Below, piece after piece: positions 1-64,000 of a DNA stretch of 64,000 nt. This DNA is from Pseudomonadota bacterium (lineage in GTDB: Bacteria > Pseudomonadota > Alphaproteobacteria > Rhodospirillales > Magnetospirillaceae). The stretch spans positions 1 through 64,000 of the forward strand of contig JAJYTF010000022.1 in the NCBI GenBank assembly GCA_021793155.1. The letters are read 5' to 3'. The position numbers and the translations under genes are program-made. The notes under the pieces are model-generated. The model was not told the DNA's origin, searched no databases, and saw nothing but the letters and a program-made list of their open reading frames with translations. How positions within the stretch are numbered: the first letter of the stretch is position 1; each line of letters starts with the position of its first letter.

Positions 1-29
1 GGCTTATTCGCTGTGATACGTTTCGTCAT
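1..29 (-). CDS. Possible 5' end of an unknown gene, cut by the left edge
   Basis: An ATG on the minus strand at 29 is preceded by an AAGGAAAG-type ribosome binding site about 8 bases upstream and opens a frame reading MTKRITANK before the window ends. Nine codons are too few to recognise a family. It is listed because the start signal is good and it would be transcribed away from the rest of the accessory region; it could equally be chance. Confidence 0.3.
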
Positions 30-620
30 GGCGTTGCTTTCCTTTCGTGGAATCAGCACCCCGAGCCTACTGGCTCAAGGCGAGCAACGCCTACCTTTCA
101 AATTTCAACAGCGGGCGGGACATCCCCTGCTCCCCTGCACGTATGGGTAATGTCTAACAAACTCGCGGTGCCGACAACGGCCAACGCATCCCCGCAGTTA
201 CAAGTCGAGATTTTCAAATATCGAAAACTCGCAACGGGAGGTTACTATCGACACAAAGGTCCGGTGATGGCCCGCGATAGCCAGTGCAGCCATTCGCCTA
301 AGGACGGCGATCCGGAATCGGCACAGACCCAACGGACGTCTTCCACGGGCGCAATTTCACCGTTTCCGGCCCGGTCAGGAACGATGGCTATCAACCGACT
401 GTCCAGAAGACGTTCTTCTGGTGCGTACGCCAGCTTCCTTGATGGAACCGGGCACGATGGCGCGCACCTTCACGTCGGGGAATACCCAAGCGCGGATGGG
501 GGCTATCCGGGATGTTGTCGCCGGTGGCCCGCCCCCGATGTCGCCTGAAGGCGGGCGATGGCCAGGGCCATCGGGTCTTTGGCCTCGGCCGACCTTCGGC
601 GCGCCGAGGCTGTGGCCTGA
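30..620. other. Stretch without a recognisable gene
   Basis: About 590 bases at the left of the accessory region contain no open frame that looks like a known protein. Frames here are short, use start codons without good ribosome binding sites, and overlap one another on both strands. The stretch may hold decayed sequence or an unrecognised small gene. The structured leader of the next gene begins at about 621. Confidence 0.4.
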
Positions 621-834
621 GGGGCTCCGCCCCTGGCGCGGGCAAGGGGCCGCTATCGCTCGGCCGGCGGCGTTTCCCCGGCCTTCCGCGCTCCGGAGTC
701 CGTCCGGGGCTTGTGCAGCCCGGGTGATCCCCCTCGCCACCGGCCGCCCTTGCCCTTGCCGCCCCCGGTCTCGCCGACGGGCAGGGGTGCAGCGCAGCGC
801 TGCGCTGACACCCCAAGCCCCAAGGAGAGACCCT
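621..834 (+). repeat. Structured leader repeat, copy 1 (upstream of ParB-like gene)
   Basis: This leader is near-identical to 3532-3733, upstream of the DUF932 gene. Both start with GGGGCTCCGCCCC, contain the block CCCTCGCCACCGGCCGCCC and the block TCTCGCCGACGGGCAGGGG, and end in a purine-rich ribosome binding site just before the ATG. Copy 1 is slightly longer (an extra CTCCGGAGTCCGTCCGGGG-like segment near 691-709). The sequence has many complementary segments, so a folded 5' untranslated RNA or a duplicated promoter cassette is likely. Confidence 0.8.
784..814 (+). promoter_or_regulatory. Leader hairpin next to the ribosome binding site, copy 1
   Basis: The self-complementary core CAGCGCAGCGCTGCGCTG is bracketed by GGGGTG and CACCCC, giving an almost perfect 15-bp stem with a single bulged A. 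It ends about 8 bases before the AAGGAGAGA ribosome binding site of the ParB-like gene. The same hairpin occurs at 3684-3714. It could act as a protein-binding palindrome on DNA or as a hairpin in the mRNA that controls translation; the sequence does not decide between these. Confidence 0.6.
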
Positions 835-2772
835 ATGACGATGACCATCCTCAAGGATATCCCGCTCAACAAGCTGGTGCCCTCCGCCGCCAATGTGCGC
901 CGCACCGGCCGGGAGGCCGGGCTGGAGGAACTGGCCGCCAGCATCGCCGCCCACGGCCTGTTGCAGAGCCTTGCCGTCCGCCCGCTGGTGGATGGGGAGG
1001 GCGCCGACACCGGCAAGTTCGAGGTGATTGGCGGCGGCCGGCGGCTGGCCGCGCTGAGACTCTTGGCGAAGCGCAAGGCGGTGGCGAAGACCGCGCCGGT
1101 GCCCTGCCTGATCCACGACGCCGGGACGGCGGAAGAGTTATCGCTGGCCGAAAACGTGGTAAGGGCGTCACTCCACCCGGCCGATGAGGTAGAAGCCTTT
1201 GAGCGTCTTCATCGGGAACACGGCTTCGGCGCCGAGGAGATCGCCGCCCGCTTCGGCGTTACCCCCGCCGTGGTCAGGCAGCGGCTGCGGCTGGGCGCCG
1301 CCAGCCCCAGGCTGATGGCCCTCTACCGGGAGGGCACGATCAATCTGGATCAGCTGATGGCTTTCTGCCTGACCGACGACCATGCCCGCCAGGAACAGGC
1401 CTGGGACCATCTGTCGTGGAACAAGTCGCCCGAGATGATCCGCCGCCTGCTGACCGAAACCCACGTGTCGGCCCGCGACCGCCGCGCCCTGTTCGTCGGC
1501 GCCGAGGCTTATACGGCGGCCGGTGGGGAAATCCTGCGCGACCTGTTCACCGAGGACGATGGCGGCTATTTCGCCGATGCCGCCCTGTTGGACAGGCTGG
1601 TGCGGGAGAAGCTGGAGGCGATGGCCGCCGAGGTGCTGGCCGAGGGCTGGAAATGGGCCGAGGCCACGCCCGATTTCCCCCATGCCCACGGCCTGCGCCG
1701 CCTCTACCCGCAGGCGGTGGAGTTGTCGGCCGAGGAACGGGCGCGGCTTGACGCGCTCACCGCCGAGGCCGAAGCGCTGTCGGCCGAATACGACGGGGGC
1801 GGGTTGCCCGAGGAGGTGGCGCCGCGCTGGGACGAACTGTCGGCCGAGATCGACCGCCTGTCCGAGCGGCGCTACGACTATCCGGCCGAGGAGCGGGGGA
1901 GGGCCGGGGTGTTCGTCTGCCTCGGCCATGACGGGCAGGCGCGCATCGAACGCGGTTTCGTCCGCGCCGAGGACGAGCCCTTGCGGGAGGTGGTGGCGGA
2001 GGCGGAAGAGCCGCCGGCGGCCGAGGAAGAGCCATTGGCCGAAACGGCGTCGGCGTCGGACAGCGAACCCGCCGTCGAAATCGAGGAGATGGACGAGCCG
2101 CTTTCGGATCGGCTGGTCACCGACCTGACCGCCCATCGCACCATGGGCTTACGCGACGCCCTGGCCGAGCGGCCGGCTGTCGCCCTGCTCGCTCTCGCGC
2201 ATTCCCTGGTTCTGGAGATCTTCTACCACGGCTACGACCGGGGCGGCTGCCTGGAACTCCGCGCCAGCAGCCCGGCCTTGGGCGGGCATGCCCAAGGGAT
2301 CGAGGACGCCCCGGCCGGCCGGCGGGTAGCCGAACGCCATGGCCGCTGGGCGCAGGAGGTGCCGCGCGACAGTGCCGCTCTCTGGGGGTGGATCACCGGC
2401 CTCGACGAGGACACCCGGCTGTCGCTGCTCGCCCATTGCGTGGCGCTGACCGTGCAGGCGGTGCGGCTGCCCTACGACCGCCGGCCGCGCGCGCTGGCTC
2501 ATGCTGATGTGCTGGCAGTGGCGGTGGGGCTCGACATGACCGCGTGTTGGGCACCGACGGTGAACAGCTATTTCGGCCGGGTGACCAAGGCCCGCATTCT
2601 CGAGGCGGTGCGGGAAGCGGTGTCGGACGAGGCGGCCGATCGCCTCGCCGGCCTGAAGAAGGCGGAGATGGCGGAGGCCGCCGAACGGCTGCTGGCCGGT
2701 ATCGGCTGGCTGCCGGCCCTGTTGCGCACCCCCGAATTGCCAGTGGATGAGACTTCGGCCGCCGCGGAATAG
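835..2772 (+). CDS. ParB/Spo0J-family protein of an accessory element
   Basis: A 645-residue protein whose N-terminal third is a ParB-like module: NKLVPSAANVRR near the start, then GLEELAASIAAHGLLQSLAV, GGGRRLAALRLL and LAENVVRASLHPADEVEAF (about residues 101-120), followed by a helix-turn-helix EEIAARFGVTPAVVRQRL (about 132-150). The remaining ~450 residues, including an acidic Glu-rich stretch near 386-422, are not recognised. Chromosomal ParB is usually about 300 residues and follows parA; no parA is seen here. Long ParB-like proteins of this sort are typical of plasmids and integrated elements. The ATG at 835 follows AAGGAGAGACCCT; the frame is open further upstream but runs through the leader repeat, so the later start is preferred. 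DNA binding is likely; a role in partition is inference. Confidence 0.85.
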   Translation: MTMTILKDIPLNKLVPSAANVRRTGREAGLEELAASIAAHGLLQSLAVRPLVDGEGADTGKFEVIGGGRRLAALRLLAKRKAVAKTAPVPCLIHDAGTAEELSLAENVVRASLHPADEVEAFERLHREHGFGAEEIAARFGVTPAVVRQRLRLGAASPRLMALYREGTINLDQLMAFCLTDDHARQEQAWDHLSWNKSPEMIRRLLTETHVSARDRRALFVGAEAYTAAGGEILRDLFTEDDGGYFADAALLDRLVREKLEAMAAEVLAEGWKWAEATPDFPHAHGLRRLYPQAVELSAEERARLDALTAEAEALSAEYDGGGLPEEVAPRWDELSAEIDRLSERRYDYPAEERGRAGVFVCLGHDGQARIERGFVRAEDEPLREVVAEAEEPPAAEEEPLAETASASDSEPAVEIEEMDEPLSDRLVTDLTAHRTMGLRDALAERPAVALLALAHSLVLEIFYHGYDRGGCLELRASSPALGGHAQGIEDAPAGRRVAERHGRWAQEVPRDSAALWGWITGLDEDTRLSLLAHCVALTVQAVRLPYDRRPRALAHADVLAVAVGLDMTACWAPTVNSYFGRVTKARILEAVREAVSDEAADRLAGLKKAEMAEAAERLLAGIGWLPALLRTPELPVDETSAAAE

Positions 2773-2779
2773 ACGACAA

Positions 2780-2809
2780 GGCCGGGGCCGCCACTGTGCG
2801 GTCCCGGCC
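2780..2809. terminator. Hairpin between convergent genes
   Basis: GGCCGGGGCCGC and GCGGTCCCGGCC form a 12-bp stem with one G-T pair and a 6-base loop, eight bases after the stop of the ParB-like gene and before the convergent TumA-like gene. There is no clear T-run on either side, so it may slow or stabilise rather than strictly terminate. Confidence 0.5.
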
Positions 2810-2883
2810 CCTGGCCGAAGGATATAGGCAGAAAATTCGGCCGCGCGCCCCTTGGCGCGCGGCGGTTCGGTCGGCAGAATCCG

Positions 2884-3300
2884 TTACCGCGATGACGGCA
2901 TGGAGGTCGGGGCACCGGCATGCCAGCGGGAGGCCGCCAGAAGATCGACGTCAATTTCCAGACGGTCGTAGGTGGTGCGCGGCACCACGACCTTTCCCTC
3001 CTTGCGCAAGCTGACCAAGCCGTAACGCTCCAGCATCTTCAACGAACGCGACAGGTTCGAACTCCGTCGGCCGGTCAACCGCTCCAGGTCGCCGATGGAA
3101 GCCGGCTTGCTGACCGCAATGATCTCCAGCAGCAACTGGTTCTTTGACGACAGCACCTGCGCCAGGCTTTCCATAGACGAGAACCAGACCTTCGGCTCGT
3201 CGGGGTCGGGCTTGTGCTCGCCACGGGCGATGGCCATCAGCCGGGCGTTTTGCTGGTCGTAGTTGGCAATCCCTATGCGGACGACATGTTGCTTCGTCAT
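2884..3300 (-). CDS. TumA-type (HVO_A0114-like) HTH antitoxin/regulator
   Basis: A 138-residue DNA-binding protein. The N-terminal part has the signature of TumA/HVO_A0114-family antitoxins: MAIARGEHKPDPDEPKVWF followed by SMESLAQVLSSKNQLLLEII. A winged helix follows (IGDLERLTGRRSSNLSRSL, MLERYGLVSLRKEGKVVVP). In this family the antitoxin usually follows a TumE (DUF6516) toxin gene and represses the pair. Here the upstream gene, four bases away, encodes a different-looking 67-residue product, so the module is atypical. Its position inside the accessory region fits an element-maintenance role. Family assignment is from remembered sequence features; the toxin pairing is uncertain. Confidence 0.75.
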   Translation of the reverse strand: MTKQHVVRIGIANYDQQNARLMAIARGEHKPDPDEPKVWFSSMESLAQVLSSKNQLLLEIIAVSKPASIGDLERLTGRRSSNLSRSLKMLERYGLVSLRKEGKVVVPRTTYDRLEIDVDLLAASRWHAGAPTSMPSSR

Positions 3301-3304
3301 GACT

Positions 3305-3508
3305 TCAGTCCCTTCGGGCTAGGATCCGACCCACCGACGAAAAGAAGTCGGTCAGCACCTCGGCGCCGCTGACAGTGTCGTAAACCACCATCTCCGGCAG
3401 GGTATCACGCATCCCGTCGTCCCGGTCCACAGACATCATCTGCTGATAAGTGATGCAAACCCCTGGCTCGCAGGGTGGCCTCGGGCAATAGGCTGTAATG
3501 CGAGACAT
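3305..3508 (-). CDS. Small protein preceding the TumA-like gene; possible toxin or TumE remnant
   Basis: A 67-residue frame starts with ATG at 3508 and ends four bases before the TumA-like gene, so the two would be translated together. The N-terminus holds three cysteines (CPRPPCEPGVC). The C-terminus GAEVLTDFFSSVGRIL resembles the closing helix of TumE toxins (a hydrophobic LxxDFxxxVxxL pattern), but the central part of TumE is absent. It may be a shortened TumE after an internal deletion or an unrelated small toxin. No convincing ribosome binding site precedes the ATG, so the start is uncertain. Confidence 0.45.
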   Translation of the reverse strand: MSRITAYCPRPPCEPGVCITYQQMMSVDRDDGMRDTLPEMVVYDTVSGAEVLTDFFSSVGRILARRD

Positions 3509-3531
3509 TTCCTAGAGAAAGGCTGGGGCTA

Positions 3532-3733
3532 GGGGCTCCGCCCCACGCGCGGGCAAGGGGTCGCTGGCGCTCGCCCGGCGGCGTCTCCCCGGCCTTCCGC
3601 GGCTGAAGCCTTGTGCAGGCCGGGCGATCCCCCTCGCCACCGGCCGCCCTTGCCCTTGCTACCCCCGGTCTCGCCGACGGGCAGGGGTGCAGCGCAGCGC
3701 TGCGCTGACACCCCAGGCCAAGGAGACGGGATC
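3532..3733 (+). repeat. Structured leader repeat, copy 2 (upstream of DUF932 gene)
   Basis: Second copy of the leader at 621-834. Similarity runs from GGGGCTCCGCCCC to the ribosome binding site and is strongest in the last ~110 bases (about 3626-3714), where only a few bases differ from copy 1. The two leaders drive unrelated proteins, so the conserved part is regulatory and not coding. Confidence 0.8.
3684..3714 (+). promoter_or_regulatory. Leader hairpin next to the ribosome binding site, copy 2
   Basis: Base-for-base the same hairpin as at 784-814: GGGGTG, the palindrome CAGCGCAGCGCTGCGCTG, then ACACCCC. It lies five bases before AAGGAGACGG, the ribosome binding site of the DUF932 gene. 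Confidence 0.6.
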
Positions 3734-4924
3734 ATGATCACCAGCAACACGAGTGAAACGGCGGCATCCGGGGCGTTCCGGGTGGATGTGGGACGCGGCC
3801 AGCGGATCGGCCGGGTGTCGTCCGAATGGTTCTCCCGCCCCGACGACGAACGCTATCTGAACCTGTCCGCCCTCTATGACTCGGTGCGCGCCCGCGCCGA
3901 TCGCGCTACCGCGCGCACGGTGGAGAGCCGCGCCGTGCGGGTGGAGGCCTCGCGCGACGACGCCGAACGCCTGTCGCTGTTCCTGCCGGGGCAGGAGGCG
4001 CCGATTTCCCCCACCCATTGGAGCTTCGGCCAGCTGTGCGGTCTGGTTGGTGCGCCGTCGGCCTATCTGCGGCAGCTGCCGGCCCCGCTGGCCGGGATCA
4101 ACCTGCAATACGGCCTGTCCGCCCACCGGGGCGAACTGGTCAAGACCCTGGAGACCGAGGACGGCCGCACCGAGTTGCGTGCCGTCACCGGCCCCGATTA
4201 TGGCCGGATCTGGGATCACGAACTGGTGTCCGCCGTCATGCGCTTCGCCGGCAACGGCACCGGGGATACCCGCTGGAAGGTGCCGGGGGTGCTGGATTGG
4301 GCCAGCATGACCCACAACCCCTTCGCCGATATCACCAAGGAGACCACCACCCTCTACGCCAGCGACCGCGACGTGTTCCTGTTCCTGGTCGACGACACCC
4401 ACCCCATCGAGGCCGGCAAGCTGGCCGACGGCTCCCCCGACCTCTATTTCCGCGGCTTCTATTGCTGGAATTCCGAGGTGGGCTCGAAGAGCTTAGGGAT
4501 TGCCTCGTTCTATCTGCGCGCCGTCTGCCAGAACCGAAACTTATGGGGAGTGGAAGGCTTCGAGGAGATCACCATCCGCCATTCGAAATTCGCCGCCCAG
4601 CGCTTCGCCCATGAGGCGGCGCCCGCTCTGACCAATTTCGCCGAGTCCAGCCCCGCCCCCTTCGTCGCCGGCATCGGTGCTGCCCGCGCCCGCATCGTTG
4701 CCCGGACCGACGACGACCGCGACGAGTTCCTGAGGAAGCGCGGCTTCTCCAAGCCGGAGACAGCGAAGATCATCGACACCGTGCTGACCGAGGAAGGTCG
4801 GCCGCCGGAAAGCGTGTTTGACTTTGTCCAGGGGATCACCGCCCTGGCGCGCGGCAAAGCCCATCAGGATGCCCGGTTGGACCTCGAGGCCAAGGCCAAG
4901 CGCTTGCTGGAACAGGCAGCCTGA
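3734..4924 (+). CDS. DUF932 domain protein
   Basis: A 396-residue soluble protein of the DUF932 family, which is common on plasmids, phages and integrated elements; some relatives are called phage/plasmid-like TIGR03299-type proteins. Recognisable stretches include QEAPISPTHWSFGQLCGLVG, LRAVTGPDYGRIWDHELV, YASDRDVFLFLVDDTHPIE and FYCWNSEVGSKSLGIASFY. The molecular role of the family is not established. The ATG at 3734 follows AAGGAGACGGGATC. It shares its leader with the ParB-like gene and so is probably controlled in the same way. Confidence 0.85.
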   Translation: MITSNTSETAASGAFRVDVGRGQRIGRVSSEWFSRPDDERYLNLSALYDSVRARADRATARTVESRAVRVEASRDDAERLSLFLPGQEAPISPTHWSFGQLCGLVGAPSAYLRQLPAPLAGINLQYGLSAHRGELVKTLETEDGRTELRAVTGPDYGRIWDHELVSAVMRFAGNGTGDTRWKVPGVLDWASMTHNPFADITKETTTLYASDRDVFLFLVDDTHPIEAGKLADGSPDLYFRGFYCWNSEVGSKSLGIASFYLRAVCQNRNLWGVEGFEEITIRHSKFAAQRFAHEAAPALTNFAESSPAPFVAGIGAARARIVARTDDDRDEFLRKRGFSKPETAKIIDTVLTEEGRPPESVFDFVQGITALARGKAHQDARLDLEAKAKRLLEQAA

Positions 4925-5020
4925 TGTGTGAACCCGCGCATCCGCATGGCCGGGTGCGCGGGTTGCCGACATTGCGGAATGGCGGATCGGCCTCGTCTAT
5001 CACAAAGGGCATATACCGCG

Positions 5021-5064
5021 CGCGCCGGCCGTCGGCCGGCGCGAAGACCGGGCGTTCGCCCGGT
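5021..5064. other. Two tandem GC-rich hairpins downstream of the DUF932 gene
   Basis: CGCGCCGGCC/GGCCGGCGCG (5021-5043, 3-base loop) and ACCGGGCG/CGCCCGGT (5047-5064, 2-base loop) are both perfect. They lie between the DUF932 stop and the tRNA gene, in a 255-base stretch with no gene. They may serve as a transcription stop without a T-run, or as structure near the end of the integrated element. Confidence 0.45.
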
Positions 5065-5179
5065 GGCTTCGTCGGTGGGTCGGTCTTCTACTGCTCGCCG
5101 AGCACTTTGCCCGCCTGTCTGTCGCCGTGACCCCACTGTGACCCCAGCGACTTTTTCGGACTGTGAAACCGGCTGAAAC

Positions 5180-5256
5180 TGGTGCGCCCGGCGGGATTCG
5201 AACCCACGGCCCCAGGATTAGGAATCCTGTGCTCTATCCTGCTGAGCTACGGGCGC
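5180..5256 (-). tRNA. tRNA-Arg (anticodon CCT)
   Basis: The minus strand folds as a complete cloverleaf: acceptor GCGCCCG pairs with CGGGCGC, D arm GCTC..GAGC, anticodon stem AGGAT/ATCCT around the loop TTCCTAA, and T arm with GGTTCGAATCC. The anticodon complement is at 5220-5222. CCA is encoded (5180-5182). It reads AGG arginine codons, rare in GC-rich genomes. Its 3' end points to the accessory region 1-5180, as expected for a tRNA gene used as an integration site. Confidence 0.96.
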
Positions 5257-5327
5257 GCCGGGAGTCTTATCGCATGCCGGACGGCGGCGATCAAGGAAGG
5301 GCGCGCGGTGGTTCGGCTGCGCATTGG

Positions 5328-6284
5328 TCAGGCCAGGCTGCGGAAGCGGTTGGTGGCGGCGACCAGGGCGGTGCGGATGCCGGGTTCCATGGCTGAATGG
5401 CCGGCGTCGGGGATCACCTGGAACGTGCTTCCCGGCCAGGTGTGGGCCAGATCATCGGCGGTGGAGATGGGGCAGACCACGTCGTAGCGCCCCTGTACGA
5501 TGGTGGCCGGTTTTCCGTGCAGCCGGCGGATGTCGCGCAGCAGCTGGTTTTCCGCCAGAAACCCCTGGTTCACCATGTAGTGGGCTTCGATGCGGGCCAT
5601 CGCCAGCGCCGCCGCCGACATCCGCATCTCTCCCGGCTCGGCCAGCAGGCGCGAGCAGGACTCTTCGTAGGCGCACCAGGCCTGCGCTGCCGGCAGGTGG
5701 ACCGCCGGGTTGGGGTCGGTGAGCTGCCGGTGATAGGCCGCCAGCGGGTTCCTCCGTTCGGCCTCGGGCAGGAAGCCGAGGAAGGCGCGTCCTGCTTCGG
5801 GGAAGAAGCGACCCATCTGATGGAGGAACCAGTCCACCTCGTCCGGGCGGAACAGGAAGATGCCGCGCAGGACGAAGGCCAGGCAGCGCTCGGGGTGGGC
5901 CTCGCCATAGGCCAGCGCCAGGGTGCTGCCCCAGGAGCCGCCGAATACCAGCCAGCGGTCTATGTCCAGATGCTGACGCAGCACTTCCAGGTCGTTTACC
6001 AGATCGGCAGTGGTGTTCTCGGCAATCAGCGCATTGGGCACCGAGCGGCCTGCTCCCCGCTGGTCGAACAGGACGATGCGGTAGGCCTTCGGATCGAAGA
6101 AACGCCGATGGGCGGCGGCGCAGCCGGCACCCGGCCCGCCATGCAGGAAGACCACGGGAATGCCCTTGGGGTTGCCCGATTCTTCCCAATACAGGCGATG
6201 CAGCCCGCCAACCGGCAGCCAGCCTTGACGGTATGGCTCGATGGGCGGGTACAACTCGCCCATCAGATCCTTGTCGCCCTTCAT
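5328..6284 (-). CDS. pip: Proline iminopeptidase (alpha/beta hydrolase)
   Basis: A 318-residue cytoplasmic peptidase that removes N-terminal proline from peptides (family S33). The oxyanion motif HGGPG is at about 48-52, the nucleophile elbow GGSWGS has Ser near 117, and the acid and base are in GRYDVVCP and DAGHSAMEPG. FDQRGAGRS is also typical. The ATG at 6284 follows GGAGGAGCG and overlaps the stop of the upstream nuclease-like gene in ATGA, so the two are translationally coupled. Length matches the family. Confidence 0.93.
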   Translation of the reverse strand: MKGDKDLMGELYPPIEPYRQGWLPVGGLHRLYWEESGNPKGIPVVFLHGGPGAGCAAAHRRFFDPKAYRIVLFDQRGAGRSVPNALIAENTTADLVNDLEVLRQHLDIDRWLVFGGSWGSTLALAYGEAHPERCLAFVLRGIFLFRPDEVDWFLHQMGRFFPEAGRAFLGFLPEAERRNPLAAYHRQLTDPNPAVHLPAAQAWCAYEESCSRLLAEPGEMRMSAAALAMARIEAHYMVNQGFLAENQLLRDIRRLHGKPATIVQGRYDVVCPISTADDLAHTWPGSTFQVIPDAGHSAMEPGIRTALVAATNRFRSLA

Positions 6285-7129
6285 CGCTCCTCCGCTCGGT
6301 TGGTGCCGTCGAGCATCTCGATCTGCTCCGGCCGGATGACCTCGACCACCGGCCCCACAGTCTTGCCGATCCATCCCCTTATCCGCAACCGGCGGCCCGT
6401 CATGCGCCGCGGGTCGGCACCGAACGGGGCGAGCGACGGATCGTCGTCGAATCGGGCGAACACCGCCCTCGGCACCTGCACCGTCAGACTGCGCCGCCAG
6501 TTGCCGCCCAGATGCAGGACCAGATCACCCTTGATCAGGCGGGAGGACGCGACCCGGCCTTCCACCAGTTGGATGCTGCCGACCAGGCGCGGCGTCTCGT
6601 CCGAGCGCCGGACCCGATAGTCGGGCAGGCGCCAGATCCCGCGCCCGGCCCGCCGGGCTTCGGCTTCCGCCGCCAGCATGGCCGCCGCGCCGGACCGGCT
6701 GTCGGCGGTCGCGGCAACCCGCGCCCAGCCTCGGCGGAGCAGTTCCGTCTGCAGCCAGCGGCCGTCGGCGGTCACCACCTGGGCTGACCGGCGTCCATAG
6801 CGGTCGGTGGCGGTGCCGTTGCCGTAAAGCGCCACCGGCCCGCCGCCGGCCAGTTCACCCAGAGCGGCGGTCGCCTGTTCCGCGGCCGGCCACGGCGTGT
6901 CGATGGGCAAGCGCAACGGCCGCTGCGGCAATTCGATGCCGGCCAGGCTGACCCGGCTGCCATCGGTCAAATCGACGACGCCGTTCGCCTCGACTCTCTG
7001 CACGGGGAATTCTCCGACGAACGGCAGCGAGGGCAAGTCGGACGGTGCCGGGACCGACTGCGCCCATCCGGGCTGGCCGGCCAGGATCAGGCAGACGGAT
7101 AGGGAAGGCAGGGATCGGCGAAGGAACAT
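6281..7129 (-). CDS. Secreted thermonuclease-like (SNase fold) protein, catalytic motifs altered
   Basis: A 282-residue protein with a signal peptide (LPSLSVCLILAGQPGWAQS) and an SNase-like fold from about residue 45: VVDLTDGSRVSLAGIELPQ, then DRYGRRSAQVV and LLRRGWARV. In active thermonucleases the first motif reads RLxGIDxPE, giving a catalytic Arg and Glu; here Ser and Gln stand in those places, so nuclease activity is doubtful. The C-terminal ~100 residues (after IWRLPDY) are a separate domain, not identified. It lies upstream of pip with a 4-base overlap. Probably periplasmic. Confidence 0.7.
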   Translation of the reverse strand: MFLRRSLPSLSVCLILAGQPGWAQSVPAPSDLPSLPFVGEFPVQRVEANGVVDLTDGSRVSLAGIELPQRPLRLPIDTPWPAAEQATAALGELAGGGPVALYGNGTATDRYGRRSAQVVTADGRWLQTELLRRGWARVAATADSRSGAAAMLAAEAEARRAGRGIWRLPDYRVRRSDETPRLVGSIQLVEGRVASSRLIKGDLVLHLGGNWRRSLTVQVPRAVFARFDDDPSLAPFGADPRRMTGRRLRIRGWIGKTVGPVVEVIRPEQIEMLDGTNRAEER

Positions 7130-7177
7130 CCCTAGAATTTAACCCAGGGGCGAAGTCGGCGCCATGCCGGGCACGGC

Positions 7178-7981
7178 CTAAGCGGTGGCGGTCCCCAGGA
7201 TGGTCCCGGCGGGGCCGAACAGGACGGCCATCAGCTCGCCGCCGAAGCCGCAGCCCGCGTCCAGCGAAACGGTGTGCGGCGTTTCCTGCAATCCGCTGTG
7301 GCGCCGGTCAAAACCGCGGACGACGCGCTGGTAACCGGCATAGGGCTCGGACAGCGCGCCGAATCCGGCGCCGCCCCACCAGAAGCTGTCGCTTTGGGCA
7401 GACAGTGGGCGGGCCGGGTCGATGCCGGCATGGACGAACAGCAGCGACGAGTCCTCGGTATAGGCGGCGTGACGCAGGGTGCTCATCAGGGCGTTGTGGC
7501 CGTCATAGCTGCGCAGGTTCTGGCGCAGTTGACCGGTCCACCGGGTCAGCGACAGGGTACCGTCGCGCGCCGCCAGCAACGCCTCGTCGACGCTAGCGCC
7601 GTAAGCCTGGATAGTGGGTTCGATTCCCTGGCCGACCATCCACTGCAGCACCTGCACCGGATTTGGGGCGAACTGCAACTGCAGCAGCTTCTGCCACATT
7701 TCCTCCTGCGCCCCGCGCAGGAAAACGACGTCGCCGCAGTCGACGCCCGGCTGGGCCAGTAGATATCGGCGGAACAGCAGCAGCTCGTCGATGCATTCCC
7801 GCACCGCGCGGCCGTGCCCCGAATAATTGCCGAGATAGACGACCTGATCGCCGGGCCGGAAGTCGCTGCCGATCTGCCGATGCAGTTCGGCCAAGCGTCC
7901 GGCGTCGCCATGAATTGCCGCGACCGCCCAGATGCGACCGCCCCCCCGCAGCGCCGCGAAGATCCCCTGCTCCGATGACAT
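7178..7981 (-). CDS. Metallophosphoesterase-like protein with degenerate active site
   Basis: A 267-residue protein with the layout of PPP-type serine/threonine phosphatases (bacterial PrpA/ApaH-like). Nearly every metal-binding motif is changed: GDxHG reads AAIHG, GDxVDRG reads GNYSGHG, and GNHE reads GAQEE. A later HAGIDP and the C-terminal CGFGGELMAV, which matches the usual GCVFGGxL block, are kept. The fold is thus recognisable while several metal ligands are gone, suggesting a pseudo-enzyme used for binding or scaffolding. The ATG at 7981 is preferred because upstream codons do not match the family. Confidence 0.7.
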   Translation of the reverse strand: MSSEQGIFAALRGGGRIWAVAAIHGDAGRLAELHRQIGSDFRPGDQVVYLGNYSGHGRAVRECIDELLLFRRYLLAQPGVDCGDVVFLRGAQEEMWQKLLQLQFAPNPVQVLQWMVGQGIEPTIQAYGASVDEALLAARDGTLSLTRWTGQLRQNLRSYDGHNALMSTLRHAAYTEDSSLLFVHAGIDPARPLSAQSDSFWWGGAGFGALSEPYAGYQRVVRGFDRRHSGLQETPHTVSLDAGCGFGGELMAVLFGPAGTILGTATA

Positions 7982-8045
7982 GGCGCTGCCGACAACCTCC
8001 CCAAGGTTAACGGGAGCGGTTCCAAAATGAGCCGCTCCCAATACC

Positions 8046-8543
8046 TTAAGCGGCGTCGAGCAGCTTTTCCAGCTTTTGCGTGGCGGCGTCGGGCTCGATC
8101 CGCTCGACGGCTGCAAGCTCGCTGGCCAGGCGTTCCAATGCCGCCTCGTAGATCTGGCGCTCGCTATAGGATTGGTCGGGTTGGCTGGAACTGCGATGCA
8201 GGTCGCGAACTACTTCGGCGATGGATACGGGATCACCTGAATTGATCTTGGCTTCATATTCCTGGGCTCGGCGGCTCCACATGGCGCGCTTGACCTTGGC
8301 GCGGCCGCGCAGCTTGCCGAGCGCCGCTTCCATCACCGTGCTCGACGACAGTTTTCGCAGGCCGGACTTCTTCGCCTTCGGCACCGGCACACGCAACGTC
8401 ATTCGGTCGCGATCGAAGGTGATGACGAACAGCTCAAGTTCGATGCCTGCAATACGCTGGTGCTCGATAGATTCTACCTTGCCGACACCATGGGTGGGGT
8501 AGACTACGTAATCGCCCTCGGAAAACGAAACGTCGTCCAGCAT
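8046..8543 (-). CDS. carD: CarD-family transcription regulator
   Basis: A 165-residue regulator that binds the RNA polymerase beta subunit and stabilises open promoter complexes. The RNAP-interaction domain is at the N-terminus (FSEGDYVVYPTHGVGKVESI, then LELFVITFDRDRMTLRVPV), followed by a helical DNA-binding part (MWSRRAQEYEAKINSGD, IAEVVRDLHR, SYSERQIYEAALERLASELA). Length is typical for alphaproteobacterial CarD. The ATG at 8543 gives the conserved N-terminus; the frame continues upstream but not with family-like sequence. The 289 bases between its start and fdxA hold nothing recognised. Confidence 0.93.
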   Translation of the reverse strand: MLDDVSFSEGDYVVYPTHGVGKVESIEHQRIAGIELELFVITFDRDRMTLRVPVPKAKKSGLRKLSSSTVMEAALGKLRGRAKVKRAMWSRRAQEYEAKINSGDPVSIAEVVRDLHRSSSQPDQSYSERQIYEAALERLASELAAVERIEPDAATQKLEKLLDAA

Positions 8544-8832
8544 GTCCTGGTTTTCCCTCAATTCAAATCGACGGACCACGCGAAAAACCCCCGCGCACCG
8601 TCCCGCCAAGCGGTCGATCCGGAATTCTCAATCTCTTGCCTTGTGGGGCGGGTAGCCCAAATGGCCAAGCCACCGTAGCGGCTGTCCGCCAGGCACAGCT
8701 TGGCGGAGTGCTTCTTATATCATAGCCGGAATGTTGAGAACAGATTAAATCTGCCTCGAATGAACCTCTATTCCGGAAGAGCCTCGGTCCCTCCCCGATG
8801 AACCTGGCTCTTCCACGAGGGGCGGCGGGAAC

Positions 8833-9165
8833 TCAGCGTTTTGCGGGGGCAGGGTCGAGCATCGCCGCCTTGCCCGGCTTGTCCTTCCATTCATCGGCAT
8901 CGGCGGCCACTTCGCCCTTGCGGGTGATGTTCGGCCAATCCGCCGCGTATTTTCGATTGAGTTCCATCCAGTCGGCAGCCTTCGCTTCGCTGTCGGGAAC
9001 AATAGCCGCTGCCGGGCATTCAGGTTCGCAGACGCCACAGTCGATACATTCGTCCGGATTGATCACCAGGAAGTTGACCCCCTCGTAGAAGCAATCGACG
9101 GGGCAAACCTCGACACAGTCCATGTATTTGCACTTGATGCAGTTTTCGGTGACGACATAGGTCAT
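8833..9165 (-). CDS. fdxA: 7Fe ferredoxin FdxA
   Basis: A 110-residue electron carrier with a 3Fe-4S and a 4Fe-4S cluster. The ligands are in [17 protein letters not shown] (about residues 9-25) and [12 protein letters not shown] (40-51), the pattern of FdxA/ferredoxin II in alphaproteobacteria, followed by the usual ~50-residue C-terminal extension. The ATG at 9165 follows GGAGATCATC. A hairpin repeat lies 34 bases upstream and might affect expression. Confidence 0.95.
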
Positions 9166-9198
9166 GATGATCTCCGTGGCGGTATTGCGACCTTGCCC

Positions 9199-9276
9199 TG
9201 TGGTGAGACTCCGACGGATGGTGCGGGCACCATCCGTCGGAGTCTCACCACAACTCAATCAGGACCGGACCACTAG
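9199..9276 (-). repeat. Dispersed hairpin repeat, copy A (short form)
   Basis: Read on the minus strand this begins CTAGTGGTCCG and, after a short spacer (CTGATTGAGTTGTGGT), ends in a perfect 26-bp inverted repeat (9199-9224 against 9227-9252, 2-base loop). It is related to 48728-48850 and 53444-53563 but lacks their first hairpin. It lies between the S4-domain gene and fdxA. Confidence 0.8.
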
Positions 9277-9300
9277 CACAGGCAAGATTACCGAACAACC

Positions 9301-9606
9301 CTAACGCTCGAAGGCCTTTTCCGGCGGGTCAAACCCGGTTTCCGCGGGCAGCGGCAGCTCTTCGTAGAGTGTCCGGGCCTCGCTCGCCGGTCCGCGGCGC
9401 GACCCGAGGTCGAGGACCCGCACCCGTCTCCGGCTGCGCCCCAGGGGGAAAATCAGTTCATCGCCTGCCTTGACGGTGGTGCTGGCTTTGCTGACCGGTC
9501 GGCCGTTTTGCCGCACTTCGCCGCCGTCCACCATCTGCTGGGCAAGGCTGCGCGACTTGCAGAAGCGGGCGAACCATAGCCATTTGTCGATGCGAAGGCT
9601 TTCCAT
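9301..9606 (-). CDS. S4-domain RNA-binding protein (HSP15-like)
   Basis: A 101-residue protein dominated by one S4 RNA-binding domain (MESLRIDKWLWFARFCKSRS, VDGGEVRQNGRPVSKAST, VKAGDELIF). It resembles Hsp15/HslR, which binds stalled 50S ribosomal subunits carrying nascent chains. Its place directly downstream of a SUV3-like helicase is a common alphaproteobacterial order. The ATG at 9606 is clear. Confidence 0.88.
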   Translation of the reverse strand: MESLRIDKWLWFARFCKSRSLAQQMVDGGEVRQNGRPVSKASTTVKAGDELIFPLGRSRRRVRVLDLGSRRGPASEARTLYEELPLPAETGFDPPEKAFER

Positions 9607-9636
9607 CTGGACTACCCCGGGAGCGTCGTGCCGGTT

Positions 9637-12129
9637 TCAGGCCGGGGCGCGCTGACGCAAGGCGGCGAAGGGCGAAGCCTCGTCGTCGCCCTTGCGTCGG
9701 CCGCGAGCGGCCGCCGACCGACGTCGGCGGACAGCCGTGAAGGTCAACCCCTGTTCACCCTGGCTCGCCTGATAGCCCAGCGCTTCCAGCACCGCCTTGG
9801 CATCCCCGGCCGCCATGCCGAGCAAGGAGAGAAGGGGGGGCGGCACGGCGAACGAGCCCTGGCGGGCCAGCTTGCGGGCTTCGGCGGCGAAGCGTTCCAG
9901 CATATCGACACGGACCGCCTGGCCAGCCAGCCGACGGAACCCCACTGCCTCGTAGAAGGCGCCCGGGAGGTCGGAATCGATGGGCAGCGACACGCGTCCC
10001 GGCGGCGGCGGCGAGATAGGGGCAAGGCCGGCATGGGTGGTCCACAACAGGGCGCGCAGGCGCTGCGCCGCCGGCTTCAGCAGGGACGGCAGGAACACGC
10101 TTTCGACCCCAAGCCTGATGTCCAGCCGGGCCAACGCCTTGCGGTCGGCGGTGGTCAGCGCCACCACCTGGGCGTCGACCACGCCGCGGGGCAGCGATCC
10201 CAGTGCTTCAGTCAATTGATAGACCAGACCGCGTGCCGCGCCGGACAGTTCGGCCTGACGGGCGGTGTGAAGCGGCGCCAAGCCGTGGGCGACGAATCCC
10301 GTCAGCCACGCGCTCAGCCGGCGCTGCAGCGAAACGCGGGCGGCAGCGTCAAGAAAGTCGGTGGGCAGCAGGTCTGCTCCGGGGCGCAGCGCATCCGGCC
10401 CCGTCACCAGACGGGCGATGGGAGCGTCACGCCACAAGATCATGCCGCCCTCGTCCAAGGCGAAGGCGTCGTCCGGTTCGGCCGCCATGGTGGCAACGCG
10501 GGTGGAGATTTCATGCTTCAGGGCCCGTTGCGCTGCCGCGCTGATGGCACGGGCGGCGTTGGCGCCCTCGGCCGGGTCGGCACGGAAGCGGAATCCTTGC
10601 AGCTTGCCGACGAAATGGCCTTCCACCAGCACGTCGCCGTCGCGCGCCACGGCGGACAGCAATTCGTCGCTGCCTTTCAGCTTCCGCACCAGGACTGCCG
10701 TGCGACGATCGACGAACCGCTGGGTCAGCCGGTCATGCAGGGCATCGGACAAGCGGTCCTCGATGGCCCGGGTGCGCTCCTGCCAATGGGCGGCGTCGCT
10801 GAGCCAGTCGCCGCGATGGCTGACATAGGTCCAGGTGCGGACATTGGCGATGCGCGCCATCAAGGTATCGATATCGCCGTCGGTTCGTTCGAGACGCTTG
10901 ACCTGAGCATCCAGCCAGTCGGCCGGTAACCGCCCGGGGGAGCCCGCCAAATGCCGGTAGATGGCGGCCAGCAGACGACTGTGCTGCTCGGCCAGGCTCT
11001 TGCGGAAGTCGGGAACCTGGCAGACCTCCCACAACAGCCGGACCGTTTCGGGGGAGCGGGCGCGGGCCATCACCTCCTCGTCGCGGCTCAAGGCCTGCAG
11101 CACCAGTTGATCGTCGGCATCGCGGGCGCGGATCAGTCCCGGATCGTCCGGCAGGCGGTTGAGCGAGGCGAGCAGGCTATCCACCGAGGTGAAGCGCAAC
11201 TCGGCATTGCGCCATTGCAGGCGCTTCAACGGCGGGAACAGGTGGTTCTCTACGGCGTCGACCATGCTGGGTTCGATGCCGGGCAGATCACCGGTGGTGC
11301 CGAAGGTGCCATCGTTCATGTGACGGCCGGCGCGGCCGGCGATCTGCGCCAGTTCCGGGGCTTCCAGGCTGCGCGGCACACGCCCGTCGAATTTGCGTAG
11401 GGCGGCAAAGGCCACATGGTCGACGTCCATGTTGAGGCCCATCCCGATGGCGTCGGTGGCGATCAGGTAATCCACCTCGCCCGACTGGTAAAGGCCGACC
11501 TGGGCGTTGCGGGTGCGGGGGCTCAAGGCCCCCAGTACCACCGCCGCTCCACCGCGTTGCCGACGGACCAGTTCAGCCAATGAGTAGACGTCGCCGGCGG
11601 AAAACGCCACCACGGCCGATCGGCTGGGCAGGCGGGTCAGCTTGCGCGGGCCGCTATAGGACAGGCTGGAGAAACGGGGGCGGGAGACGAATTCCACCCC
11701 GGGAACCAGCCGGCGCAGCAGCGGCTTGATGGTCTCGGCCCCCAGGAACATGGTTTCGCTCTCACCACGGGCGTGGAGCAGGCGATCGGTGAAGACGTGA
11801 CCCCTGTCGGGGTCGGCGCAAAGCTGGATCTCGTCGACCGCCAGGAAATCCACCCGGCGATCGACCGGCATACTTTCCACCGTGCAGACGATCCATCTGG
11901 GGTGGGCCGGGATGATCTTTTCTTCGCCGGTGAGGAGGGCGACCGCGCCCGGGCTCTTCAGGCGGACGATGCGGTCGTAGTTCTCGCGCGCCAGCAGGCG
12001 CAAGGGAAAGCCGATCATGCCGGTTCGATGGCCGAGCATGCGTTCCAGCGCGAGATGGGTTTTTCCGGTATTGGTAGGGCCGAGCACCGCGATAACGCGG
12101 CCTGCGGCGGGGCGCGACGTCATGCCCAT
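9637..12129 (-). CDS. SUV3-like DExH RNA helicase
   Basis: About 830 residues, related to mitochondrial SUV3 helicases. Walker A is LGPTNTGKTHLALERML near the N-terminus; motif II is DEIQLC; the second RecA domain includes YLIATDAIGMGLNMDVDHV and ELAQIAGRAGRHMNDGTFG (motifs V and VI). The long helical C-terminal part ends in a basic Arg/Lys tail (RRRRSAAARGRRKG). Alphaproteobacterial SUV3-like proteins are thought to act on structured RNA, possibly with RNases; that role is inference here. ATG codons at 12129 and 12123 are both possible, and the TTG at 12159 is less likely. Confidence 0.85.
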   Translation of the reverse strand: MGMTSRPAAGRVIAVLGPTNTGKTHLALERMLGHRTGMIGFPLRLLARENYDRIVRLKSPGAVALLTGEEKIIPAHPRWIVCTVESMPVDRRVDFLAVDEIQLCADPDRGHVFTDRLLHARGESETMFLGAETIKPLLRRLVPGVEFVSRPRFSSLSYSGPRKLTRLPSRSAVVAFSAGDVYSLAELVRRQRGGAAVVLGALSPRTRNAQVGLYQSGEVDYLIATDAIGMGLNMDVDHVAFAALRKFDGRVPRSLEAPELAQIAGRAGRHMNDGTFGTTGDLPGIEPSMVDAVENHLFPPLKRLQWRNAELRFTSVDSLLASLNRLPDDPGLIRARDADDQLVLQALSRDEEVMARARSPETVRLLWEVCQVPDFRKSLAEQHSRLLAAIYRHLAGSPGRLPADWLDAQVKRLERTDGDIDTLMARIANVRTWTYVSHRGDWLSDAAHWQERTRAIEDRLSDALHDRLTQRFVDRRTAVLVRKLKGSDELLSAVARDGDVLVEGHFVGKLQGFRFRADPAEGANAARAISAAAQRALKHEISTRVATMAAEPDDAFALDEGGMILWRDAPIARLVTGPDALRPGADLLPTDFLDAAARVSLQRRLSAWLTGFVAHGLAPLHTARQAELSGAARGLVYQLTEALGSLPRGVVDAQVVALTTADRKALARLDIRLGVESVFLPSLLKPAAQRLRALLWTTHAGLAPISPPPPGRVSLPIDSDLPGAFYEAVGFRRLAGQAVRVDMLERFAAEARKLARQGSFAVPPPLLSLLGMAAGDAKAVLEALGYQASQGEQGLTFTAVRRRRSAAARGRRKGDDEASPFAALRQRAPA

Positions 12130-12224
12130 AAGAATCGGGCGGTCGGCCGAAGAATGCAAGCGCGGGAAGGAGAAAGGGGCAGCTGGACCTGCGGCCCGCC
12201 GCCCCTTCTCGAACGCCGGAAACT

Positions 12225-12587
12225 CTATTGCGCCGCGCGCGTCTTCACTTCGCCGCGCAGGCGCATGACATAGTCCTTCAGCTGGCGCTCCATGTTGGTG
12301 AAGGCCTCTTTCAAGGCCACCAGGATGTCCTCGTTGATGTGGGCATCCTTGGGGTCGCGCTTGACCACCAGTTCGGTGCCCGGGACCGTCAGATCAATAC
12401 GGATGTGGAAGGGTTCTCCCTTGCGATGCAGGCTGCTGGTGTTGCGGTGGTGGGCCTCGATCACCACTCGGCAGCTCGTGATGCGGTCGAAAAGTTGCTC
12501 GAGCTTTGCCGCCTTTTCGCGGATACGCTCCTCGACAGCATCCGAATGGTCGATGCCGTGGAAGGTAATCTGCAAAGGAATCTGCAT
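12225..12587 (-). CDS. hpf: Ribosome hibernation promoting factor/YfiA-like
   Basis: A 120-residue ribosome-binding protein of the RaiA/HPF family: MQIPLQITFHGIDHSDAVEE, KAAKLEQLFDRITSCRVVIE, HIRIDLTVPGTELVVKRDP and a C-terminal helix. It lacks the C-terminal dimerisation domain of long HPF, so it is the short form that blocks tRNA sites on idle ribosomes. The ATG at 12587 starts the conserved beta strand; an earlier TTG adds only five residues. Confidence 0.85.
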   Translation of the reverse strand: MQIPLQITFHGIDHSDAVEERIREKAAKLEQLFDRITSCRVVIEAHHRNTSSLHRKGEPFHIRIDLTVPGTELVVKRDPKDAHINEDILVALKEAFTNMERQLKDYVMRLRGEVKTRAAQ

Positions 12588-12858
12588 GAACCTCTCCGTC
12601 AAGTGTCATTGCCCCGCGTGTCGGAGGCGCACTTGCGTCCGTCCATTAGGCGGGCGCTGAGACCGAACAATTGATGTTCTGCCTTGGCACGCATTGGGGG
12701 CGTTATACATAACCATTCACTCGAGGATCTGCAACGTCATCGTAGACTTGTTCAAATTCTCCTGTCTCACCAGGGGCTTGCGCTCCGCTGGACATTCCCT
12801 CATATCCTGCGGGCGAAATCTCCAACCCGCAGACCCAGGAATCAAGGTTACTCCTCCC

Positions 12859-14721
12859 ATGGCCGAAGAAAAGCTCAGTTTTCAGGCAGAAGTGAGCAAA
12901 CTTCTGGATATCGTCGTTCACTCGCTGTACAGCAACAAGGAGATCTTCCTCCGCGAGCTGATCTCCAACGCGTCCGACGCCTGCGACAAGCTGCGCTACG
13001 CCGGACTGACGCAGCCGGAGATATTGGCCGGAACCGGCGAATTCCGCATCGTCATCACCCCCGACAAGGCGGCGCGCACCCTCACGGTGAGCGACAACGG
13101 CATCGGTATGAATCGCGCCGACCTTGTGGAGAATCTGGGCACCATCGCCCGCTCCGGCACATCCAATTTCCTGAGCCAACTTACCGGCGACGCCAAGAAG
13201 GACGTCAACCTGATCGGCCAGTTCGGTGTCGGCTTCTATTCCGCTTTCATGGTGGCCGAAGGGGTCGAGGTGATCAGCCGCAAGGCCGGCGAAGACCAGG
13301 GCTGGCGCTGGGTTTCCGACGGGCAGGGGGAATTCACCGTCGCCGAGGAAGCGGCGGCCGAGCGCGGCACGCGCATCGTCCTGCACATGCGGGAAGGTGA
13401 GACCGAGTACCTCGAGGGCTACCGGCTGCGCCACATCGTCAAGACCTATTCCGACCACATTGGCCTGCCGGTCTTCCTGGTGGAAGACGGGAAGGAGGAG
13501 ACGGTCAATAGCGCCTCGGCCCTTTGGACCCGGCCGAAGAGCGAAATCAGCAAGGAGCAGTACACGGAATTCTACCATCACGTCGCCCATGCGTTCGACG
13601 ATCCCTGGATGACGATCCACTACAAAGCCGAAGGCGCCATCGAATATACCGGCCTGCTCTATGTTCCCAGCCAGAAGCCGCTGGATATCTTTCACCCCGA
13701 CCGCAAGCAGCATGTGAAGCTTTACGTCAGACGGGTGTACATCACCGACGATTGCGCCGAACTGCTGCCACCTTACCTGCGATTTGTCCGCGGCGTCGTC
13801 GACAGCCAGGATCTGCCGCTCAACATCAGTCGCGAGATGCTGCAGCACAATCCCGTACTGGCCAAGATCCGCGCCGGCCTGGTCAAACGGATCCTGGGCG
13901 ATCTGAAGAAGAAGGCCGAGGACGCCGAGGGTGGCTACGCGGTCTTCTGGGAGACCTTCGGCGCCGTGCTGAAGGAGGGCCTGTACGAGGATTTCGAGCG
14001 CCGTGACGAGATTCTGGATCTCTGCCGCTTCCGCACCACCGCCTCGGACGAACCGGTCAGCCTCGCCACCTATCTCGAACGGATGAAGGACGGGCAGGAC
14101 GCGGTCTATTTCATCACCGGAGACGAGATCGGAGCGCTGAAGAAGAGCCCGCAGCTGGAAGGGTTCATCGCCAAGGGTGTCGAGGTGCTGTTGCTGACCG
14201 ATCCGATCGACGAGTTCTGGCCGAGCGCCATGGGCAAGTTCCGGGAGAAGGCGCTGAAGTCGGTGGCGCAAGGAGCGGCCGACCTGTCGTCGGTGAAGGC
14301 GCCGGAAGGGGGCGACGACAAGCGCCCGGAACCGGCCGAAGGTGACGAGCTGGCGGCGCTGATCGCCGCCTTCAAGCTGGCTCTGGGCGAGCAGATCAAG
14401 GATGTCCGCGGCTCCGAACGCCTGACCGAGAGCCCGGTCTGCCTGGTGGCCGACGAGGGCGATGTGAGCATGCATCTCGAACGCCTGCTGCGCCAGCATC
14501 AGCAGGTCGACAAACGCGCCACCCGCATCCTGGAGGTCAATCCGCGCCATCCGCTGATCCGCCGCCTGGCCACCGAGGCCAAGCGTGAGGGCGCGGCGGA
14601 CCGCCTGGCGGACGCCGCTTGGCTGCTGTTTGACCAGGCCCGCATCGTCGAGGGCGAAGTGCTGCCAGACCCGGCTGCCTTCGCCCGCCGTATGTCGGCC
14701 ATGCTGGAAAAAGGGTTCTGA
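12859..14721 (+). CDS. htpG: Molecular chaperone HtpG (Hsp90)
   Basis: A 620-residue cytosolic ATP-dependent chaperone. The GHKL ATPase domain has FLRELISNASDACDKLRY, DNGIGM and LIGQFGVGFYSAFMVA; the middle domain follows (LYVRRVYITDDCAELLPPYL, NISREMLQHNPVLAKIRAGL); the C-terminal dimerisation domain ends near EKGF. Length is normal for bacterial HtpG. The ATG at 12859 lies within the run TCCTCCCATGGCC. The 271 bases between the divergent hpf gene and htpG contain no other gene and must carry both promoters. Confidence 0.97.
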   Translation: MAEEKLSFQAEVSKLLDIVVHSLYSNKEIFLRELISNASDACDKLRYAGLTQPEILAGTGEFRIVITPDKAARTLTVSDNGIGMNRADLVENLGTIARSGTSNFLSQLTGDAKKDVNLIGQFGVGFYSAFMVAEGVEVISRKAGEDQGWRWVSDGQGEFTVAEEAAAERGTRIVLHMREGETEYLEGYRLRHIVKTYSDHIGLPVFLVEDGKEETVNSASALWTRPKSEISKEQYTEFYHHVAHAFDDPWMTIHYKAEGAIEYTGLLYVPSQKPLDIFHPDRKQHVKLYVRRVYITDDCAELLPPYLRFVRGVVDSQDLPLNISREMLQHNPVLAKIRAGLVKRILGDLKKKAEDAEGGYAVFWETFGAVLKEGLYEDFERRDEILDLCRFRTTASDEPVSLATYLERMKDGQDAVYFITGDEIGALKKSPQLEGFIAKGVEVLLLTDPIDEFWPSAMGKFREKALKSVAQGAADLSSVKAPEGGDDKRPEPAEGDELAALIAAFKLALGEQIKDVRGSERLTESPVCLVADEGDVSMHLERLLRQHQQVDKRATRILEVNPRHPLIRRLATEAKREGAADRLADAAWLLFDQARIVEGEVLPDPAAFARRMSAMLEKGF

Positions 14722-14732
14722 GGCGATAGGAA

Positions 14733-14813
14733 CGTCATTGTGAGCCGAGGACGAAGCAATCCAGGGCGGCCCGCGAGCCGGATTGCTTCGTCACTTCGTT
14801 CCTCGCAATGACG
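14733..14813. repeat. CGTCATTG...CAATGACG inverted repeat
   Basis: Two arms face each other around GGGCGGCCCGCG: CGTCATTGTGAGCC, ACGAAGCAATCC and their complements GGATTGCTTCGT, CCTCGCAATGACG. This wording matches a widespread dispersed bacterial repeat (GTCATTGCGAG...GAAGCAATCC). It lies between convergent htpG and the end of the ATPase operon and could act as a bidirectional transcription stop. Confidence 0.65.
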
Positions 14814-14822
14814 GAGTCCTAT

Positions 14823-15671
14823 TCATTCGCCCACCGCCTCGGCCCCCACCACCAGGTCGAGCAGTTCGGTGGTGATTTCCTCCTGCCGCACGCGGTTGGC
14901 TTCTTGGCGCAACTGGTCGAGCTTCTTCCTGACATTGTCGGTGGCCGATTCCATGGCGGCGAAGCGGGCGGTGTTTTCGCTGGCGATGGATTCGACGATG
15001 GCCTCCATCAACTGGGCGAAGACGTATTCGCCGGTCAGCTTTTCCAGCAACCCATCGGGCGGCAGGTTGTGCAGGGGCAATTGCCGCAATGGCGGGCGGG
15101 GGATCGCCGCCGGATCCAGGGGTAGAATGCTCTTGTGCTCCACGTCCCAATGGCCGAGTTGGCGGAACCGGCTGAACACGATCTCGACGCGGGCCAGCCC
15201 TCCCGGCCGCAGGCGGCGGAATAGTTCACTGGACAGGCGATAGGCCGCCTCCAAGGCGCCGCCGCTTCGGGTGGCCATGGCATGCGTCCAGGTCGGTTGC
15301 AGCCCCCGTTCGACGATGACCGCGGCCCCCCGGCTGCCCATGACCAGCAGGAGGTCGGACGGATCGCGCACCAACGCCAGCCGGTCCATCAGCCGCTCGT
15401 TGAATCCACCGGAGAACCCGTGCTCGGCGGCCAGCACCACCAGTCCGCGAACCCGCCCCGGAGCTGCCGCCGCGGCCCACCGGCGATCCTCGATGAAGGG
15501 CAGAGTCGCGCCGATGGCCTCGGCCATCACCTGGGCATAGCGGCGAATTCCGGGCAGGGCGCGCTGCGCCTCCTGCACGCGGATGCCGGCCAGCGAGCGC
15601 ATGGCGCCGACGATTCCCTGCAAGGCATCCATGCTGGCGACATGTGCTTCGATCTCGGCCAGGCGTGGCAT
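14823..15671 (-). CDS. atpG: N-type ATPase gamma subunit
   Basis: A 282-residue central-stalk subunit, the last gene of the operon. The N-terminal helix (IEAHVASMDALQGIVGAMRS) and C-terminal helix (ATDNVRKKLDQLRQEANRVR, EEITTELLDLVVGA) are those of F-type gamma subunits, while the middle is divergent. It starts two bases after the alpha gene ends, with no delta gene anywhere in the operon, as in known N-ATPases. Confidence 0.9.
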   Translation of the reverse strand: MPRLAEIEAHVASMDALQGIVGAMRSLAGIRVQEAQRALPGIRRYAQVMAEAIGATLPFIEDRRWAAAAAPGRVRGLVVLAAEHGFSGGFNERLMDRLALVRDPSDLLLVMGSRGAAVIVERGLQPTWTHAMATRSGGALEAAYRLSSELFRRLRPGGLARVEIVFSRFRQLGHWDVEHKSILPLDPAAIPRPPLRQLPLHNLPPDGLLEKLTGEYVFAQLMEAIVESIASENTARFAAMESATDNVRKKLDQLRQEANRVRQEEITTELLDLVVGAEAVGE

Positions 15672-15673
15672 GT

Positions 15674-17197
15674 CTACGGTCCTTCGGCGGTCAGCGAGCG
15701 TGCCAGGTCGGCCAGCGTCTCGACCAGTCGGGCGCGCAATTCATCGGGTAAGGCCTCATCTGCTTCGCCCAATCGCAACGCCTCGGGGCAGCGCTGCGCC
15801 AGCCAGTCGGCCAGTCGGTTGCGGAACGACCCCACCTGGTCCAACGCCAGGCGGTCGAGCGTGCCGCCCTGCACCGCCAGCAGCAGCGCCACCTGTTGGC
15901 CCAGGCTCTGCGGCGCGAACTGAGGCTGGGCGAGCACCGCCCTGATGCGCCGGCCGTGCTCGATGACCTTGCGGGTGCGCTCGTCGACCATGGTGCCGAA
16001 ACGGGTAAACACTTCGAGCTCCAGGAATTGCTGGTATTCGAGGCGCAAGGATTCGGCCAGGTTCTTCAGCACCGGCGCCTGAGTCTTGCCGCCGACGCGC
16101 GACACCGACAGCCCGACGTTCACCGCCGGCTTCTGGTCCTCGTAGAACAGGTGCGGGTCGAGGTAGATCTGGCCATCGGTGATGGAGATGAGATTGGTCG
16201 GCACATAGGCGCTGATATTGCCGGCCTGGGTCTCGGCGATCGGCAGCGCGGTGAGCGAGCCGCCGCCCAATTCGCCCGAGAGCTTGGCGGCGCGCTCCAA
16301 CAGGCGCGAGTGTATGTAGAATACATCGCCCGGATAGGCCTCGCGGCCGGGCGGCCGGCGCAGCAGCAGCGATAGTTGGCGGTAGACGGCGGCGTGCTTG
16401 GTCAGATCGTCGATGACCAGCAGGACGTCCCGTCCCTGCGCCAGGAAGTGCTCGCCCATGGTGCAGGCGGCATAGGGGGTCAGCCATTGCAGGCCCGGCG
16501 CCGCGTCCGGCCCGCCGATGACGAACAGGCAGCGTTCGATGGCACCGAAGCGGCGCATCGCATCGATGACATTGTTGACCGACGACGATTTCTGGCCGAC
16601 GGCGGCATAGATGCAGATCACCTCGGTGCTGCGCTGGTTGATCATGGCGTCCACCGCCACGGCCGTCTTGCCGGTTCCCCGGTCGCCGATGATCAGTTCG
16701 CGCTGGCCGCGGCCCAAAGGGATCATCGCATCGACCACCAGCAGTCCGCTGGCCAGCGGGCGCTGCACCAGGTCGCGATCGACGATGGCTGGCGCCGGCC
16801 GCTCGACCGGCAGCAGTTCCTCGGCCGGCGGCGGCATGCCGCCGTCCAACGGCATGCCGAAAGCATCGACGACCCGCCCCAGCAGAGCCGCCCCCACCGG
16901 CGCCCGCGCCACCTCGCCGCTGCCGCGGACGTTGGTTCCGGCGGCGATACCGCCGGCATCGCCCAGCAGGATGCAGCCGATTTCCTCTTCTCCCAGGTCG
17001 ATCGCCAGGCCGAGGCTGCCGGATTCGAAGACCAGCAGTTCATCCAGCCGGGTTTCCGGCAGACCGGCCACGGTTGCGACGCCGTCGCCGACCCGCACCA
17101 CCCGGCCGATACGTTCGATGCCCGGGGCGACGGCCATGCCGGCGATCCGCACCTCGGCGTGGCCGATCCACCGGTGCAGTTCGTCAGACAGCGGCAT
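15674..17197 (-). CDS. atpA: N-type ATPase alpha subunit
   Basis: A 507-residue noncatalytic F1 subunit. Walker A is GDRGTGKTAVAVDAMINQ; VLLVIDDLTKHAAVYRQLSL and PGDVFYIHSRLLERAAKL are typical alpha-subunit blocks. The ATG at 17197 lies inside the end of the b-subunit gene, a 14-base overlap, so translation is coupled. Divergence from housekeeping alpha subunits agrees with the N-type. Confidence 0.95.
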   Translation of the reverse strand: MPLSDELHRWIGHAEVRIAGMAVAPGIERIGRVVRVGDGVATVAGLPETRLDELLVFESGSLGLAIDLGEEEIGCILLGDAGGIAAGTNVRGSGEVARAPVGAALLGRVVDAFGMPLDGGMPPPAEELLPVERPAPAIVDRDLVQRPLASGLLVVDAMIPLGRGQRELIIGDRGTGKTAVAVDAMINQRSTEVICIYAAVGQKSSSVNNVIDAMRRFGAIERCLFVIGGPDAAPGLQWLTPYAACTMGEHFLAQGRDVLLVIDDLTKHAAVYRQLSLLLRRPPGREAYPGDVFYIHSRLLERAAKLSGELGGGSLTALPIAETQAGNISAYVPTNLISITDGQIYLDPHLFYEDQKPAVNVGLSVSRVGGKTQAPVLKNLAESLRLEYQQFLELEVFTRFGTMVDERTRKVIEHGRRIRAVLAQPQFAPQSLGQQVALLLAVQGGTLDRLALDQVGSFRNRLADWLAQRCPEALRLGEADEALPDELRARLVETLADLARSLTAEGP

Positions 17198-17939
17198 CCT
17201 GTTTCTCCAACTCGGCGCGCAACCCAACCAGCGCATCCTTCCACGAGAACCGCAGGATGGCGTCCGGGAAGTACAGCTCGGCGCCACCCAGCAGCGTCGG
17301 ATCGACGGCGAAGTCGACGGAAACCGGCCTGCCCAGCGCCTCGGCCAGCCGTTCGCGCCATGCCGCCTCGGCTTCGGCGGCCAGCGCCTCGGCGGTGACC
17401 GCCCGCAATTGGCCGGTCTCGCCCAGCTGGCGAACCAGCGCTTGCCGTTCGGTCTGGGAAAGTGTCGCCAAATGCCGTTCGATCAGTTCGATCCAGCCGG
17501 CGGCGCGGATTCCGGCCGGGGCCGCCGCCAACAGGCGTCCGGCCATGGCGGCGGCAAGCTCCAGGGTGGCCCGCTTGGCGCCGGCCAATGCCGCGGCCTG
17601 TTCCGCCGCCGCCGCCTGGCGTGCCTGCTCGATGATCCGTGCCGCCCGACGGTCCGCCTCGTCCGCCCGTTCCTGCGCCAGCGCCTCGGCCCGCGCCGCG
17701 GCGGCGTTGAGCACGGCGTCGCGTTCGGCCGTGATCCCACTGCGCTGAGCCTCAAGGTCGGCCAGTTCGGTCTGCGCTCTGCTTTGGGCGGCGGCGGCAT
17801 CGGCGAGCTGGCCTTCGATCAGGCTGCGCCGCGCATCCATCACGCCGAGGATCGGCCGGTAGAGAAAGCGGTACAGCAGCCAGCACAGAATTAGGACGTT
17901 GACCGTCTGCAGCGCCAGCGTCGTCCAGTCGAGATGCAT
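17184..17939 (-). CDS. atpF: N-type ATPase b subunit with extended C-terminus
   Basis: A 251-residue peripheral-stalk subunit with one membrane segment (LALQTVNVLILCWLLYRFLY) and then a long Ala/Glu/Arg-rich coiled coil. It is about 90 residues longer than a typical b subunit; the C-terminal ~90 residues resemble delta-like sequence, which fits N-ATPase operons that lack a separate delta gene. It begins two bases before the c-subunit stop. Confidence 0.92.
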   Translation of the reverse strand: MHLDWTTLALQTVNVLILCWLLYRFLYRPILGVMDARRSLIEGQLADAAAAQSRAQTELADLEAQRSGITAERDAVLNAAAARAEALAQERADEADRRAARIIEQARQAAAAEQAAALAGAKRATLELAAAMAGRLLAAAPAGIRAAGWIELIERHLATLSQTERQALVRQLGETGQLRAVTAEALAAEAEAAWRERLAEALGRPVSVDFAVDPTLLGGAELYFPDAILRFSWKDALVGLRAELEKQDAAV

Positions 17940-17940
17940 G

Positions 17941-18183
17941 TCAGCCGGCGTATGGATTGGCGAACAGGAGCAGCAGGGCGACGACCAGGCAATAGATCGC
18001 CATGGTCTCGATCATCGCCAGGCCGACGAACAGGGTGCGCGACAGGGTGCCGGCGGCATCGGGTTGACGGGCGATGGCGTCCATGCAGGCGGCCACCGCC
18101 CGGCCCTCGGCCAGGGCGGGGCCGACGGAACCGATGGACACCGCCAGGGCGGCGCCAATGATGCTGAGGAGTTTTGCGTCCAT
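17941..18183 (-). CDS. atpE: N-type ATPase c subunit
   Basis: An 80-residue hairpin of two membrane helices forming the rotor ring. The ion-site glutamate is E59 in GLAMIETMAIY, with T60 and Y64 in the positions used by sodium-binding c subunits. Helix 1 has a second carboxylate, E26 in GPALAEGRAV. This two-carboxylate layout is described for N-ATPase rotors; whether the ion is sodium or proton cannot be read from sequence. The loop ARQPD is standard. Confidence 0.94.
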   Translation of the reverse strand: MDAKLLSIIGAALAVSIGSVGPALAEGRAVAACMDAIARQPDAAGTLSRTLFVGLAMIETMAIYCLVVALLLLFANPYAG

Positions 18184-18193
18184 GGAACCTCCG

Positions 18194-18862
18194 TTAGCCT
18201 CCCTCGATGCCGCCGACCGCGGCGCCGATAAAGACGGTTGCCAGGATGGTGAAGATGTAGGCCTGGACGATACCGACCAGGATTTCCAGGGCCATCAGAG
18301 GGATGGGCACCAGCAGCCCGGCCAGGGCGATGACCATGGCGATGACGAACTCGCCGCTCATGACGTTGCCGAACAGTCGCACCATCAGGGAAAAATGCCG
18401 TGTCACCTCGGACAGCAGGTTGAGCGGCAACATGATCAGCTTGGGTTTGGCGAAGCCGGACAGATAGCCGAGCAGGCCGTGCGCCCGCACGCCATAGGCA
18501 TGCACCGAGACGAAGACGATGAGGGCCAACGCGGCGGTGGTCTCCAGCTTGGCGGTGGGGGGCTGCACGCCGGGAATCAGGCCCGACAGGTTGGCGGTCA
18601 CCAGGAACAGGAACAGCGTTCCCAGGAGCGGCAGGTAGGGACGGGGATCCTTGCGCAGAACCTCCTCGATCTGCCCCAGGATGCCGGTGATCACCAGTTC
18701 CAGCGCCGCCTGGCGCCGGTCCGGGCGGATCTCCAACCGGCGTGTCGCCAGCCAGCTGGCCAGCGTCATGCCGGCCATGATCGCCCAGGTGGTCAGAACC
18801 GGCCGGGTCAGGCTGAGCGGGCCCAGCCGGAACACTTCGATGCTGGTCAGCGGCGATTCCAT
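18194..18862 (-). CDS. atpB: N-type ATPase a subunit
   Basis: A 222-residue membrane subunit carrying the ion half-channels. The essential arginine is in SLMVRLFGNVMSGEF, preceded by PLNLLSEVTRHF; the C-terminal helix includes EILVGIVQAYIFTILATVF. The ATG at 18862 overlaps the atpR stop by one base (TGATG). Confidence 0.94.
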   Translation of the reverse strand: MESPLTSIEVFRLGPLSLTRPVLTTWAIMAGMTLASWLATRRLEIRPDRRQAALELVITGILGQIEEVLRKDPRPYLPLLGTLFLFLVTANLSGLIPGVQPPTAKLETTAALALIVFVSVHAYGVRAHGLLGYLSGFAKPKLIMLPLNLLSEVTRHFSLMVRLFGNVMSGEFVIAMVIALAGLLVPIPLMALEILVGIVQAYIFTILATVFIGAAVGGIEGG

Positions 18863-19134
18863 CACCGTACCTGGCGCAAGGCGATGGCGCGCGCCACCAG
18901 GAACCCGCCCAGCGCCGCCAGCAGGGGAAAAGCCCCAAGCTGCGCGGCCAGCCAAAACAGCGCGGTTGCCGCGGCCAGGCGTCCGACGGTGAGGCTCAGC
19001 GCTGCCGCCCGTCCGCCTGGCCGGGCGAACATCAGGGCGCTGCGGCGAAGCAGGGCGAAATACAACAGACCGAACGCCAGACCGCTCAGGGCAGTGCCGG
19101 CAGCGTGCAGGATGATGGGGAGTTGCCCGGTCAT
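18862..19134 (-). CDS. atpR: N-ATPase-specific membrane protein AtpR
   Basis: A 90-residue, mostly hydrophobic protein with about three membrane segments (AAGTALSGLAFGLLYFALLR, LAAATALFWLAAQLGAFPLL). Position between atpQ and atpB and its size identify it as AtpR, found only in N-ATPase operons; its exact role is unclear, possibly rotor assembly. The ATG at 19134 overlaps the atpQ stop in ATGA. Confidence 0.85.
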   Translation of the reverse strand: MTGQLPIILHAAGTALSGLAFGLLYFALLRRSALMFARPGGRAAALSLTVGRLAAATALFWLAAQLGAFPLLAALGGFLVARAIALRQVR

Positions 19135-19418
19135 TCGCGATGGATCCGTTTCCACGCCAGATGGCAGCCCAGCGCCAGGCCGGCCGCCATCAGCCCCAGC
19201 GTCCAGAACAGTCGCGAGGGGCCGGGCAGATGGGCGTCCAGCCAGCGGCCAGCGAAAATGCCGAGCAGGGTGGGCACGACGATGGTCCAGCCCAGCATGC
19301 CGATCATCGCCAGGTTCTGGCCAATCGTCCGCTCGCCCTCGCGCCGGCCCTGCTCCCTGCGCAGGCGCCGTTGGCGGACCGTCCGGTCCAGGCGTTCGGG
19401 GTGGTTGTTGGAAGTCAT
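19131..19418 (-). CDS. atpQ: N-ATPase-specific protein AtpQ (AtpI-like)
   Basis: A 95-residue protein with a basic N-terminus (RQRRLRREQGRREGER) and two membrane segments, related to AtpI of other operons. AtpI helps assemble the c ring and may carry magnesium; the same is likely here. The ATG at 19418 gives the family N-terminus. The gap to atpC (142 bases) is the longest inside the operon. Confidence 0.85.
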   Translation of the reverse strand: MTSNNHPERLDRTVRQRRLRREQGRREGERTIGQNLAMIGMLGWTIVVPTLLGIFAGRWLDAHLPGPSRLFWTLGLMAAGLALGCHLAWKRIHRE

Positions 19419-19560
19419 TGTGCGGGGCCCTTCAGGCGCCGGGCGGGGTATGTCCGCATCCCTTGGCTTTCGCGCCAACGACGGCGCGGTCCATCAATGG
19501 GCCAGTCGCGAGCGCAGCCCGCTCCGGGGGCGTGACTCTCAGGTGCCGCGCTTGAATTCT

Positions 19561-21434
<1,874 letters not shown>

Positions 21435-21537
21435 CTAACCGAGCGATCCATTATGGGGCGCTCCTTTTCGCGCTTCAAGGTTGAGCTGGGGTGGTCGCCC
21501 CTCGTCTGCCGAATGCCTCGGATGCAAAGACTCGGTT

Positions 21538-22089
21538 TCAGATCATCGAGGTGGACATCAGCTCGGCGAGCAGGCGCCGGCCTTCTGGCCAGCCGCCCAG
21601 GCCGGAATTGCCGTTGATGTGGCCGGCTCGGCCGATCTCCACCAGCTGCGCCCGCCAGGACTGGGCGAATTCGTGGGCCCGTTCGATATCGACATAGCTG
21701 TCGTCGCTGCTTGCCACCACCAGCGACGGGAACGGCAATGGATCGCGTGGGATCGGCGCGAAGCCCCAGGTGGATGGCGGGGTGCGCGATTCGTCTTCGA
21801 CATCGGCGGGGGCCACCAGCATCGCGGCGGCGATGCGCCCCGTCGCTCCCCCGCGGGCCCAATGGGCGACCAGGGCGCAGGACAGGCTGTGGGCCACCAG
21901 GACCACCGGCGAAGGGGCGGCGACCACCGCATCCTGCAGGCGATCAATCCATTCCGGCAGGACGGGATTCTCCCAATCCTCCTGGTCGACTCGTGCGGCG
22001 CCAGGCGTGGACAGCTGCCACAGCGTCTGCCAGTGCGCAAGCCCCGAATCCCCCAGGCCCGGCAGAATCAGCATCGTGGTCTGGTGCAT
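21538..22089 (-). CDS. RBBP9/YdeN-family serine hydrolase
   Basis: A 183-residue alpha/beta hydrolase: LILPGLGDSGLAHWQTLWQ, nucleophile VLVAHSLSCALVAHW (Ser in HSLS), DDSYVDIERA and GRAGHINGNSGLGGWPEG with the catalytic His. Bacterial members hydrolyse small esters; the natural substrate is unknown. The ATG at 22089 follows GAGGAAC; an earlier ATG at 22113 is less likely. Confidence 0.88.
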   Translation of the reverse strand: MHQTTMLILPGLGDSGLAHWQTLWQLSTPGAARVDQEDWENPVLPEWIDRLQDAVVAAPSPVVLVAHSLSCALVAHWARGGATGRIAAAMLVAPADVEDESRTPPSTWGFAPIPRDPLPFPSLVVASSDDSYVDIERAHEFAQSWRAQLVEIGRAGHINGNSGLGGWPEGRRLLAELMSTSMI

Positions 22090-22150
22090 GTTCGTTCCTC
22101 GGGCGCGGACCATCCCCCCTTCCTCTCAATGACCGATTCTGAGGCAAGGA

Positions 22151-22933
22151 TCAACCGAAACGGCCGGTGATGTAGTCCTGGGTGCGCGTTTCCCGAGGAT
22201 TGCTGAACAGCTGTCCGGTCTCGCCGAACTCGATCAACTCGCCCAGATACATGAAACCCACATAGTCGCCGATGCGCGCCGCCTGCTGCATGTTATGGGT
22301 CACTACGATCAGGCAGTAGTCGCGGCGCAATTCGCAGACCAGTTCGTCGATCAGTGCCGTGGAAATGGGGTCGAGGGCCGACGCGGGTTCGTCCAGCAGG
22401 AGCACCTCGGGCTTGATGGCGATGGCCCGAGCGATGCAAAGCCGCTGCTGCTGACCGCCCGACAGGCTGAGGCCGCTTTGCCGCAGCTTGTCTTTCACCT
22501 CGTCCCACAGGGCGGCTTGCCGCAAGGCCCGCTCCACCTCGTCTTCCAGTTCGAGCCGCGACAGCCGGTGATAGAGTTTGATGGGAAAGGCGATGTTGTC
22601 GAAGATCGACATCGGAAAGGGCGTCGGCTTCTGGAATACCATGCCGACCCGTGCCCGCAGGCCCGTCAGGTCGCCTCTCCATAGCAGGATGTTTTCTCCG
22701 TCCAGCAGGATCTCGCCTTCCGCCCGCTGGCCGGGCGAGGAGGAGATGCGGTTCAGAGCGCGCAGCAGCGTCGACTTGCCGCAGCCCGAGGGACCGATCA
22801 GCGTGGTCACCCGGCGATCCTGGAAGAGGATCGAGATGTCCTTCAGCGCCTGGTTCTCGCCGTAAAAATAGTTAAGGCAGTGGACCTCGATCTTCGGCGG
22901 GTTGGGCGGCAAGGGCCCTCCTATTCCTTCCAT
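22151..22933 (-). CDS. pstB: Phosphate ABC transporter ATP-binding protein
   Basis: A 260-residue ATPase of the high-affinity phosphate importer. Walker A is GPSGCGKST, the signature is [18 protein letters not shown], and Walker B is [32 protein letters not shown] and the C-terminal DYITGRFG are typical of PstB. It follows pstA with a 5-base gap. No phoU follows within the window. Confidence 0.95.
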
Positions 22934-22938
22934 GAGTG

Positions 22939-23787
22939 TCACCGATGCCGTCGGCGGGCGACCAGACGGGCCGAGATGTTCAGCGCCAGGACGGCGACGC
23001 TGATGAGCAGGGCGCCGGCCCAAGCCAGCTGTTGCCAGTTGGGATAGGGGCTCATAGCGAACTGGAAGATGGCCACTGGCAGGCTGGCCGTCGGTCTGTC
23101 GAGGCCCGAGGTCAAAAACTGGTTGTTCAGGGCGGTGAACAGCAGCGGCGCCGTCTCGCCGGAGATGCGAGCCACCGCCAGCAGCACACCGGTGAGAATG
23201 CCGTCGGCTGCCGCCCGCCAGGCGATGCAGACGATCACGCGCCAGCGCGGGGCGCCCAGCGCCGTTCCCGCCTCTCGCAGGGAATCGGGAACCAGGTTCA
23301 GGATGTCCTCGGTGGTCCGCACCACCACCGGCAGGGCGATCAGGGCCAGTGCGAAGGCGCCGGCCCAGCCAGAAAAATGCCCTGCCGGCTGGACCGCAAG
23401 CCCGTAGACGAACAGCCCGATGATGATGGAGGGCACCGACAGCAAGGTATCGTTGAGGAACCGCACTGTCTGGGCCAGGCGTCCGCGGCGGCCATACTCC
23501 GCAAGGTAGGTGCCGGCCAGCATGCCCACGGGAGTGGCGGCGGCGATGGCCACGGCGGTCATCGCCAGGCTGCCCAGGATGGCGTTGAGCAGGCCGCCGT
23601 CGCCGCCAGGGGTGGGGGTGGTCCTGGTGAAGGTGGCGAGGCTGAGTGCGCCGATGCCGCGCATCAACAGGGCGTACAGGATCAGCGCCAGGGCTGCCAG
23701 GGCCGCCAGCGTTCCCGCCCAGGCGAAGCCGCTCATCACTGCGTTGGTGGCGTGGCGGCGGGACAGGACCGGTGGGTCGGGCGTCAT
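22939..23787 (-). CDS. pstA: Phosphate ABC transporter permease PstA
   Basis: A 282-residue inner-membrane permease with about six membrane segments. Family blocks include [47 protein letters not shown] and [23 protein letters not shown]. Its ATG at 23787 overlaps the pstC stop in ATGA. Confidence 0.95.
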
Positions 23788-24764
23788 GAGGCGGCATCCG
23801 GCGAGGCCCGCCCCAGCAGCAGGCGTGCGACGGCAAGGACGGCGAAGGTGATGACGAACAGGATGAGTCCGAGGGCCAGCAGGCTCGACAAATAGATGTC
23901 GCCCACCGCTTCGGTGAATTCGTTGGCCAGGGTCGCCGAAATCGTCGTTCCCGGGGCCAGCAGCGAGGCCGAGACCTGATGGGCATTGCCGATGACGAAC
24001 GTCACCGCCATGGTTTCCCCCAGAGCCCGGCCCAACCCGAGCATCACTCCACCCAACAGGCCGCGCGAGGTATAGGGCACGAGGACATGGCGGAACACTT
24101 CCCAGCGCGTGGCGCCGACGGCGAAAGCGGCTTCCCGCAGCAATGGGGGAACGTCGCCGATTACATGGCGAGCCACGGCCGCGACATAAGGCAGAATCAT
24201 CACGGCGAGAATCAGTCCGGCGGTGAGCATGCCGATGCCGAAGGGCGCACCCTGGAACAGGGCGCCGACCCCCGGCAGCGGCCCCAACAAGCCTGTCAAC
24301 GTGGGTTGCACATGCGCCGCCAGGAACGGCGAAAGGACAAACAGTCCCCACATGCCGTAAATGATGCTGGGGATAGCGGCCAGAAGTTCGATTCCCACCG
24401 TCAGGGTGGGGCGCAGGCCGTGCGGGCAGAGCTCGTTGATGAAGAAGGCGATGCCGAAAGCCGCCGGCACACCCAGCAGCATGGCGATCGCCGAGGTCAC
24501 CAGCGTCCCATATATCGCCGGCAGAGCGCCGAAGGTCTCGGTGACCGGGTTCCATTCGGTGGCGAGCAGGAAGCCCCAGCCGAAGCGCTGCAGCGCGGGA
24601 AGGCCGTCGGCCATCAGCAAGGCGAAGACCCCAACCAGCGCCGCGACCACCAGGACGGCCGATGCCTGGGTCGCGCCGCGAAAGCCCTGTTCCCAGACGG
24701 CGCTCCTCTGGACTCCCCACAGCATCCGCGGCTCGGCCCGCCTCTGCACCCTTGTGCTTTCCAT
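23784..24764 (-). CDS. pstC: Phosphate ABC transporter permease PstC
   Basis: A 326-residue inner-membrane permease. Diagnostic stretches: [36 protein letters not shown], and [20 protein letters not shown]. The ATG at 24764, preceded by AGGATCG, gives the family-like start; the open frame continues upstream to 24869 but that part overlaps the pstS end. Confidence 0.94.
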
Positions 24765-24814
24765 CGATCCTGCGGGAGCATGTGATTTCCGGTCGCCCGG
24801 AGGCTCCCCCTCCC

Positions 24815-25870
24815 TCATTGGGCCGGCCACACAGGTTTGCCATCGGCGGTTTTCACGTCCCGCTTCCAAGCCTGTTCGACCAGCGCCGCCACCTGTTGCG
24901 GCATGGGCACGTAGTCGAGCTGTTGCGCCGTCTGGCCTCCGTTATGGTAAGCCCAGTCGAAGAATTTCAAGACCTGCTGCGTCCGATTCGGGGAGTCCTG
25001 CACCCGATGAAACAGAATGAAGCTGGCGCCGCTGATCGGCCAGCTGCCCTTTCCCGGCTGGTTGGTCAGGACGAGGTGGAAGTCCTTGGCATTGTGCCAG
25101 TCGGCATTAGCCGCCGCCGCACCGAAGCTGGCGGCGTCAGGGTTGACGAAGTCGCCATCGCGGTTCTGCAGCTGCGCGTAGGCCAGCTTGTTCTGCAGGG
25201 CATAGGCGAATTCCACATAGCCGATCGCTCCCGGCGTCCGTCTGCTGAAATTGGCCACTCCTTCATTCCCCTTGCCGCCCAGGCCGACCGGCCATTGCAC
25301 CGAGGTGCTGGATCCGACCTTGGCCTTCCATTCGGGGCTGACCTGCGACAGGTAGTTGGTGAAAAGGAACGTGGTTCCCGAGCCGTCGGCCCGGTGGATC
25401 ACCGCGATCGCCTGGCTGGGCAGCTTCAGTTCGGGGTTCAATCCGGCAACGGCCGGATCGTTCCATCTGGTGATCTTGCCGAGGTAGATCGCGGCGAGCA
25501 CCGGGCCGGACAGCCTGAGTTGGCCGGGACCGATGCCCGGGATATTGACGACGGGCACCGCACCGCCCATCACCATGGGCCATTGGATCAGGCCGTTCTT
25601 GTCGAGGTCGGCCGGCTGCAGCGGCATGTCGGAGGCGCCGAAGTCCACGGTTCGGGCCTCGATCTGCTTGATGCCGCCGCCGGACCCGATGGATTGGTAA
25701 TTGAGCGCGATGCCGGTCTGCGCCTTGTACTGTTCGGCCCATTTGGCGTAGACGGGATAGGGGAAAGTGGCACCGGCACCGGTAATTTCTCCGCTCGACG
25801 CGGCAAGCGCGGCCGTGCCGTAGAAGGCCATCGCGGCGGCGCCGGCGAGAGCCCGAAAGCACCCTTTCAT
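24815..25870 (-). CDS. pstS: Periplasmic phosphate-binding protein PstS
   Basis: A 351-residue protein with a signal peptide ending near AALAASS. The phosphate-binding blocks are present: [38 protein letters not shown] and [20 protein letters not shown]. It is the first gene of pstSCAB. The 214-base region upstream to the divergent DUF2333 gene should hold a PhoB-controlled promoter, but no clear Pho box is visible. Confidence 0.95.
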
Positions 25871-26084
25871 CGCAGTCTCCGAGGGCTGTTTCCGAGGGCG
25901 GTGGCGAGAACCGTCCCCGGTAGAACGTTCACCCGCCGGATTTCGATCCGCCGCGCGCCTCGATTTCATGAAAGCTTAATCAATATCGGCCGAGGCGGAT
26001 GAGAAGCCGCCCGGGGCGGGCTCAGCGCTTTGGCTCGGGCCGCCGCCATGGTATTTTCGAAGTAAATGTTCGGAGTGTTTCCCC

Positions 26085-27107
26085 ATGACGATGGCCCCGT
26101 TGCAGGCGCTGAAGACGAAACTCGGCGACACCAAAGATGCCTTGTTCGACTGGTTCGCCGGTTCCGGGATGCTCGGCAAGGCGGTGGCGGGTGGTCTGGC
26201 CGCCGTGGTGGTCGTGTTCTTCGGCGTATTCATCTACCAATATCGGATCGATGACGACCGTGACCTCAAGCCGGCACCCGAGCATGTTATGGCAGGGGGC
26301 AGCCAGGCGGTCGCCATGGCGGCCACGCTGATGGACCTGGAAATCCGCCACTGGGCGCCCAACAAGCCATGGTTCTACCCCATCGCCCACAGCACCAACA
26401 TGGTCGCTTACCAGAAGGGGATCCAGTACGCGGTGGCGCAATGGGCCACCCAGATGACCGATTTCCTCGGGCGCGAGCGGGGATCGGGCGAGGCCGACCC
26501 CAATCTGGTCGCAGCCAAAGGGCTGCTCAATTACGATCCGACCGCCTTCATCTTGCCGAGCGCCGTGTCTCAGTACCGCGAGGGAATTCGCAACCTCGAC
26601 GAATACAATCGGCGGCTGGCCCGCGGCCAGGCGAAATACGACAAGATCGCCAGCAGCCTGTCGGACTTCCTGGTCAAGATCAGCAAGGATATGGGCAGCC
26701 AATCCGGCACCATCGAATTGACGGTGCTCTCGCCGGACGATTTCACCGAGGCCGAAAAGCAAAGGCTCACCGACAACCAGCGGCGGGTCCTTTCCAGTAA
26801 CAGCGGCTATTTCGACGGGCGGGCGACCAAGGTGTTCTTCGCCACCAAGGGGAGGATGTACGCCTATTACCTGATCCTCGAAGGGCTCGGCGAAGACTAT
26901 GGCGAGGTGATCGCCGCCAAGGGCGCGGAAGAGCATTGGCGCAACATGCTGGTATCGCTGCGTTCCGGCGCGTCGTTCTACAAGTTCTTCGTAGCCAACG
27001 GCGCTGGCGGGTCCTATTTCACGCCATCGGACCTCGCCTACCAGGGCTTTTTCCTGCTGCGTTTCGACAAACAGCTGCAGGAGCTCGCCGACATCCTCAA
27101 CCGGTGA
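26085..27107 (+). CDS. DUF2333 family membrane-anchored protein
   Basis: A 340-residue protein with one N-terminal membrane segment (AVAGGLAAVVVVFFGVFIYQ) and a large periplasmic part: IRHWAPNKPWFYPIAHSTNM, YAVAQWATQMTDFLGRERGS and YQGFFLLRFDKQLQELAD fit DUF2333. No function is known. The last 11 bases overlap the end of the convergent oxyR gene. Confidence 0.88.
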   Translation: MTMAPLQALKTKLGDTKDALFDWFAGSGMLGKAVAGGLAAVVVVFFGVFIYQYRIDDDRDLKPAPEHVMAGGSQAVAMAATLMDLEIRHWAPNKPWFYPIAHSTNMVAYQKGIQYAVAQWATQMTDFLGRERGSGEADPNLVAAKGLLNYDPTAFILPSAVSQYREGIRNLDEYNRRLARGQAKYDKIASSLSDFLVKISKDMGSQSGTIELTVLSPDDFTEAEKQRLTDNQRRVLSSNSGYFDGRATKVFFATKGRMYAYYLILEGLGEDYGEVIAAKGAEEHWRNMLVSLRSGASFYKFFVANGAGGSYFTPSDLAYQGFFLLRFDKQLQELADILNR

Positions 27108-28014
27108 GGGCGTCGGCGAAGAACCGCCCCAGCGCCTGCATTTCCGCCTTGCGCGGCGATGAGGCGCGCCAGGCGAGGCCGATCCGGCGTTTGGCCTCGG
27201 GGTCTGCCAGCGGCTTGGCGATCAGTCCGGTCCCGGCCAGGGCGCCGGCATCGACGGCCATCTTCGGCAGCAGGGTCACTCCCAATCCGCCGGCCACCAT
27301 TTGGATGACCGTATGCAGGCTGGTCCCCACCAGGCCGTGGCCGCCGCCCGAACGGTCCACCAGCCGGCAAGCGGACAGTGCGTGCTCCCGCAGGCAGTGT
27401 CCTTCCCCCAGCAGCAGGAGCTCATCGGCCGGAAGGTCGGGCATGGCGGTGGCCGTGCCCTGCGCCAGCGGATGGCCGGGCGGTACCACCAGCAGAAATG
27501 GGTCGTCCCCCAGCTCAAGGATTTCAGCCCCCTCCAACGGCCAGGGCAGGGCCAGCAGCAGGGCGTCCAACTCGGCCGCCCTGAGGTCATCGGCCAGGCG
27601 GGCGGACAGATCCTCCTTGAGGACCAGGCGCAGTTGCGGATGAGCGGCGCGCAACCGCGGTAGAGTGCGCGGCAGCAAATATGGAGCGATGGTCGGAATG
27701 ACGCCGAGCCGCAACGCACCCGACAAGGGCGCGTCGGCCGCCCTTACCTCGTCCACCAGATCCTGGGCATCGGCCAAGAGGCGCCTAGCCCTCGCGGCAA
27801 CGGCAAGGCCGAGCGGCGTCAGGTGCACGTGGCGCGTGGTCCGCTCGACCAGCGCCGTACCCAGCAGTGTTTCCAGTTCCTGCAGCCCGGCGCTCAAGGT
27901 CGATTGGGTGACCAGGCAAGCCTCCGCCGCCCGGCCGAAATGGCCGAATTCGGCCAATGCGGTCAGGTAGCGGAGCTGGCGAAGGGTGGGTAGTGGGGTC
28001 AATCCCTCTCTCAT
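27097..28014 (-). CDS. oxyR: Hydrogen peroxide sensor OxyR (LysR family)
   Basis: A 305-residue regulator. The N-terminal HTH is FGHFGRAAEACLVTQSTLS; the effector domain has the redox pair C207 and C216 in GEGHCLREHALSAC, spaced as in E. coli OxyR (C199/C208). Oxidation of this pair activates transcription of peroxide-defence genes. The ATG at 28014 overlaps the stop of the rubredoxin reductase gene in ATGA, so OxyR is co-translated with the genes it probably controls. Confidence 0.92.
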   Translation of the reverse strand: MREGLTPLPTLRQLRYLTALAEFGHFGRAAEACLVTQSTLSAGLQELETLLGTALVERTTRHVHLTPLGLAVAARARRLLADAQDLVDEVRAADAPLSGALRLGVIPTIAPYLLPRTLPRLRAAHPQLRLVLKEDLSARLADDLRAAELDALLLALPWPLEGAEILELGDDPFLLVVPPGHPLAQGTATAMPDLPADELLLLGEGHCLREHALSACRLVDRSGGGHGLVGTSLHTVIQMVAGGLGVTLLPKMAVDAGALAGTGLIAKPLADPEAKRRIGLAWRASSPRKAEMQALGRFFADALTG

Positions 28015-29186
28015 CCCATCAGGCCTGGCATGTCCTTTGCCAAGGCCTGGCGTTCGGCAACGGCGGCGCCGCTCAAGGCGAAGCCCAGGGGGCGGCCGTC
28101 GGTTCCCTGAAACAATGCCTTCTGGTCGCGGCCTTGACCAGCGATGATCCATTCACCGCCGATGCCGGCCGGGGGTGGGCATACCGCCAGCGGCAGGCAG
28201 GGCGTCTTGACCACCACCGGCAAAGCGGGAAGGGACAATGGGGTTTCGTGCCCTGCGAGGGTGGCTGCGAGGGCACGGGCCTGCGCCATCAGGGGCAGGA
28301 CGAAGGGGAGGGGACCGGCCTCGGTTTCGGCGCAGTCGCCGATGGCGAAAATCGCCGGATCGCTCGACCGGAGAAAGCGGTCGACGACGATTCCGCGCGC
28401 CACGGCAAGCCCCGCCGTGGCGGCCAGGGCCGTGCGAGGCGCGAGACCGATGGCCGACAAGGCGCGGTCGAAGGCGAGTTCGGTTCCGTCGTCGAGCACT
28501 GCGGTGAAGCCTTCGCCGCCGGCCGGCGCCATGCGCACCACCGAGCGGCCGGTGTGGATCGTCACGCCTGCCTGTTCCAGCGCCTCGTGCAGGAGCCGGC
28601 CCAGTGCGGCGGGCAGCAGGCGGCCCAGGGGCCAGCCTGCGGGTTCGATGACGGTCACACGATGACCGCCGATCGCCAGGTCGTTGGCGAATTCGCAACC
28701 GATCAGGCCTGCGCCGATCAGCAGGACGCGCGCGGCCGGTGCAAGATCCCGGCGCCAGGACCGGTAGCCGTCGAGGTCATTGACCGTCGCCACCGGGACG
28801 GCTTCCGATCCTGCCGCCGTGAACGGCCGAGGATCGGCGCCCAAGGCCAGTACCAGTTGTTCATAAGGGATTTGCCGCTCCTCGGCCCCGGTCACGGCCA
28901 GCATGCTCGCGGCCCGGTCGATGGCAGTGACCCGGTGTCGCGGCAGCAAGCCGATCGCCAGTTCGGCGGCCGCCTGTTCGGCCGTCTTCTGCACCAGCGC
29001 TTCGACCGCCTTGTTCTGGCCGAAGGCGTTGGACAGCATGGGCTTGCTGTACATTTCACCGTTGTCGGCGGTGATCAGGGTGAGGGGGCGCAGGCGGTCG
29101 AGCTTGCGGAACTCGCGGGCCAGGGTGTAACCCCCTAGCCCGCTGCCGACGATGACCACGCCCGATCCTTCGCGGTGCGCGCCCAT
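28011..29186 (-). CDS. FAD-dependent rubredoxin reductase
   Basis: A 391-residue NAD(P)H-dependent flavoprotein. The FAD site is VVIVGSGLGGYTLAREFRKL, the NAD(P) site VLLIGAGLIGCEFANDLAIG, and the second FAD motif IFAIGDCAETE. It resembles rubredoxin-NAD reductase (RubB/AlkT). The adjacent rubredoxin, five bases upstream, is the natural partner: electrons go from NADH to rubredoxin and on to rubrerythrin. The ATG at 29186 is chosen by family length. Confidence 0.9.
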   Translation of the reverse strand: MGAHREGSGVVIVGSGLGGYTLAREFRKLDRLRPLTLITADNGEMYSKPMLSNAFGQNKAVEALVQKTAEQAAAELAIGLLPRHRVTAIDRAASMLAVTGAEERQIPYEQLVLALGADPRPFTAAGSEAVPVATVNDLDGYRSWRRDLAPAARVLLIGAGLIGCEFANDLAIGGHRVTVIEPAGWPLGRLLPAALGRLLHEALEQAGVTIHTGRSVVRMAPAGGEGFTAVLDDGTELAFDRALSAIGLAPRTALAATAGLAVARGIVVDRFLRSSDPAIFAIGDCAETEAGPLPFVLPLMAQARALAATLAGHETPLSLPALPVVVKTPCLPLAVCPPPAGIGGEWIIAGQGRDQKALFQGTDGRPLGFALSGAAVAERQALAKDMPGLMG

Positions 29187-29191
29187 GGTCG

Positions 29192-29365
29192 TTACACCGC
29201 TTCGAGCAGCGGTTCGAAGTCGGCCTTCGACACGCCGCAATCGGGACAGGACCAGTCGTCCGGAATGTCGGCGAAGGCAGTACCTGGGGCGATGCCTTCG
29301 TCCGGCAGGCCGAGGGCCGGGTCGTAGACGAAGTTGCACACGGCGCATACGTATTTCTGGCTCAT
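29192..29365 (-). CDS. Rubredoxin
   Basis: A 57-residue electron carrier with one iron held by four cysteines: CAVC at residues 7-10 and CPDC at 40-43, with [18 protein letters not shown] and [20 protein letters not shown] between and after. It starts with ATG at 29365 after AGGAGTTCCTTGAA-like sequence and lies between rubrerythrin and rubredoxin reductase. Confidence 0.96.
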
Positions 29366-29396
29366 TTCAAGGAACTCCTGTCTGCTGGGGGATGGA

Positions 29397-29882
29397 TCAG
29401 GCGGTTTTGCCGGCCGCGGCCGACAACGTCTCGCGGTAATGGTTGGCGTGCCTTTCCTCGACCTTGGCCAGGGCCGCGAAACGCTTCGCGGCGATTTCCA
29501 GGGTGCGCCGGAAACGCTGGGCGTGCTCGGCCGACTCGGCGATCTGCTCGTCCATTTCGGCGACGGCGGCGCTATGCCCTTCTTCGAGCGCCAGATGGCG
29601 GAATTTCGGATACATCTCGGTGTACTCGTAAGTCTCTCCCTCGATGGCCATCTGCAGCATGCTTTCCACAGTCAGATCCTGCGGTGGATACAGGAGTTCC
29701 AGGTGGCCGAAGGCATGCATCGTCTCCTGCTGGGCGGTGGCTTCGAACACCTGGGCGACGGCCTCGGCTCCGAGTTCGCGGCAGCGCTTGGCGAAATACA
29801 GGTACTTCCGATTGGCCATCGATTCGCCGGCGAAGGCGGCTTCGAGGTTCTGGATGGTGACGGACTGCGATTTGGTGTTCAT
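29397..29882 (-). CDS. Rubrerythrin-type diiron protein without rubredoxin domain
   Basis: A 161-residue four-helix diiron protein that reduces hydrogen peroxide. Iron ligands are in [51 protein letters not shown] and [14 protein letters not shown]. It lacks the C-terminal rubredoxin domain of classical rubrerythrin; the separate rubredoxin gene just downstream can supply it. The ATG at 29882 is preferred over the upstream start. Confidence 0.92.
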
Positions 29883-30043
29883 CTCTTGTCCTTTCAAGGT
29901 AGTGGGGCGATGGACAAGTGCACCTTAGGCGATGTTGATACATCGAGTGAAACGAGTAAATTATGTTTAAGTTATTTACGTATTCGATCAATCTGCCCCT
30001 GGTCAATGGTGTTGCCCTATTGCCACTGTGTTGCCACATTTTC

Positions 30044-30060
30044 CATCAAGAATATTGATG
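30044..30060. promoter_or_regulatory. CATCAA-N5-TTGATG palindrome upstream of a LysR gene
   Basis: CATCAAGAATATTGATG is a perfect 6-bp inverted repeat with a 5-base spacer in an AT-richer region, 73 bases before the LysR gene and 162 bases before the divergent rubrerythrin gene. The T-N11-A style and position suit a LysR-type operator that could act in both directions. Binding is inference. Confidence 0.4.
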
Positions 30061-30132
30061 TTGATCGGCAAGTCGGTTAGAAACGCGCAGCCAATGAATC
30101 TTCCGGTCGTCTGACCGGCGAACGAGTCTTCG

Positions 30133-30990
30133 ATGAACATCGACCTTGCCCGGACTTTTCTGGAAATTGCCGAGACCGGTAATTTCAACAAGGCGGCTGA
30201 ACGCCTGAATGTGACGCAGTCCACCGTATCCATGCGCATCAAGGCGCTTGAGGACGAGATCGGGAGGCCACTGTTCGCCCGCAGCAAGGCGGGCACCGAG
30301 CTGACCACGGCCGGCGTCCATTTCCGTCGATATGCGGCGACGCTGGTGCGCGTTTGGCAGCAGGCCCGGCAGGAACTGGCGCTGCCGCCGGGTTATCGCG
30401 CCGTGCTCACCGTGGGTGGGCAGTTCTCCCTGTGGGACCGTATGCTGTTGCGCTGGGTGCCGTGGATGCGCGCCGCCATGCCGGATGTGGCGTTAAAGGT
30501 CGAGGTGGGGCTGTCGGATGGGCTGATGCGCCTTCTGGCCGAAGGGCTGCTCGATATCGGCGTGATGTATTCGCCGCAAAGCCGGCCGGGGCTGGTCACC
30601 GAAAAGCTGCTCGAGGAGCGCCTTGTGCTGGTCTCCACCAGGCCGCGTCAAGTGGGGGAATGGGACGACAGCTACGTCTTCGTCGACTGGGGGCCGGAAT
30701 ACCGCGCCGCCCACAGCCAGACCTTCCCCGACCTGTCCACCCCGGCGGTCGCTGTCGGCCTGGGCGCACTGGGCCTCCAGCACATCCTGGCCAATGGCGG
30801 ATATGGCTATTTCCCCATGCGCGTGGTGCGGCCGCACCTGCAAAGCGGCCGCCTCCATGTCGTTCCGCAGGCACCCGAGTTCCGCCGGCCGGCCTATATG
30901 GTCTATCCGTCCTCGGACGAGCAGGGGGAAACCTTGCGCGCCGCGGTCCGCGGCCTGCGCCAGGTCGCTTCCTCGGAAGTGGAGGACTGA
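30133..30990 (+). CDS. LysR-family transcription regulator
   Basis: A 285-residue regulator with HTH TGNFNKAAERLNVTQSTVSM near residues 16-35 and a LysR effector domain (LDIGVMYSPQSRPGLVTEKL). No ligand can be deduced. The short gap to a convergent small gene (30997) and the divergent rubrerythrin operon are its neighbours; the latter is a possible target. The ATG at 30133 fits the family N-terminus MNIDLARTFLEIAETG. Confidence 0.9.
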   Translation: MNIDLARTFLEIAETGNFNKAAERLNVTQSTVSMRIKALEDEIGRPLFARSKAGTELTTAGVHFRRYAATLVRVWQQARQELALPPGYRAVLTVGGQFSLWDRMLLRWVPWMRAAMPDVALKVEVGLSDGLMRLLAEGLLDIGVMYSPQSRPGLVTEKLLEERLVLVSTRPRQVGEWDDSYVFVDWGPEYRAAHSQTFPDLSTPAVAVGLGALGLQHILANGGYGYFPMRVVRPHLQSGRLHVVPQAPEFRRPAYMVYPSSDEQGETLRAAVRGLRQVASSEVED

Positions 30991-30996
30991 GGGAGC

Positions 30997-31245
30997 TTAC
31001 CCCTCGATCAACTTCGTCCGAGCTTCGGCGATCACCGCCATCAATTGCTCGGGGTGAACGCCGTCACTGGCCATCAGGCGACGGAGCACCGGATCTTCCA
31101 TCAGATCGGTCAGTCTCGGCTCTTCCCCGCCGGCATAGCGCGCGGCGCCGCCGCGGGTCTTGCCAACGAAGGAAACAGCCCTGCCAGATTTGTCCGAGTG
31201 TCCTTCCCGGGTGACTGTCGCCGGCTTGCAGACGCTGGATATCAT
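30997..31245 (-). CDS. Small hypothetical protein
   Basis: An 82-residue protein starting with ATG at 31245 after AGGGGAG. The N-terminal half is basic and low in structure; the C-terminal half LTDLMEDPVLRRLMASDGVH and PEQLMAVIAEARTKLIEG looks helical and acidic. No family recognised. The C-terminal part resembles short conserved alphaproteobacterial proteins, but that cannot be confirmed here. The region upstream (31246-31488) is AT-richer than its surroundings and shows no gene. Confidence 0.6.
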   Translation of the reverse strand: MISSVCKPATVTREGHSDKSGRAVSFVGKTRGGAARYAGGEEPRLTDLMEDPVLRRLMASDGVHPEQLMAVIAEARTKLIEG

Positions 31246-31488
31246 GGCTCCCCTCACGGCTGTTGAATAGCTTCAGGGTATTCCCGACGCGGCTTACTAT
31301 AGCTGGTTCAAAATAATCCGCAAAACCGTTTGCTGACAATATCAAGGTTCATAGGGAGTATTACAAAGACATGAATTTGTTGCGGAGCGAGACGGATTGC
31401 TGCACTGCGAACAAATATTAACAACTACTTAGTGGCTGACAGCATTTCGCAATGCGAGGCGGCGTGCGCGCCGCCGCCCAGCCTCCGT

Positions 31489-34176
31489 CTATGCCCGCGC
31501 CAAGGCGCGCAGCACGTATTGCAGGATACCGTCGTGGCGGAAATACTCGACCTCGTCCACCGTGTCGATGCGGCAGAGCATGGCGACGGTGCTGCTGGTT
31601 CCGTCATTGCGCGCGATGCGCACCTCGATCGCCTGACGGGGGCGCAGCCCCTTGGACAGGCCCAGGATGTCAAAGGTCTCGCTGCCGTCCAGATGGAGCG
31701 TCTTGCGGTCGGTTCCGTCGGGGAATTGCAGGGGTAGCACACCCATTCCCACCAGGTTCGAGCGGTGGATGCGTTCGAAGCTTTCGGCGAAGACCGCCTT
31801 GATGCCGAGCAGCCGCGTTCCCTTCGCTGCCCAGTCGCGCGATGAACCGGTCCCATATTCGCGGCCGGCGATGACGACCAGGGGAACTCCTGCCGACTGG
31901 TATTTCATCGCTGCGTCGAAGATGTACATCTGCTCGCCGGACGGTTGGTGACGTGTTATTCCGCCTTCCGTACCGGGTGCCATCTCATTACGCAAACGGA
32001 CATTGGCGAAGGTGCCGCGGGTCATAACCTCGTCGTTGCCCCGCCTGGATCCGTAGGAATTGAAGTCCGCCGGTGCGACACCGCGTTCCATCAGATAGGC
32101 TCCTGCCGGTGATGCCTTCTTGATGGTGCCGGCCGGCGAGATATGGTCCGTGGTGATGGAATCCCCCAGGATGGCCAGAGGCCGCGCACCGACGATGTCG
32201 TCGATTCCGGCAGGCGCCTGCCGGCTCATGCCGATGAAATAGGGCGGATTCTTCACATAGGTCGATGCCGGATCCCAGGCGTAAGTCCGGCCGGTCGCCG
32301 TCTTGACCGCCTGCCACTGTGGCGGTCCGTCGAACACATTGGCGTAGCGCCGGCGGAAGAGTTCGGGCGTCAGATAGGTGGCCACGGCCGACCGCACCTC
32401 TTCCTCCGACGGCCACACCTCCTTCAGGTAAACGGGTCGACCGTCCTTGCCTGTGCCCAGCGGTTCGGTGGCAATGTCCACATTAAGCGAGCCGGCGATG
32501 GCGTAAGCCACCACAAGCGGCGGCGATGCCAGATAGTTCGCCTTCACCTGCGGGCTGATACGGCCCTCGAAATTGCGGTTGCCGGACAGTACGGCGGCAA
32601 CGACGAGACCGTTCTCGTCCACCGCCCGGGCAATCGGTTCGTCGAGCGGCCCGGAATTGCCGATGCAGGTGGTGCAGCCGAAGCCGGCCAAGGTGAACCC
32701 CAGGCGGTCCAGGCTGTCCTGCAGCCCGGCAGCCTGCAGATAATCCTCGACGACACGCGATCCTGGGGCCAGCGAGGTCTTTACCCAAGGCCGGCGCGAT
32801 AGTCCTTTTTCCACCGCCTTCTTGGCGAGCAGCCCGGCGGCGACCAGGACGCTAGGGTTGGAGGTGTTGGTGCAGGAGGTGATGGCGGCAATCACCACGT
32901 TGCCATGGCTTAGCGCGTAATCGGCGCCGGTCACCGCGACCGAGCTGTCGAGCGGCCTGTCGGTCAGCCCCGGCAGTGCCTCGGCGAAGCCGGTCTTGAC
33001 CTGCGTCAGGGCGACCCGGTCCTGCGGACGCTTGGGGCCGGCGAGGGACGGTTCCACACTGTCCAGATCCAACTCCACCGTATCGCTGAACGTCGGAGCG
33101 GGGCTGTCGGCATGGCGCCACAGCCCCTGCGCCCTGGCATAAGCCTCGACCAACTTTATCCGTTCGGGATCGCGTCCGGTGAAGGTCAGGTAACGGATGG
33201 TCTCAGCGTCGATGGGGAAGAAGCCGCAGGTGGCTCCGTATTCCGGCGCCATATTGGCGATGGTCAGCCGGTCGGGCAGGGCCAGGCGGTCGAGGCCGGG
33301 TCCGTAGAATTCGACGAACTTCCCGACCACGCCCTTTTTGCGCAGCATCTGGGTGACGGTCAGCACCAGGTCCGTGGCGGTGATGCCAGCGCGTAAGGCG
33401 CCCGACAGCCGGAAGCCAACCACTTCGGGAATCAGCATGGAAATGGGTTGGCCCAGCATGGCGGCTTCCGCCTCGATGCCACCCACTCCCCAGCCCAGAA
33501 CGGACAGGCCGTTGACCATGGTGGTGTGGCTGTCGGTGCCGACCAGGGTGTCGGGATAGGCCAGGCCGCGCTCACCCTCCTTGGTCGACCAGATCACTTG
33601 AGCCAGGTACTCGCAATTCACCTGGTGACAGATGCCTGTACCCGGCGGCACCACGCGGAAATTGTCGAAGGCCGTCTGGCCCCAGCGCAGGAAGGCGTAG
33701 CGTTCGCCATTGCGCCGGAACTCCAGGTCCATGTTCTTTTGCAGCGCATCGGCCGTGGCGTAGTAGTCCACCATGATCGAATGATCGATCACCAGGTCGA
33801 CCGGTGAGAGAGGGTTGATCTTCTGAGCGTTGCCGCCCAGGCTGGCCATGGCGTCGCGCATTGCAGCCAAGTCCACCACCGCCGGTACGCCGGTGAAGTC
33901 CTGCATCAGCACCCGGGCCGGCCGATAAGCGATTTCTCGGTCATTACCGCGGTCCCTGGCCCATTGGGCCACCGCGGTGACGTCGGCGACGGTCACCGTA
34001 TGCCCGTCTTCGTGGCGCAGCAGGTTCTCGAGCAGCACCTTGAGCGAGAACGGCAGCCGCTCGACCTCGGCGTAGCTCGCTTCGGCCAGGGCGGCGATGC
34101 TGAAGTAGTCGAAGGACTCGCCGTCGACGACGAGGGTCCGGCGGGTCTTCAAAGTGTCGTGTCCGACCACAGGCAT
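31489..34176 (-). CDS. acnA: Aconitate hydratase A
   Basis: An 895-residue TCA-cycle enzyme interconverting citrate and isocitrate. The 4Fe-4S ligands are in [14 protein letters not shown] and [16 protein letters not shown]. Substrate-binding blocks include [20 protein letters not shown] and [20 protein letters not shown]. The ATG at 34176 ([15 protein letters not shown]) is the usual AcnA start. AcnA-type enzymes tend to be stress-stable, and a second aconitase (acnB) lies at 38548. Confidence 0.97.
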
Positions 34177-34285
34177 GGTGCTGTCACCTATCTCGAGGGC
34201 TCTCACCTATATAGGGGCGGCGGCCGGCGGATAAACCTGAGCAAATACTCCTGGTGATCCGATCCTGACGCCTGCTTCCCAGGGA

Positions 34286-35515
34286 TCAGGTGGATCGGCC
34301 CACCAGATGGCGCAGCCCGACGACGGCGGCGGCCAAGCCCGAGGCGGCGGCGATGCCGAGCGCCCAGCGCGGGCCGAACCTGTCGGCGACCCAGCCGACG
34401 ATCGGTGCGCCTATGGGCGTGCTGCCCAGGATTGTCGCGAGGAGGATGGCGATCACACGCCCGCGCATGGCCGGATCGGTGGAGAGTTGCACCAGGCTGT
34501 TGGTCGAGGTGGTGACGGTCTGGGCGGCAAGGCCGACAAACACCAGGACGATGCCGAACAGACGGTCGTCCGGCATGACCGCGGCCAGCCCGCAGCCCAG
34601 ACCGAAGGCCGCGGTTGCGGCCGACACCAGGGCAATGTCGGGCTTGGCCCGGCCGGCGGCGAGCAGGGCGCCGGTCACCGATCCGATCGCCATCATCGAG
34701 GTCAGCAGCCCATAGCGGCCCGCTCCCGCATGGAAGACGGTCACCGACATGGTGGAGATGAAGATCGGGAAGTTGAGGCCGAAGGTACCGATCAGCAGCA
34801 GCATGAGCAGGATTGCCTTCAGATCGGGGCGCCTCCACACATAGCGGAAGCCCTCGACCAGGCCGCCGCTGCCGGCCGCGGCCCTGCTGCTCGGATGCAA
34901 CTGGCCAAGGCGAAGCAGGCTGAGCGAGCAGAGCACGGCGACGAACGAGGCCGCATTGATAAGGAACACCCAGCCCGAACCAATGGCGCCGATGAGGATG
35001 CCGGCGACGGCCGGACCGATCGTCCGCGCTGCGTTGAACGACGTGGAGTTCAGTCCGACGGCGTTTGGCAGGTCAGCCTCCCTCACCAGTTCCGCGACGA
35101 ATGTCTGGCGCGCCGGCGCATCGAACGCCGTGACGCAGCCGAGCAGGAACGCGAACAGGTCCACCTGCCACAGGCGGACCAACCCGGTAATGGTGAGGAT
35201 GCCCAAGCCCAGGGCGAGGGCTCCCATGGTCGCCTGTGTGACCAGCAGAAGCTTGCGTCGATCGAAGTGGTCCGCCGCGAAGCCGGTCACCGGCAGCAGC
35301 AGCAATTGCGGTCCGAACTGGAGGGCCATGACCAGGCCGACCGCCGCGGCGTTGTTATGGGTCAGTTGGGTGAGCACCAGCCAATCCTGGGCGACGCGCT
35401 GCATCCAGGTTCCCACATTGGAGACCAGCGCTCCGGCCGCCCAGATCCGATAGTTGTAGCCTTTCAGCGAACGGAAGGCGGCCTTCATCGCATCCGACAG
35501 CAGCTTACCGCCCAT
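34286..35515 (-). CDS. MFS transporter, DHA3/EntS-like exporter
   Basis: A ~409-residue major facilitator protein with 12 predicted membrane segments. FRSLKGYNYRIWAAGALVSN at the N-terminus, VTGFAADHFDRRKLLLVTQ (motif A-like) and AFDAPARQTFVAELVREADL place it with EntS/MFS_3-type exporters. The substrate is unknown. Starts at 35515 or 35488 are both possible; the first overlaps the end of the isochorismatase-like gene by 11 bases. Confidence 0.85.
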   Translation of the reverse strand: MGGKLLSDAMKAAFRSLKGYNYRIWAAGALVSNVGTWMQRVAQDWLVLTQLTHNNAAAVGLVMALQFGPQLLLLPVTGFAADHFDRRKLLLVTQATMGALALGLGILTITGLVRLWQVDLFAFLLGCVTAFDAPARQTFVAELVREADLPNAVGLNSTSFNAARTIGPAVAGILIGAIGSGWVFLINAASFVAVLCSLSLLRLGQLHPSSRAAAGSGGLVEGFRYVWRRPDLKAILLMLLLIGTFGLNFPIFISTMSVTVFHAGAGRYGLLTSMMAIGSVTGALLAAGRAKPDIALVSAATAAFGLGCGLAAVMPDDRLFGIVLVFVGLAAQTVTTSTNSLVQLSTDPAMRGRVIAILLATILGSTPIGAPIVGWVADRFGPRWALGIAAASGLAAAVVGLRHLVGRST

Positions 35516-36062
35516 CGAGAAGGGCGATGATTTCGGCGATCGTGCCGGTTTCGCCCAGCCGCGGGAAGATCCGCCCGACACTGTTGAGGTGGGCGTCGAT
35601 GCTGCGGTCGGTCATGGCGTCGACGGCCAGCGCGACGTTGTATCCCAGCTCATGGGCCTGACGAGCAGTGGACTCGACGCCGATGCTGGTGGCGATGCCG
35701 GCGATCACCACCTGCGTGACGCCCTGTTTCCTCAAATGGTCATCGAGGCCGGTGCCAGTGAATGCGCCCCAGGTTTGCTTGGTTACCAGATGGTCCTCCG
35801 GCTGCCGATCGAGCTCGGGCACCAGATCGGTCCACCCTGGAGGAAGTTGTCCTGGAATGCGCGACTGCTCCGACCGGCCCGGCGCGCCACCGGCCACGTT
35901 GACCAGCACCACTGGCAGGTGGTGGCGGCGGAATGTCGCAGCCAAGGCGGCCGCATGACCTATCACCACGTCTGCCGGATGAACCGTGGGCAGAGAGAGG
36001 ATGCCGTGCTGCAGATCAATGACGATGAGGGCCGATTTCTGGTCGAGAGTGGTCAGCGGCAT
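35505..36062 (-). CDS. Isochorismatase-family hydrolase with Cys-to-Gly change
   Basis: A 185-residue protein with the isochorismatase-like fold: SALIVIDLQHGILSL (catalytic Asp in DLQ), KQTWGAFTGTGLDDHLRKQG (catalytic Lys) and VVIAGIATSIGVESTARQA. The usual nucleophilic cysteine of amidase members, expected where TSIGVE reads, is Gly. Glycine at this place is also seen in true isochorismatases, so amidase activity is unlikely but an ester or ether hydrolase role is possible. It may form an operon with the downstream exporter. Confidence 0.85.
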   Translation of the reverse strand: MPLTTLDQKSALIVIDLQHGILSLPTVHPADVVIGHAAALAATFRRHHLPVVLVNVAGGAPGRSEQSRIPGQLPPGWTDLVPELDRQPEDHLVTKQTWGAFTGTGLDDHLRKQGVTQVVIAGIATSIGVESTARQAHELGYNVALAVDAMTDRSIDAHLNSVGRIFPRLGETGTIAEIIALLDGR

Positions 36063-36101
36063 AAGGGGATCTCTTTCAAGCTGGCGCAGTCACTATAGAC
36101 A

Positions 36102-36131
36102 ACACCCCCGCCGGTGTCCCGACGGGGGTGT
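36102..36131. terminator. Hairpin between icd and the isochorismatase-like gene
   Basis: ACACCCCCGCCGG and CCGACGGGGGTGT pair over 13 positions with one mismatch and a 4-base loop (36115-36118). It lies 37 bases after the icd stop on the minus strand, a good place for a transcription stop, although no strong T-run follows. Confidence 0.55.
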
Positions 36132-36167
36132 GCAATGTGGCAGTGGCCGAAGCCGATCCGAAAAGGA

Positions 36168-38441
<2,274 letters not shown>

Positions 38442-38512
38442 TCACGGCCTGAAAAGCCGTCAACCCGGGCGGAGGCAGGCCGTGCGGAAAACGTGCCGCC
38501 GCCCTCGTTTTC

Positions 38513-38536
38513 GCGGCCTGCCGACCGGCAGGCCGC
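38513..38536. terminator. Perfect hairpin after acnB
   Basis: GCGGCCTGCC and GGCAGGCCGC form a perfect 10-bp stem with loop GACC, twelve bases after the acnB stop (minus strand). The bases following on the minus strand are GAAAACGAGG, without a T-run, so it may be an mRNA 3'-end stabiliser or a factor-assisted stop between acnB and icd. Confidence 0.5.
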
Positions 38537-38547
38537 GGTTCCCCTCC

Positions 38548-41133
38548 TCAGACGGCGACGGTATCCGCCACCCCGCGGAAGTCGGCGATCTGGTCGAAGT
38601 TCATGTAGCGGTAGATATCGGCGGCCTTCTGGTTGACCACCGCCACCTGTTCCATGTATTCCGCCGGCGTCGGGATCCGCCCCATCAGGGCGCAGACCGC
38701 CGCCAACTCGGCGGAACCAAGATAGACCCGGGTATCGATGCCCAGTCGGTTCGGGAAGTTGCGTGTCGAGGTGGACATGGCGGTCGAGCCCTTGCGGACC
38801 TGTGCCTGGTTTCCCATGCACAAGGAACAGCCGGGCATCTCCATGCGGGCGCCGGATTTGCCGAACACCCCGTAATAGCCTTCCTCGTTCAGGATCATGG
38901 CGTCCATCTTCGTGGGCGGCGCCACCCACAGCCGCGTCGGGATGTCGGTTTTGCCGTCCAGCACTTTGGCGGCAGCGCGGAAGTGGCCGATATTGGTCAT
39001 GCAGGAGCCGATGAATACCTCGTCGATCTTGTCGCCGGCGACCTGGGAGAGCAGCTTCACATCGTCCGGATCGTTCGGGCAGGCGACGATCGGCTCCTTG
39101 ACGTCGGCCAGGTCGATCTCGATCACTGCGGCGTATTCGGCGTCGGCGTCCGGGGCCAGCAGCGCCGGCTTGGCGATCCACGCCTCCATCGCCTTGATGC
39201 GCCGCTCAAGGCTGCGGCGGTCCTGGTAGCCGTTGGCGATCATCCACTTCATCAGGGTGATGTTGGACCGCATGTATTCGATGACCGGCTCCTTGTTGAG
39301 CCGCACCGCGCAGCCGGCGGCCGAGCGCTCGGCCGAAGCGTCACTCAATTCGAATGCCTGTTCCACCTTCAGGTCGGGCAGGCCTTCGATCTCCAGGATG
39401 CGGCCCGAGAAGACGTTCTTCTTGCCCTGCTTCTCGACGGTCAGCAGTCCCTGGCGGATGGCGTAGAGCGGGATGGCGTTGACCAGATCGCGCAGCGTCA
39501 CGCCCGGCTGCAGCTTGCCCTTGAAGCGAACCAGCACGCTTTCCGGCATGTCGAGCGGCATAACCCCGGTGGCGGCGGCGAAGGCCACCAGGCCCGAGCC
39601 GGCGGGGAAGGAGATGCCAATGGGGAAGCGAGTGTGGGAGTCACCGCCGGTGCCGACGGTGTCGGGCAGCAGCAGGCGGTTCAGCCAGGAATGGATCACC
39701 CCGTCGCCGGGCTTGAGCGCCACGCCGCCCCGGGTCGCGATGAAGCCCGGCAGCTCGTGGTGCATCTTGACGTCCACCGGTTTCGGGTAGGCGGCGGTGT
39801 GGCAGAAAGACTGCATGACCATGTCGGCCGAGAAGCCGAGGCAGGCTAGGTCTTTCAACTCGTCGCGGGTCATCGGGCCGGTGGTATCCTGCGAGCCCAC
39901 GGTGGTCATTTTCGGCTCGCAATAGGTGCCCGGGCGAACGCCCTGGCCTTCGGGCAAGCCGCAGGCCCGGCCGACCATCTTCTGGGCGAGCGAGAATCCC
40001 TTGCCCGTGTCGACGGGTGCCTTGGGCAGGCGGAACAGGGTCGAGGGGGCCAGGCCCAGCGCTTCGCGCGCCTTGGCCGTCAGCCCGCGCCCGATGATCA
40101 GCGGAATGCGGCCGCCGGCGCGGACCTCGTCGAAGATCACCTCGGACTTGACCTTGAACTCGGCGATGACCGCCCCGTTCTTCAACGCCTTGCCTTCATA
40201 GGGGCGCAGCTCGACCACATCGCCCATGGCCATTTTCGAGACATCGAGTTCGATGGGCAGGGCGCCGGCATCCTCCATGGTGTTGTAGAAGATCGGGGCG
40301 ATCTTCGAGCCCAGGCAGACGCCGCCGAAGCGCTTGTTGGGAACGAAGGGGATGTCTTCACCGGTCCACCACAGGACTGAGTTGGTGGCGGATTTGCGCG
40401 ACGAGCCGGTGCCGACCACGTCGCCCACATAGGCCACCAGATTGCCCTTCGCTTTCAGCCCGTCCAGCTGCTTGATCGGCCCGCGGCTGCCGGCTTCGTC
40501 AGCCTCGATGCCGGGGCGCTGGTTCTTCAGCATGGCCAGCGCGTGCAGCGGGATGTCGGGGCGGCTCCAGGCGTCCGGGGCGGGCGACAGGTCGTCGGTG
40601 TTGGTTTCGCCGGTAACCTTGAAGATGGTGACGGTCAGGCTCTGCGGTACCTCGGGGCGCGAGGTGAACCACTCGGCATCGGCCCAGGACTTGATCACGG
40701 CCTTGGCGTTGGCGTTGCCTTTGTCGGCCGCTTCCTTGATATCGTGGAAGTAGTCGAACACCAGCAGCGTCTTCTTCAGCCCTTCGGCCGCTGCCGCTCC
40801 GCATTCGGGGCTGGCCAGCAGTTCGATCAGCGGCCCGATGTTGAAGCCGCCCAGCATGGTGCCCAGCAATTCCGTCGCCTTGACCTTGGTGATCAGCGGG
40901 CAGACCACTTCACCCTTAGCCAGCTTGGCGAGGAATTCGGCCTTGACCTTCGCGGCATCGTCGACGCCGGCCGGTACGCGATGGGTAATGAGGTCGACCA
41001 GAACCTGTTCCTCGCCCTTCGGCGGCGCCATCAGCAGGCCGACGAGATCGGTGGTTTGCGCGGCGGACAGAGGCAAGGGCGGAATCCCGAGCGCGGCACG
41101 CTCGGCGACATGCTGGCGGTAAGCTTCAAGCAT
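38548..41133 (-). CDS. acnB: Bifunctional aconitate hydratase B
   Basis: An 861-residue aconitase of the B type, with an N-terminal HEAT-like domain ([20 protein letters not shown]). The iron-sulfur ligands are in [20 protein letters not shown] and [34 protein letters not shown] is a signature block. AcnB is usually the main TCA enzyme; here it sits directly upstream of icd, so consecutive steps are encoded together. Confidence 0.97.
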
Positions 41134-41386
41134 GGGAACAACTCCCTGGTCATGGTAAGGCGATCGGCCCTTGTTGCAGGGCCGGGGGGCGGTAGTTTTT
41201 GGGTCGATTTTTGGGACGGCTTACACCACATATTGCCGCCCTTGTCCAGAAGATACGTTCGGCAACCGGGGCAAATTCGGAAGATTATTGCGCTACAGTT
41301 GAGGAGTATGCTCGCATAAGTTTTGAGTTTCTTGCTCCTGGCGATTTTGCTTGGCGCTCCTGCCCGTTTTGCTATGGTGCCGAGCC

Positions 41387-42061
41387 ATGACCGAGGGACC
41401 TCTTTCCTCCACCTTTTCAGCCGACGGCTTGGCCTGCGTGCGCGGCGAGCGCGTGGTTTTTGCGCATCTCGAGTTCCGCTTGACGTCGGGCGAAGCACTT
41501 TTTCTGCTTGGCCCCAACGGCAGCGGCAAGTCGAGTCTGTTGCGTCTTCTGGCCGGCCTGCTGAAACCGGCGGCCGGGCGGCTGGCCTGGGACGGTCAGC
41601 CAGTCGCCGAGGACCGCGAAGCCCATGCCGCGCGCATTCACTATGTCGGACATCACGACGCCATCAAGCCGGTGCTGTCGGTTTTGGAGAACCTTCGCTT
41701 CTGGGCGCGGCTGCATGATCCCGAAGCCGGCGACGCCCGGGCACAGGCGGCGCTCGAGCGTTTCGGCCTGTGGCATCTGCGCAGCATACCGGGCAAGCTG
41801 CTGTCGGCCGGCCAGAAGCGCCGGCTGAACCTGTCGCGCCTGCTTGCCGCGCCGGCCCCCGTGTGGCTGCTCGACGAACCCAGCGTCGCACTGGACAAGG
41901 CTTCGGTTCGGACCTTGGAAGCGGTGATCGCCGAGCATCGGGCCCAAGGGGGAATGGTGGTCCTGTCGACCCATGCGGATATCGACCTGCCGGATGCGGG
42001 AACCTTGTATCTCGACCGCTTCGCCCCCAGGCCGGCCGAGGCGGCGGAGGCCTGGATATGA
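41387..42061 (+). CDS. ccmA: Heme exporter ATP-binding protein CcmA
   Basis: A 224-residue ABC ATPase. Walker A is LLGPNGSGKSSLLRLLAG, the signature LLSAGQKRRLNLSRLLA, and Walker B VWLLDEPSVALDK. CcmA drives release of holo-CcmE from the CcmCDE complex. First gene of the cytochrome c maturation cluster; stop overlaps ccmB start in ATGA. It is divergent from acnB, and the 253 bases between them hold no other gene. Confidence 0.95.
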   Translation: MTEGPLSSTFSADGLACVRGERVVFAHLEFRLTSGEALFLLGPNGSGKSSLLRLLAGLLKPAAGRLAWDGQPVAEDREAHAARIHYVGHHDAIKPVLSVLENLRFWARLHDPEAGDARAQAALERFGLWHLRSIPGKLLSAGQKRRLNLSRLLAAPAPVWLLDEPSVALDKASVRTLEAVIAEHRAQGGMVVLSTHADIDLPDAGTLYLDRFAPRPAEAAEAWI

Positions 42062-42723
42062 ATCGTCTGGCGGAAATCATTCGCCGGGACTTGCGCCTTG
42101 CCCTGCGTCAGGGCAGCGACAGCGTGATGGTGGTCACCTTCTTCGTGCTGACCGTGGTCCTGTTCCCGTTTGGGTTGGGGCCGGAAGCGAACTTGCTGGA
42201 AAGAACCAGCGCGGGCGTGCTATGGGTAACCGCACTATTGGCGTCCATGCTGTCGCTCGACCGCCTGTTTCTGGCCGATTACGAAGATGGCAGCCTGGAA
42301 TTGCTGGCCTTGACCCCGACCGCCCTCGAATTGCTGGTCATCGGCAAGGTCGCAGCCCACTGGCTGACGACCGGATTACCCCTGATCGTGGCGGCGCCGG
42401 TTCTGGCGGTATTGTTGCACATGAATGCCGACGGCTTCGCGACGCTGTTGTTCACTATGTTGCTGGGAACCCCCACCTTGAGTTTGATCGGGGCCATGGG
42501 GGCGGCTTTGGTGTTGGGCGCGCGCCGGGGTGGCGTACTGCTGTCCCTGCTGGTGCTGCCGCTCTACGTGCCGGTGCTGATTTTCGGCGTCGGCGCCATC
42601 GATGCGGCGGTGCAGGGCCTGCCGGCCAAGGCCCAGCTGCTGCTGTTGGGGGGCATGCTGGTCGCCGCATTGCCGCTGGCGCCTTGGGCCGCCGCGGCGG
42701 CGTTGCGTCAGGCCCTCGAGTAA
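42058..42723 (+). CDS. ccmB: Heme exporter permease CcmB
   Basis: A 221-residue inner-membrane protein with about six membrane segments. AEIIRRDLRLALRQGSDSV, FFVLTVVLFPFGLGPE and LFLADYEDGSLELLALTP are typical of CcmB. It works with CcmA in the release of heme-loaded CcmE. Confidence 0.95.
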   Translation: MNRLAEIIRRDLRLALRQGSDSVMVVTFFVLTVVLFPFGLGPEANLLERTSAGVLWVTALLASMLSLDRLFLADYEDGSLELLALTPTALELLVIGKVAAHWLTTGLPLIVAAPVLAVLLHMNADGFATLLFTMLLGTPTLSLIGAMGAALVLGARRGGVLLSLLVLPLYVPVLIFGVGAIDAAVQGLPAKAQLLLLGGMLVAALPLAPWAAAAALRQALE

Positions 42724-42786
42724 GATGATCAAGCGATAGTTCGATTCGCTGGAAAAGTTTTTGGACTAGCTGTAGAACGTGGCGCC

Positions 42787-43551
42787 ATGCATCGCTTTGC
42801 CAATCCTATGAGGTTTGTCCGACTGGCTGCGGCGATCCAGCCGTGGACGGCCGGGGTAACCCTTATCCTTCTGGCTTTGGGCCTGTATTTCGGTCTTTTC
42901 GACTCACCCGCCGATTACCAGCAGGGCGAAAGCGTGCGCATCATGTATGTGCATGTTCCGTCGGCCTGGCTGGCCATGGCGGCCTATTCGACCATGGCCT
43001 TCGCCTCGGGTGTTGGTCTGGTGTGGAAGCATCCGCTGGCCGATCTGATCGCCAAGGCGGCATCCCCCATCGGCGCGGCCTTCACCTTTGTCTGCCTGGT
43101 TACCGGCTCGTTGTGGGGCAAGCCCATGTGGGGCACCTGGTGGGCCTGGGACGCGCGCCTGACCAGCATGCTGATCCTCTTCTTCCTTTATCTGGGCCAT
43201 ATGGCGTTGCTGAACGCCTTCGACGATCCGACGCGCGGCACCAAGGCGGCGGGCATCCTGGCCCTGGCGGGGTTCGTCAACATCCCGATCATCAAGTTCT
43301 CGGTGGATTGGTGGAACACGCTGCACCAGCCCGCCAGCGTCTCGAAGGTCGGCATGCCGACGATCGATCCTTCGATGTTGCTGCCGCTGATGCTGATGGG
43401 CGTGGCATTCACCACCTTTTTCGTCACCGTGCTGCTGATCAGGGTTCGCTCCGAAATCCTGGCGGCGAAAGTCAGGGCGATCCGGCTGAACCAGATACAC
43501 TCCGCTCCGGGAGCCATTTCCGGCGAGCTGGTCGGCGAGAGTCCTCGGTAG
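42787..43551 (+). CDS. ccmC: Heme-handling protein CcmC
   Basis: A 254-residue membrane protein with six membrane segments and the tryptophan-rich heme-binding motif MWGTWWAWDARLTSMLILFF, flanked by conserved histidines (MYVHVPSAWLAM; YLGHMALLNAF). It loads heme onto CcmE in the periplasm. Confidence 0.96.
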   Translation: MHRFANPMRFVRLAAAIQPWTAGVTLILLALGLYFGLFDSPADYQQGESVRIMYVHVPSAWLAMAAYSTMAFASGVGLVWKHPLADLIAKAASPIGAAFTFVCLVTGSLWGKPMWGTWWAWDARLTSMLILFFLYLGHMALLNAFDDPTRGTKAAGILALAGFVNIPIIKFSVDWWNTLHQPASVSKVGMPTIDPSMLLPLMLMGVAFTTFFVTVLLIRVRSEILAAKVRAIRLNQIHSAPGAISGELVGESPR

Positions 43552-43560
43552 GAAGGAAGC

Positions 43561-43761
43561 ATGACCTCATTGGCGACGTATTTTTCCATGGGCGGCTATG
43601 GCGGCTTCGTGTGGCCGGCCTATGCGCTGACCGCAGTGGTGATGGTCGGCCTGGTGGTCGTCACCTGGCGCGGTCTCAAGGCCCGCGAGGCGGAACTGAA
43701 AGCGCTGCAGGAGCTGATGCCCGGGCGGCGCGGACGGACCCACGAGGCCCAGGACCAGTGA
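43561..43761 (+). CDS. ccmD: Heme exporter protein CcmD
   Basis: A 66-residue protein with one membrane segment (FVWPAYALTAVVMVGLVVVT) and a charged cytoplasmic tail. MGGYGGFVWPAYALTAVVM is the CcmD signature. It holds CcmE in the CcmABCDE complex. Begins nine bases after ccmC. Confidence 0.93.
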   Translation: MTSLATYFSMGGYGGFVWPAYALTAVVMVGLVVVTWRGLKAREAELKALQELMPGRRGRTHEAQDQ

Positions 43762-43808
43762 CCAACCGGTAAGCGTGTGTTCCGGGCACTAAGGGAGTTG
43801 GACAAGAC

Positions 43809-44252
43809 GTGACGCGCAAACAGCGGCGGCTCTATTTCGTTCTGCTGGGGATGCTGGCCCTGGGCGCGGCAACGGCCCTGGTCCTCACCGCAATCAATGA
43901 CACCTTGGTGTATTTCTATACGCCTGCCGACATCCAGGCGAAGCATGTGGGGCCGAACCGGCGCTTCAGGCTCGGCGGATTGGTCGAGAAGGGCTCGGTG
44001 GTGAAGAAGGGCGAGACAGTCGACTTCAAGGTGACTGATCTCACCGCTTCGCTGGCGGTGACCTACACCGGGGTCCTGCCCGACCTGTTCCGCGAAGGCC
44101 AGGGCGTAGTCGCCGAAGGCAAGCTGGACGGGCAGGGAATGTTCCACGCCAGCGAGGTCCTGGCCAAGCACGACGAGAAGTACATGCCGAAGGAAGTTTC
44201 CGACGCATTGAAGAAGTCGGGTCAGTGGCGAGAGGAGAATGCGTCCAAATGA
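43809..44252 (+). CDS. ccmE: Heme chaperone CcmE
   Basis: A 147-residue periplasmic protein anchored by one N-terminal segment (LYFVLLGMLALGAATALVLT). The heme-binding histidine H121 and partner Y125 are in VLAKHDEKYMP. The OB-fold core includes RRFRLGGLVEKGSV. It starts with GTG at 43809; the stop overlaps ccmF start in ATGA. Confidence 0.95.
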   Translation: MTRKQRRLYFVLLGMLALGAATALVLTAINDTLVYFYTPADIQAKHVGPNRRFRLGGLVEKGSVVKKGETVDFKVTDLTASLAVTYTGVLPDLFREGQGVVAEGKLDGQGMFHASEVLAKHDEKYMPKEVSDALKKSGQWREENASK

Positions 44253-46240
44253 TCCCGGAAACCGGACATTTTGCCCTGATCCTGGCGCTGATGGTCGCGC
44301 TGGTGCAGGCAACGGTGCCGATGATCGGCGCAAGCCGCGGCGACCGTGCGTGGATGGATCTGGCCAGGCCGGCCGCTTTCGCCCAGTTCGCGCTGGTCGC
44401 CATCGCTTTCGGTGCGTTGGTCACCTGCTATGTGACAAGCGATTTCTCGGTGCTCAACGTGGCCCAGAATTCGCACACCGACAAGCCACTGCTCTACAAG
44501 GTATCGGGCGTTTGGGGCAATCACGAAGGCTCCATGCTGCTCTGGGTCTTCATCCTGGGCCTCTACGGCATGGCGGTGGCCGCCGCCGGGGGCAACTTGC
44601 CGCCGGCCCTGCGGGCCCGGGCGCTGGCCATCCAGGCGATGATCGCCATCGGCTTCATCCTGTTCATCCTGCTGACCTCCAATCCGTTCGCGCGGCTGGA
44701 TCCGGCGCCATTCAACGGCAATGGCCTGAACCCGCTGTTGCAAGACCCCGGGTTGGCCTTCCATCCGCCCATGCTGTACCTGGGCTATGTCGGCTTTTCG
44801 ATGGCTTTCTCCTTCGCCATCGCGGCGCTGATCGAGGGCCGGGTCGACGCCGCCTGGGCGCGCTGGGTGCGGCCCTGGTCGCTGCTCGCCTGGTGCTCGC
44901 TGACGCTCGGCATCGGGCTCGGCTCCTGGTGGGCATATTACACCCTGGGCTGGGGCGGCTGGTGGTATTGGGATCCGGTGGAGAACGCGTCCTTCATGCC
45001 TTGGCTCGCCGGCACAGCGCTGCTGCATTCCTCCATCGTGGTGGAGAAGCGTGACACCCTGAAGGCGTGGACAATCCTCCTGGCCATCATCACCTTCTCA
45101 CTGTCCCTGCTGGGCACCTTCCTGGTGCGTTCGGGCGTGCTGACCTCGGTGCACAGTTTCGCTTCAGATCCAGCACGCGGTGTCTTCGTCTTGGCTCTGC
45201 TGGTGGTGGTCACCGGCGGTTCGCTGACGCTGTTCGCCTTCCGCGCGTCCGCCCTAAAGGGCGGCGGCCTGTTCGCCCCCATTTCGCGCGAAGGCAGCCT
45301 GCTGCTCAACAACGTGCTGATGAGCACGGGCGCGGGAACAGTGCTGCTGGGCACCCTCTATCCCCTGTTCACCGACGCCCTCAACCTGGGCAAGGTCTCG
45401 GTCGGCCCGCCGTTCTTCAACTCGGTTTTCCTGCCGCTGATGGTGCCCATGGTGGTGACCATGGCGATCGGGCCCCTGCTGCAGTGGAAGCGCGGCGATC
45501 TGGCCGGTGCGTTGTCGCGGCTGAAAGTGGCTTTCGCCGCCACCGTGGCGGTAGCCGTCGCGACCTGGCTGCTGGCCGGTGGTGCCGCCGGCCCGCTATG
45601 GGCGGCGGGCGGCTTGGGTCTGGCGGCCTGGCTGTTCGTCGGCACGCTCATCGAATGGGCCGAGCGGGTGCGGTTGGGGCGCTGCTCATTCGGCGAGTTC
45701 CTCCAGCGCTGCCGCCATCTGCCGCGATCGGCCTATGGCATGACCATTACCCATGCGGGACTGGCCCTCGTCATTGTCGGAATTACCGGATCGACCGCCT
45801 GGAAGACCGAGCATATCCAGGTGATGCACCCGGGCCAGACGGTGGACGTCGCCGGCTACCAGGTGACCCTCGACGGCACCCAGGACAACATCCCCGGGCC
45901 CAACTACACGGCGTTGCGCGCGACCTTCACGGCGCGCAAGGACGGCAAGCTGATCGCCGTGATGAATCCCGAAAAGCGGCAATATACCATGCCGCCGCGG
46001 CCGACCACGGACGCCGCCATCCACACCAACCTGATCGGCGACCTCTATGTGGTGATCGGTGATCCGGACGGGGCAGGCGGTTTTGTCACCAGGCTTTACT
46101 ACAATCCGCTGGTGCCGTGGATCTTCCTCGGAACGGTGATCATGGTGGGCGGCGGCCTGGTGTCGCTGACCGATCGGCGCTACCGCGTCGGGGCTCCGCT
46201 GCGCACCGCGCGGGCGGTTGCCGCCGCGGCGCGAGCCTGA
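44249..46240 (+). CDS. ccmF: Heme lyase subunit CcmF
   Basis: A 663-residue membrane protein of the heme-lyase complex. The WWD motif is in GWGGWWYWDPVENASFMPWL; KVSGVWGNHEGSMLLWVF and ARLDPAPFNGNGLNPLLQD are diagnostic. It attaches heme to apocytochrome c together with CcmH and CcmI. Confidence 0.96.
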   Translation: MIPETGHFALILALMVALVQATVPMIGASRGDRAWMDLARPAAFAQFALVAIAFGALVTCYVTSDFSVLNVAQNSHTDKPLLYKVSGVWGNHEGSMLLWVFILGLYGMAVAAAGGNLPPALRARALAIQAMIAIGFILFILLTSNPFARLDPAPFNGNGLNPLLQDPGLAFHPPMLYLGYVGFSMAFSFAIAALIEGRVDAAWARWVRPWSLLAWCSLTLGIGLGSWWAYYTLGWGGWWYWDPVENASFMPWLAGTALLHSSIVVEKRDTLKAWTILLAIITFSLSLLGTFLVRSGVLTSVHSFASDPARGVFVLALLVVVTGGSLTLFAFRASALKGGGLFAPISREGSLLLNNVLMSTGAGTVLLGTLYPLFTDALNLGKVSVGPPFFNSVFLPLMVPMVVTMAIGPLLQWKRGDLAGALSRLKVAFAATVAVAVATWLLAGGAAGPLWAAGGLGLAAWLFVGTLIEWAERVRLGRCSFGEFLQRCRHLPRSAYGMTITHAGLALVIVGITGSTAWKTEHIQVMHPGQTVDVAGYQVTLDGTQDNIPGPNYTALRATFTARKDGKLIAVMNPEKRQYTMPPRPTTDAAIHTNLIGDLYVVIGDPDGAGGFVTRLYYNPLVPWIFLGTVIMVGGGLVSLTDRRYRVGAPLRTARAVAAAARA

Positions 46241-46258
46241 CGGGAAGGGAGCGATTTC

Positions 46259-46822
46259 ATGCGTCGTTGGACGGTGGCCCTGCCTTTGGCGGTGTTCTTT
46301 GTGCTGGTCGGGTTCTTCATCTGGCGCCTGGACCTGATGGAACATGGCGACATGCCGAATATCATTCCGTCGGTGATGATCAACAAGCCGGTGCCGAATT
46401 TCGACCTGCCGCCCCTGCTGTTGGACAAAGCCGGGTTGAAGTCGAGCGATCTCAGGGGGCAGGTGACTTTGGTCAACTTCTTCGCCTCCTGGTGCATTCC
46501 CTGTCGGGAGGAGCATCCGCTGCTCAACGGAATCGGCGAAAAGGTGCGCTTGGTGGGGATCGTCTACAAAGATACTCCGGAACAGGCCCGCGCTTATCTG
46601 ACCCGCCTCGGCGATCCCTACAAGGCGCTTGGCATCATCAACTCCAATCTGGATCCCAAGGACCCTAAGTCACAGGTGGGAATCGACTTCGGAGTGACCG
46701 GGGTGCCGGAGAGCTTCCTGGTTGACAAGCAAGGGGTCATCCGCTTCAAGCAGATCGGTCCCTTCACTCCCACCGACATCAAGACCAAGTTGCTGCCGCT
46801 GGTGGCGGAGCTGAACAAATGA
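46259..46822 (+). CDS. ccmG: Thiol:disulfide oxidoreductase CcmG (DsbE)
   Basis: A 187-residue membrane-anchored thioredoxin-like protein with active site C79/C82 in FFASWCIPCREEHPLLNGIG and the cis-proline region GVPESFLVDKQG. It keeps the CXXCH cysteines of apocytochrome c reduced. Begins 18 bases after ccmF. Confidence 0.95.
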   Translation: MRRWTVALPLAVFFVLVGFFIWRLDLMEHGDMPNIIPSVMINKPVPNFDLPPLLLDKAGLKSSDLRGQVTLVNFFASWCIPCREEHPLLNGIGEKVRLVGIVYKDTPEQARAYLTRLGDPYKALGIINSNLDPKDPKSQVGIDFGVTGVPESFLVDKQGVIRFKQIGPFTPTDIKTKLLPLVAELNK

Positions 46823-47307
46823 TCGCGAAGAAACTTTTCGCCGCCATCGTTCTGATGGCAGTTGCCGTCGGCCCGGCATGGGCCGTTCAGCCGAACGAGA
46901 TGTTGAAGGATCCCAAGCTGGAGGGGCGTGCGCGCGAGCTGAGCAAGGATCTCCGCTGCTTGGTCTGTCAGAACGAATCCATCGACGACTCCGACGCCGA
47001 TTTGGCGCATGACCTTCGTGTCCTGTTGCGCCAGCGCCTGCAGGCCGGCGACACCGACGCGCAGGCCAAGCAATATCTGGTCGACCGCTACGGCGACTAC
47101 GTCCTGCTCAAGCCGCCGTTCAAGACCTCGACCCTGGTCTTGTGGCTGGGGCCGTTCGCATTCCTGTTGGTGGGGGCGGGAATCGCCGCAGCCTATTATC
47201 GGCGGCGTACGGCCACCGCCGTAGCCGCCGATCCGGCGGTGGCGCCGTTGAGCGAGGCGGAAAGCCGCCGCCTTGCCGCCCTGTTGGAGGACGACAAAAA
47301 GTCATGA
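46819..47307 (+). CDS. ccmH: Cytochrome c maturation protein CcmH
   Basis: A 162-residue protein with signal peptide (FAAIVLMAVAVGPAWAVQ), the reductase motif DLRCLVCQNESIDDSDADLA (C47, C50), and a C-terminal membrane segment. It is the short CcmH without TPR repeats; the TPR function is in the next gene. Overlaps ccmG stop in ATGA and ccmI start. Confidence 0.95.
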   Translation: MIAKKLFAAIVLMAVAVGPAWAVQPNEMLKDPKLEGRARELSKDLRCLVCQNESIDDSDADLAHDLRVLLRQRLQAGDTDAQAKQYLVDRYGDYVLLKPPFKTSTLVLWLGPFAFLLVGAGIAAAYYRRRTATAVAADPAVAPLSEAESRRLAALLEDDKKS

Positions 47308-48731
47308 CGCTTTGGATCATCTTTGCCGCCCTGACCCTGGGCACACTCGGCTTCCTCGTCGTTCCCCTGCTGCGGCGGCCGGCGGCGGCGCCGGCGCGAG
47401 TCGACTACGATATCGTGGTCTATCGGGACCAGCTGGCCGAGGTGGCAAAGGACGTCGAACGCGGGCTGCTGACTGATGAGCAGGCGGCGGCGGCGAAGAC
47501 CGAGATCCACCGGCGCATGCTTGCGGCCGAAGACGCCGAGCTGACGGCGCCGAAGGGTGATTTCCGCGCGGGCAGCAAGAAGCTGCGGGTGGCAGCGGCG
47601 GTGATCATCGGTATCGGCATCCCCGCAGCCTCTGTTGCCGTGTACAACCGCCTCGGCTCGCCGGAATTGCCGGGGCAGCCTTTTGCTTCGCGCCAAGCCG
47701 ACCCGGATTTCCGGATGACGGCCCTGGTCTCGCGTCTCGAGGCCGACCTTCAGCAGAAACCAGATGCCGACGGATATGTCACCCTGGCGCGCACCTACAC
47801 GTCGATGCGCCGCTATCCGGATGCTGCCGCGGCCTTCCAGCGGGCTATTCAGTTGGGGGCGGTGAACTCCGAGACGGTGGCCGACATGGCCGAGGCGATC
47901 GTGCTGTCCAATGATGGGCAGGTGGTGCCCGAGGCGCGCCAAGCATTCCAGCAAGTGCTGACGCTGGACAAGGATGATCCGCGGGCGCGCTTCTATCTGG
48001 GCTTGGCCAAGGCTCAGATCGGAAAATACGCCGAGGCAGTGTCGATCTGGCGTGACCTGGAAAAGGGCAGCCCGGAAGGGGCGCCCTGGCTTCCCATGCT
48101 GCGGGAGCATATTCAGCAATATGCCAAGCTGGGTGGGTTTGATCCGGCGACCATCGATCCGGTACCGCCGGCGCCCGCTGGGGTCGCCTCGGCCAAGGGT
48201 CCCAACCCTCATGCGAGCGAGGACGGGCCAGCCGCCTCGGGTATGCCGGAAGGCGCTGCTGCTGCTGCGGTGATGGCGCAGTCGCCGGAGGACCGGGCGA
48301 AGACTATCCGCTCGATGGTGGAAGGCCTGGCGGCCCGCCTTCAGCAATCGCCCGACGACTACGACGGCTGGCTGAAACTGGCCCGCGCCTACAAGGTGTT
48401 GGGAGACCTGGACAAGGCCAAGGACGCCGCAGGCCATGCGGTAAAGCTGAAGCCGCAGTCGGTGGAGCCCAAGCTCGCGCTGGCCGAGATCCAGATCGCC
48501 CAAGCGCAGGGCGACAAACTCCCGGCCGACTTCGTCGCCAACATGCGTGACGTCCAGGCCCTGGATCCGGCCAATGAAGCAGCCATGTACTATATTGGCA
48601 TGGCCGAGGCGCAGGCAGGTCATCCGGCGGCTGCCCGGGAGTTGTGGACCAAGCTCCTGGCCAAGCTGCCGGCCGACGCGCCGGAACGCCAGGACGTAGC
48701 CAAGCGGCTGGACGGACTGCCGAAGAACTAG
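47304..48731 (+). CDS. ccmI: Cytochrome c maturation protein CcmI (CycH), TPR protein
   Basis: A 475-residue protein: two N-terminal membrane segments (LWIIFAALTLGTLGFLVVPL; VAAAVIIGIGIPAASVAVYN) and periplasmic TPR repeats (residues ~130 onward, e.g. DADGYVTLARTYTSMRRYPD, DDYDGWLKLARAYKVLGDLD). It holds the apocytochrome C-terminus for heme attachment. The ATG at 47304 overlaps ccmH in ATGA. The TAG stop lies in the CTAG end of the adjacent hairpin repeat, so the original C-terminus may have been altered by the repeat. Confidence 0.94.
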   Translation: MTLWIIFAALTLGTLGFLVVPLLRRPAAAPARVDYDIVVYRDQLAEVAKDVERGLLTDEQAAAAKTEIHRRMLAAEDAELTAPKGDFRAGSKKLRVAAAVIIGIGIPAASVAVYNRLGSPELPGQPFASRQADPDFRMTALVSRLEADLQQKPDADGYVTLARTYTSMRRYPDAAAAFQRAIQLGAVNSETVADMAEAIVLSNDGQVVPEARQAFQQVLTLDKDDPRARFYLGLAKAQIGKYAEAVSIWRDLEKGSPEGAPWLPMLREHIQQYAKLGGFDPATIDPVPPAPAGVASAKGPNPHASEDGPAASGMPEGAAAAAVMAQSPEDRAKTIRSMVEGLAARLQQSPDDYDGWLKLARAYKVLGDLDKAKDAAGHAVKLKPQSVEPKLALAEIQIAQAQGDKLPADFVANMRDVQALDPANEAAMYYIGMAEAQAGHPAAARELWTKLLAKLPADAPERQDVAKRLDGLPKN

Positions 48732-48850
48732 TGGTCCGCCCCAGACGCTTGGTCCCCAAGCGCCTGGATCAGGCGGCCCACCAACCAATTGAATTGTGGT
48801 GAAAATTCGACGGCTGGTGGCGGTACCATCCGTCGGATTTTCACCACTAG
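48728..48850 (+). repeat. Dispersed hairpin repeat, copy B (complete form)
   Basis: A 123-bp unit bounded by CTAGTGGT and ACCACTAG, an 8-bp perfect terminal inverted repeat. The first hairpin is CCAGACGCTTGG against CCAAGCGCCTGG (one mismatch). After CACCAACCAATTGAATT comes the second hairpin GTGGTGAAAAT...ATTTTCACCAC with core CGACGG/CCGTCG. Its two CTAG ends form the TAG stop codons of ccmI (plus strand) and of the EAL remnant (minus strand). Confidence 0.85.
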
Positions 48851-50046
48851 GCGACGTCGCGAATGAATTCGCCGGCGATCTTCAGCACATCCGCCGGCGT
48901 CCTGCGCAGGATGCGGAAGTCGGTGCGTCCGGCGCCGAATTCGTCGAGGGCGATGCGACAGCAAAGGCACCGCGCCATTTTGAATCCTCGTAATGTCGCC
49001 TGCACGTTATCCATGGCCAAGGCCTCGGGCACTTCCAGTCCGATCACGCCGGCCGGCAGGCCGGTCTCGACCAGGAATCTCTCCATCAGCTCGAAATACC
49101 CACAGTCGTGCCGTTCGGTCTTGCCGACGTTGACACATAGCCGCAGGTTGGCGCGGCCCGCCGCTGCCACCGGGCGCCTTGGAGGAGAGCCTGCCGCATT
49201 ACCCAGCGGCCGATGGGCCGGCATCAGGCCGACCCCCTTGGCAAGTGAAAGGAACTGGCCTGGGACCATCAGTCCGATGTCGGGATGCCGCCAGCGCAAC
49301 AGGGACTCGGCACCAGTTACCTCGCCGGTGCGGAGGCTCACCAGAGGCTGGTAGTGGATCTCCAGCGCACCTACGGTGACGGCCTGGCGCAACGCGCCTC
49401 CAAGACCTGACGCTGGAAGGCCTTTTTTCGATATATCCGCCGAGGCGAAGCGGAACGAGCCGTAACCCGGCTTCTTGGCGCTGTACGTCGCTTCGTCGGC
49501 GCGGCGCAGCAGGGTCGCTCCGTCGCTGCCATCGGCAGGATGCAGGGCTGATGCCGATACGGGTGGAAACAGTCCGCGTACGGCCTTCGATGAGGAACGG
49601 CTCGGTGAAATGACGAAGGATCTTCTTGGCTACCGTCGCGGCGTTGCGGAAGTCGTTGATGTCCTGGAGCAGCAGGGTGAACTCGTCGCCCCCCATCGTG
49701 CTACCGTATCTTCGTGCCGGACCGCGGGGCGCAGGCGCGCCGCGACCTGGATGAGCAAGGAATCCCCTGCGGGATGGCCGAGGCTGTCGTTGATTTCCTT
49801 GAACCGATCGAGGTCGAGGAACAGGGCGGCGACCACCAGGCGATTGCGCTCGGCATGGGCGAGGGCGCGCTCCAGATGTTCGTGGAACAGCGACCGGTTG
49901 GGCAGCCCGGTGAGCGGATCGTGGTCGGCTTGGTGCCGCAATCGCTTTTCGGCTTGCTTCAGCACCGTGATGTCGCTGAACACGCCCACGCAGTTGGAGA
50001 CGGAGCCATCCTCGGCCTTATCGCCCGCGAAGCAAACCGTGCGGTT
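48847..50046 (-). pseudogene. Decayed PAS-GGDEF-EAL gene
   Basis: Remnants of a cyclic di-GMP signalling protein in broken frames. From 50046 down: a PAS-tail piece leading to GVFSDITVLKQAEKRLRHQA, then the GGDEF domain start (DHDPLTGLPNRSLFHEHLER, LFLDLDRFKEINDSLGH). A missing base near 49696 puts MGGDEFTLLLQDINDFRNAA in another frame; an extra base near 49545 shifts again before ADGSDGATLLRRADEATYSA. The EAL part (LEIHYQPLVSLRTGEVTGAE) runs to PADVLKIAGEFIRDVA and stops in the hairpin repeat, missing about the last quarter. The EAL triplet reads ESL. The 5' sensor region is absent. Confidence 0.85.
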
Positions 50047-50050
50047 GCAG

Positions 50051-50965
50051 CTATGAATTCACCGAATCCGCCAGAAGGTAGACATCCGCCGGAGTGTCCG
50101 CCAACTCGAACAGCAGCCGTCCGCAGACGGCCAGGATGAGGGCCGCTAACAGCACCCGGGTGGTTTCGGCCCGCAGACGGGAGCCGAAGCGCGCGCCGAG
50201 CTGGGCGCCGACCACGCCGCCGACCAGCAAGGCCAGCATCAGGACGATATCGACCGTCTGGGTGTGCACGGCCTGCAGAAAGGTGACGTTGGCCGTGACG
50301 AACACCACCTGGAACAGCGAGGTGCCGATGACTACGGAGGTCGGCATTTCGAGCAGGTAGATCATCATCGGCACCAGGATGAATCCGCCGCCGACGCCCA
50401 TGATCGCCGACAGCAGGCCGCCGACCGAACCTACCGCCAATGGCAGAAGGGCGCTGATATAAAGCCCCGATCGCGGAAAGCGCATCTTGAACGGCAGATT
50501 GGCCCAGCGATGCCGGTGCCGCTTGCGCGGCCGCATGGGGCGCCGGGTGGCCGCCAGCGAGGTCAGGCTTTCGGCCAGCATGGTCCCGCCGACGAAGCCG
50601 AGAAACAGGACGTAGCTGATGTCGATGACCAGATCCACTTGGCCAAGGTCGCGCAGCCATCCGAATAGCCATACGCCGAGGGCCGACCCGATGATGCCAC
50701 CGGCCACCAGGACCAGTCCCATTCGAATATCGACATTGCGCCGGCGCCAGTGCGCAATGGCTCCGGAAACCGAAGCTCCTACCACCTGGTTGGCGCCCGA
50801 GGCGACAGCGACGGGCGAGGGGACGCCAAGAAAAATCAGCAACGGTGTGAGCAGAAATCCGCCGCCGACGCCGAACAGCCCGGACAAAAACCCCACCCCG
50901 CCCCCCAACAGGAGCAAGGCAAGGCCGCTGACCGACATTCCGGCGATGGGCAGGTAAACGCTCAC
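50051..50965 (-). CDS. TauE/SafE-family sulfite/organosulfonate permease
   Basis: A ~304-residue inner-membrane permease with two related halves, each with the TauE glycine motif: GFLSGLFGVGGGFLLTPLLI and GGLLSAIMGVGGGFILVPMM. Members move sulfite, sulfoacetate or similar anions. The GTG at 50965 gives VSVYLPIAGMSV, which matches relatives; ATG at 50938 is the alternative. The rhodanese gene 17 bases upstream suggests a role in sulfur-compound handling. Confidence 0.85.
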   Translation of the reverse strand: MSVYLPIAGMSVSGLALLLLGGGVGFLSGLFGVGGGFLLTPLLIFLGVPSPVAVASGANQVVGASVSGAIAHWRRRNVDIRMGLVLVAGGIIGSALGVWLFGWLRDLGQVDLVIDISYVLFLGFVGGTMLAESLTSLAATRRPMRPRKRHRHRWANLPFKMRFPRSGLYISALLPLAVGSVGGLLSAIMGVGGGFILVPMMIYLLEMPTSVVIGTSLFQVVFVTANVTFLQAVHTQTVDIVLMLALLVGGVVGAQLGARFGSRLRAETTRVLLAALILAVCGRLLFELADTPADVYLLADSVNS

Positions 50966-50981
50966 GCCGGCCGTGTTTCCA

Positions 50982-51326
50982 TCATACGGTGGCGCCACAT
51001 TCGACCGGCGCTCCGGCAGCCATCCAGGCCAGGATTCCGCCGGCCAGCCGGTTGATCTCGCCCTTGTAGCCGGTGGCGAGCAACCGGGCGGCGGCAAGGC
51101 CGCAACGCTGGCCCGACCGGCAATGCAGCAGAAGCTTCTTGTCCTCGCCGACGGCCGGCATCTTCGAAGGGTCGAATTCGGAGAGGGGAAGCAGTTGGGC
51201 TCCCGGAATATGCTGCGCGGCAAACTCGTGACGTTCGCGAACGTCGACCACGACCGCCGCCCCAGAATTGATCCAGTGCAACGCCGTCGCGACATCGACC
51301 ATCTTTACTTGCTGGTTCATTTCCAT
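50982..51326 (-). CDS. Rhodanese-like sulfurtransferase
   Basis: A 114-residue single-domain rhodanese: VVVDVRERHEFAAQHIPGAQ, then active loop HCRSGQRCGLAAARLLATGY with the sulfur-carrying Cys near 69. The ATG at 51326 follows AAAGGAAAGG; the next ATG (51320) is possible. It forms an operon with the TauE-type permease. Confidence 0.9.
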   Translation of the reverse strand: MEMNQQVKMVDVATALHWINSGAAVVVDVRERHEFAAQHIPGAQLLPLSEFDPSKMPAVGEDKKLLLHCRSGQRCGLAAARLLATGYKGEINRLAGGILAWMAAGAPVECGATV

Positions 51327-51399
51327 CCTTTCCTTTGGAGTGATTCTATCATGGTGACGGGGTAGGGCTTTGGCAAGGTTCACCAGTCCGCCAGCAAAC

Positions 51400-51681
51400 T
51401 CAGGCACCGTCCGGCGGGCGCCGATGGATGCGGGGACTATGGTGCAAATGTTTCTTGTGGAGCGCGTGTTTCTTGACGTCCGGACGAGCCTTATGCCGGG
51501 AGTGCGCGCTGGCATGGACTTTCGTCTTGTGCTGCGGCGTTTTGTGGTGCGATGCGGCCGAGGCCGGCGTCCGAGGCGTGGCGGCGGTTCGCTGCGGCGC
51601 GGCCGCCTGAAGCGGTGATGCCATAAGCGACGACAGCACTAGGGCCAGGATTGTGGCGGCGATAGCGGAGTGACGTCTCAT
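51400..51681 (-). CDS. Small secreted His/Lys-rich protein
   Basis: A 93-residue protein with a convincing signal peptide (IAATILALVLSSLMASPLQA, cleavage after AQAA-type sequence) and a mature part rich in His, Lys and Arg: SHHKTPQHKTKVHASAHSRH and KKHALHKKHLHHSPRIHRR. About 15 histidines in ~65 residues suggest metal or polyanion binding. No ribosome binding site is obvious, so expression is not certain. The upstream 284 bases contain a small hairpin but no gene. Confidence 0.55.
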   Translation of the reverse strand: MRRHSAIAATILALVLSSLMASPLQAAAPQRTAATPRTPASAASHHKTPQHKTKVHASAHSRHKARPDVKKHALHKKHLHHSPRIHRRPPDGA

Positions 51682-51704
51682 CAAAGGAGAATGCCTTGTC
51701 GAGA

Positions 51705-51723
51705 CTGGGCCGTAAAGGCCCAG
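51705..51723. promoter_or_regulatory. Small hairpin upstream of the His-rich gene
   Basis: CTGGGCC and GGCCCAG pair perfectly around GTAAA, 24 bases before the His-rich gene on the minus strand. It would sit in the 5' untranslated mRNA. No riboswitch family could be assigned. The rest of 51682-51965, shared as upstream sequence with cspA, shows nothing else recognised. Confidence 0.3.
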
Positions 51724-51965
51724 CGGGATGAGCGGACTCCTTGGTGCATCCCTCAACAGGGAAGACGGTGGCCCAATTTTCGTCGATTGCGAGGGAGAGG
51801 CGCCGCCGCGCCTTGAGGGGGATGGAAGTCGCCCCCACATGAGCGCCGTTCCGCTGGGTTAGCACGGCGGCAAGGTGGGATAAGCCGTACCGGGGGTCAA
51901 CCGGTGGCGGGCCGACGAGGGCTGGCGGAACGCTCTGTTCAATGCGCTGAAGACTGGAGATCGCA

Positions 51966-52175
51966 ATGGCTACTGGAACGGTCAAATGGTTCAACCCAAC
52001 CAAGGGCTACGGCTTCATTATGCCTGACGACGGCGGTAAGGATGTGTTCGTGCACGTCTCGGCGGTAGAGCGAGCCGGTATGCACTCCCTCAGCGAAGGG
52101 CAGAAGGTGGGCTACGAGTTGGCGCGCGGCGACCGTGGCCGAGTCTCGGCCGTAAACCTGACGGTCCAGGACTGA
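51966..52175 (+). CDS. cspA: Cold-shock protein, CspA family
   Basis: A 69-residue single cold-shock domain. RNP1 is KGYGFIMPDD and RNP2 is DVFVHVSAV; starts MATGTVKWFNPT. Binds single-stranded RNA/DNA. The ATG at 51966 follows GGAGATCGCA. A clear terminator follows. Confidence 0.96.
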   Translation: MATGTVKWFNPTKGYGFIMPDDGGKDVFVHVSAVERAGMHSLSEGQKVGYELARGDRGRVSAVNLTVQD

Positions 52176-52202
52176 CCCTCCGGCAGCCAGCCGGGTGGCT
52201 TG

Positions 52203-52233
52203 CGGCGGTCTCGACGGACCGCCGTTTTCTTTT
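52203..52233 (+). terminator. Rho-independent terminator of cspA
   Basis: CGGCGGTC and GACCGCCG form a perfect 8-bp stem with loop TCGACG, followed by TTTTCTTTT. Located 28 bases after the cspA stop on the plus strand. Confidence 0.9.
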
Positions 52234-52276
52234 GTAGAGTTCAGACAGTCCGGAAAGAACCGAAGGTCGGCCCAGG

Positions 52277-52507
52277 ATGTCCGAAATCAGCCTAGATGCC
52301 CGCGGCCTGATCTGCCCGCTGCCCGTGCTGCGGGCCAAGAAGATGCTGAACGGCGTGCCGCCCGGGGGCGAGCTTACCGTGCTGGCGACGGATCCCAGCT
52401 CCGTCTCCGATTTTCAGGCGTTCTGCCGGCAACCCGGCTTGGAGCTGGTGGAATGGGCGGAAGACGCCGAGGGCGTCTTCCGCTACCGCATCCGCAAGAC
52501 GGGATGA
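52277..52507 (+). CDS. tusA: TusA-family sulfur carrier
   Basis: A 76-residue sulfur-relay protein: LDARGLICPLPVLRAKKML with the persulfide-carrying C13, then LTVLATDPSSVSDFQAFCRQ. TusA passes sulfur to TusD/DsrE-type proteins; a DsrEFH set lies at 60217-61262. Could serve tRNA thiolation, molybdenum cofactor or sulfur oxidation. Confidence 0.93.
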   Translation: MSEISLDARGLICPLPVLRAKKMLNGVPPGGELTVLATDPSSVSDFQAFCRQPGLELVEWAEDAEGVFRYRIRKTG

Positions 52508-52517
52508 GGCTCGGGAA

Positions 52518-53294
52518 TTACTCGACGATGTCCCGATAGGCGTGCCAGCTGGCGAAGGCGAGCAAGGGCAGAGTGACAGCCAGGCCGATGAAGGCGGTGG
52601 CGAAACCGATCCCGATCAGCAGGACGATGGTCGCCGCCCAGCCCGAGAGCACCCGCCAATTTTCGCGGAACGCCGCGACGCTGGTGGTCATGGCCAGGCT
52701 GGCCGACATGTCGTGGTCGAGCAGCATGGGGATCGACACCACCGAGATGGCGAATACCACGATGGCGATGACGGCACCCGCCGCCGTGCCAACCATCAGG
52801 AAGGGCAGGAATGCGGGCGAAGTGATCATGCCGTAGACGAAATTTTCCAGCGGCGGCGGCGATGCGTGAAAGAACAGCATGAAGATCAGTAGGGCCACCT
52901 GCATCCAGGCGGCTACGCTCAGCATCAATACCAATCCCATGGCGCCCAGGCCTCGGGGATTGCGATTGAATGCCCGCAGCGCGTGTTCGAAGCTCACCGC
53001 GTCGCCACGCTCGATCCGTCGACTGACATCGTAGAGCCCGACCGCCAGGAGAGGGGCGACCAGGAAAAATGCGGCGATCGCTACTGGCACCAGGCTGCCC
53101 AAACCGAGACTGTTCAGACCAAGGACGATCAGGTAGCCGGCGATGACGAAAATGCCGCCATACGCCAGCGACAATATGGGGGCTCGGCGGAAGTCGCCCC
53201 AACCGGCGGCCAGCCAGAGGCTGGCGTCCTCGATGGCGATGCGCCGTACGGCTTCACGTCGAAAGGTCAATCCGGAAAGACTGTCCGTGATCAT
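52518..53294 (-). CDS. DUF2189 family membrane protein
   Basis: A 258-residue protein with about six membrane segments. GDFRRAPILSLAYGGIFVIA, FFLVAPLLAVGLYDVSRRIE and MTSVAAFRENWRVLSGWA-like TSVAAFRENWRVLSGWA are typical of DUF2189, often found near cytochrome oxidase genes. Function unknown. It is divergent from the oxidase-like cluster at 53638. Confidence 0.88.
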   Translation of the reverse strand: MITDSLSGLTFRREAVRRIAIEDASLWLAAGWGDFRRAPILSLAYGGIFVIAGYLIVLGLNSLGLGSLVPVAIAAFFLVAPLLAVGLYDVSRRIERGDAVSFEHALRAFNRNPRGLGAMGLVLMLSVAAWMQVALLIFMLFFHASPPPLENFVYGMITSPAFLPFLMVGTAAGAVIAIVVFAISVVSIPMLLDHDMSASLAMTTSVAAFRENWRVLSGWAATIVLLIGIGFATAFIGLAVTLPLLAFASWHAYRDIVE

Positions 53295-53443
53295 GGTCGA
53301 TCCTCCCCTGTCTCTCGGGTGAGACAATACTCCAGCCTTCCCCAAGTTTGCCTTGCGGGCTAGCCAAGAGGAAGGTCTATTTGAGAATAATTCGTATTAG
53401 CGGGAATACATCGCCCGAACTCCGACTTTTCGCATTGGGCTTT

Positions 53444-53563
53444 CAGTGGTCCGCCCCAGACGCTTGGTTTCCAAGCGTCTGGATAAGGCTCCCCACCAAC
53501 TAATTGAATTGTGGTCAGAAGCTGATGGATGGTGTGGGACCCATCCGTCAGCTTCTGACCCTG
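53444..53563 (+). repeat. Dispersed hairpin repeat, copy C (complete form)
   Basis: About 120 bp, closely matching 48728-48850. The first hairpin CCAGACGCTTGG/CCAAGCGTCTGG is perfect; the link CACCAACTAATTGAATTGTGGT is nearly the same; the second hairpin uses GGTCAGAAGCTGA/TCAGCTTCTGACC with core GGATGG/CCATCC. The left end reads CAGTGGTCCG. It lies between DUF2189 and the oxidase-like cluster. Confidence 0.85.
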
Positions 53564-53637
53564 GCTGGCCTTTTACCGCCGCTCGCCGCTCCCCAGATAA
53601 CCGTTGGATATCGAGGTCGAACAAGCGAGGCCCGTCC

Positions 53638-53763
53638 ATGCTCATCCGTCAGGGGAAGTCCAGCGCCTTCAGCCGAAGAAACCGCCGCCTGGGGGCGATC
53701 CTCGGAGTGGTTGCCGCATTGCTCTACGTGGCCATTGCCTTGCGCTGGTCCGGTGGATTCTAA
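53638..53763 (+). CDS. Small single-span membrane protein
   Basis: A 41-residue frame starting with ATG at 53638: a basic N-terminus (RQGKSSAFSRRNRRLG) and one membrane segment (AILGVVAALLYVAIALRW). It ends five bases before the DUF420 gene, so it likely belongs to that operon. Small one-span proteins are common in oxidase operons; no family assigned. Ribosome binding site is weak. Confidence 0.55.
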   Translation: MLIRQGKSSAFSRRNRRLGAILGVVAALLYVAIALRWSGGF

Positions 53764-53767
53764 GACG

Positions 53768-54193
53768 ATGGCCGCCATCTTGCCGCATGTTACTGCGGCC
53801 CTGAATGCAGCCGCGGCGATCCTGCTGCTGATCGGGTTTGCGCTGATCCGGCAAGGGCGCAGACAGGCCCACCGCGGAGTCATGACGGCCGCGGTGGTGA
53901 CATCGGGATTGTTCCTCGTCGCCTACCTGCTGCACCATGTCACCACTCCATTGTTCGCATTTCGCGGGCAAGGGCTGATCCGTCCCATCTATTTCGCCAT
54001 GCTTGCCTCGCATGTGACCATGGCGGTCGTGGCGGCGCCCATGGTGGTGATCACTTTTCGCCGTGCGCGGCTGGGACTGTTCGACCGGCATCGCGGTCTG
54101 GCCCGGTGGACGTTTCCGGTCTGGCTGTATGTGTCGGTGACCGGGATTGCCGTCTATGTGCTGCTTTACCACGTCTATCGGGTGGAGGCGTGA
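53768..54193 (+). CDS. DUF420 family membrane protein
   Basis: A 141-residue protein with four membrane segments and conserved histidines: LVAYLLHHVTTPLF, IYFAMLASHVTMAVVAAPMV, FDRHRGLARWTFPVWLYVSV and VYVLLYHVYRVEA. DUF420 (YozB/CtaM) proteins occur beside heme-copper oxidase genes; one member is needed for oxidase function in Gram-positives. Overlaps the next gene by one base (TGATG). Confidence 0.9.
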   Translation: MAAILPHVTAALNAAAAILLLIGFALIRQGRRQAHRGVMTAAVVTSGLFLVAYLLHHVTTPLFAFRGQGLIRPIYFAMLASHVTMAVVAAPMVVITFRRARLGLFDRHRGLARWTFPVWLYVSVTGIAVYVLLYHVYRVEA

Positions 54194-55548
54194 TGCGCGA
54201 CACCCTCGAACTTCCGCCAGGTTTGCCGCCGGTCGGCCTCGACGCCGCGGCGCGTCGCGCCCTGTCCGGATGGCTGCTGCTGGCTGTCGGTTCTCTGGCG
54301 GTGGCGGGAGGGTTGGCGCTGCTCCTGGCGCTGGCCCGCACTCCGGTAGTCCAGGACTGGCTGCCCTGGCCGTGGCAGACCTTCTTCCGCAAGGCCCTTG
54401 TCGCCCATGTGGTCTTCGCCTTCGTCGTCTGGTATCTGGCGATGCTGGGGGGGCTGGCGGCGGCGGCGCGGCCAGGCAGCAAGACGAGCCTGGCCGGTCT
54501 GGCCCTTGCCACCTCCGGGGCAATGCTTCTGCTCGTGCCGACCCTGACCAATCAGGGCGAAGCTTCGCTGAACAACTATGTTCCCGTTCTCGTTCACCCG
54601 TTCTTCTATGGCGGGCTGGGGCTGCTGGCCCTGGGCGTGTCGCTGCCCGTTCTGCATCTGCTGCTGCGTCCGCCGGTGTGGGGTGGCGCCCTGGCGATGG
54701 GGGTGGGATCGGCCGGGGTGGTCTACCTGCTTGCCCTGGTCTGCTTCGGACTGGCCTGGTTGCGGCTGCCGGCCGGGGCGACGCTGGGGGCCTATGACGA
54801 GCAGCTGTTCTGGGGCGGCGGCCATCTGCTGCAGTTCGTCCACACGGCGCTGTTGCTGACCGCCTGGCAAATGCTGTCCGAGCAGGCTTTCGAGCGCCCC
54901 TCGCTGCCCCCCAGCGGATGGCGCGCCGTCTGTGCGCTCCTGGTGGCGGCCGCGCTGCCGGGGCCGGTGCTTTACGCCTTGCACGAAACGACAGGCGAGG
55001 CGCTTCGCCACGCCTTTACCAGGCTCTACTGGATCGGATTGCCGCTGCCACCGGCGATCGTCGGTGCCGCGGTCTTGCGGGACATCCTGCGCGGACCCCG
55101 CAATTGGCGGTCTCCGGCCCTTCTCGGTCTTGTCTTGTCGCTTGGTCTGTTCGGTCTGGGCGGTGCCCTGGGTTTCTTCGCCGACGGCGCTGATACGCGA
55201 ACGCCGGCTCATTACCATGCGGTGATCGGCGGCGTGAATCTGGCCTTCATGGGCCTGTTCTTCGCGATCCTGCTGCCGGTGCTGCTGCGAGGTGGAGAGA
55301 ACGGCAGGGCTGTCCGCCTGCAGTTCTGGCTCTACGGTGGCGGCCAGGCGCTGTTTACCGCCGGCATGTTTATCGCCGGTACCGCCGGAGTGGGGCGCAA
55401 GGTGGCGGGCGAGGCCCAAGGGCTGGACAGCGTGGTCAAGCTGACCGGCATGACGATGACGGGGGTGGGAGCGACGGTGGCGGTGATCGGCGGCGCCTTG
55501 TTCGTATGGCACGCTCTTCGCCGTCTGACCGCTTCGCCGCCGCGATAA
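54193..55548 (+). CDS. Atypical heme-copper oxidase subunit I-like protein
   Basis: A 451-residue protein with about 12 membrane segments. Histidines fall where heme-copper oxidases place theirs: helix II (AHVVFAFVVWYLAM, H72), helix VI (FWGGGHLLQFVHTALLL, H211), and helix X (TPAHYHAVIGGVNLAFMGLF, H340 and H342, like the AHFHYVL motif). The usual helix VII His-His pair at the copper site appears as Arg-His (ALRHAFTRLYWIGLP). No subunit II or III is nearby. DUF420 and CtaB neighbours support an oxidase-related role. It could be a divergent oxidase, an NO reductase-like enzyme or a heme-binding membrane sensor. Confidence 0.65.
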   Translation: MRDTLELPPGLPPVGLDAAARRALSGWLLLAVGSLAVAGGLALLLALARTPVVQDWLPWPWQTFFRKALVAHVVFAFVVWYLAMLGGLAAAARPGSKTSLAGLALATSGAMLLLVPTLTNQGEASLNNYVPVLVHPFFYGGLGLLALGVSLPVLHLLLRPPVWGGALAMGVGSAGVVYLLALVCFGLAWLRLPAGATLGAYDEQLFWGGGHLLQFVHTALLLTAWQMLSEQAFERPSLPPSGWRAVCALLVAAALPGPVLYALHETTGEALRHAFTRLYWIGLPLPPAIVGAAVLRDILRGPRNWRSPALLGLVLSLGLFGLGGALGFFADGADTRTPAHYHAVIGGVNLAFMGLFFAILLPVLLRGGENGRAVRLQFWLYGGGQALFTAGMFIAGTAGVGRKVAGEAQGLDSVVKLTGMTMTGVGATVAVIGGALFVWHALRRLTASPPR

Positions 55549-55579
55549 GAAACCGCGAACCGGGAGGCAACGGCGAGAA

Positions 55580-56440
55580 ATGACGATTCGATCCTATGTC
55601 GAACTCATGAAATTGCGCATTGGGGTGATGGTCGCCCTGATGGCGGTGATGGGCTACGTGGCCGTCGCCGATCGAGTGAATCCCGCCCAGATGGCCGTGC
55701 TGGCGCTCGCCATGCTGCTGGGGTCGGCCAGCTCGTCAGTGTTCAATCATTTCTACGATCGCGACATCGACCGGCTGATGCAACGGACCTGTCGACGGCC
55801 GCTGGCGAGCGGACAGGCCTCGCGCCCGGAACATGTGCTCTGGCTGGCCGGGCTCCTGCTGGCCGCCGGCTGCGGTCTGGCGACGCACTACTTCAACCCG
55901 GTGGTAGCCCTTCACCTGTTTCTCGGCGCCTTTTTCTACGCGATCGTCTATACCGTATGGCTGAAGCGCAGGACCTGGCTCAACATCGTCATCGGCGGTG
56001 CTGCGGGCAGCTTCGCCGTGTTGGCGGGCGGGGCGGCGGTCGATCCGGGCCGGTGGCTGTTGCCGTTTCTCCTCTCCATCACATTGTTCCTGTGGACACC
56101 CAGCCATTTTTGGAGCCTGGCCATCGTCCTGAAGGACGACTATGCCAAAGCTGGCGTGCCCATGCTGCCGGTGGTTAAGGGAGACAGGGCCACTGCGCGG
56201 GTGATCATGCTCAACAGCCTGTTGCTGGTGGGTTCGTCCCTGTTGCCTGTGGCGTTCGGTTGTCTGGGCTGGATCTACGGGGGCGGGGCGCTGGCCTTTG
56301 GCGGCCATTTCCTGTGGACCAACGGGCGGCTGCTGGCTGAGCCGAGCCGGGCTCGGGCAAGGAAGAACTTCTTCGAGTCGATGATCTATCTGGTCGGTTT
56401 GTTCATTGCCGTGGTCATCGACGTAAATATGCGCCGATAA
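55580..56440 (+). CDS. ctaB: Protoheme IX farnesyltransferase (heme O synthase)
   Basis: A 286-residue membrane prenyltransferase (UbiA superfamily) converting heme B to heme O. Asp-rich motif NHFYDRDIDRLMQRTCRRPL and second motif YTVWLKRRTWLNIVIGGAAG with LWTPSHFWSLAIVLKDDY are diagnostic. Follows the oxidase-like gene by 31 bases in the same operon. Confidence 0.95.
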   Translation: MTIRSYVELMKLRIGVMVALMAVMGYVAVADRVNPAQMAVLALAMLLGSASSSVFNHFYDRDIDRLMQRTCRRPLASGQASRPEHVLWLAGLLLAAGCGLATHYFNPVVALHLFLGAFFYAIVYTVWLKRRTWLNIVIGGAAGSFAVLAGGAAVDPGRWLLPFLLSITLFLWTPSHFWSLAIVLKDDYAKAGVPMLPVVKGDRATARVIMLNSLLLVGSSLLPVAFGCLGWIYGGGALAFGGHFLWTNGRLLAEPSRARARKNFFESMIYLVGLFIAVVIDVNMRR

Positions 56441-56450
56441 CGATAAGAAC

Positions 56451-56477
56451 GCGCCGCCCGTCAAAGACGGGCGGCGC
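56451..56477. terminator. Bidirectional terminator hairpin
   Basis: GCGCCGCCCGTC and GACGGGCGGCGC form a perfect 12-bp stem with loop AAA, between convergent ctaB and the acetate channel gene. The stem is very stable; T-runs are weak on both sides. Confidence 0.75.
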
Positions 56478-56488
56478 ACAAGGAACGG

Positions 56489-57103
56489 TCACGCCAAAGG
56501 CGTGCCCACTGGAAGTACGTCTTTTCCGAACAAGTCCTTATAGATAGCGCTGGCCATCATGTACCAGGCGCCGAGAGCGCAAGCGATCAGGTCCCAGCCT
56601 GCGAGCTTGCCCATTTCCTCGCCGGCTCCGAAATGCTCGAGGTCGAGGAGGATGAAGCCCACCAACAAGGTGGTAAAGGTGAACAGCATTGCCTTGCTGA
56701 TCTTGAACGAGCCGATCCACAGAATGGCCGTGTACAGCGTCCAGCCCACCAGGAACCAACCGACGTCGGTGCCGCTGACGGGGAACAGGTTGTAGTTCTT
56801 CGCCACCAGGATGGCCGCCAGCGAAATCCAGAAGGCGCCATAGGACACAAAGGCTGAAAAGCCGAAATTGTTGCCCATCTTCTGTTCCTGGTAGCCGGCG
56901 ATCAGCTGTGCCATGCCACCAAAGAAGAAACCGAGCCAAATGACCGGGCCAACGCCGGCCCATCCGAGGTTGTGAAACTGCAGCAGCAAAGTGGTCATAC
57001 CGAATCCGGCCAAACCGACTACCGCTGGATTGCCTAACTTGGGCGCTGCTGCCGCCGCCGGTTGTGTTGCCGGATCGATGGCGAATTGGCTGAGTTGAGA
57101 CAT
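56489..57103 (-). CDS. satP: Acetate/succinate channel, GPR1/FUN34/YaaH (SatP) family
   Basis: A 204-residue membrane protein with six segments. The family signature LGNPAVVGLAGFGMTTLLLQ is close to the NPAPLGL motif, and IAGYQEQKMGNNFGFSAFVS matches the second block. Imports acetate or succinate. The ATG at 57103 is clear. The upstream region to 57291 is AT-richer and probably holds the promoter. Confidence 0.92.
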   Translation of the reverse strand: MSQLSQFAIDPATQPAAAAAPKLGNPAVVGLAGFGMTTLLLQFHNLGWAGVGPVIWLGFFFGGMAQLIAGYQEQKMGNNFGFSAFVSYGAFWISLAAILVAKNYNLFPVSGTDVGWFLVGWTLYTAILWIGSFKISKAMLFTFTTLLVGFILLDLEHFGAGEEMGKLAGWDLIACALGAWYMMASAIYKDLFGKDVLPVGTPLA

Positions 57104-57291
57104 GTGGACTCCCTGCTTTGCGTCCCTCTTATGCGAGGGCTCATCGTCGTGAGCGGGCGCTTCAGCTATTCTGTTTTTGCGCCTCTCGTAGGAGTCTTAC
57201 GCATACCTCAGATTGCCATTAGGCGCAATGTGGTTTTGGTAAAATGTCCTTTAAGTTGAATATCATATGGAGAAATTAAGGATATAGTTCC

Positions 57292-58077
57292 TTATGGTTG
57301 GGAGGCCAAGCCTCTCTCGCGCTTCTCGACCCGGGCCATCGAGCCCAGAAGGCAGACTGCGGCCCAGGCGACCGTCACGGCCAGGGCGATCAGATAGCGT
57401 TGGTCGAGGAAAAGCGCGTCGGGCGTCTTGTAGAACGGGCTGCGCATCAGCACCAGCGCATGGGCGACCGGGTTCAACGTCATGAGCACGTGCAGCCAGC
57501 CAGGAGCGCGTTCGATGGGGAACAGGGCACCGGACAGCATCCACAACGGCATCAGGAACACCATCATGATGGCATGAAATCCGGCCGAGGACCGCATGCT
57601 CCAGGCGAAGAAGAATCCCATGGCGGCGAACCCGACGCTGGTCAGGACATAGGCGGCGATCAGCAGGGCCAGCGAGCCTAAGCCCAGATGCAGGCCGAGG
57701 AACGGAGCGGCGAGGGTAAAGATCAGTGTCTGCACCATGGCGATGGCAGTACCGCCGAGCACCTTGCCCAGCACGATGGCCATGCGAGATACCGGCGCCA
57801 CCAGGACGCTCTGCAGGAATCCGGCATCCCTGTCCTCAATGATGGTAATGGAAGAGAAGATGCTGGCAAACAGCATCATCATCAGCATGACGCCAGGGTA
57901 GAAATATTCGAGGTAGCTCACGTTCTCCATGCCGGGGGCGCGGAACGAGGAACTGAAGCCGGAGCCCAGGAACAGCCAAAATAAGATTGGCTGGGCTACG
58001 GTGCCGATCACCCGCTGTGGCTGACGGATAAAGCGGACGAATTCACGCTTGGCCAGAGCGAAAACAACACGAATCAT
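57292..58077 (-). CDS. ABC-2 type exporter permease
   Basis: A 261-residue permease with six membrane segments; YLEYFYPGVMLMMMLFASIF and FLQSVLVAPVSRMAIVLGKV are typical of ABC-2 permeases of the DrrB/NodJ kind. Substrate unknown. The ATG at 58077 overlaps the ATPase stop in ATGA. Confidence 0.9.
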   Translation of the reverse strand: MIRVVFALAKREFVRFIRQPQRVIGTVAQPILFWLFLGSGFSSSFRAPGMENVSYLEYFYPGVMLMMMLFASIFSSITIIEDRDAGFLQSVLVAPVSRMAIVLGKVLGGTAIAMVQTLIFTLAAPFLGLHLGLGSLALLIAAYVLTSVGFAAMGFFFAWSMRSSAGFHAIMMVFLMPLWMLSGALFPIERAPGWLHVLMTLNPVAHALVLMRSPFYKTPDALFLDQRYLIALAVTVAWAAVCLLGSMARVEKRERGLASQP

Positions 58078-59045
58078 GGGGTAGCTATCTCCAGTTGCTC
58101 GCTTTCGACCTCCTGCGCCGTCTTGCCGGTCAGATGGATGAAAACGTCTTCAAGGGCTGGCTGCTTGATGGCGATGCTGTCGATGTCAGCCCGATAGCGG
58201 GTCAGCAGTTCTTCGAGGATGGGCAAGCCGGCGCCGTTGTCGGTCTCTTCAAGGCGGATCTCCTCGCCATGGCGCCGTGTCCGCAAGTGCAGGTCGGCAT
58301 GAATGCGGGCTTCCAGGCCCAGGGGGTTGCGGCTTTGCACCACCACCATTTCGCGGCCCAACCCGGCCCTCAGCGTCTGGGGGCTGTCCAGGGCCAGCAG
58401 CTGTCCCCCCTTCATGATTGCAACCCGGTCCGCATCCTCGGCTTCCGAGAAGATATGGCTGGTCATCAGCACCGTCATCTTGCGGCCGCGTTGAATGCTG
58501 TGCAGGGCCGTGACGAAATTTCGCCGGCTGCTCGGATCGAGGCCGGTGGTCGGTTCGTCCAGCAGCAGGATTTTCGGGCGGGTGAGCAGGCATTTTGCCA
58601 ATTCGACCTGTCGGGCCAAGCCTCCTGACAACGTATCCACCTTGTCGGGCAAACGGTCCTTGAGGTCGGTCCAGCCCAGTGCCTCGTCAAGGCGTTCGGC
58701 CAAGTCGCGGCCCTTCAGGCCGTAAAGGTCGGCGTGCAGGCGAAGGTTTTCCCTCACCGTCAGATGCTTGTCCACGGCCGGGCTCTGGAACACCACCGCC
58801 ATCTGCGCGCGGGCTATGGCGGGCTCCTTCAGCAGGTCGCTGCCGGCGATGCAGATGCTGCCGGACGACGGCAGGGTCATCCCGCACAGGATGCGGAACA
58901 GCGTCGACTTGCCGCTGCCGTTGGGCCCCGAGAGGATGCAGAATTCGCCCTCGCCGATGGTCAGCGAGAGGTCGGATATGGCGGTGCGAGGGGGGGATTT
59001 CCGGGTGCCCGGATAGACGTGGGTCAGGTGCTGAATACGGATCAT
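58074..59045 (-). CDS. ABC-2 type exporter ATP-binding protein
   Basis: A 323-residue ATPase of the DrrA/CcmA-like class: Walker A LSGPNGSGKSTLFRILCG, signature TLSGGLARQVELAKCLL, Walker B ILLLDEPTTGLDPSSRR. The C-terminal ~100 residues form the extra domain found in drug or lipid exporters. Substrate unknown. Confidence 0.92.
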   Translation of the reverse strand: MIRIQHLTHVYPGTRKSPPRTAISDLSLTIGEGEFCILSGPNGSGKSTLFRILCGMTLPSSGSICIAGSDLLKEPAIARAQMAVVFQSPAVDKHLTVRENLRLHADLYGLKGRDLAERLDEALGWTDLKDRLPDKVDTLSGGLARQVELAKCLLTRPKILLLDEPTTGLDPSSRRNFVTALHSIQRGRKMTVLMTSHIFSEAEDADRVAIMKGGQLLALDSPQTLRAGLGREMVVVQSRNPLGLEARIHADLHLRTRRHGEEIRLEETDNGAGLPILEELLTRYRADIDSIAIKQPALEDVFIHLTGKTAQEVESEQLEIATP

Positions 59046-59181
59046 CGGGTTCCTGTCACCAGTGTCCCAGCCAAAATCTGTGCAAGCGGTGAAGCCGCAT
59101 CTATACGCGCCGGGCAGTCATGCAGTAAAGGGCACACAGGGTGCCCAGATGGGGGAGATCGGCCGTTCTTTCAAGTAAAAT

Positions 59182-60204
59182 TCATGCGACCAGGCGGTCT
59201 CGCCGGCGCTCGCCCCAGAGCTGCCGGGCCAATCTTTCCGCTTCGTCGACGGTCTTCGCCCGGCCCAACTGGCGCAACGCCACGGCGGCGGTGCCAACGA
59301 TCGTTGCTTCGGCGAAGGAGTCCGCGACGGTGCCGCGCCACAGGGCGCCGAGAAACGCCGGATCCATGCCATTCGGGCTCTCCGGCCCACCGGACAGCAA
59401 CGGCGCCCATTCTTCCGAGAATTCGGTGCCGGCCAGCAGGCCGTCCACCAGGCAGGGCTTGTCGGGCCGTCGTTCGACCTCGCCGCCGTCACCCTTGAAG
59501 CAGGCTACGCTGTGCATTCCCATGAGCTTGGCTGCGTCGCGATGCACGGCCCGATAGTTCGGGTGGAAGACACTGATCAGCGCGGCGCGGGCATCGAAGG
59601 GATTGACGTTGCGAACCACCGTATGCAGCGGCGAGCGCAGGCCCAAGAGGGATTTCAGGCCGAAAATCTCGTTCAGCTTGGGGTTCAGCAGTTCCATCGG
59701 CGCATAGGTGAAATTGTACGCCGCCAGCTGCCCTGCCGCTTCGGCCGGCGAGCTGGCGGCCGGAACGCCCAAGGCGGCCAGCGTCTCTCGGGTGTAGAGG
59801 CGGCCGGCGGTGTGCCCTTCCGTGCCGTGCATGAAGATCCTCACCCCACTGCCGGCAAGCAGCAGGGCCGCCAGGATGAACAGCGGCAGGCGGCGAGCCT
59901 TGCCGGCATAAGAGGGCCAGTCGACATCGACCGGTGGCAAGTCTGCCGGGCGCTGCAGGCTGTCCCGGATGGCCAGGGCGAAGCCGGCGACTTCCTCGGG
60001 TGTCTCGGTGCGGACCCGCAGCAGGCACAGGAACGCACCCAGCTGAACGGGCTCGACCTCGTCGCGGAAAACCATGGCCGCGGCGGTACGCGCTTCGTCG
60101 ATGGTCAGCGCCCGGCTTAACCGCGGGCCTTTGCCGAGGATGCGCACATATTGCGCAAACGGATGCTCACTCGGGGCCGCTTCGCTCGCGTGGGGTTCAT
60201 TCAT
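59182..60204 (-). CDS. TrpD2-like (YbiB) glycosyltransferase-fold protein
   Basis: A 340-residue protein of the anthranilate phosphoribosyltransferase-like fold (glycosyl transferase family 3). N-terminal LTIDEARTAAAMVFRDEVEP and VQLGAFLCLLRVRTETPEEV are typical; the core includes VRIFMHGTEGHTAGRLYTRE and LLGLRSPLHTVVRNVNPF. TrpD2 members do not make tryptophan, and E. coli YbiB binds nucleic acid. Its grouping with DsrEFH and CbiX hints at a sulfur or siroheme link, but that is inference. Confidence 0.82.
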   Translation of the reverse strand: MNEPHASEAAPSEHPFAQYVRILGKGPRLSRALTIDEARTAAAMVFRDEVEPVQLGAFLCLLRVRTETPEEVAGFALAIRDSLQRPADLPPVDVDWPSYAGKARRLPLFILAALLLAGSGVRIFMHGTEGHTAGRLYTRETLAALGVPAASSPAEAAGQLAAYNFTYAPMELLNPKLNEIFGLKSLLGLRSPLHTVVRNVNPFDARAALISVFHPNYRAVHRDAAKLMGMHSVACFKGDGGEVERRPDKPCLVDGLLAGTEFSEEWAPLLSGGPESPNGMDPAFLGALWRGTVADSFAEATIVGTAAVALRQLGRAKTVDEAERLARQLWGERRRDRLVA

Positions 60205-60216
60205 CGGGGGCGCCTC

Positions 60217-60531
60217 TCAGAACCAGGACTGGACGGCCGAATGGCGGGTCGCCAAGTCGACGAAGCCAAGGTAGTCGATTACCCTGACGCCGTCGAGCAG
60301 CGAGGCTTCCGCCAGGCCGCGGGCCGCCAGATCGGGGCCGAGGACATAGACGGGGTGGCGGTTCGCCGCTTCGGCCAGCCGATCGGCCGCGGCGCCGGCG
60401 GCAAGGGCGGCGTAGACGCCATCCTCGATCAGCAGAACGGCGGCCCCCTCGGTCAGGCGGGCCAGGCAGCTTTCCAGAGCCGTACTGGCGAAGGGGGACT
60501 TGTTGACGGTGTGGAGCGGGCCCATGAACAT
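60217..60531 (-). CDS. dsrH: DsrH/TusB-family sulfur relay protein
   Basis: A 104-residue protein: PLHTVNKSPFASTALESCLA with the conserved Cys (residue 22, or 20 from the second start), then AAVLLIEDGVYAALA. DsrH/TusB forms a hexamer with DsrE and DsrF. The ATG at 60531 follows GTGAGG; an ATG at 60525 is possible. Confidence 0.88.
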   Translation of the reverse strand: MFMGPLHTVNKSPFASTALESCLARLTEGAAVLLIEDGVYAALAAGAAADRLAEAANRHPVYVLGPDLAARGLAEASLLDGVRVIDYLGFVDLATRHSAVQSWF

Positions 60532-60533
60532 CC

Positions 60534-60896
60534 TCACGCGCTGACGACGACGTCCATGCCGGCCATGATTTCGGCCATCTCGCCACGGTCGAGCAGGGTC
60601 GCCGGCACCAGCAGGTCGGCCTCGGTCAGGCCGCGTTCGGCCAAAGACTGCCGCTCGACCCAGACATGGTCGATATCGTATTCGCCGAGTTCAACGAGCG
60701 ATGCGGTGAAATCTTTCGTGCCCAGGGCTTCGGGCCGCTGGCCGCGCAGCAACTGGAATACCCCGTCGTCGAGATAGGCGAGATGGACTTCCTGACCCAG
60801 GGACGCGGCGATGAGCGCCGCCTCGAGCGCTTCTCCGGCCTGGCCGGCGCCGTAGGGCGCCTTGCGGCTGACGAAGAGGAACGTTTTGCGGCGCAT
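60534..60896 (-). CDS. dsrF: DsrF/TusC-family sulfur relay protein
   Basis: A 120-residue protein: KTFLFVSRKAPYGAGQAGEA and LGQEVHLAYLDDGVFQLLRG fit DsrF/TusC. It has no conserved cysteine and is structural in the DsrEFH hexamer. Two bases separate its stop from dsrH. Confidence 0.88.
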   Translation of the reverse strand: MRRKTFLFVSRKAPYGAGQAGEALEAALIAASLGQEVHLAYLDDGVFQLLRGQRPEALGTKDFTASLVELGEYDIDHVWVERQSLAERGLTEADLLVPATLLDRGEMAEIMAGMDVVVSA

Positions 60897-60902
60897 GTGA
60901 GT

Positions 60903-61262
60903 TCAGGCTCCGAAGGTGACCAGGCGATCCGCCAGTACGGCCGCTTCCACCATTTGTCCCAGGCCGGAGATGCGGAAGCCGGGAGCCAGGTTGGCCTCCC
61001 GCACTCCGCGCGCCATGCCGGCGGCGATACACACCACCAGATCGACCCTGCTCTCGGCGGCAAGCTCCGACCAGGCGCGAGCCGTGCTGCATTCCCCGGC
61101 CGGCGGCGAGGCCAGGCGATTGGCGTTGTAGACGCCGTCCATATAGAAGAAGACCCGCACCAGCTCGTGTCCGCCGGTGAGCACCGCCTGCGCGAAGGAC
61201 AAGGCCGATGCCGTGGCCTGATGGCCGAATGGACCCTCGTTGACGAGGATGGCGAATTTCAA
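60903..61262 (-). CDS. dsrE: DsrE/TusD-family sulfur relay protein
   Basis: A 119-residue protein: MKFAILVNEGPFGHQATASA, VRVFFYMDGVYNANRLASPP and VDLVVCIAAGMARGV with C78, the sulfur-accepting position in DsrE/TusD. It starts with TTG at 61262 after GAGGAGCCCC; no nearer ATG gives the conserved N-terminus. It would take sulfur from TusA (52277). Confidence 0.9.
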   Translation of the reverse strand: MKFAILVNEGPFGHQATASALSFAQAVLTGGHELVRVFFYMDGVYNANRLASPPAGECSTARAWSELAAESRVDLVVCIAAGMARGVREANLAPGFRISGLGQMVEAAVLADRLVTFGA

Positions 61263-61347
61263 TTTTGGGGCTCCTCGATGTCTCCGCCATCCTGCCTTGG
61301 CAGACAGGCGTCAGCAAGGAGGTTCGGTCCGCTACCAGGCCGGTGCC

Positions 61348-62133
61348 TCATTGCCCGATCAGCGTCTTGGCCAGCATGGCGTCGGCGGCGCGGACCAGGT
61401 CGAGGACCATCGCCGCCACCTCGGGGTCGCTGCCCAGGCCTCCCATCAGCCAGACCGTCCGGCCGCCGAAGGCGACGGGGCCGCCGAACGGTGTCGACAG
61501 CCCGAACAGCGGCGGAAGGTCCTCGCTGGCATGCATTCCGTCGGAAATCAGCAGCGGTGCGGCCACCACCGATGGCGCCCGTACCAGCTTGGGCCACTCG
61601 GCGACCCGCGGCTCCTGCTCGATATAGGCCGTGGCGACTTCGGCGAAGCGGCCTATGGCCCGCAAGGCAGCGGCCACCGCTTCCGGCGCTTGGCCGGCAC
61701 CGCCGCTGCGCGAGCCGTGGGCGATCACCAGCAGCGCAGTGGTTTCCGGGGCAATTCCGCCGCTCCGGCAAAGTGCCTCGGCCCGGCTTTGCAGCAGGGC
61801 GGCGACACCAGGATGGCTGCCGACCGGGTCGCAATAGATCACCCGCCGTCCGGACAGATCGGTCAGGCGCCCAGCCAAGCCCAGTCTCTTCGGGATAAGC
61901 CGGCGGGCGAAGGTGCCTTCGGCCGCGAAATTCGGCATCACATAGACCAGCGGCGCCGTTACCAGGTCGAGGGACGGGAACGGTGGCTCCTTCCAGAAGC
62001 ATTCGCGCACTTCGGCGAACAGGTTGCGCCGGCGGATCTCTTCGGCCAGGCGAACTGTCGCCGCGCGCCCCTCCGGCCGTCGCGACGAGCCGTGCCCGAC
62101 CAATAACAGGGCCGCGCCTTTCCAAGCGTCCAT
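61348..62133 (-). CDS. CbiX-type sirohydrochlorin chelatase
   Basis: A 261-residue protein with two CbiX-like halves, the first opening ALLLVGHGSSRRPEGRAATV and the second ALLVIAHGSRSGGAG, each carrying a metal-binding His in a GHGS/AHGS motif. MPNFAAEGTFARRLIPKRLG is also typical. It inserts iron (or cobalt) into sirohydrochlorin, giving siroheme for sulfite/nitrite reductases. Start at 62133 gives the usual length; 62196 is an alternative. No siroheme enzyme lies in the window. Confidence 0.85.
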   Translation of the reverse strand: MDAWKGAALLLVGHGSSRRPEGRAATVRLAEEIRRRNLFAEVRECFWKEPPFPSLDLVTAPLVYVMPNFAAEGTFARRLIPKRLGLAGRLTDLSGRRVIYCDPVGSHPGVAALLQSRAEALCRSGGIAPETTALLVIAHGSRSGGAGQAPEAVAAALRAIGRFAEVATAYIEQEPRVAEWPKLVRAPSVVAAPLLISDGMHASEDLPPLFGLSTPFGGPVAFGGRTVWLMGGLGSDPEVAAMVLDLVRAADAMLAKTLIGQ

Positions 62134-62221
62134 ACTGCCGCCTACTCCGAACTGCTTGTCTAAATCTAAATATAGTGTCGGCGGCCCCACCGTCATCGGC
62201 CGGCGTCTTGCGGTGCAAGAT

Positions 62222-62266
62222 CGGGTTTCAACCGCTGATCGCCTTGTCCAGCTGAGCTATCCGCCG
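62222..62266 (-). other. tRNA-like 5' half, possible tRNA fossil
   Basis: The minus strand reads GCGGATAGCTCAGCTGGACA then a degenerate D-arm end and AGCGGTTGAAACCCG, which can form a short anticodon-like stem around TTGAAAC. No T arm (GGTTCGAAT) or matching acceptor strand follows. It may be a decayed tRNA, possibly left by an integration event, or coincidence. Confidence 0.3.
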
Positions 62267-62305
62267 TAGCATATGCCGCACCGCAGCAAATTCAGGAAGG
62301 TTTCC

Positions 62306-63481
62306 ATGACTGATGTCGTAATCGTCTCGGCGGCGCGCACCGCCGTCGGCAGCTTCAACGGCAGCTTCGCTTCCCTCTCCTCCATCAAGCTGGGGGAGGA
62401 GGTGATTCGGGCGGCTATTGCGCGGGCCGGGGTCAGCGCCTCGGATGTCTCAGAAGTGATCATGGGCCAGATCCTGACGGCCGGCATCGGCCAGAACGGC
62501 GCCCGCCAAGCCTCCATTGCGGCCGGCGTGCCGCAGGAAGCACCGGCCTGGACCGTCAACCAGCTCTGCGGCTCGGGCCTGCGTTCCGTCGCCCTGGGTA
62601 TGCAGGCGCTGCTAGCCGAGGACAACGGCGGTTTCGTCGTGGCCGGCGGCCAGGAGAGCATGACCAACGCACCGCATGCGGTCTATCTCCGCTCGGGCAC
62701 CAAGATGGGCAGCACCGAACTGGTCGACACCATGTTGCGCGATGGCCTGATGGATGCCTTCCACGGCTATCATATGGGGGTGACCGCCGAGAACGTGGCG
62801 CAGAAATGGCAGCTCAGCCGCGCCGAACAGGACGAGTTCGCCCTGGCCTCGCAGCAGAAGGCCGAGGCCGCTCAGAAGGCAGGCCGCTTCGATGAAGAGA
62901 TCGTGCCGGTCACCATCCGCAGCCGCAAAGGCGACGAGGTGGTGAAGGTTGACGAATATCCGCGGCATGGGACAACCATGGACGCCTTGGCCAAGCTGAA
63001 GCCCGCCTTCAACAAGGAAGGAACGGTCACTGCCGGCAACGCTTCGGGCATCAACGACGGCGCCGCCGCCGTCGTGCTGACCACCGCCAAGGAAGCTGCC
63101 CGGCGGGGCTTGAAACCCCTTGCCCGCATCGTTTCCTGGGCGCAGGCCGGCGTAGATCCGGCAATCATGGGCACCGGACCGATTCCAGCCGCCAAGGCGG
63201 CATTGAAGAAGGCGGGATGGACACCGGCCGACATCGACCTTGTCGAGGCGAACGAGGCCTTTGCCGCCCAGGCCATCGCGGTGAATCGCGAGCTTGGTTG
63301 GGATTTAGCCAAGGTCAACGTCAACGGCGGCGCCATTGCGCTGGGCCACCCCATTGGCGCCTCGGGCGCCCGCATCCTGGTGAGTCTGCTCCATGAAATG
63401 GCTCGTCGCGACGCAAAGAAAGGGCTGGCCACATTGTGCATCGGCGGCGGCATGGGGATCGCCATGACGGTCGAGCGCTGA
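62306..63481 (+). CDS. phaA: Acetyl-CoA acetyltransferase (thiolase)
   Basis: A 391-residue biosynthetic thiolase condensing two acetyl-CoA to acetoacetyl-CoA. The acylated Cys is in [14 protein letters not shown], the general base in [17 protein letters not shown], and the second Cys in [16 protein letters not shown]. It probably feeds poly-3-hydroxybutyrate synthesis, although no phaB is adjacent. The ATG at 62306 follows AGGAAGG. Confidence 0.94.
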
Positions 63482-63490
63482 TCCGGGGAA

Positions 63491-63519
63491 GGGCGGCCGG
63501 ATTTCAGGGCCGGCCGCCC
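63491..63519. terminator. Bidirectional terminator hairpin
   Basis: GGGCGGCCGG and CCGGCCGCCC form a perfect 10-bp stem around a 9-base loop, nine bases after the thiolase stop and before the convergent ATP-grasp-like gene. Confidence 0.75.
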
Positions 63520-63533
63520 GGCCGACGGCGGCG

Positions 63534-64000
63534 TCAATTGGAGGCGGGGTAGCGCTTGAGCAGACGCTGCTGGCGCTGTTGGAAGGCCACGAGTTCCCGT
63601 ACCGAAAGCGGCATAAAGCCGCGACGACGATTGCCTTCGGCGATGGCGAACATCAATGCCTGCTGGCGGAACAAGGTGCCGAAAACGTCGAAAAGCCTAA
63701 GATTGGGATCCCAGATGTGCACGGCCTCCGACCCCGCACCGTTGATCTCGACGATCAGGAAGCCTTCGCCCGCCTGCAGGCGATCGACCGTCTCGAAACG
63801 GAGATCGAAGCGTCCAAACCAGAACTCCGGCATGCTGCGAACGATGGCCTCGAACCGCTCGGTCATCGCCGGGGTCACCCAGGTCCGGCCATCGATATAT
63901 AGACCACCCACCCTGTTGCTGCCGATGGTGGCGAGACGCACACATTCCGATGCGGATGGAACCCGCTCCAATTGCAGGGAATGGCTCCTGAGGTGAATCG
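63534..64000 (-). CDS. ATP-grasp-like protein, C-terminal part (cut by right edge)
   Basis: The open frame continues without a stop to the right edge, so the start is outside the window; about 155 residues are visible. FWFGRFDLRFETVDRLQAGE and FLIVEINGAGSEAVHIWDP resemble the metal-binding end of ATP-grasp ligases (D-Ala-D-Ala ligase-like, with the ExNxxG-type motif EINGAG). Upstream readable residues are RSHSLQLERVPSASE. A ligase role is likely; substrate unknown. Confidence 0.65.
   Translation of the reverse strand, partial: IHLRSHSLQLERVPSASECVRLATIGSNRVGGLYIDGRTWVTPAMTERFEAIVRSMPEFWFGRFDLRFETVDRLQAGEGFLIVEINGAGSEAVHIWDPNLRLFDVFGTLFRQQALMFAIAEGNRRRGFMPLSVRELVAFQQRQQRLLKRYPASN

Follow-up and report, generated by a model that had tools for sequence, protein, structure and literature searches.

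Among described heme-copper oxidases (HCOs), the closest relatives of the protein reported here, a COX1-like protein of 451 residues (COX1L), are the subunits I of eNOR, both in profile searches and in our tree. The two have a W-x-x-GH motif and a Gln at H+3 in common, and lie in common gene clusters (L055–L058, L094–L096). They differ in length (~566 residues in eNOR subunit I) and in two features given for eNOR in the available part of PMC8756737, namely the diagnostic Gln at H+4 and an AHH in helix VII, which eNOR keeps whereas COX1L has neither. Subunit I of the aa3 and ba3 oxidases is like COX1L in fold, in the histidines of helices II, VI and X and in an RR/RK propionate motif; unlike it, COX1L (about 450 residues) lacks the CuB His-His pair and the active-site Tyr.

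The second protein of interest, a DUF420 protein encoded beside COX1L, is of the same Pfam family as CtaM of Bacillota and has the CtaB/CtaA linkage that appears in the accessible text of PMC4958251. According to the sections available of PMC9145763 and PMC4958251, aa3 maturation in the Bacillota, organisms without Surf1, depends on CtaM, and no subunit-I-like partner of CtaM is described, whereas the DUF420 protein studied here has COX1L; the former, a review, also names three Surf1 carriers from which CtaM is missing. Surf1 is of a different Pfam family (PF02104) and rarely occurs in the same genome as COX1L, although the role that we propose for COX1L would be similar, the handling of heme A for subunit I (PMC9145763, same sections).

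Among the literature matches listed, we found no described CuB-less subunit I family; PMC3395247 and PMC10815991, as listed, concern respiratory oxidases and neither is about such a family. An HCO classifier that requires all six histidines discards sequences like COX1L (PMC3084760, in the portion accessible), and superfamily catalogues built on that requirement would drop a COX1L-type family.

Gene set of the locus

The window (the whole stretch analyzed, 64,000 nucleotides, positions 1 to 64,000 of contig JAJYTF010000022.1, assembly GCA_021793155.1, a member of the Rhodospirillales) contains the following features.

52518..53345, minus strand: DUF2189 membrane protein, divergent and recurrent neighbor, link uncertain (PF09955, 128 bits)
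53638..53763, plus strand: 41-residue membrane protein with a single helix, heading the gene cluster (open reading frame)
53768..54193, plus strand: DUF420 protein (CtaM-type), 141 residues, four helices (PF04238, 133.8 bits, cut-off 30.5)
54193..55548, plus strand: COX1L, 451 residues, HCO fold without CuB His-His (PF00115, 39.9 bits, cut-off 34.8)
54406..54408, plus strand: codon of H72, the helix II His at the ligand position of the low-spin heme (invariant in 61/61 rows)
54823..54825, plus strand: codon of H211, helix VI His, sole CuB ligand position kept, motif FWGGGH-x-LQ (invariant in 61/61 rows)
54970..54975, plus strand: codons of L260-Y261, expected site of the helix VII His-His pair (alignments)
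55006..55011, plus strand: codons of R272-H273, the Arg-His of the preliminary description, in the next helix and not at the copper site (alignment, AF2 model)
55210..55218, plus strand: codons of H340-Y341-H342, helix X heme ligand pair (HYH in 61/61 rows)
55580..56440, plus strand: CtaB, heme O synthase (TIGR01473, 270.3 bits, cut-off 210.3)
57292..58077, minus strand: ABC-2 exporter permease, tied to the gene set in several lineages (PF01061, 106.6 bits)
58074..59045, minus strand: ABC exporter ATPase, partner of the permease (PF00005, 117.3 bits)

The four genes from the 41-mer to CtaB are thus where the preliminary description had placed them, as open reading frames with PF04238, PF00115 and TIGR01473 over cut-off. 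The stop codon of the DUF420 gene is overlapped by the start codon of the COX1L gene. Relatives of the window genome include two named members of the Rhodospirillales, Telmatospirillum siberiense (L045) and Roseospira marina (L044), as well as MAGs. Across the six closest relatives, dN/dS is 0.07–0.24 for COX1L, 0.10–0.22 for DUF420 and 0.05–0.16 for CtaB; the value for COX1L leads us to reject a fragmentary or dying gene. The 41-mer matched no Pfam or NCBIfam family; by tblastn, it lies just upstream of DUF420 in four of these six relatives (L039, L040, L041, L045; 46–81% identity over the aligned part; dN/dS 0.05–0.26, not computable in L045) and is not found there in L042, L043, L044, L059 and L070.

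CtaB next door might be taken as a sign that COX1L needs heme O or A. A search of the window's own genome (99.94% complete) found this gene to be the only heme O synthase over cut-off (the runner-up, at 90.7 bits, is below it), so adjacency alone does not show such a need, and we do not retain it as proof of heme O/A in COX1L. No CuA subunit II was recognized in the window, which sets the locus apart from a two-subunit cytochrome c oxidase; as to the missing subunit II being encoded elsewhere, an idea that we rejected, the genome's four COX2 hits all lie on other contigs (C64, C3, C45, C53). No match was found in plasmid records. The divergent DUF2189 neighbor recurs: of 25 loci, 10 have a member of its sequence cluster (c5), although two of those 10 are one and the same record (Pfam assignment was made on the window copy only for DUF2189, and on one member each for the cytochrome b-FeS and ~167-residue families).

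COX1L keeps the fold and heme ligands of an oxidase and lacks the CuB pair

An AF2 model of COX1L (pLDDT 79.6, pTM 0.84) has the HCO fold, with a best VIA match of Z 26.8 (rmsd 3.8, 398 aligned) and, among the matches listed to subunit I of aa3/ba3 oxidases, Z 23.6–26.8, rmsd 3.6–4.6 and 388–415 residues aligned. As a fold, COX1L is thus a member of the superfamily (12-helix COX1 fold; the PF00115 score likewise exceeds its cut-off), as had been proposed. It has no match among PDB sequences at E ≤ 1 and belongs to no NCBIfam family.

We aligned 56 COX1L and five TPR-type sequences, the window's included (61 rows, 60 distinct, L039 and L128 being the same gene), and refer to the CuA, heme-ligand and HCO-type motifs as generally known. 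His72, His211, His340 and His342 are invariant in all 56 and all five, which upholds the earlier observation on the histidines of helices II, VI and X; His72 aligns with the helix II His of aa3, cbb3, cNOR and eNOR. The low- and high-spin heme ligands of helices II and X (His72, His340, His342) are therefore present, while of the three CuB/FeB histidines helix VI His211 alone is kept. Propionate-side Arg402-Lys403 is likewise invariant (61/61), and Gln214 and Tyr341 are fixed polar residues. Position H+4 of helix VI (Phe215 in the window) is Phe in 46 and Tyr in two of the 56 COX1L rows, as against Gln in 7/7 eNOR and Tyr in 5/5 aa3 sequences; COX1L has neither the active-site Tyr that is cross-linked to a CuB His in oxygen reductases of the A and B families nor the eNOR combination of Gln at H+4 and AHH in helix VII.

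The His-His pair of eNOR, cbb3 and cNOR aligns to Leu260-Tyr261 of COX1L, and that of aa3 falls at 260–261 in one alignment and one residue later (261–262) in two others. No row of the 61 has His-His at columns 260–262: columns 260 and 262 are never His (the first helix VII CuB ligand is absent from every row), and 261 is Tyr in 31 and His in 11. An HH dipeptide occurs anywhere in four rows, none of them at these columns. This helix VII comparison, which the preliminary description had proposed, confirms that the copper site is changed by loss of the pair, but relocates the change: the Arg-His seen there as its replacement is not in helix VII, which in the AF2 model ends at residue 263, whereas Arg272-His273 sits in the next helix (269–282). 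With His at position 273 in only 3 of 31 rows, we reject these residues as a remnant copper pair (wrong helix, not conserved). Judged from these residues, the heme-site positions probably hold hemes, and the known mechanism of O2 or NO reduction should not operate in COX1L, because the CuB pair and the active-site Tyr/Gln are lost.

Similarity of DUF420 to the end of subunit III

The window DUF420 protein belongs to the CtaM family (PF04238, over the gathering score), and its His7, His35, His82 and His108 are present in 48/48 sequences. Its AF2 model (pLDDT 78.8, pTM 0.66) matches residues 124–260 of 5j4z chain BC (VIA Z 15.2, rmsd 3.3, 134 aligned), a chain that we take to be oxidase subunit III (chain C of other entries; chains in the fold tables are named by entry only). 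In hhalign, DUF420 against COX3 gave P 9e-4 (6e-5 with the roles swapped, 0.3 in reversed controls), with scores of 29.7/37.0 (probability 23%/66%), whereas none of up to 60 block shuffles scored above 24.4. Below cut-off, the DUF420 profile also picks up three COX3 genes, in their C-terminal half; conversely, no PF00510 (COX3) match was listed for six DUF420 proteins at E 10, a search in which HMMER filters drop most hits above 0.1. Model and profiles together suggest a likeness of DUF420 to the four final helices of subunit III, of which it may be a distant relation. An alternative origin, as half of CtaA, is proposed in PMC8239418 and disputed in PMC12808453 (each as far as its available text goes); we set it aside on an hhalign P of 0.047 to CtaA versus 9e-4 to COX3, while the absence of CtaA chains from the best 50 fold matches excludes nothing.

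Distribution and gene neighborhood

COX1L was found in 50 of the 61 genomes of the order, the window's own included (G051, with 23.9 bits in a 566-residue frame, was dropped from a tally of 51); profile searches scored at most five or at most four candidate places per genome, and absences are soft. The family also occurs in other proteobacterial classes and in a TPR-fused form. Outside the class, 55 genomes, largely from few families, carry COX1L or the TPR paralog; four of them (G390, G455, G492, G511), to judge by frame length, seem to have just the longer form or the TPR-type one. In our tree, which holds no ba3-family sequence, COX1L is sister to eNOR with support 1.0.

DUF420 is present in 48 of the 61 genomes, all of them with COX1L (Fisher p 2e-10), and the two genomes that have COX1L without it are 80% and 85% complete. 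CtaA, heme A synthase, is present in 49/50 COX1L genomes versus 3/11 others (p 5e-7). Neither p value is corrected for relatedness, and common descent could account for most of this co-occurrence. DUF420 follows the distribution of COX1L also where the two genes lie apart, and in 16/16 such cases the gene after DUF420 is CtaB. Within 6 kb of COX1L (loci cut by contig ends counting as misses, L131 and L132 being one genome and L039 and L128 one gene), we find an aa3 operon in 13/38 loci of the order, CtaA in 7/38 (8/21 outside the order) and an ABC exporter in 5/38 (4/21 outside); the exporter pair lies beside COX1L in L096, L098, L110 and L111, and beside DUF420-CtaB in L148 and L155. The neighborhood survey called for in the preliminary description thus shows recurrent links to CtaB, CtaA, the exporter and the aa3 operon. 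Among 18 loci outside the class (several cut by contig ends), L100, L104, L107 and L109 are without linked families and L099 has only a 31-bit hit. In the eNOR clusters (L055–L058, L094–L096), COX1L has cytochrome b-FeS proteins as neighbors, together with FlpD, and not DUF420. In 13/38 loci of the order, the gene directly after COX1L encodes a CuA-type subunit II (12 of the 13 have the usual ligand motif), an arrangement easier to square with an electron-transfer enzyme than with a chaperone.

Surf1 was found in 2/50 COX1L genomes of the order versus 218/289 of the class sample, and in 1/55 of the genomes outside the class; G030, without COX1L, has Surf1 and a CtaB-containing aa3 operon. Among CtaA-positive order genomes, the contrast is not significant (2/47/1/2, p 0.17), reaching p 6e-4 only when three further genomes of the order, not screened for CtaA, are counted in. 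To call Surf1 a strict alternative to COX1L would go too far: G040, G049, G118, G169 and G681 have both, and G039 (99% complete) has an aa3-type COX3 with neither, as do the less complete G051 and G056. COX1L occurs without aa3-type COX3 (line at 75 bits) in G001, G025 (80% complete), G042 (76% complete) and G044. These three groups of genomes run against a role in biogenesis, as do the eNOR clusters without DUF420 and the loci outside the class that show none of the linked families.

Possible functions of COX1L

The preliminary description had envisaged an undescribed oxidase-like enzyme, an NO-handling protein or a heme-based sensor, encoded without subunits II and III. An undescribed oxidase-like protein is supported by the family-wide change at the copper site and by the HCO fold; as to its function, the co-occurrence with DUF420 and CtaA and the links to CtaB, CtaA, the exporter and the aa3 operon point more to biogenesis of heme-A oxidases. 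Similarly, subunits II and III are unrecognized in the window, but DUF420 resembles the latter and relatives carry the former after the gene. A link to NO is possible, given the sister position to eNOR and the occurrence of COX1L in clusters with eNOR genes.

We put forward, as an evenly balanced proposition, that COX1L is a CuB-less “shadow” oxidase that helps, together with DUF420, to build heme-A enzymes. A repurposed copy of subunit I, retaining its two heme sites and a single copper ligand position, would pair with DUF420/CtaM, the apparent copy of the subunit III core, in a complex serving heme-A respiratory enzymes. Its most likely step would be to hold, check or hand over the heme O or A made by CtaB and CtaA to subunit I of the aa3 oxidase or eNOR, a job like that ascribed to Surf1 in many other alphaproteobacteria; the next possibility would be another late step, such as copper-site formation. 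The CuA subunit, where encoded beside COX1L, might be a docking partner or feed electrons to the COX1L hemes. Bacillus subtilis forms hemes a and a3 without CtaM, which speaks against the heme-insertion step, and the review that records this reads the role of CtaM, in its available sections, as lying in CuB or another late step (PMC9145763).

The main rival, though an unlikely one, is an autonomous electron-transfer enzyme. In it, electrons would pass from cytochrome c via a CuA subunit II and the low-spin heme to a high-spin heme without copper, which would either react with a ligand (NO, O2, peroxide) or pass electrons on to a partner. Both heme sites are invariant, Gln214 and Tyr341 are fixed, and the CuA gene that follows COX1L in a third of order loci, the sister position to eNOR and the clusters with eNOR and cytochrome b-FeS-FlpD genes all suit it; against this, the CuB pair and the active-site Tyr/Gln are lost, the window clade has no subunit II (the COX2 hits being on other contigs), and COX1L is tightly tied to CtaM, CtaB and CtaA. 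A heme-based O2/NO sensor or scavenger needing heme O/A is improbable: a copper-free high-spin heme by His211 would, from the alignments, leave room for a ligand, and some COX1L carriers hold eNOR, but the window protein has no output domain, no regulator recurs among the named neighbor families (in a survey not aimed at regulators) and the presence of CtaB next door is accounted for by the lack of any other heme O synthase over cut-off.

Lost catalytic ligands and a Pfam score barely over cut-off might indicate a decaying, functionless copy, a reading made highly improbable by the low dN/dS in close relatives, the heme ligands fixed across classes and retention in 50/61 order genomes. We give equally little credence to a normal oxidase whose copper ligands were missed, despite the 11 rows with His at the second CuB position (261) and the one-residue shift of the aa3 register, since neither register yields a His-His pair and columns 260 and 262 are never His.

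Returning to the shadow oxidase, we hold as rather doubtful its fuller version, in which copies of subunits I, III and, in some lineages, II form the heme-A insertion machine of Surf1-less bacteria, an assembly-factor family that would have been born by duplication of the enzyme that it assembles. As a conserved copper-less copy of subunit I that tracks CtaM and CtaA, COX1L offers a defined target for deletion, and its existence cautions that COX1 Pfam matches should not simply be counted as oxidases. In favor of biogenesis, too, its TPR-fused paralog follows ResB and CcsA genes, that is, genes of cytochrome c biogenesis.

The oxidase-like gene often lies near DUF420 and CtaB

The COX1-like gene (COX1L) and the companions assigned to it in the preliminary description (a 41-residue membrane protein, DUF420 and CtaB) were recovered as the same four-gene set, the start of COX1L lying within the DUF420 stop codon.

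Features of the window and of three fetched loci (L113–L115)
52518-53345, minus strand: DUF2189 membrane protein, transcribed away from the cluster
53638-56440, plus strand: cluster of single-helix 41-residue protein, DUF420 (PF04238, CtaM), COX1L and CtaB (heme O synthase)
54193-55548, plus strand: COX1L, 451 residues
56489-57103, minus strand: GPR1/FUN34/YaaH-family gene, separating CtaB from the ABC exporter
57292-59045: ABC exporter pair, past CtaB and the YaaH-type gene
L113, 1997-3916; L114, 5242-7167; L115, 6121-8256: TPR-extended COX1L paralogs (Pfam-tested in L113)

COX1L matches the Pfam COX1 model weakly (39.9 bits; cut-off 34.8), matches no NCBIfam model, and a sequence search with it found no PDB chain. 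The window's genome (99.94% complete; nearest named relatives Telmatospirillum, order Rhodospirillales) holds eight other COX1 matches, on contigs C64, C45, C3, C10, C25, C62 and C60; two of these matches, at contig ends, are probably fragments of a single gene, and by our reading of the sequences aa3, cbb3 and cNOR types are among the eight. The genome's aa3 operon is without CtaB, which is located in the window instead. The sequence cluster of the DUF2189 protein recurs in 10 of 25 loci.

Neighborhoods were surveyed with custom profiles run over fetched loci, counting families within 6 kb of COX1L and scoring contig ends as misses. Across 38 loci from 36 genomes of the order, DUF420 was counted in 28 and CtaB in 26; a CuA-type subunit II and an aa3 operon are each found in 13, and CtaA (heme A synthase) in 7. 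The ABC exporter pair accompanies COX1L at five of these loci, from four genomes, and eNOR at four. Among the 21 loci outside the order, eight have CtaA, four the exporter, four CtaB, three DUF420 and two eNOR, with a third eNOR (locus L094) slightly past 6 kb. In loci L098 and L110 the same exporter pair is lodged between COX1L and DUF420. DUF420 lies away from COX1L in 16 genomes, and CtaB is the next gene after it in all 16.

Heme ligands are retained and the CuB pair is lost

The predicted fold is that of a heme-copper oxidase (HCO), as its description as oxidase-like implied: the top Foldseek matches are ba3 and aa3 oxidases, and VIA gave Z 26.8 (rmsd 3.8, 398 aligned) against the aa3-type chain 6adq_F and Z 24.9 (rmsd 4.5, 397 aligned) against a cNOR. 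Alignments were made of 31 relatives and then of a larger set of 56 COX1L rows (window's included), five TPR-type paralogs, ten eNORs, and A-family, cbb3 and cNOR sequences. The histidines of helices II, VI and X noted earlier are H72, H211 and H340/H342, invariant in all 61 COX1L and TPR rows, as is R402-K403. We take the assignment of individual histidines to low- or high-spin heme from established HCO structures.

The preliminary description also had Arg-His replacing the helix VII His-His pair; loss of the pair stands, but the location does not, as Arg272-His273 begins the next helix (AF2 model, pLDDT 79.6, pTM 0.84) and H273 is His in only 3 of 31 rows. The His-His column of eNOR, cbb3 and cNOR is instead occupied by Leu260-Tyr261, with which the aa3 pair aligns in one alignment, falling one residue later in two others. 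None of the 61 rows has His in column 260 or 262; in column 261, 31 rows have Tyr and 11 have His. Given the invariant heme histidines, the absence of His from columns 260 and 262 and the poor conservation of H273, the protein appears to have intact heme sites but not an intact copper site.

In a FastTree phylogeny (82 sequences, 427 columns, no ba3 sequences) COX1L and the TPR-type paralogs form one clade (support 0.997), with eNOR as its sister (support 1.0). The eNORs, called by Gln four residues after the helix VI His (the criterion of PMC8756737), have both this Gln and the helix VII His-His. The window's COX1L has Leu260-Tyr261 in place of the pair, and at the Gln position 46 of 56 COX1L rows have Phe, where aa3 has Tyr. 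Among the literature matches listed, with subscription papers and preprints thinly covered, none describes a CuB-less subunit-I family; it may be unnamed because an HCO classifier (PMC3084760) throws out sequences without the six histidines.

COX1L co-occurs with DUF420 and CtaA

Of the order's 61 genomes, the window's own counted, 50 carry COX1L (51 at first tally, G051 then being left out). It is also present in 4 of 285 genomes of the class sample outside the order (at least 200 bits) and, as COX1L or the longer TPR-type form, in 55 genomes of the phylum sample outside the class (>100 bits). Its dN/dS is 0.07–0.24 in the six closest relatives. Within the order all 48 DUF420-bearing genomes carry COX1L; DUF420 is missing from two COX1L genomes, whose completeness is 80% and 85%. 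CtaA accompanies COX1L in 49 of its 50 genomes, versus 3 of 11 others, and aa3-type COX3 (at least 75 bits, a line we set) is absent from four COX1L genomes.

Surf1 occurs in 2/50 COX1L genomes of the order versus 218/289 of the class sample, and in 1/55 COX1L or TPR-type genomes outside the class versus 217/398 of the whole phylum sample. Counter-cases are G040, G049, G118, G169 and G681, with both Surf1 and COX1L, and G039, with aa3 and neither. All co-occurrence tests leave the relatedness of genomes uncorrected, including the Surf1 contrast among CtaA-bearing genomes of the order, which is not significant (p 0.17).

A possible role in heme-A enzyme biogenesis

COX1L pairs a predicted HCO fold and kept heme ligands with loss of the CuB pair, and it is conserved and co-occurs with DUF420. 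Such a protein would bind two hemes, would be unable to carry out the usual reactions with O2 or NO, and may act together with DUF420 on behalf of heme-A enzymes. That COX1L instead belongs to a working electron-transfer complex seems to us less likely, though still an appreciable possibility; the best argument for it is the CuA-type subunit encoded at one third of the loci of the order, the usual ligand motif being present in 12 of the 13 such subunits (in locus L062 Gln replaces the motif's Glu).

For biogenesis, the boldest reading is a set of subunit I and III copies (in some lineages also II) that inserts heme A where Surf1 is absent. Bacillota, without Surf1, require CtaM for aa3 maturation (PMC9145763 and PMC4958251). 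The review PMC9145763 describes heme A insertion as not understood and names gene duplication as a possible origin of biogenesis factors, of which COX1L and DUF420 would be a case; it also reports that B. subtilis without CtaM still forms hemes a and a3 and favors CuB or another late step (PMC9145763). The B. subtilis result is evidence against a heme-insertion step and slightly lowers the odds of a heme-A insertion machine.

Descent of DUF420/CtaM from subunit III is a good lead that is not settled. Modeled with AF2 (pLDDT 78.8, pTM 0.66), the DUF420 protein of the window superimposes on residues ~125–261 of many oxidase chains that we read as subunit III, with a best Z of 15.2 (rmsd 3.3, 134 aligned); the modeled fold alone would prove little, since de novo four-helix bundles score equally well (Z 15.7, rmsd 2.5, 126 aligned). 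Below its cut-off (22.4–22.9 bits), PF04238 matches COX3 genes of G005, G019 and G040 over their C-terminal half, which hints at such descent. Among the Pfam matches listed up to E 10 for six DUF420 proteins, the COX3 model does not appear. Aligning DUF420 to COX3 with hhalign gave P 9e-4 (probability 23%), or P 6e-5 (66%) with roles swapped, versus P 0.046–0.25 for six other membrane families and 0.3 for reversed controls; block shuffles (up to 60) scored at most 24.4 versus 29.7 for the real pair.

Neighborhoods of the paralogs and of eNOR

The TPR-fused paralog (L113–L115) lies directly downstream of ResB- and CcsA-like genes (L113 being the one locus run against Pfam); L112 has the TPR part in an ORF of its own, and multiheme cytochromes occur farther along in L112, L114 and L115. 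Near COX1L in L055–L058 and L094–L096, eNOR clusters also carry a fusion of cytochrome b with a [4Fe-4S] dicluster and an FlpD/MvhD domain (checked against Pfam in L058) and a conserved ~167-residue protein without a Pfam family; L097, on a short contig, has the same content minus eNOR.
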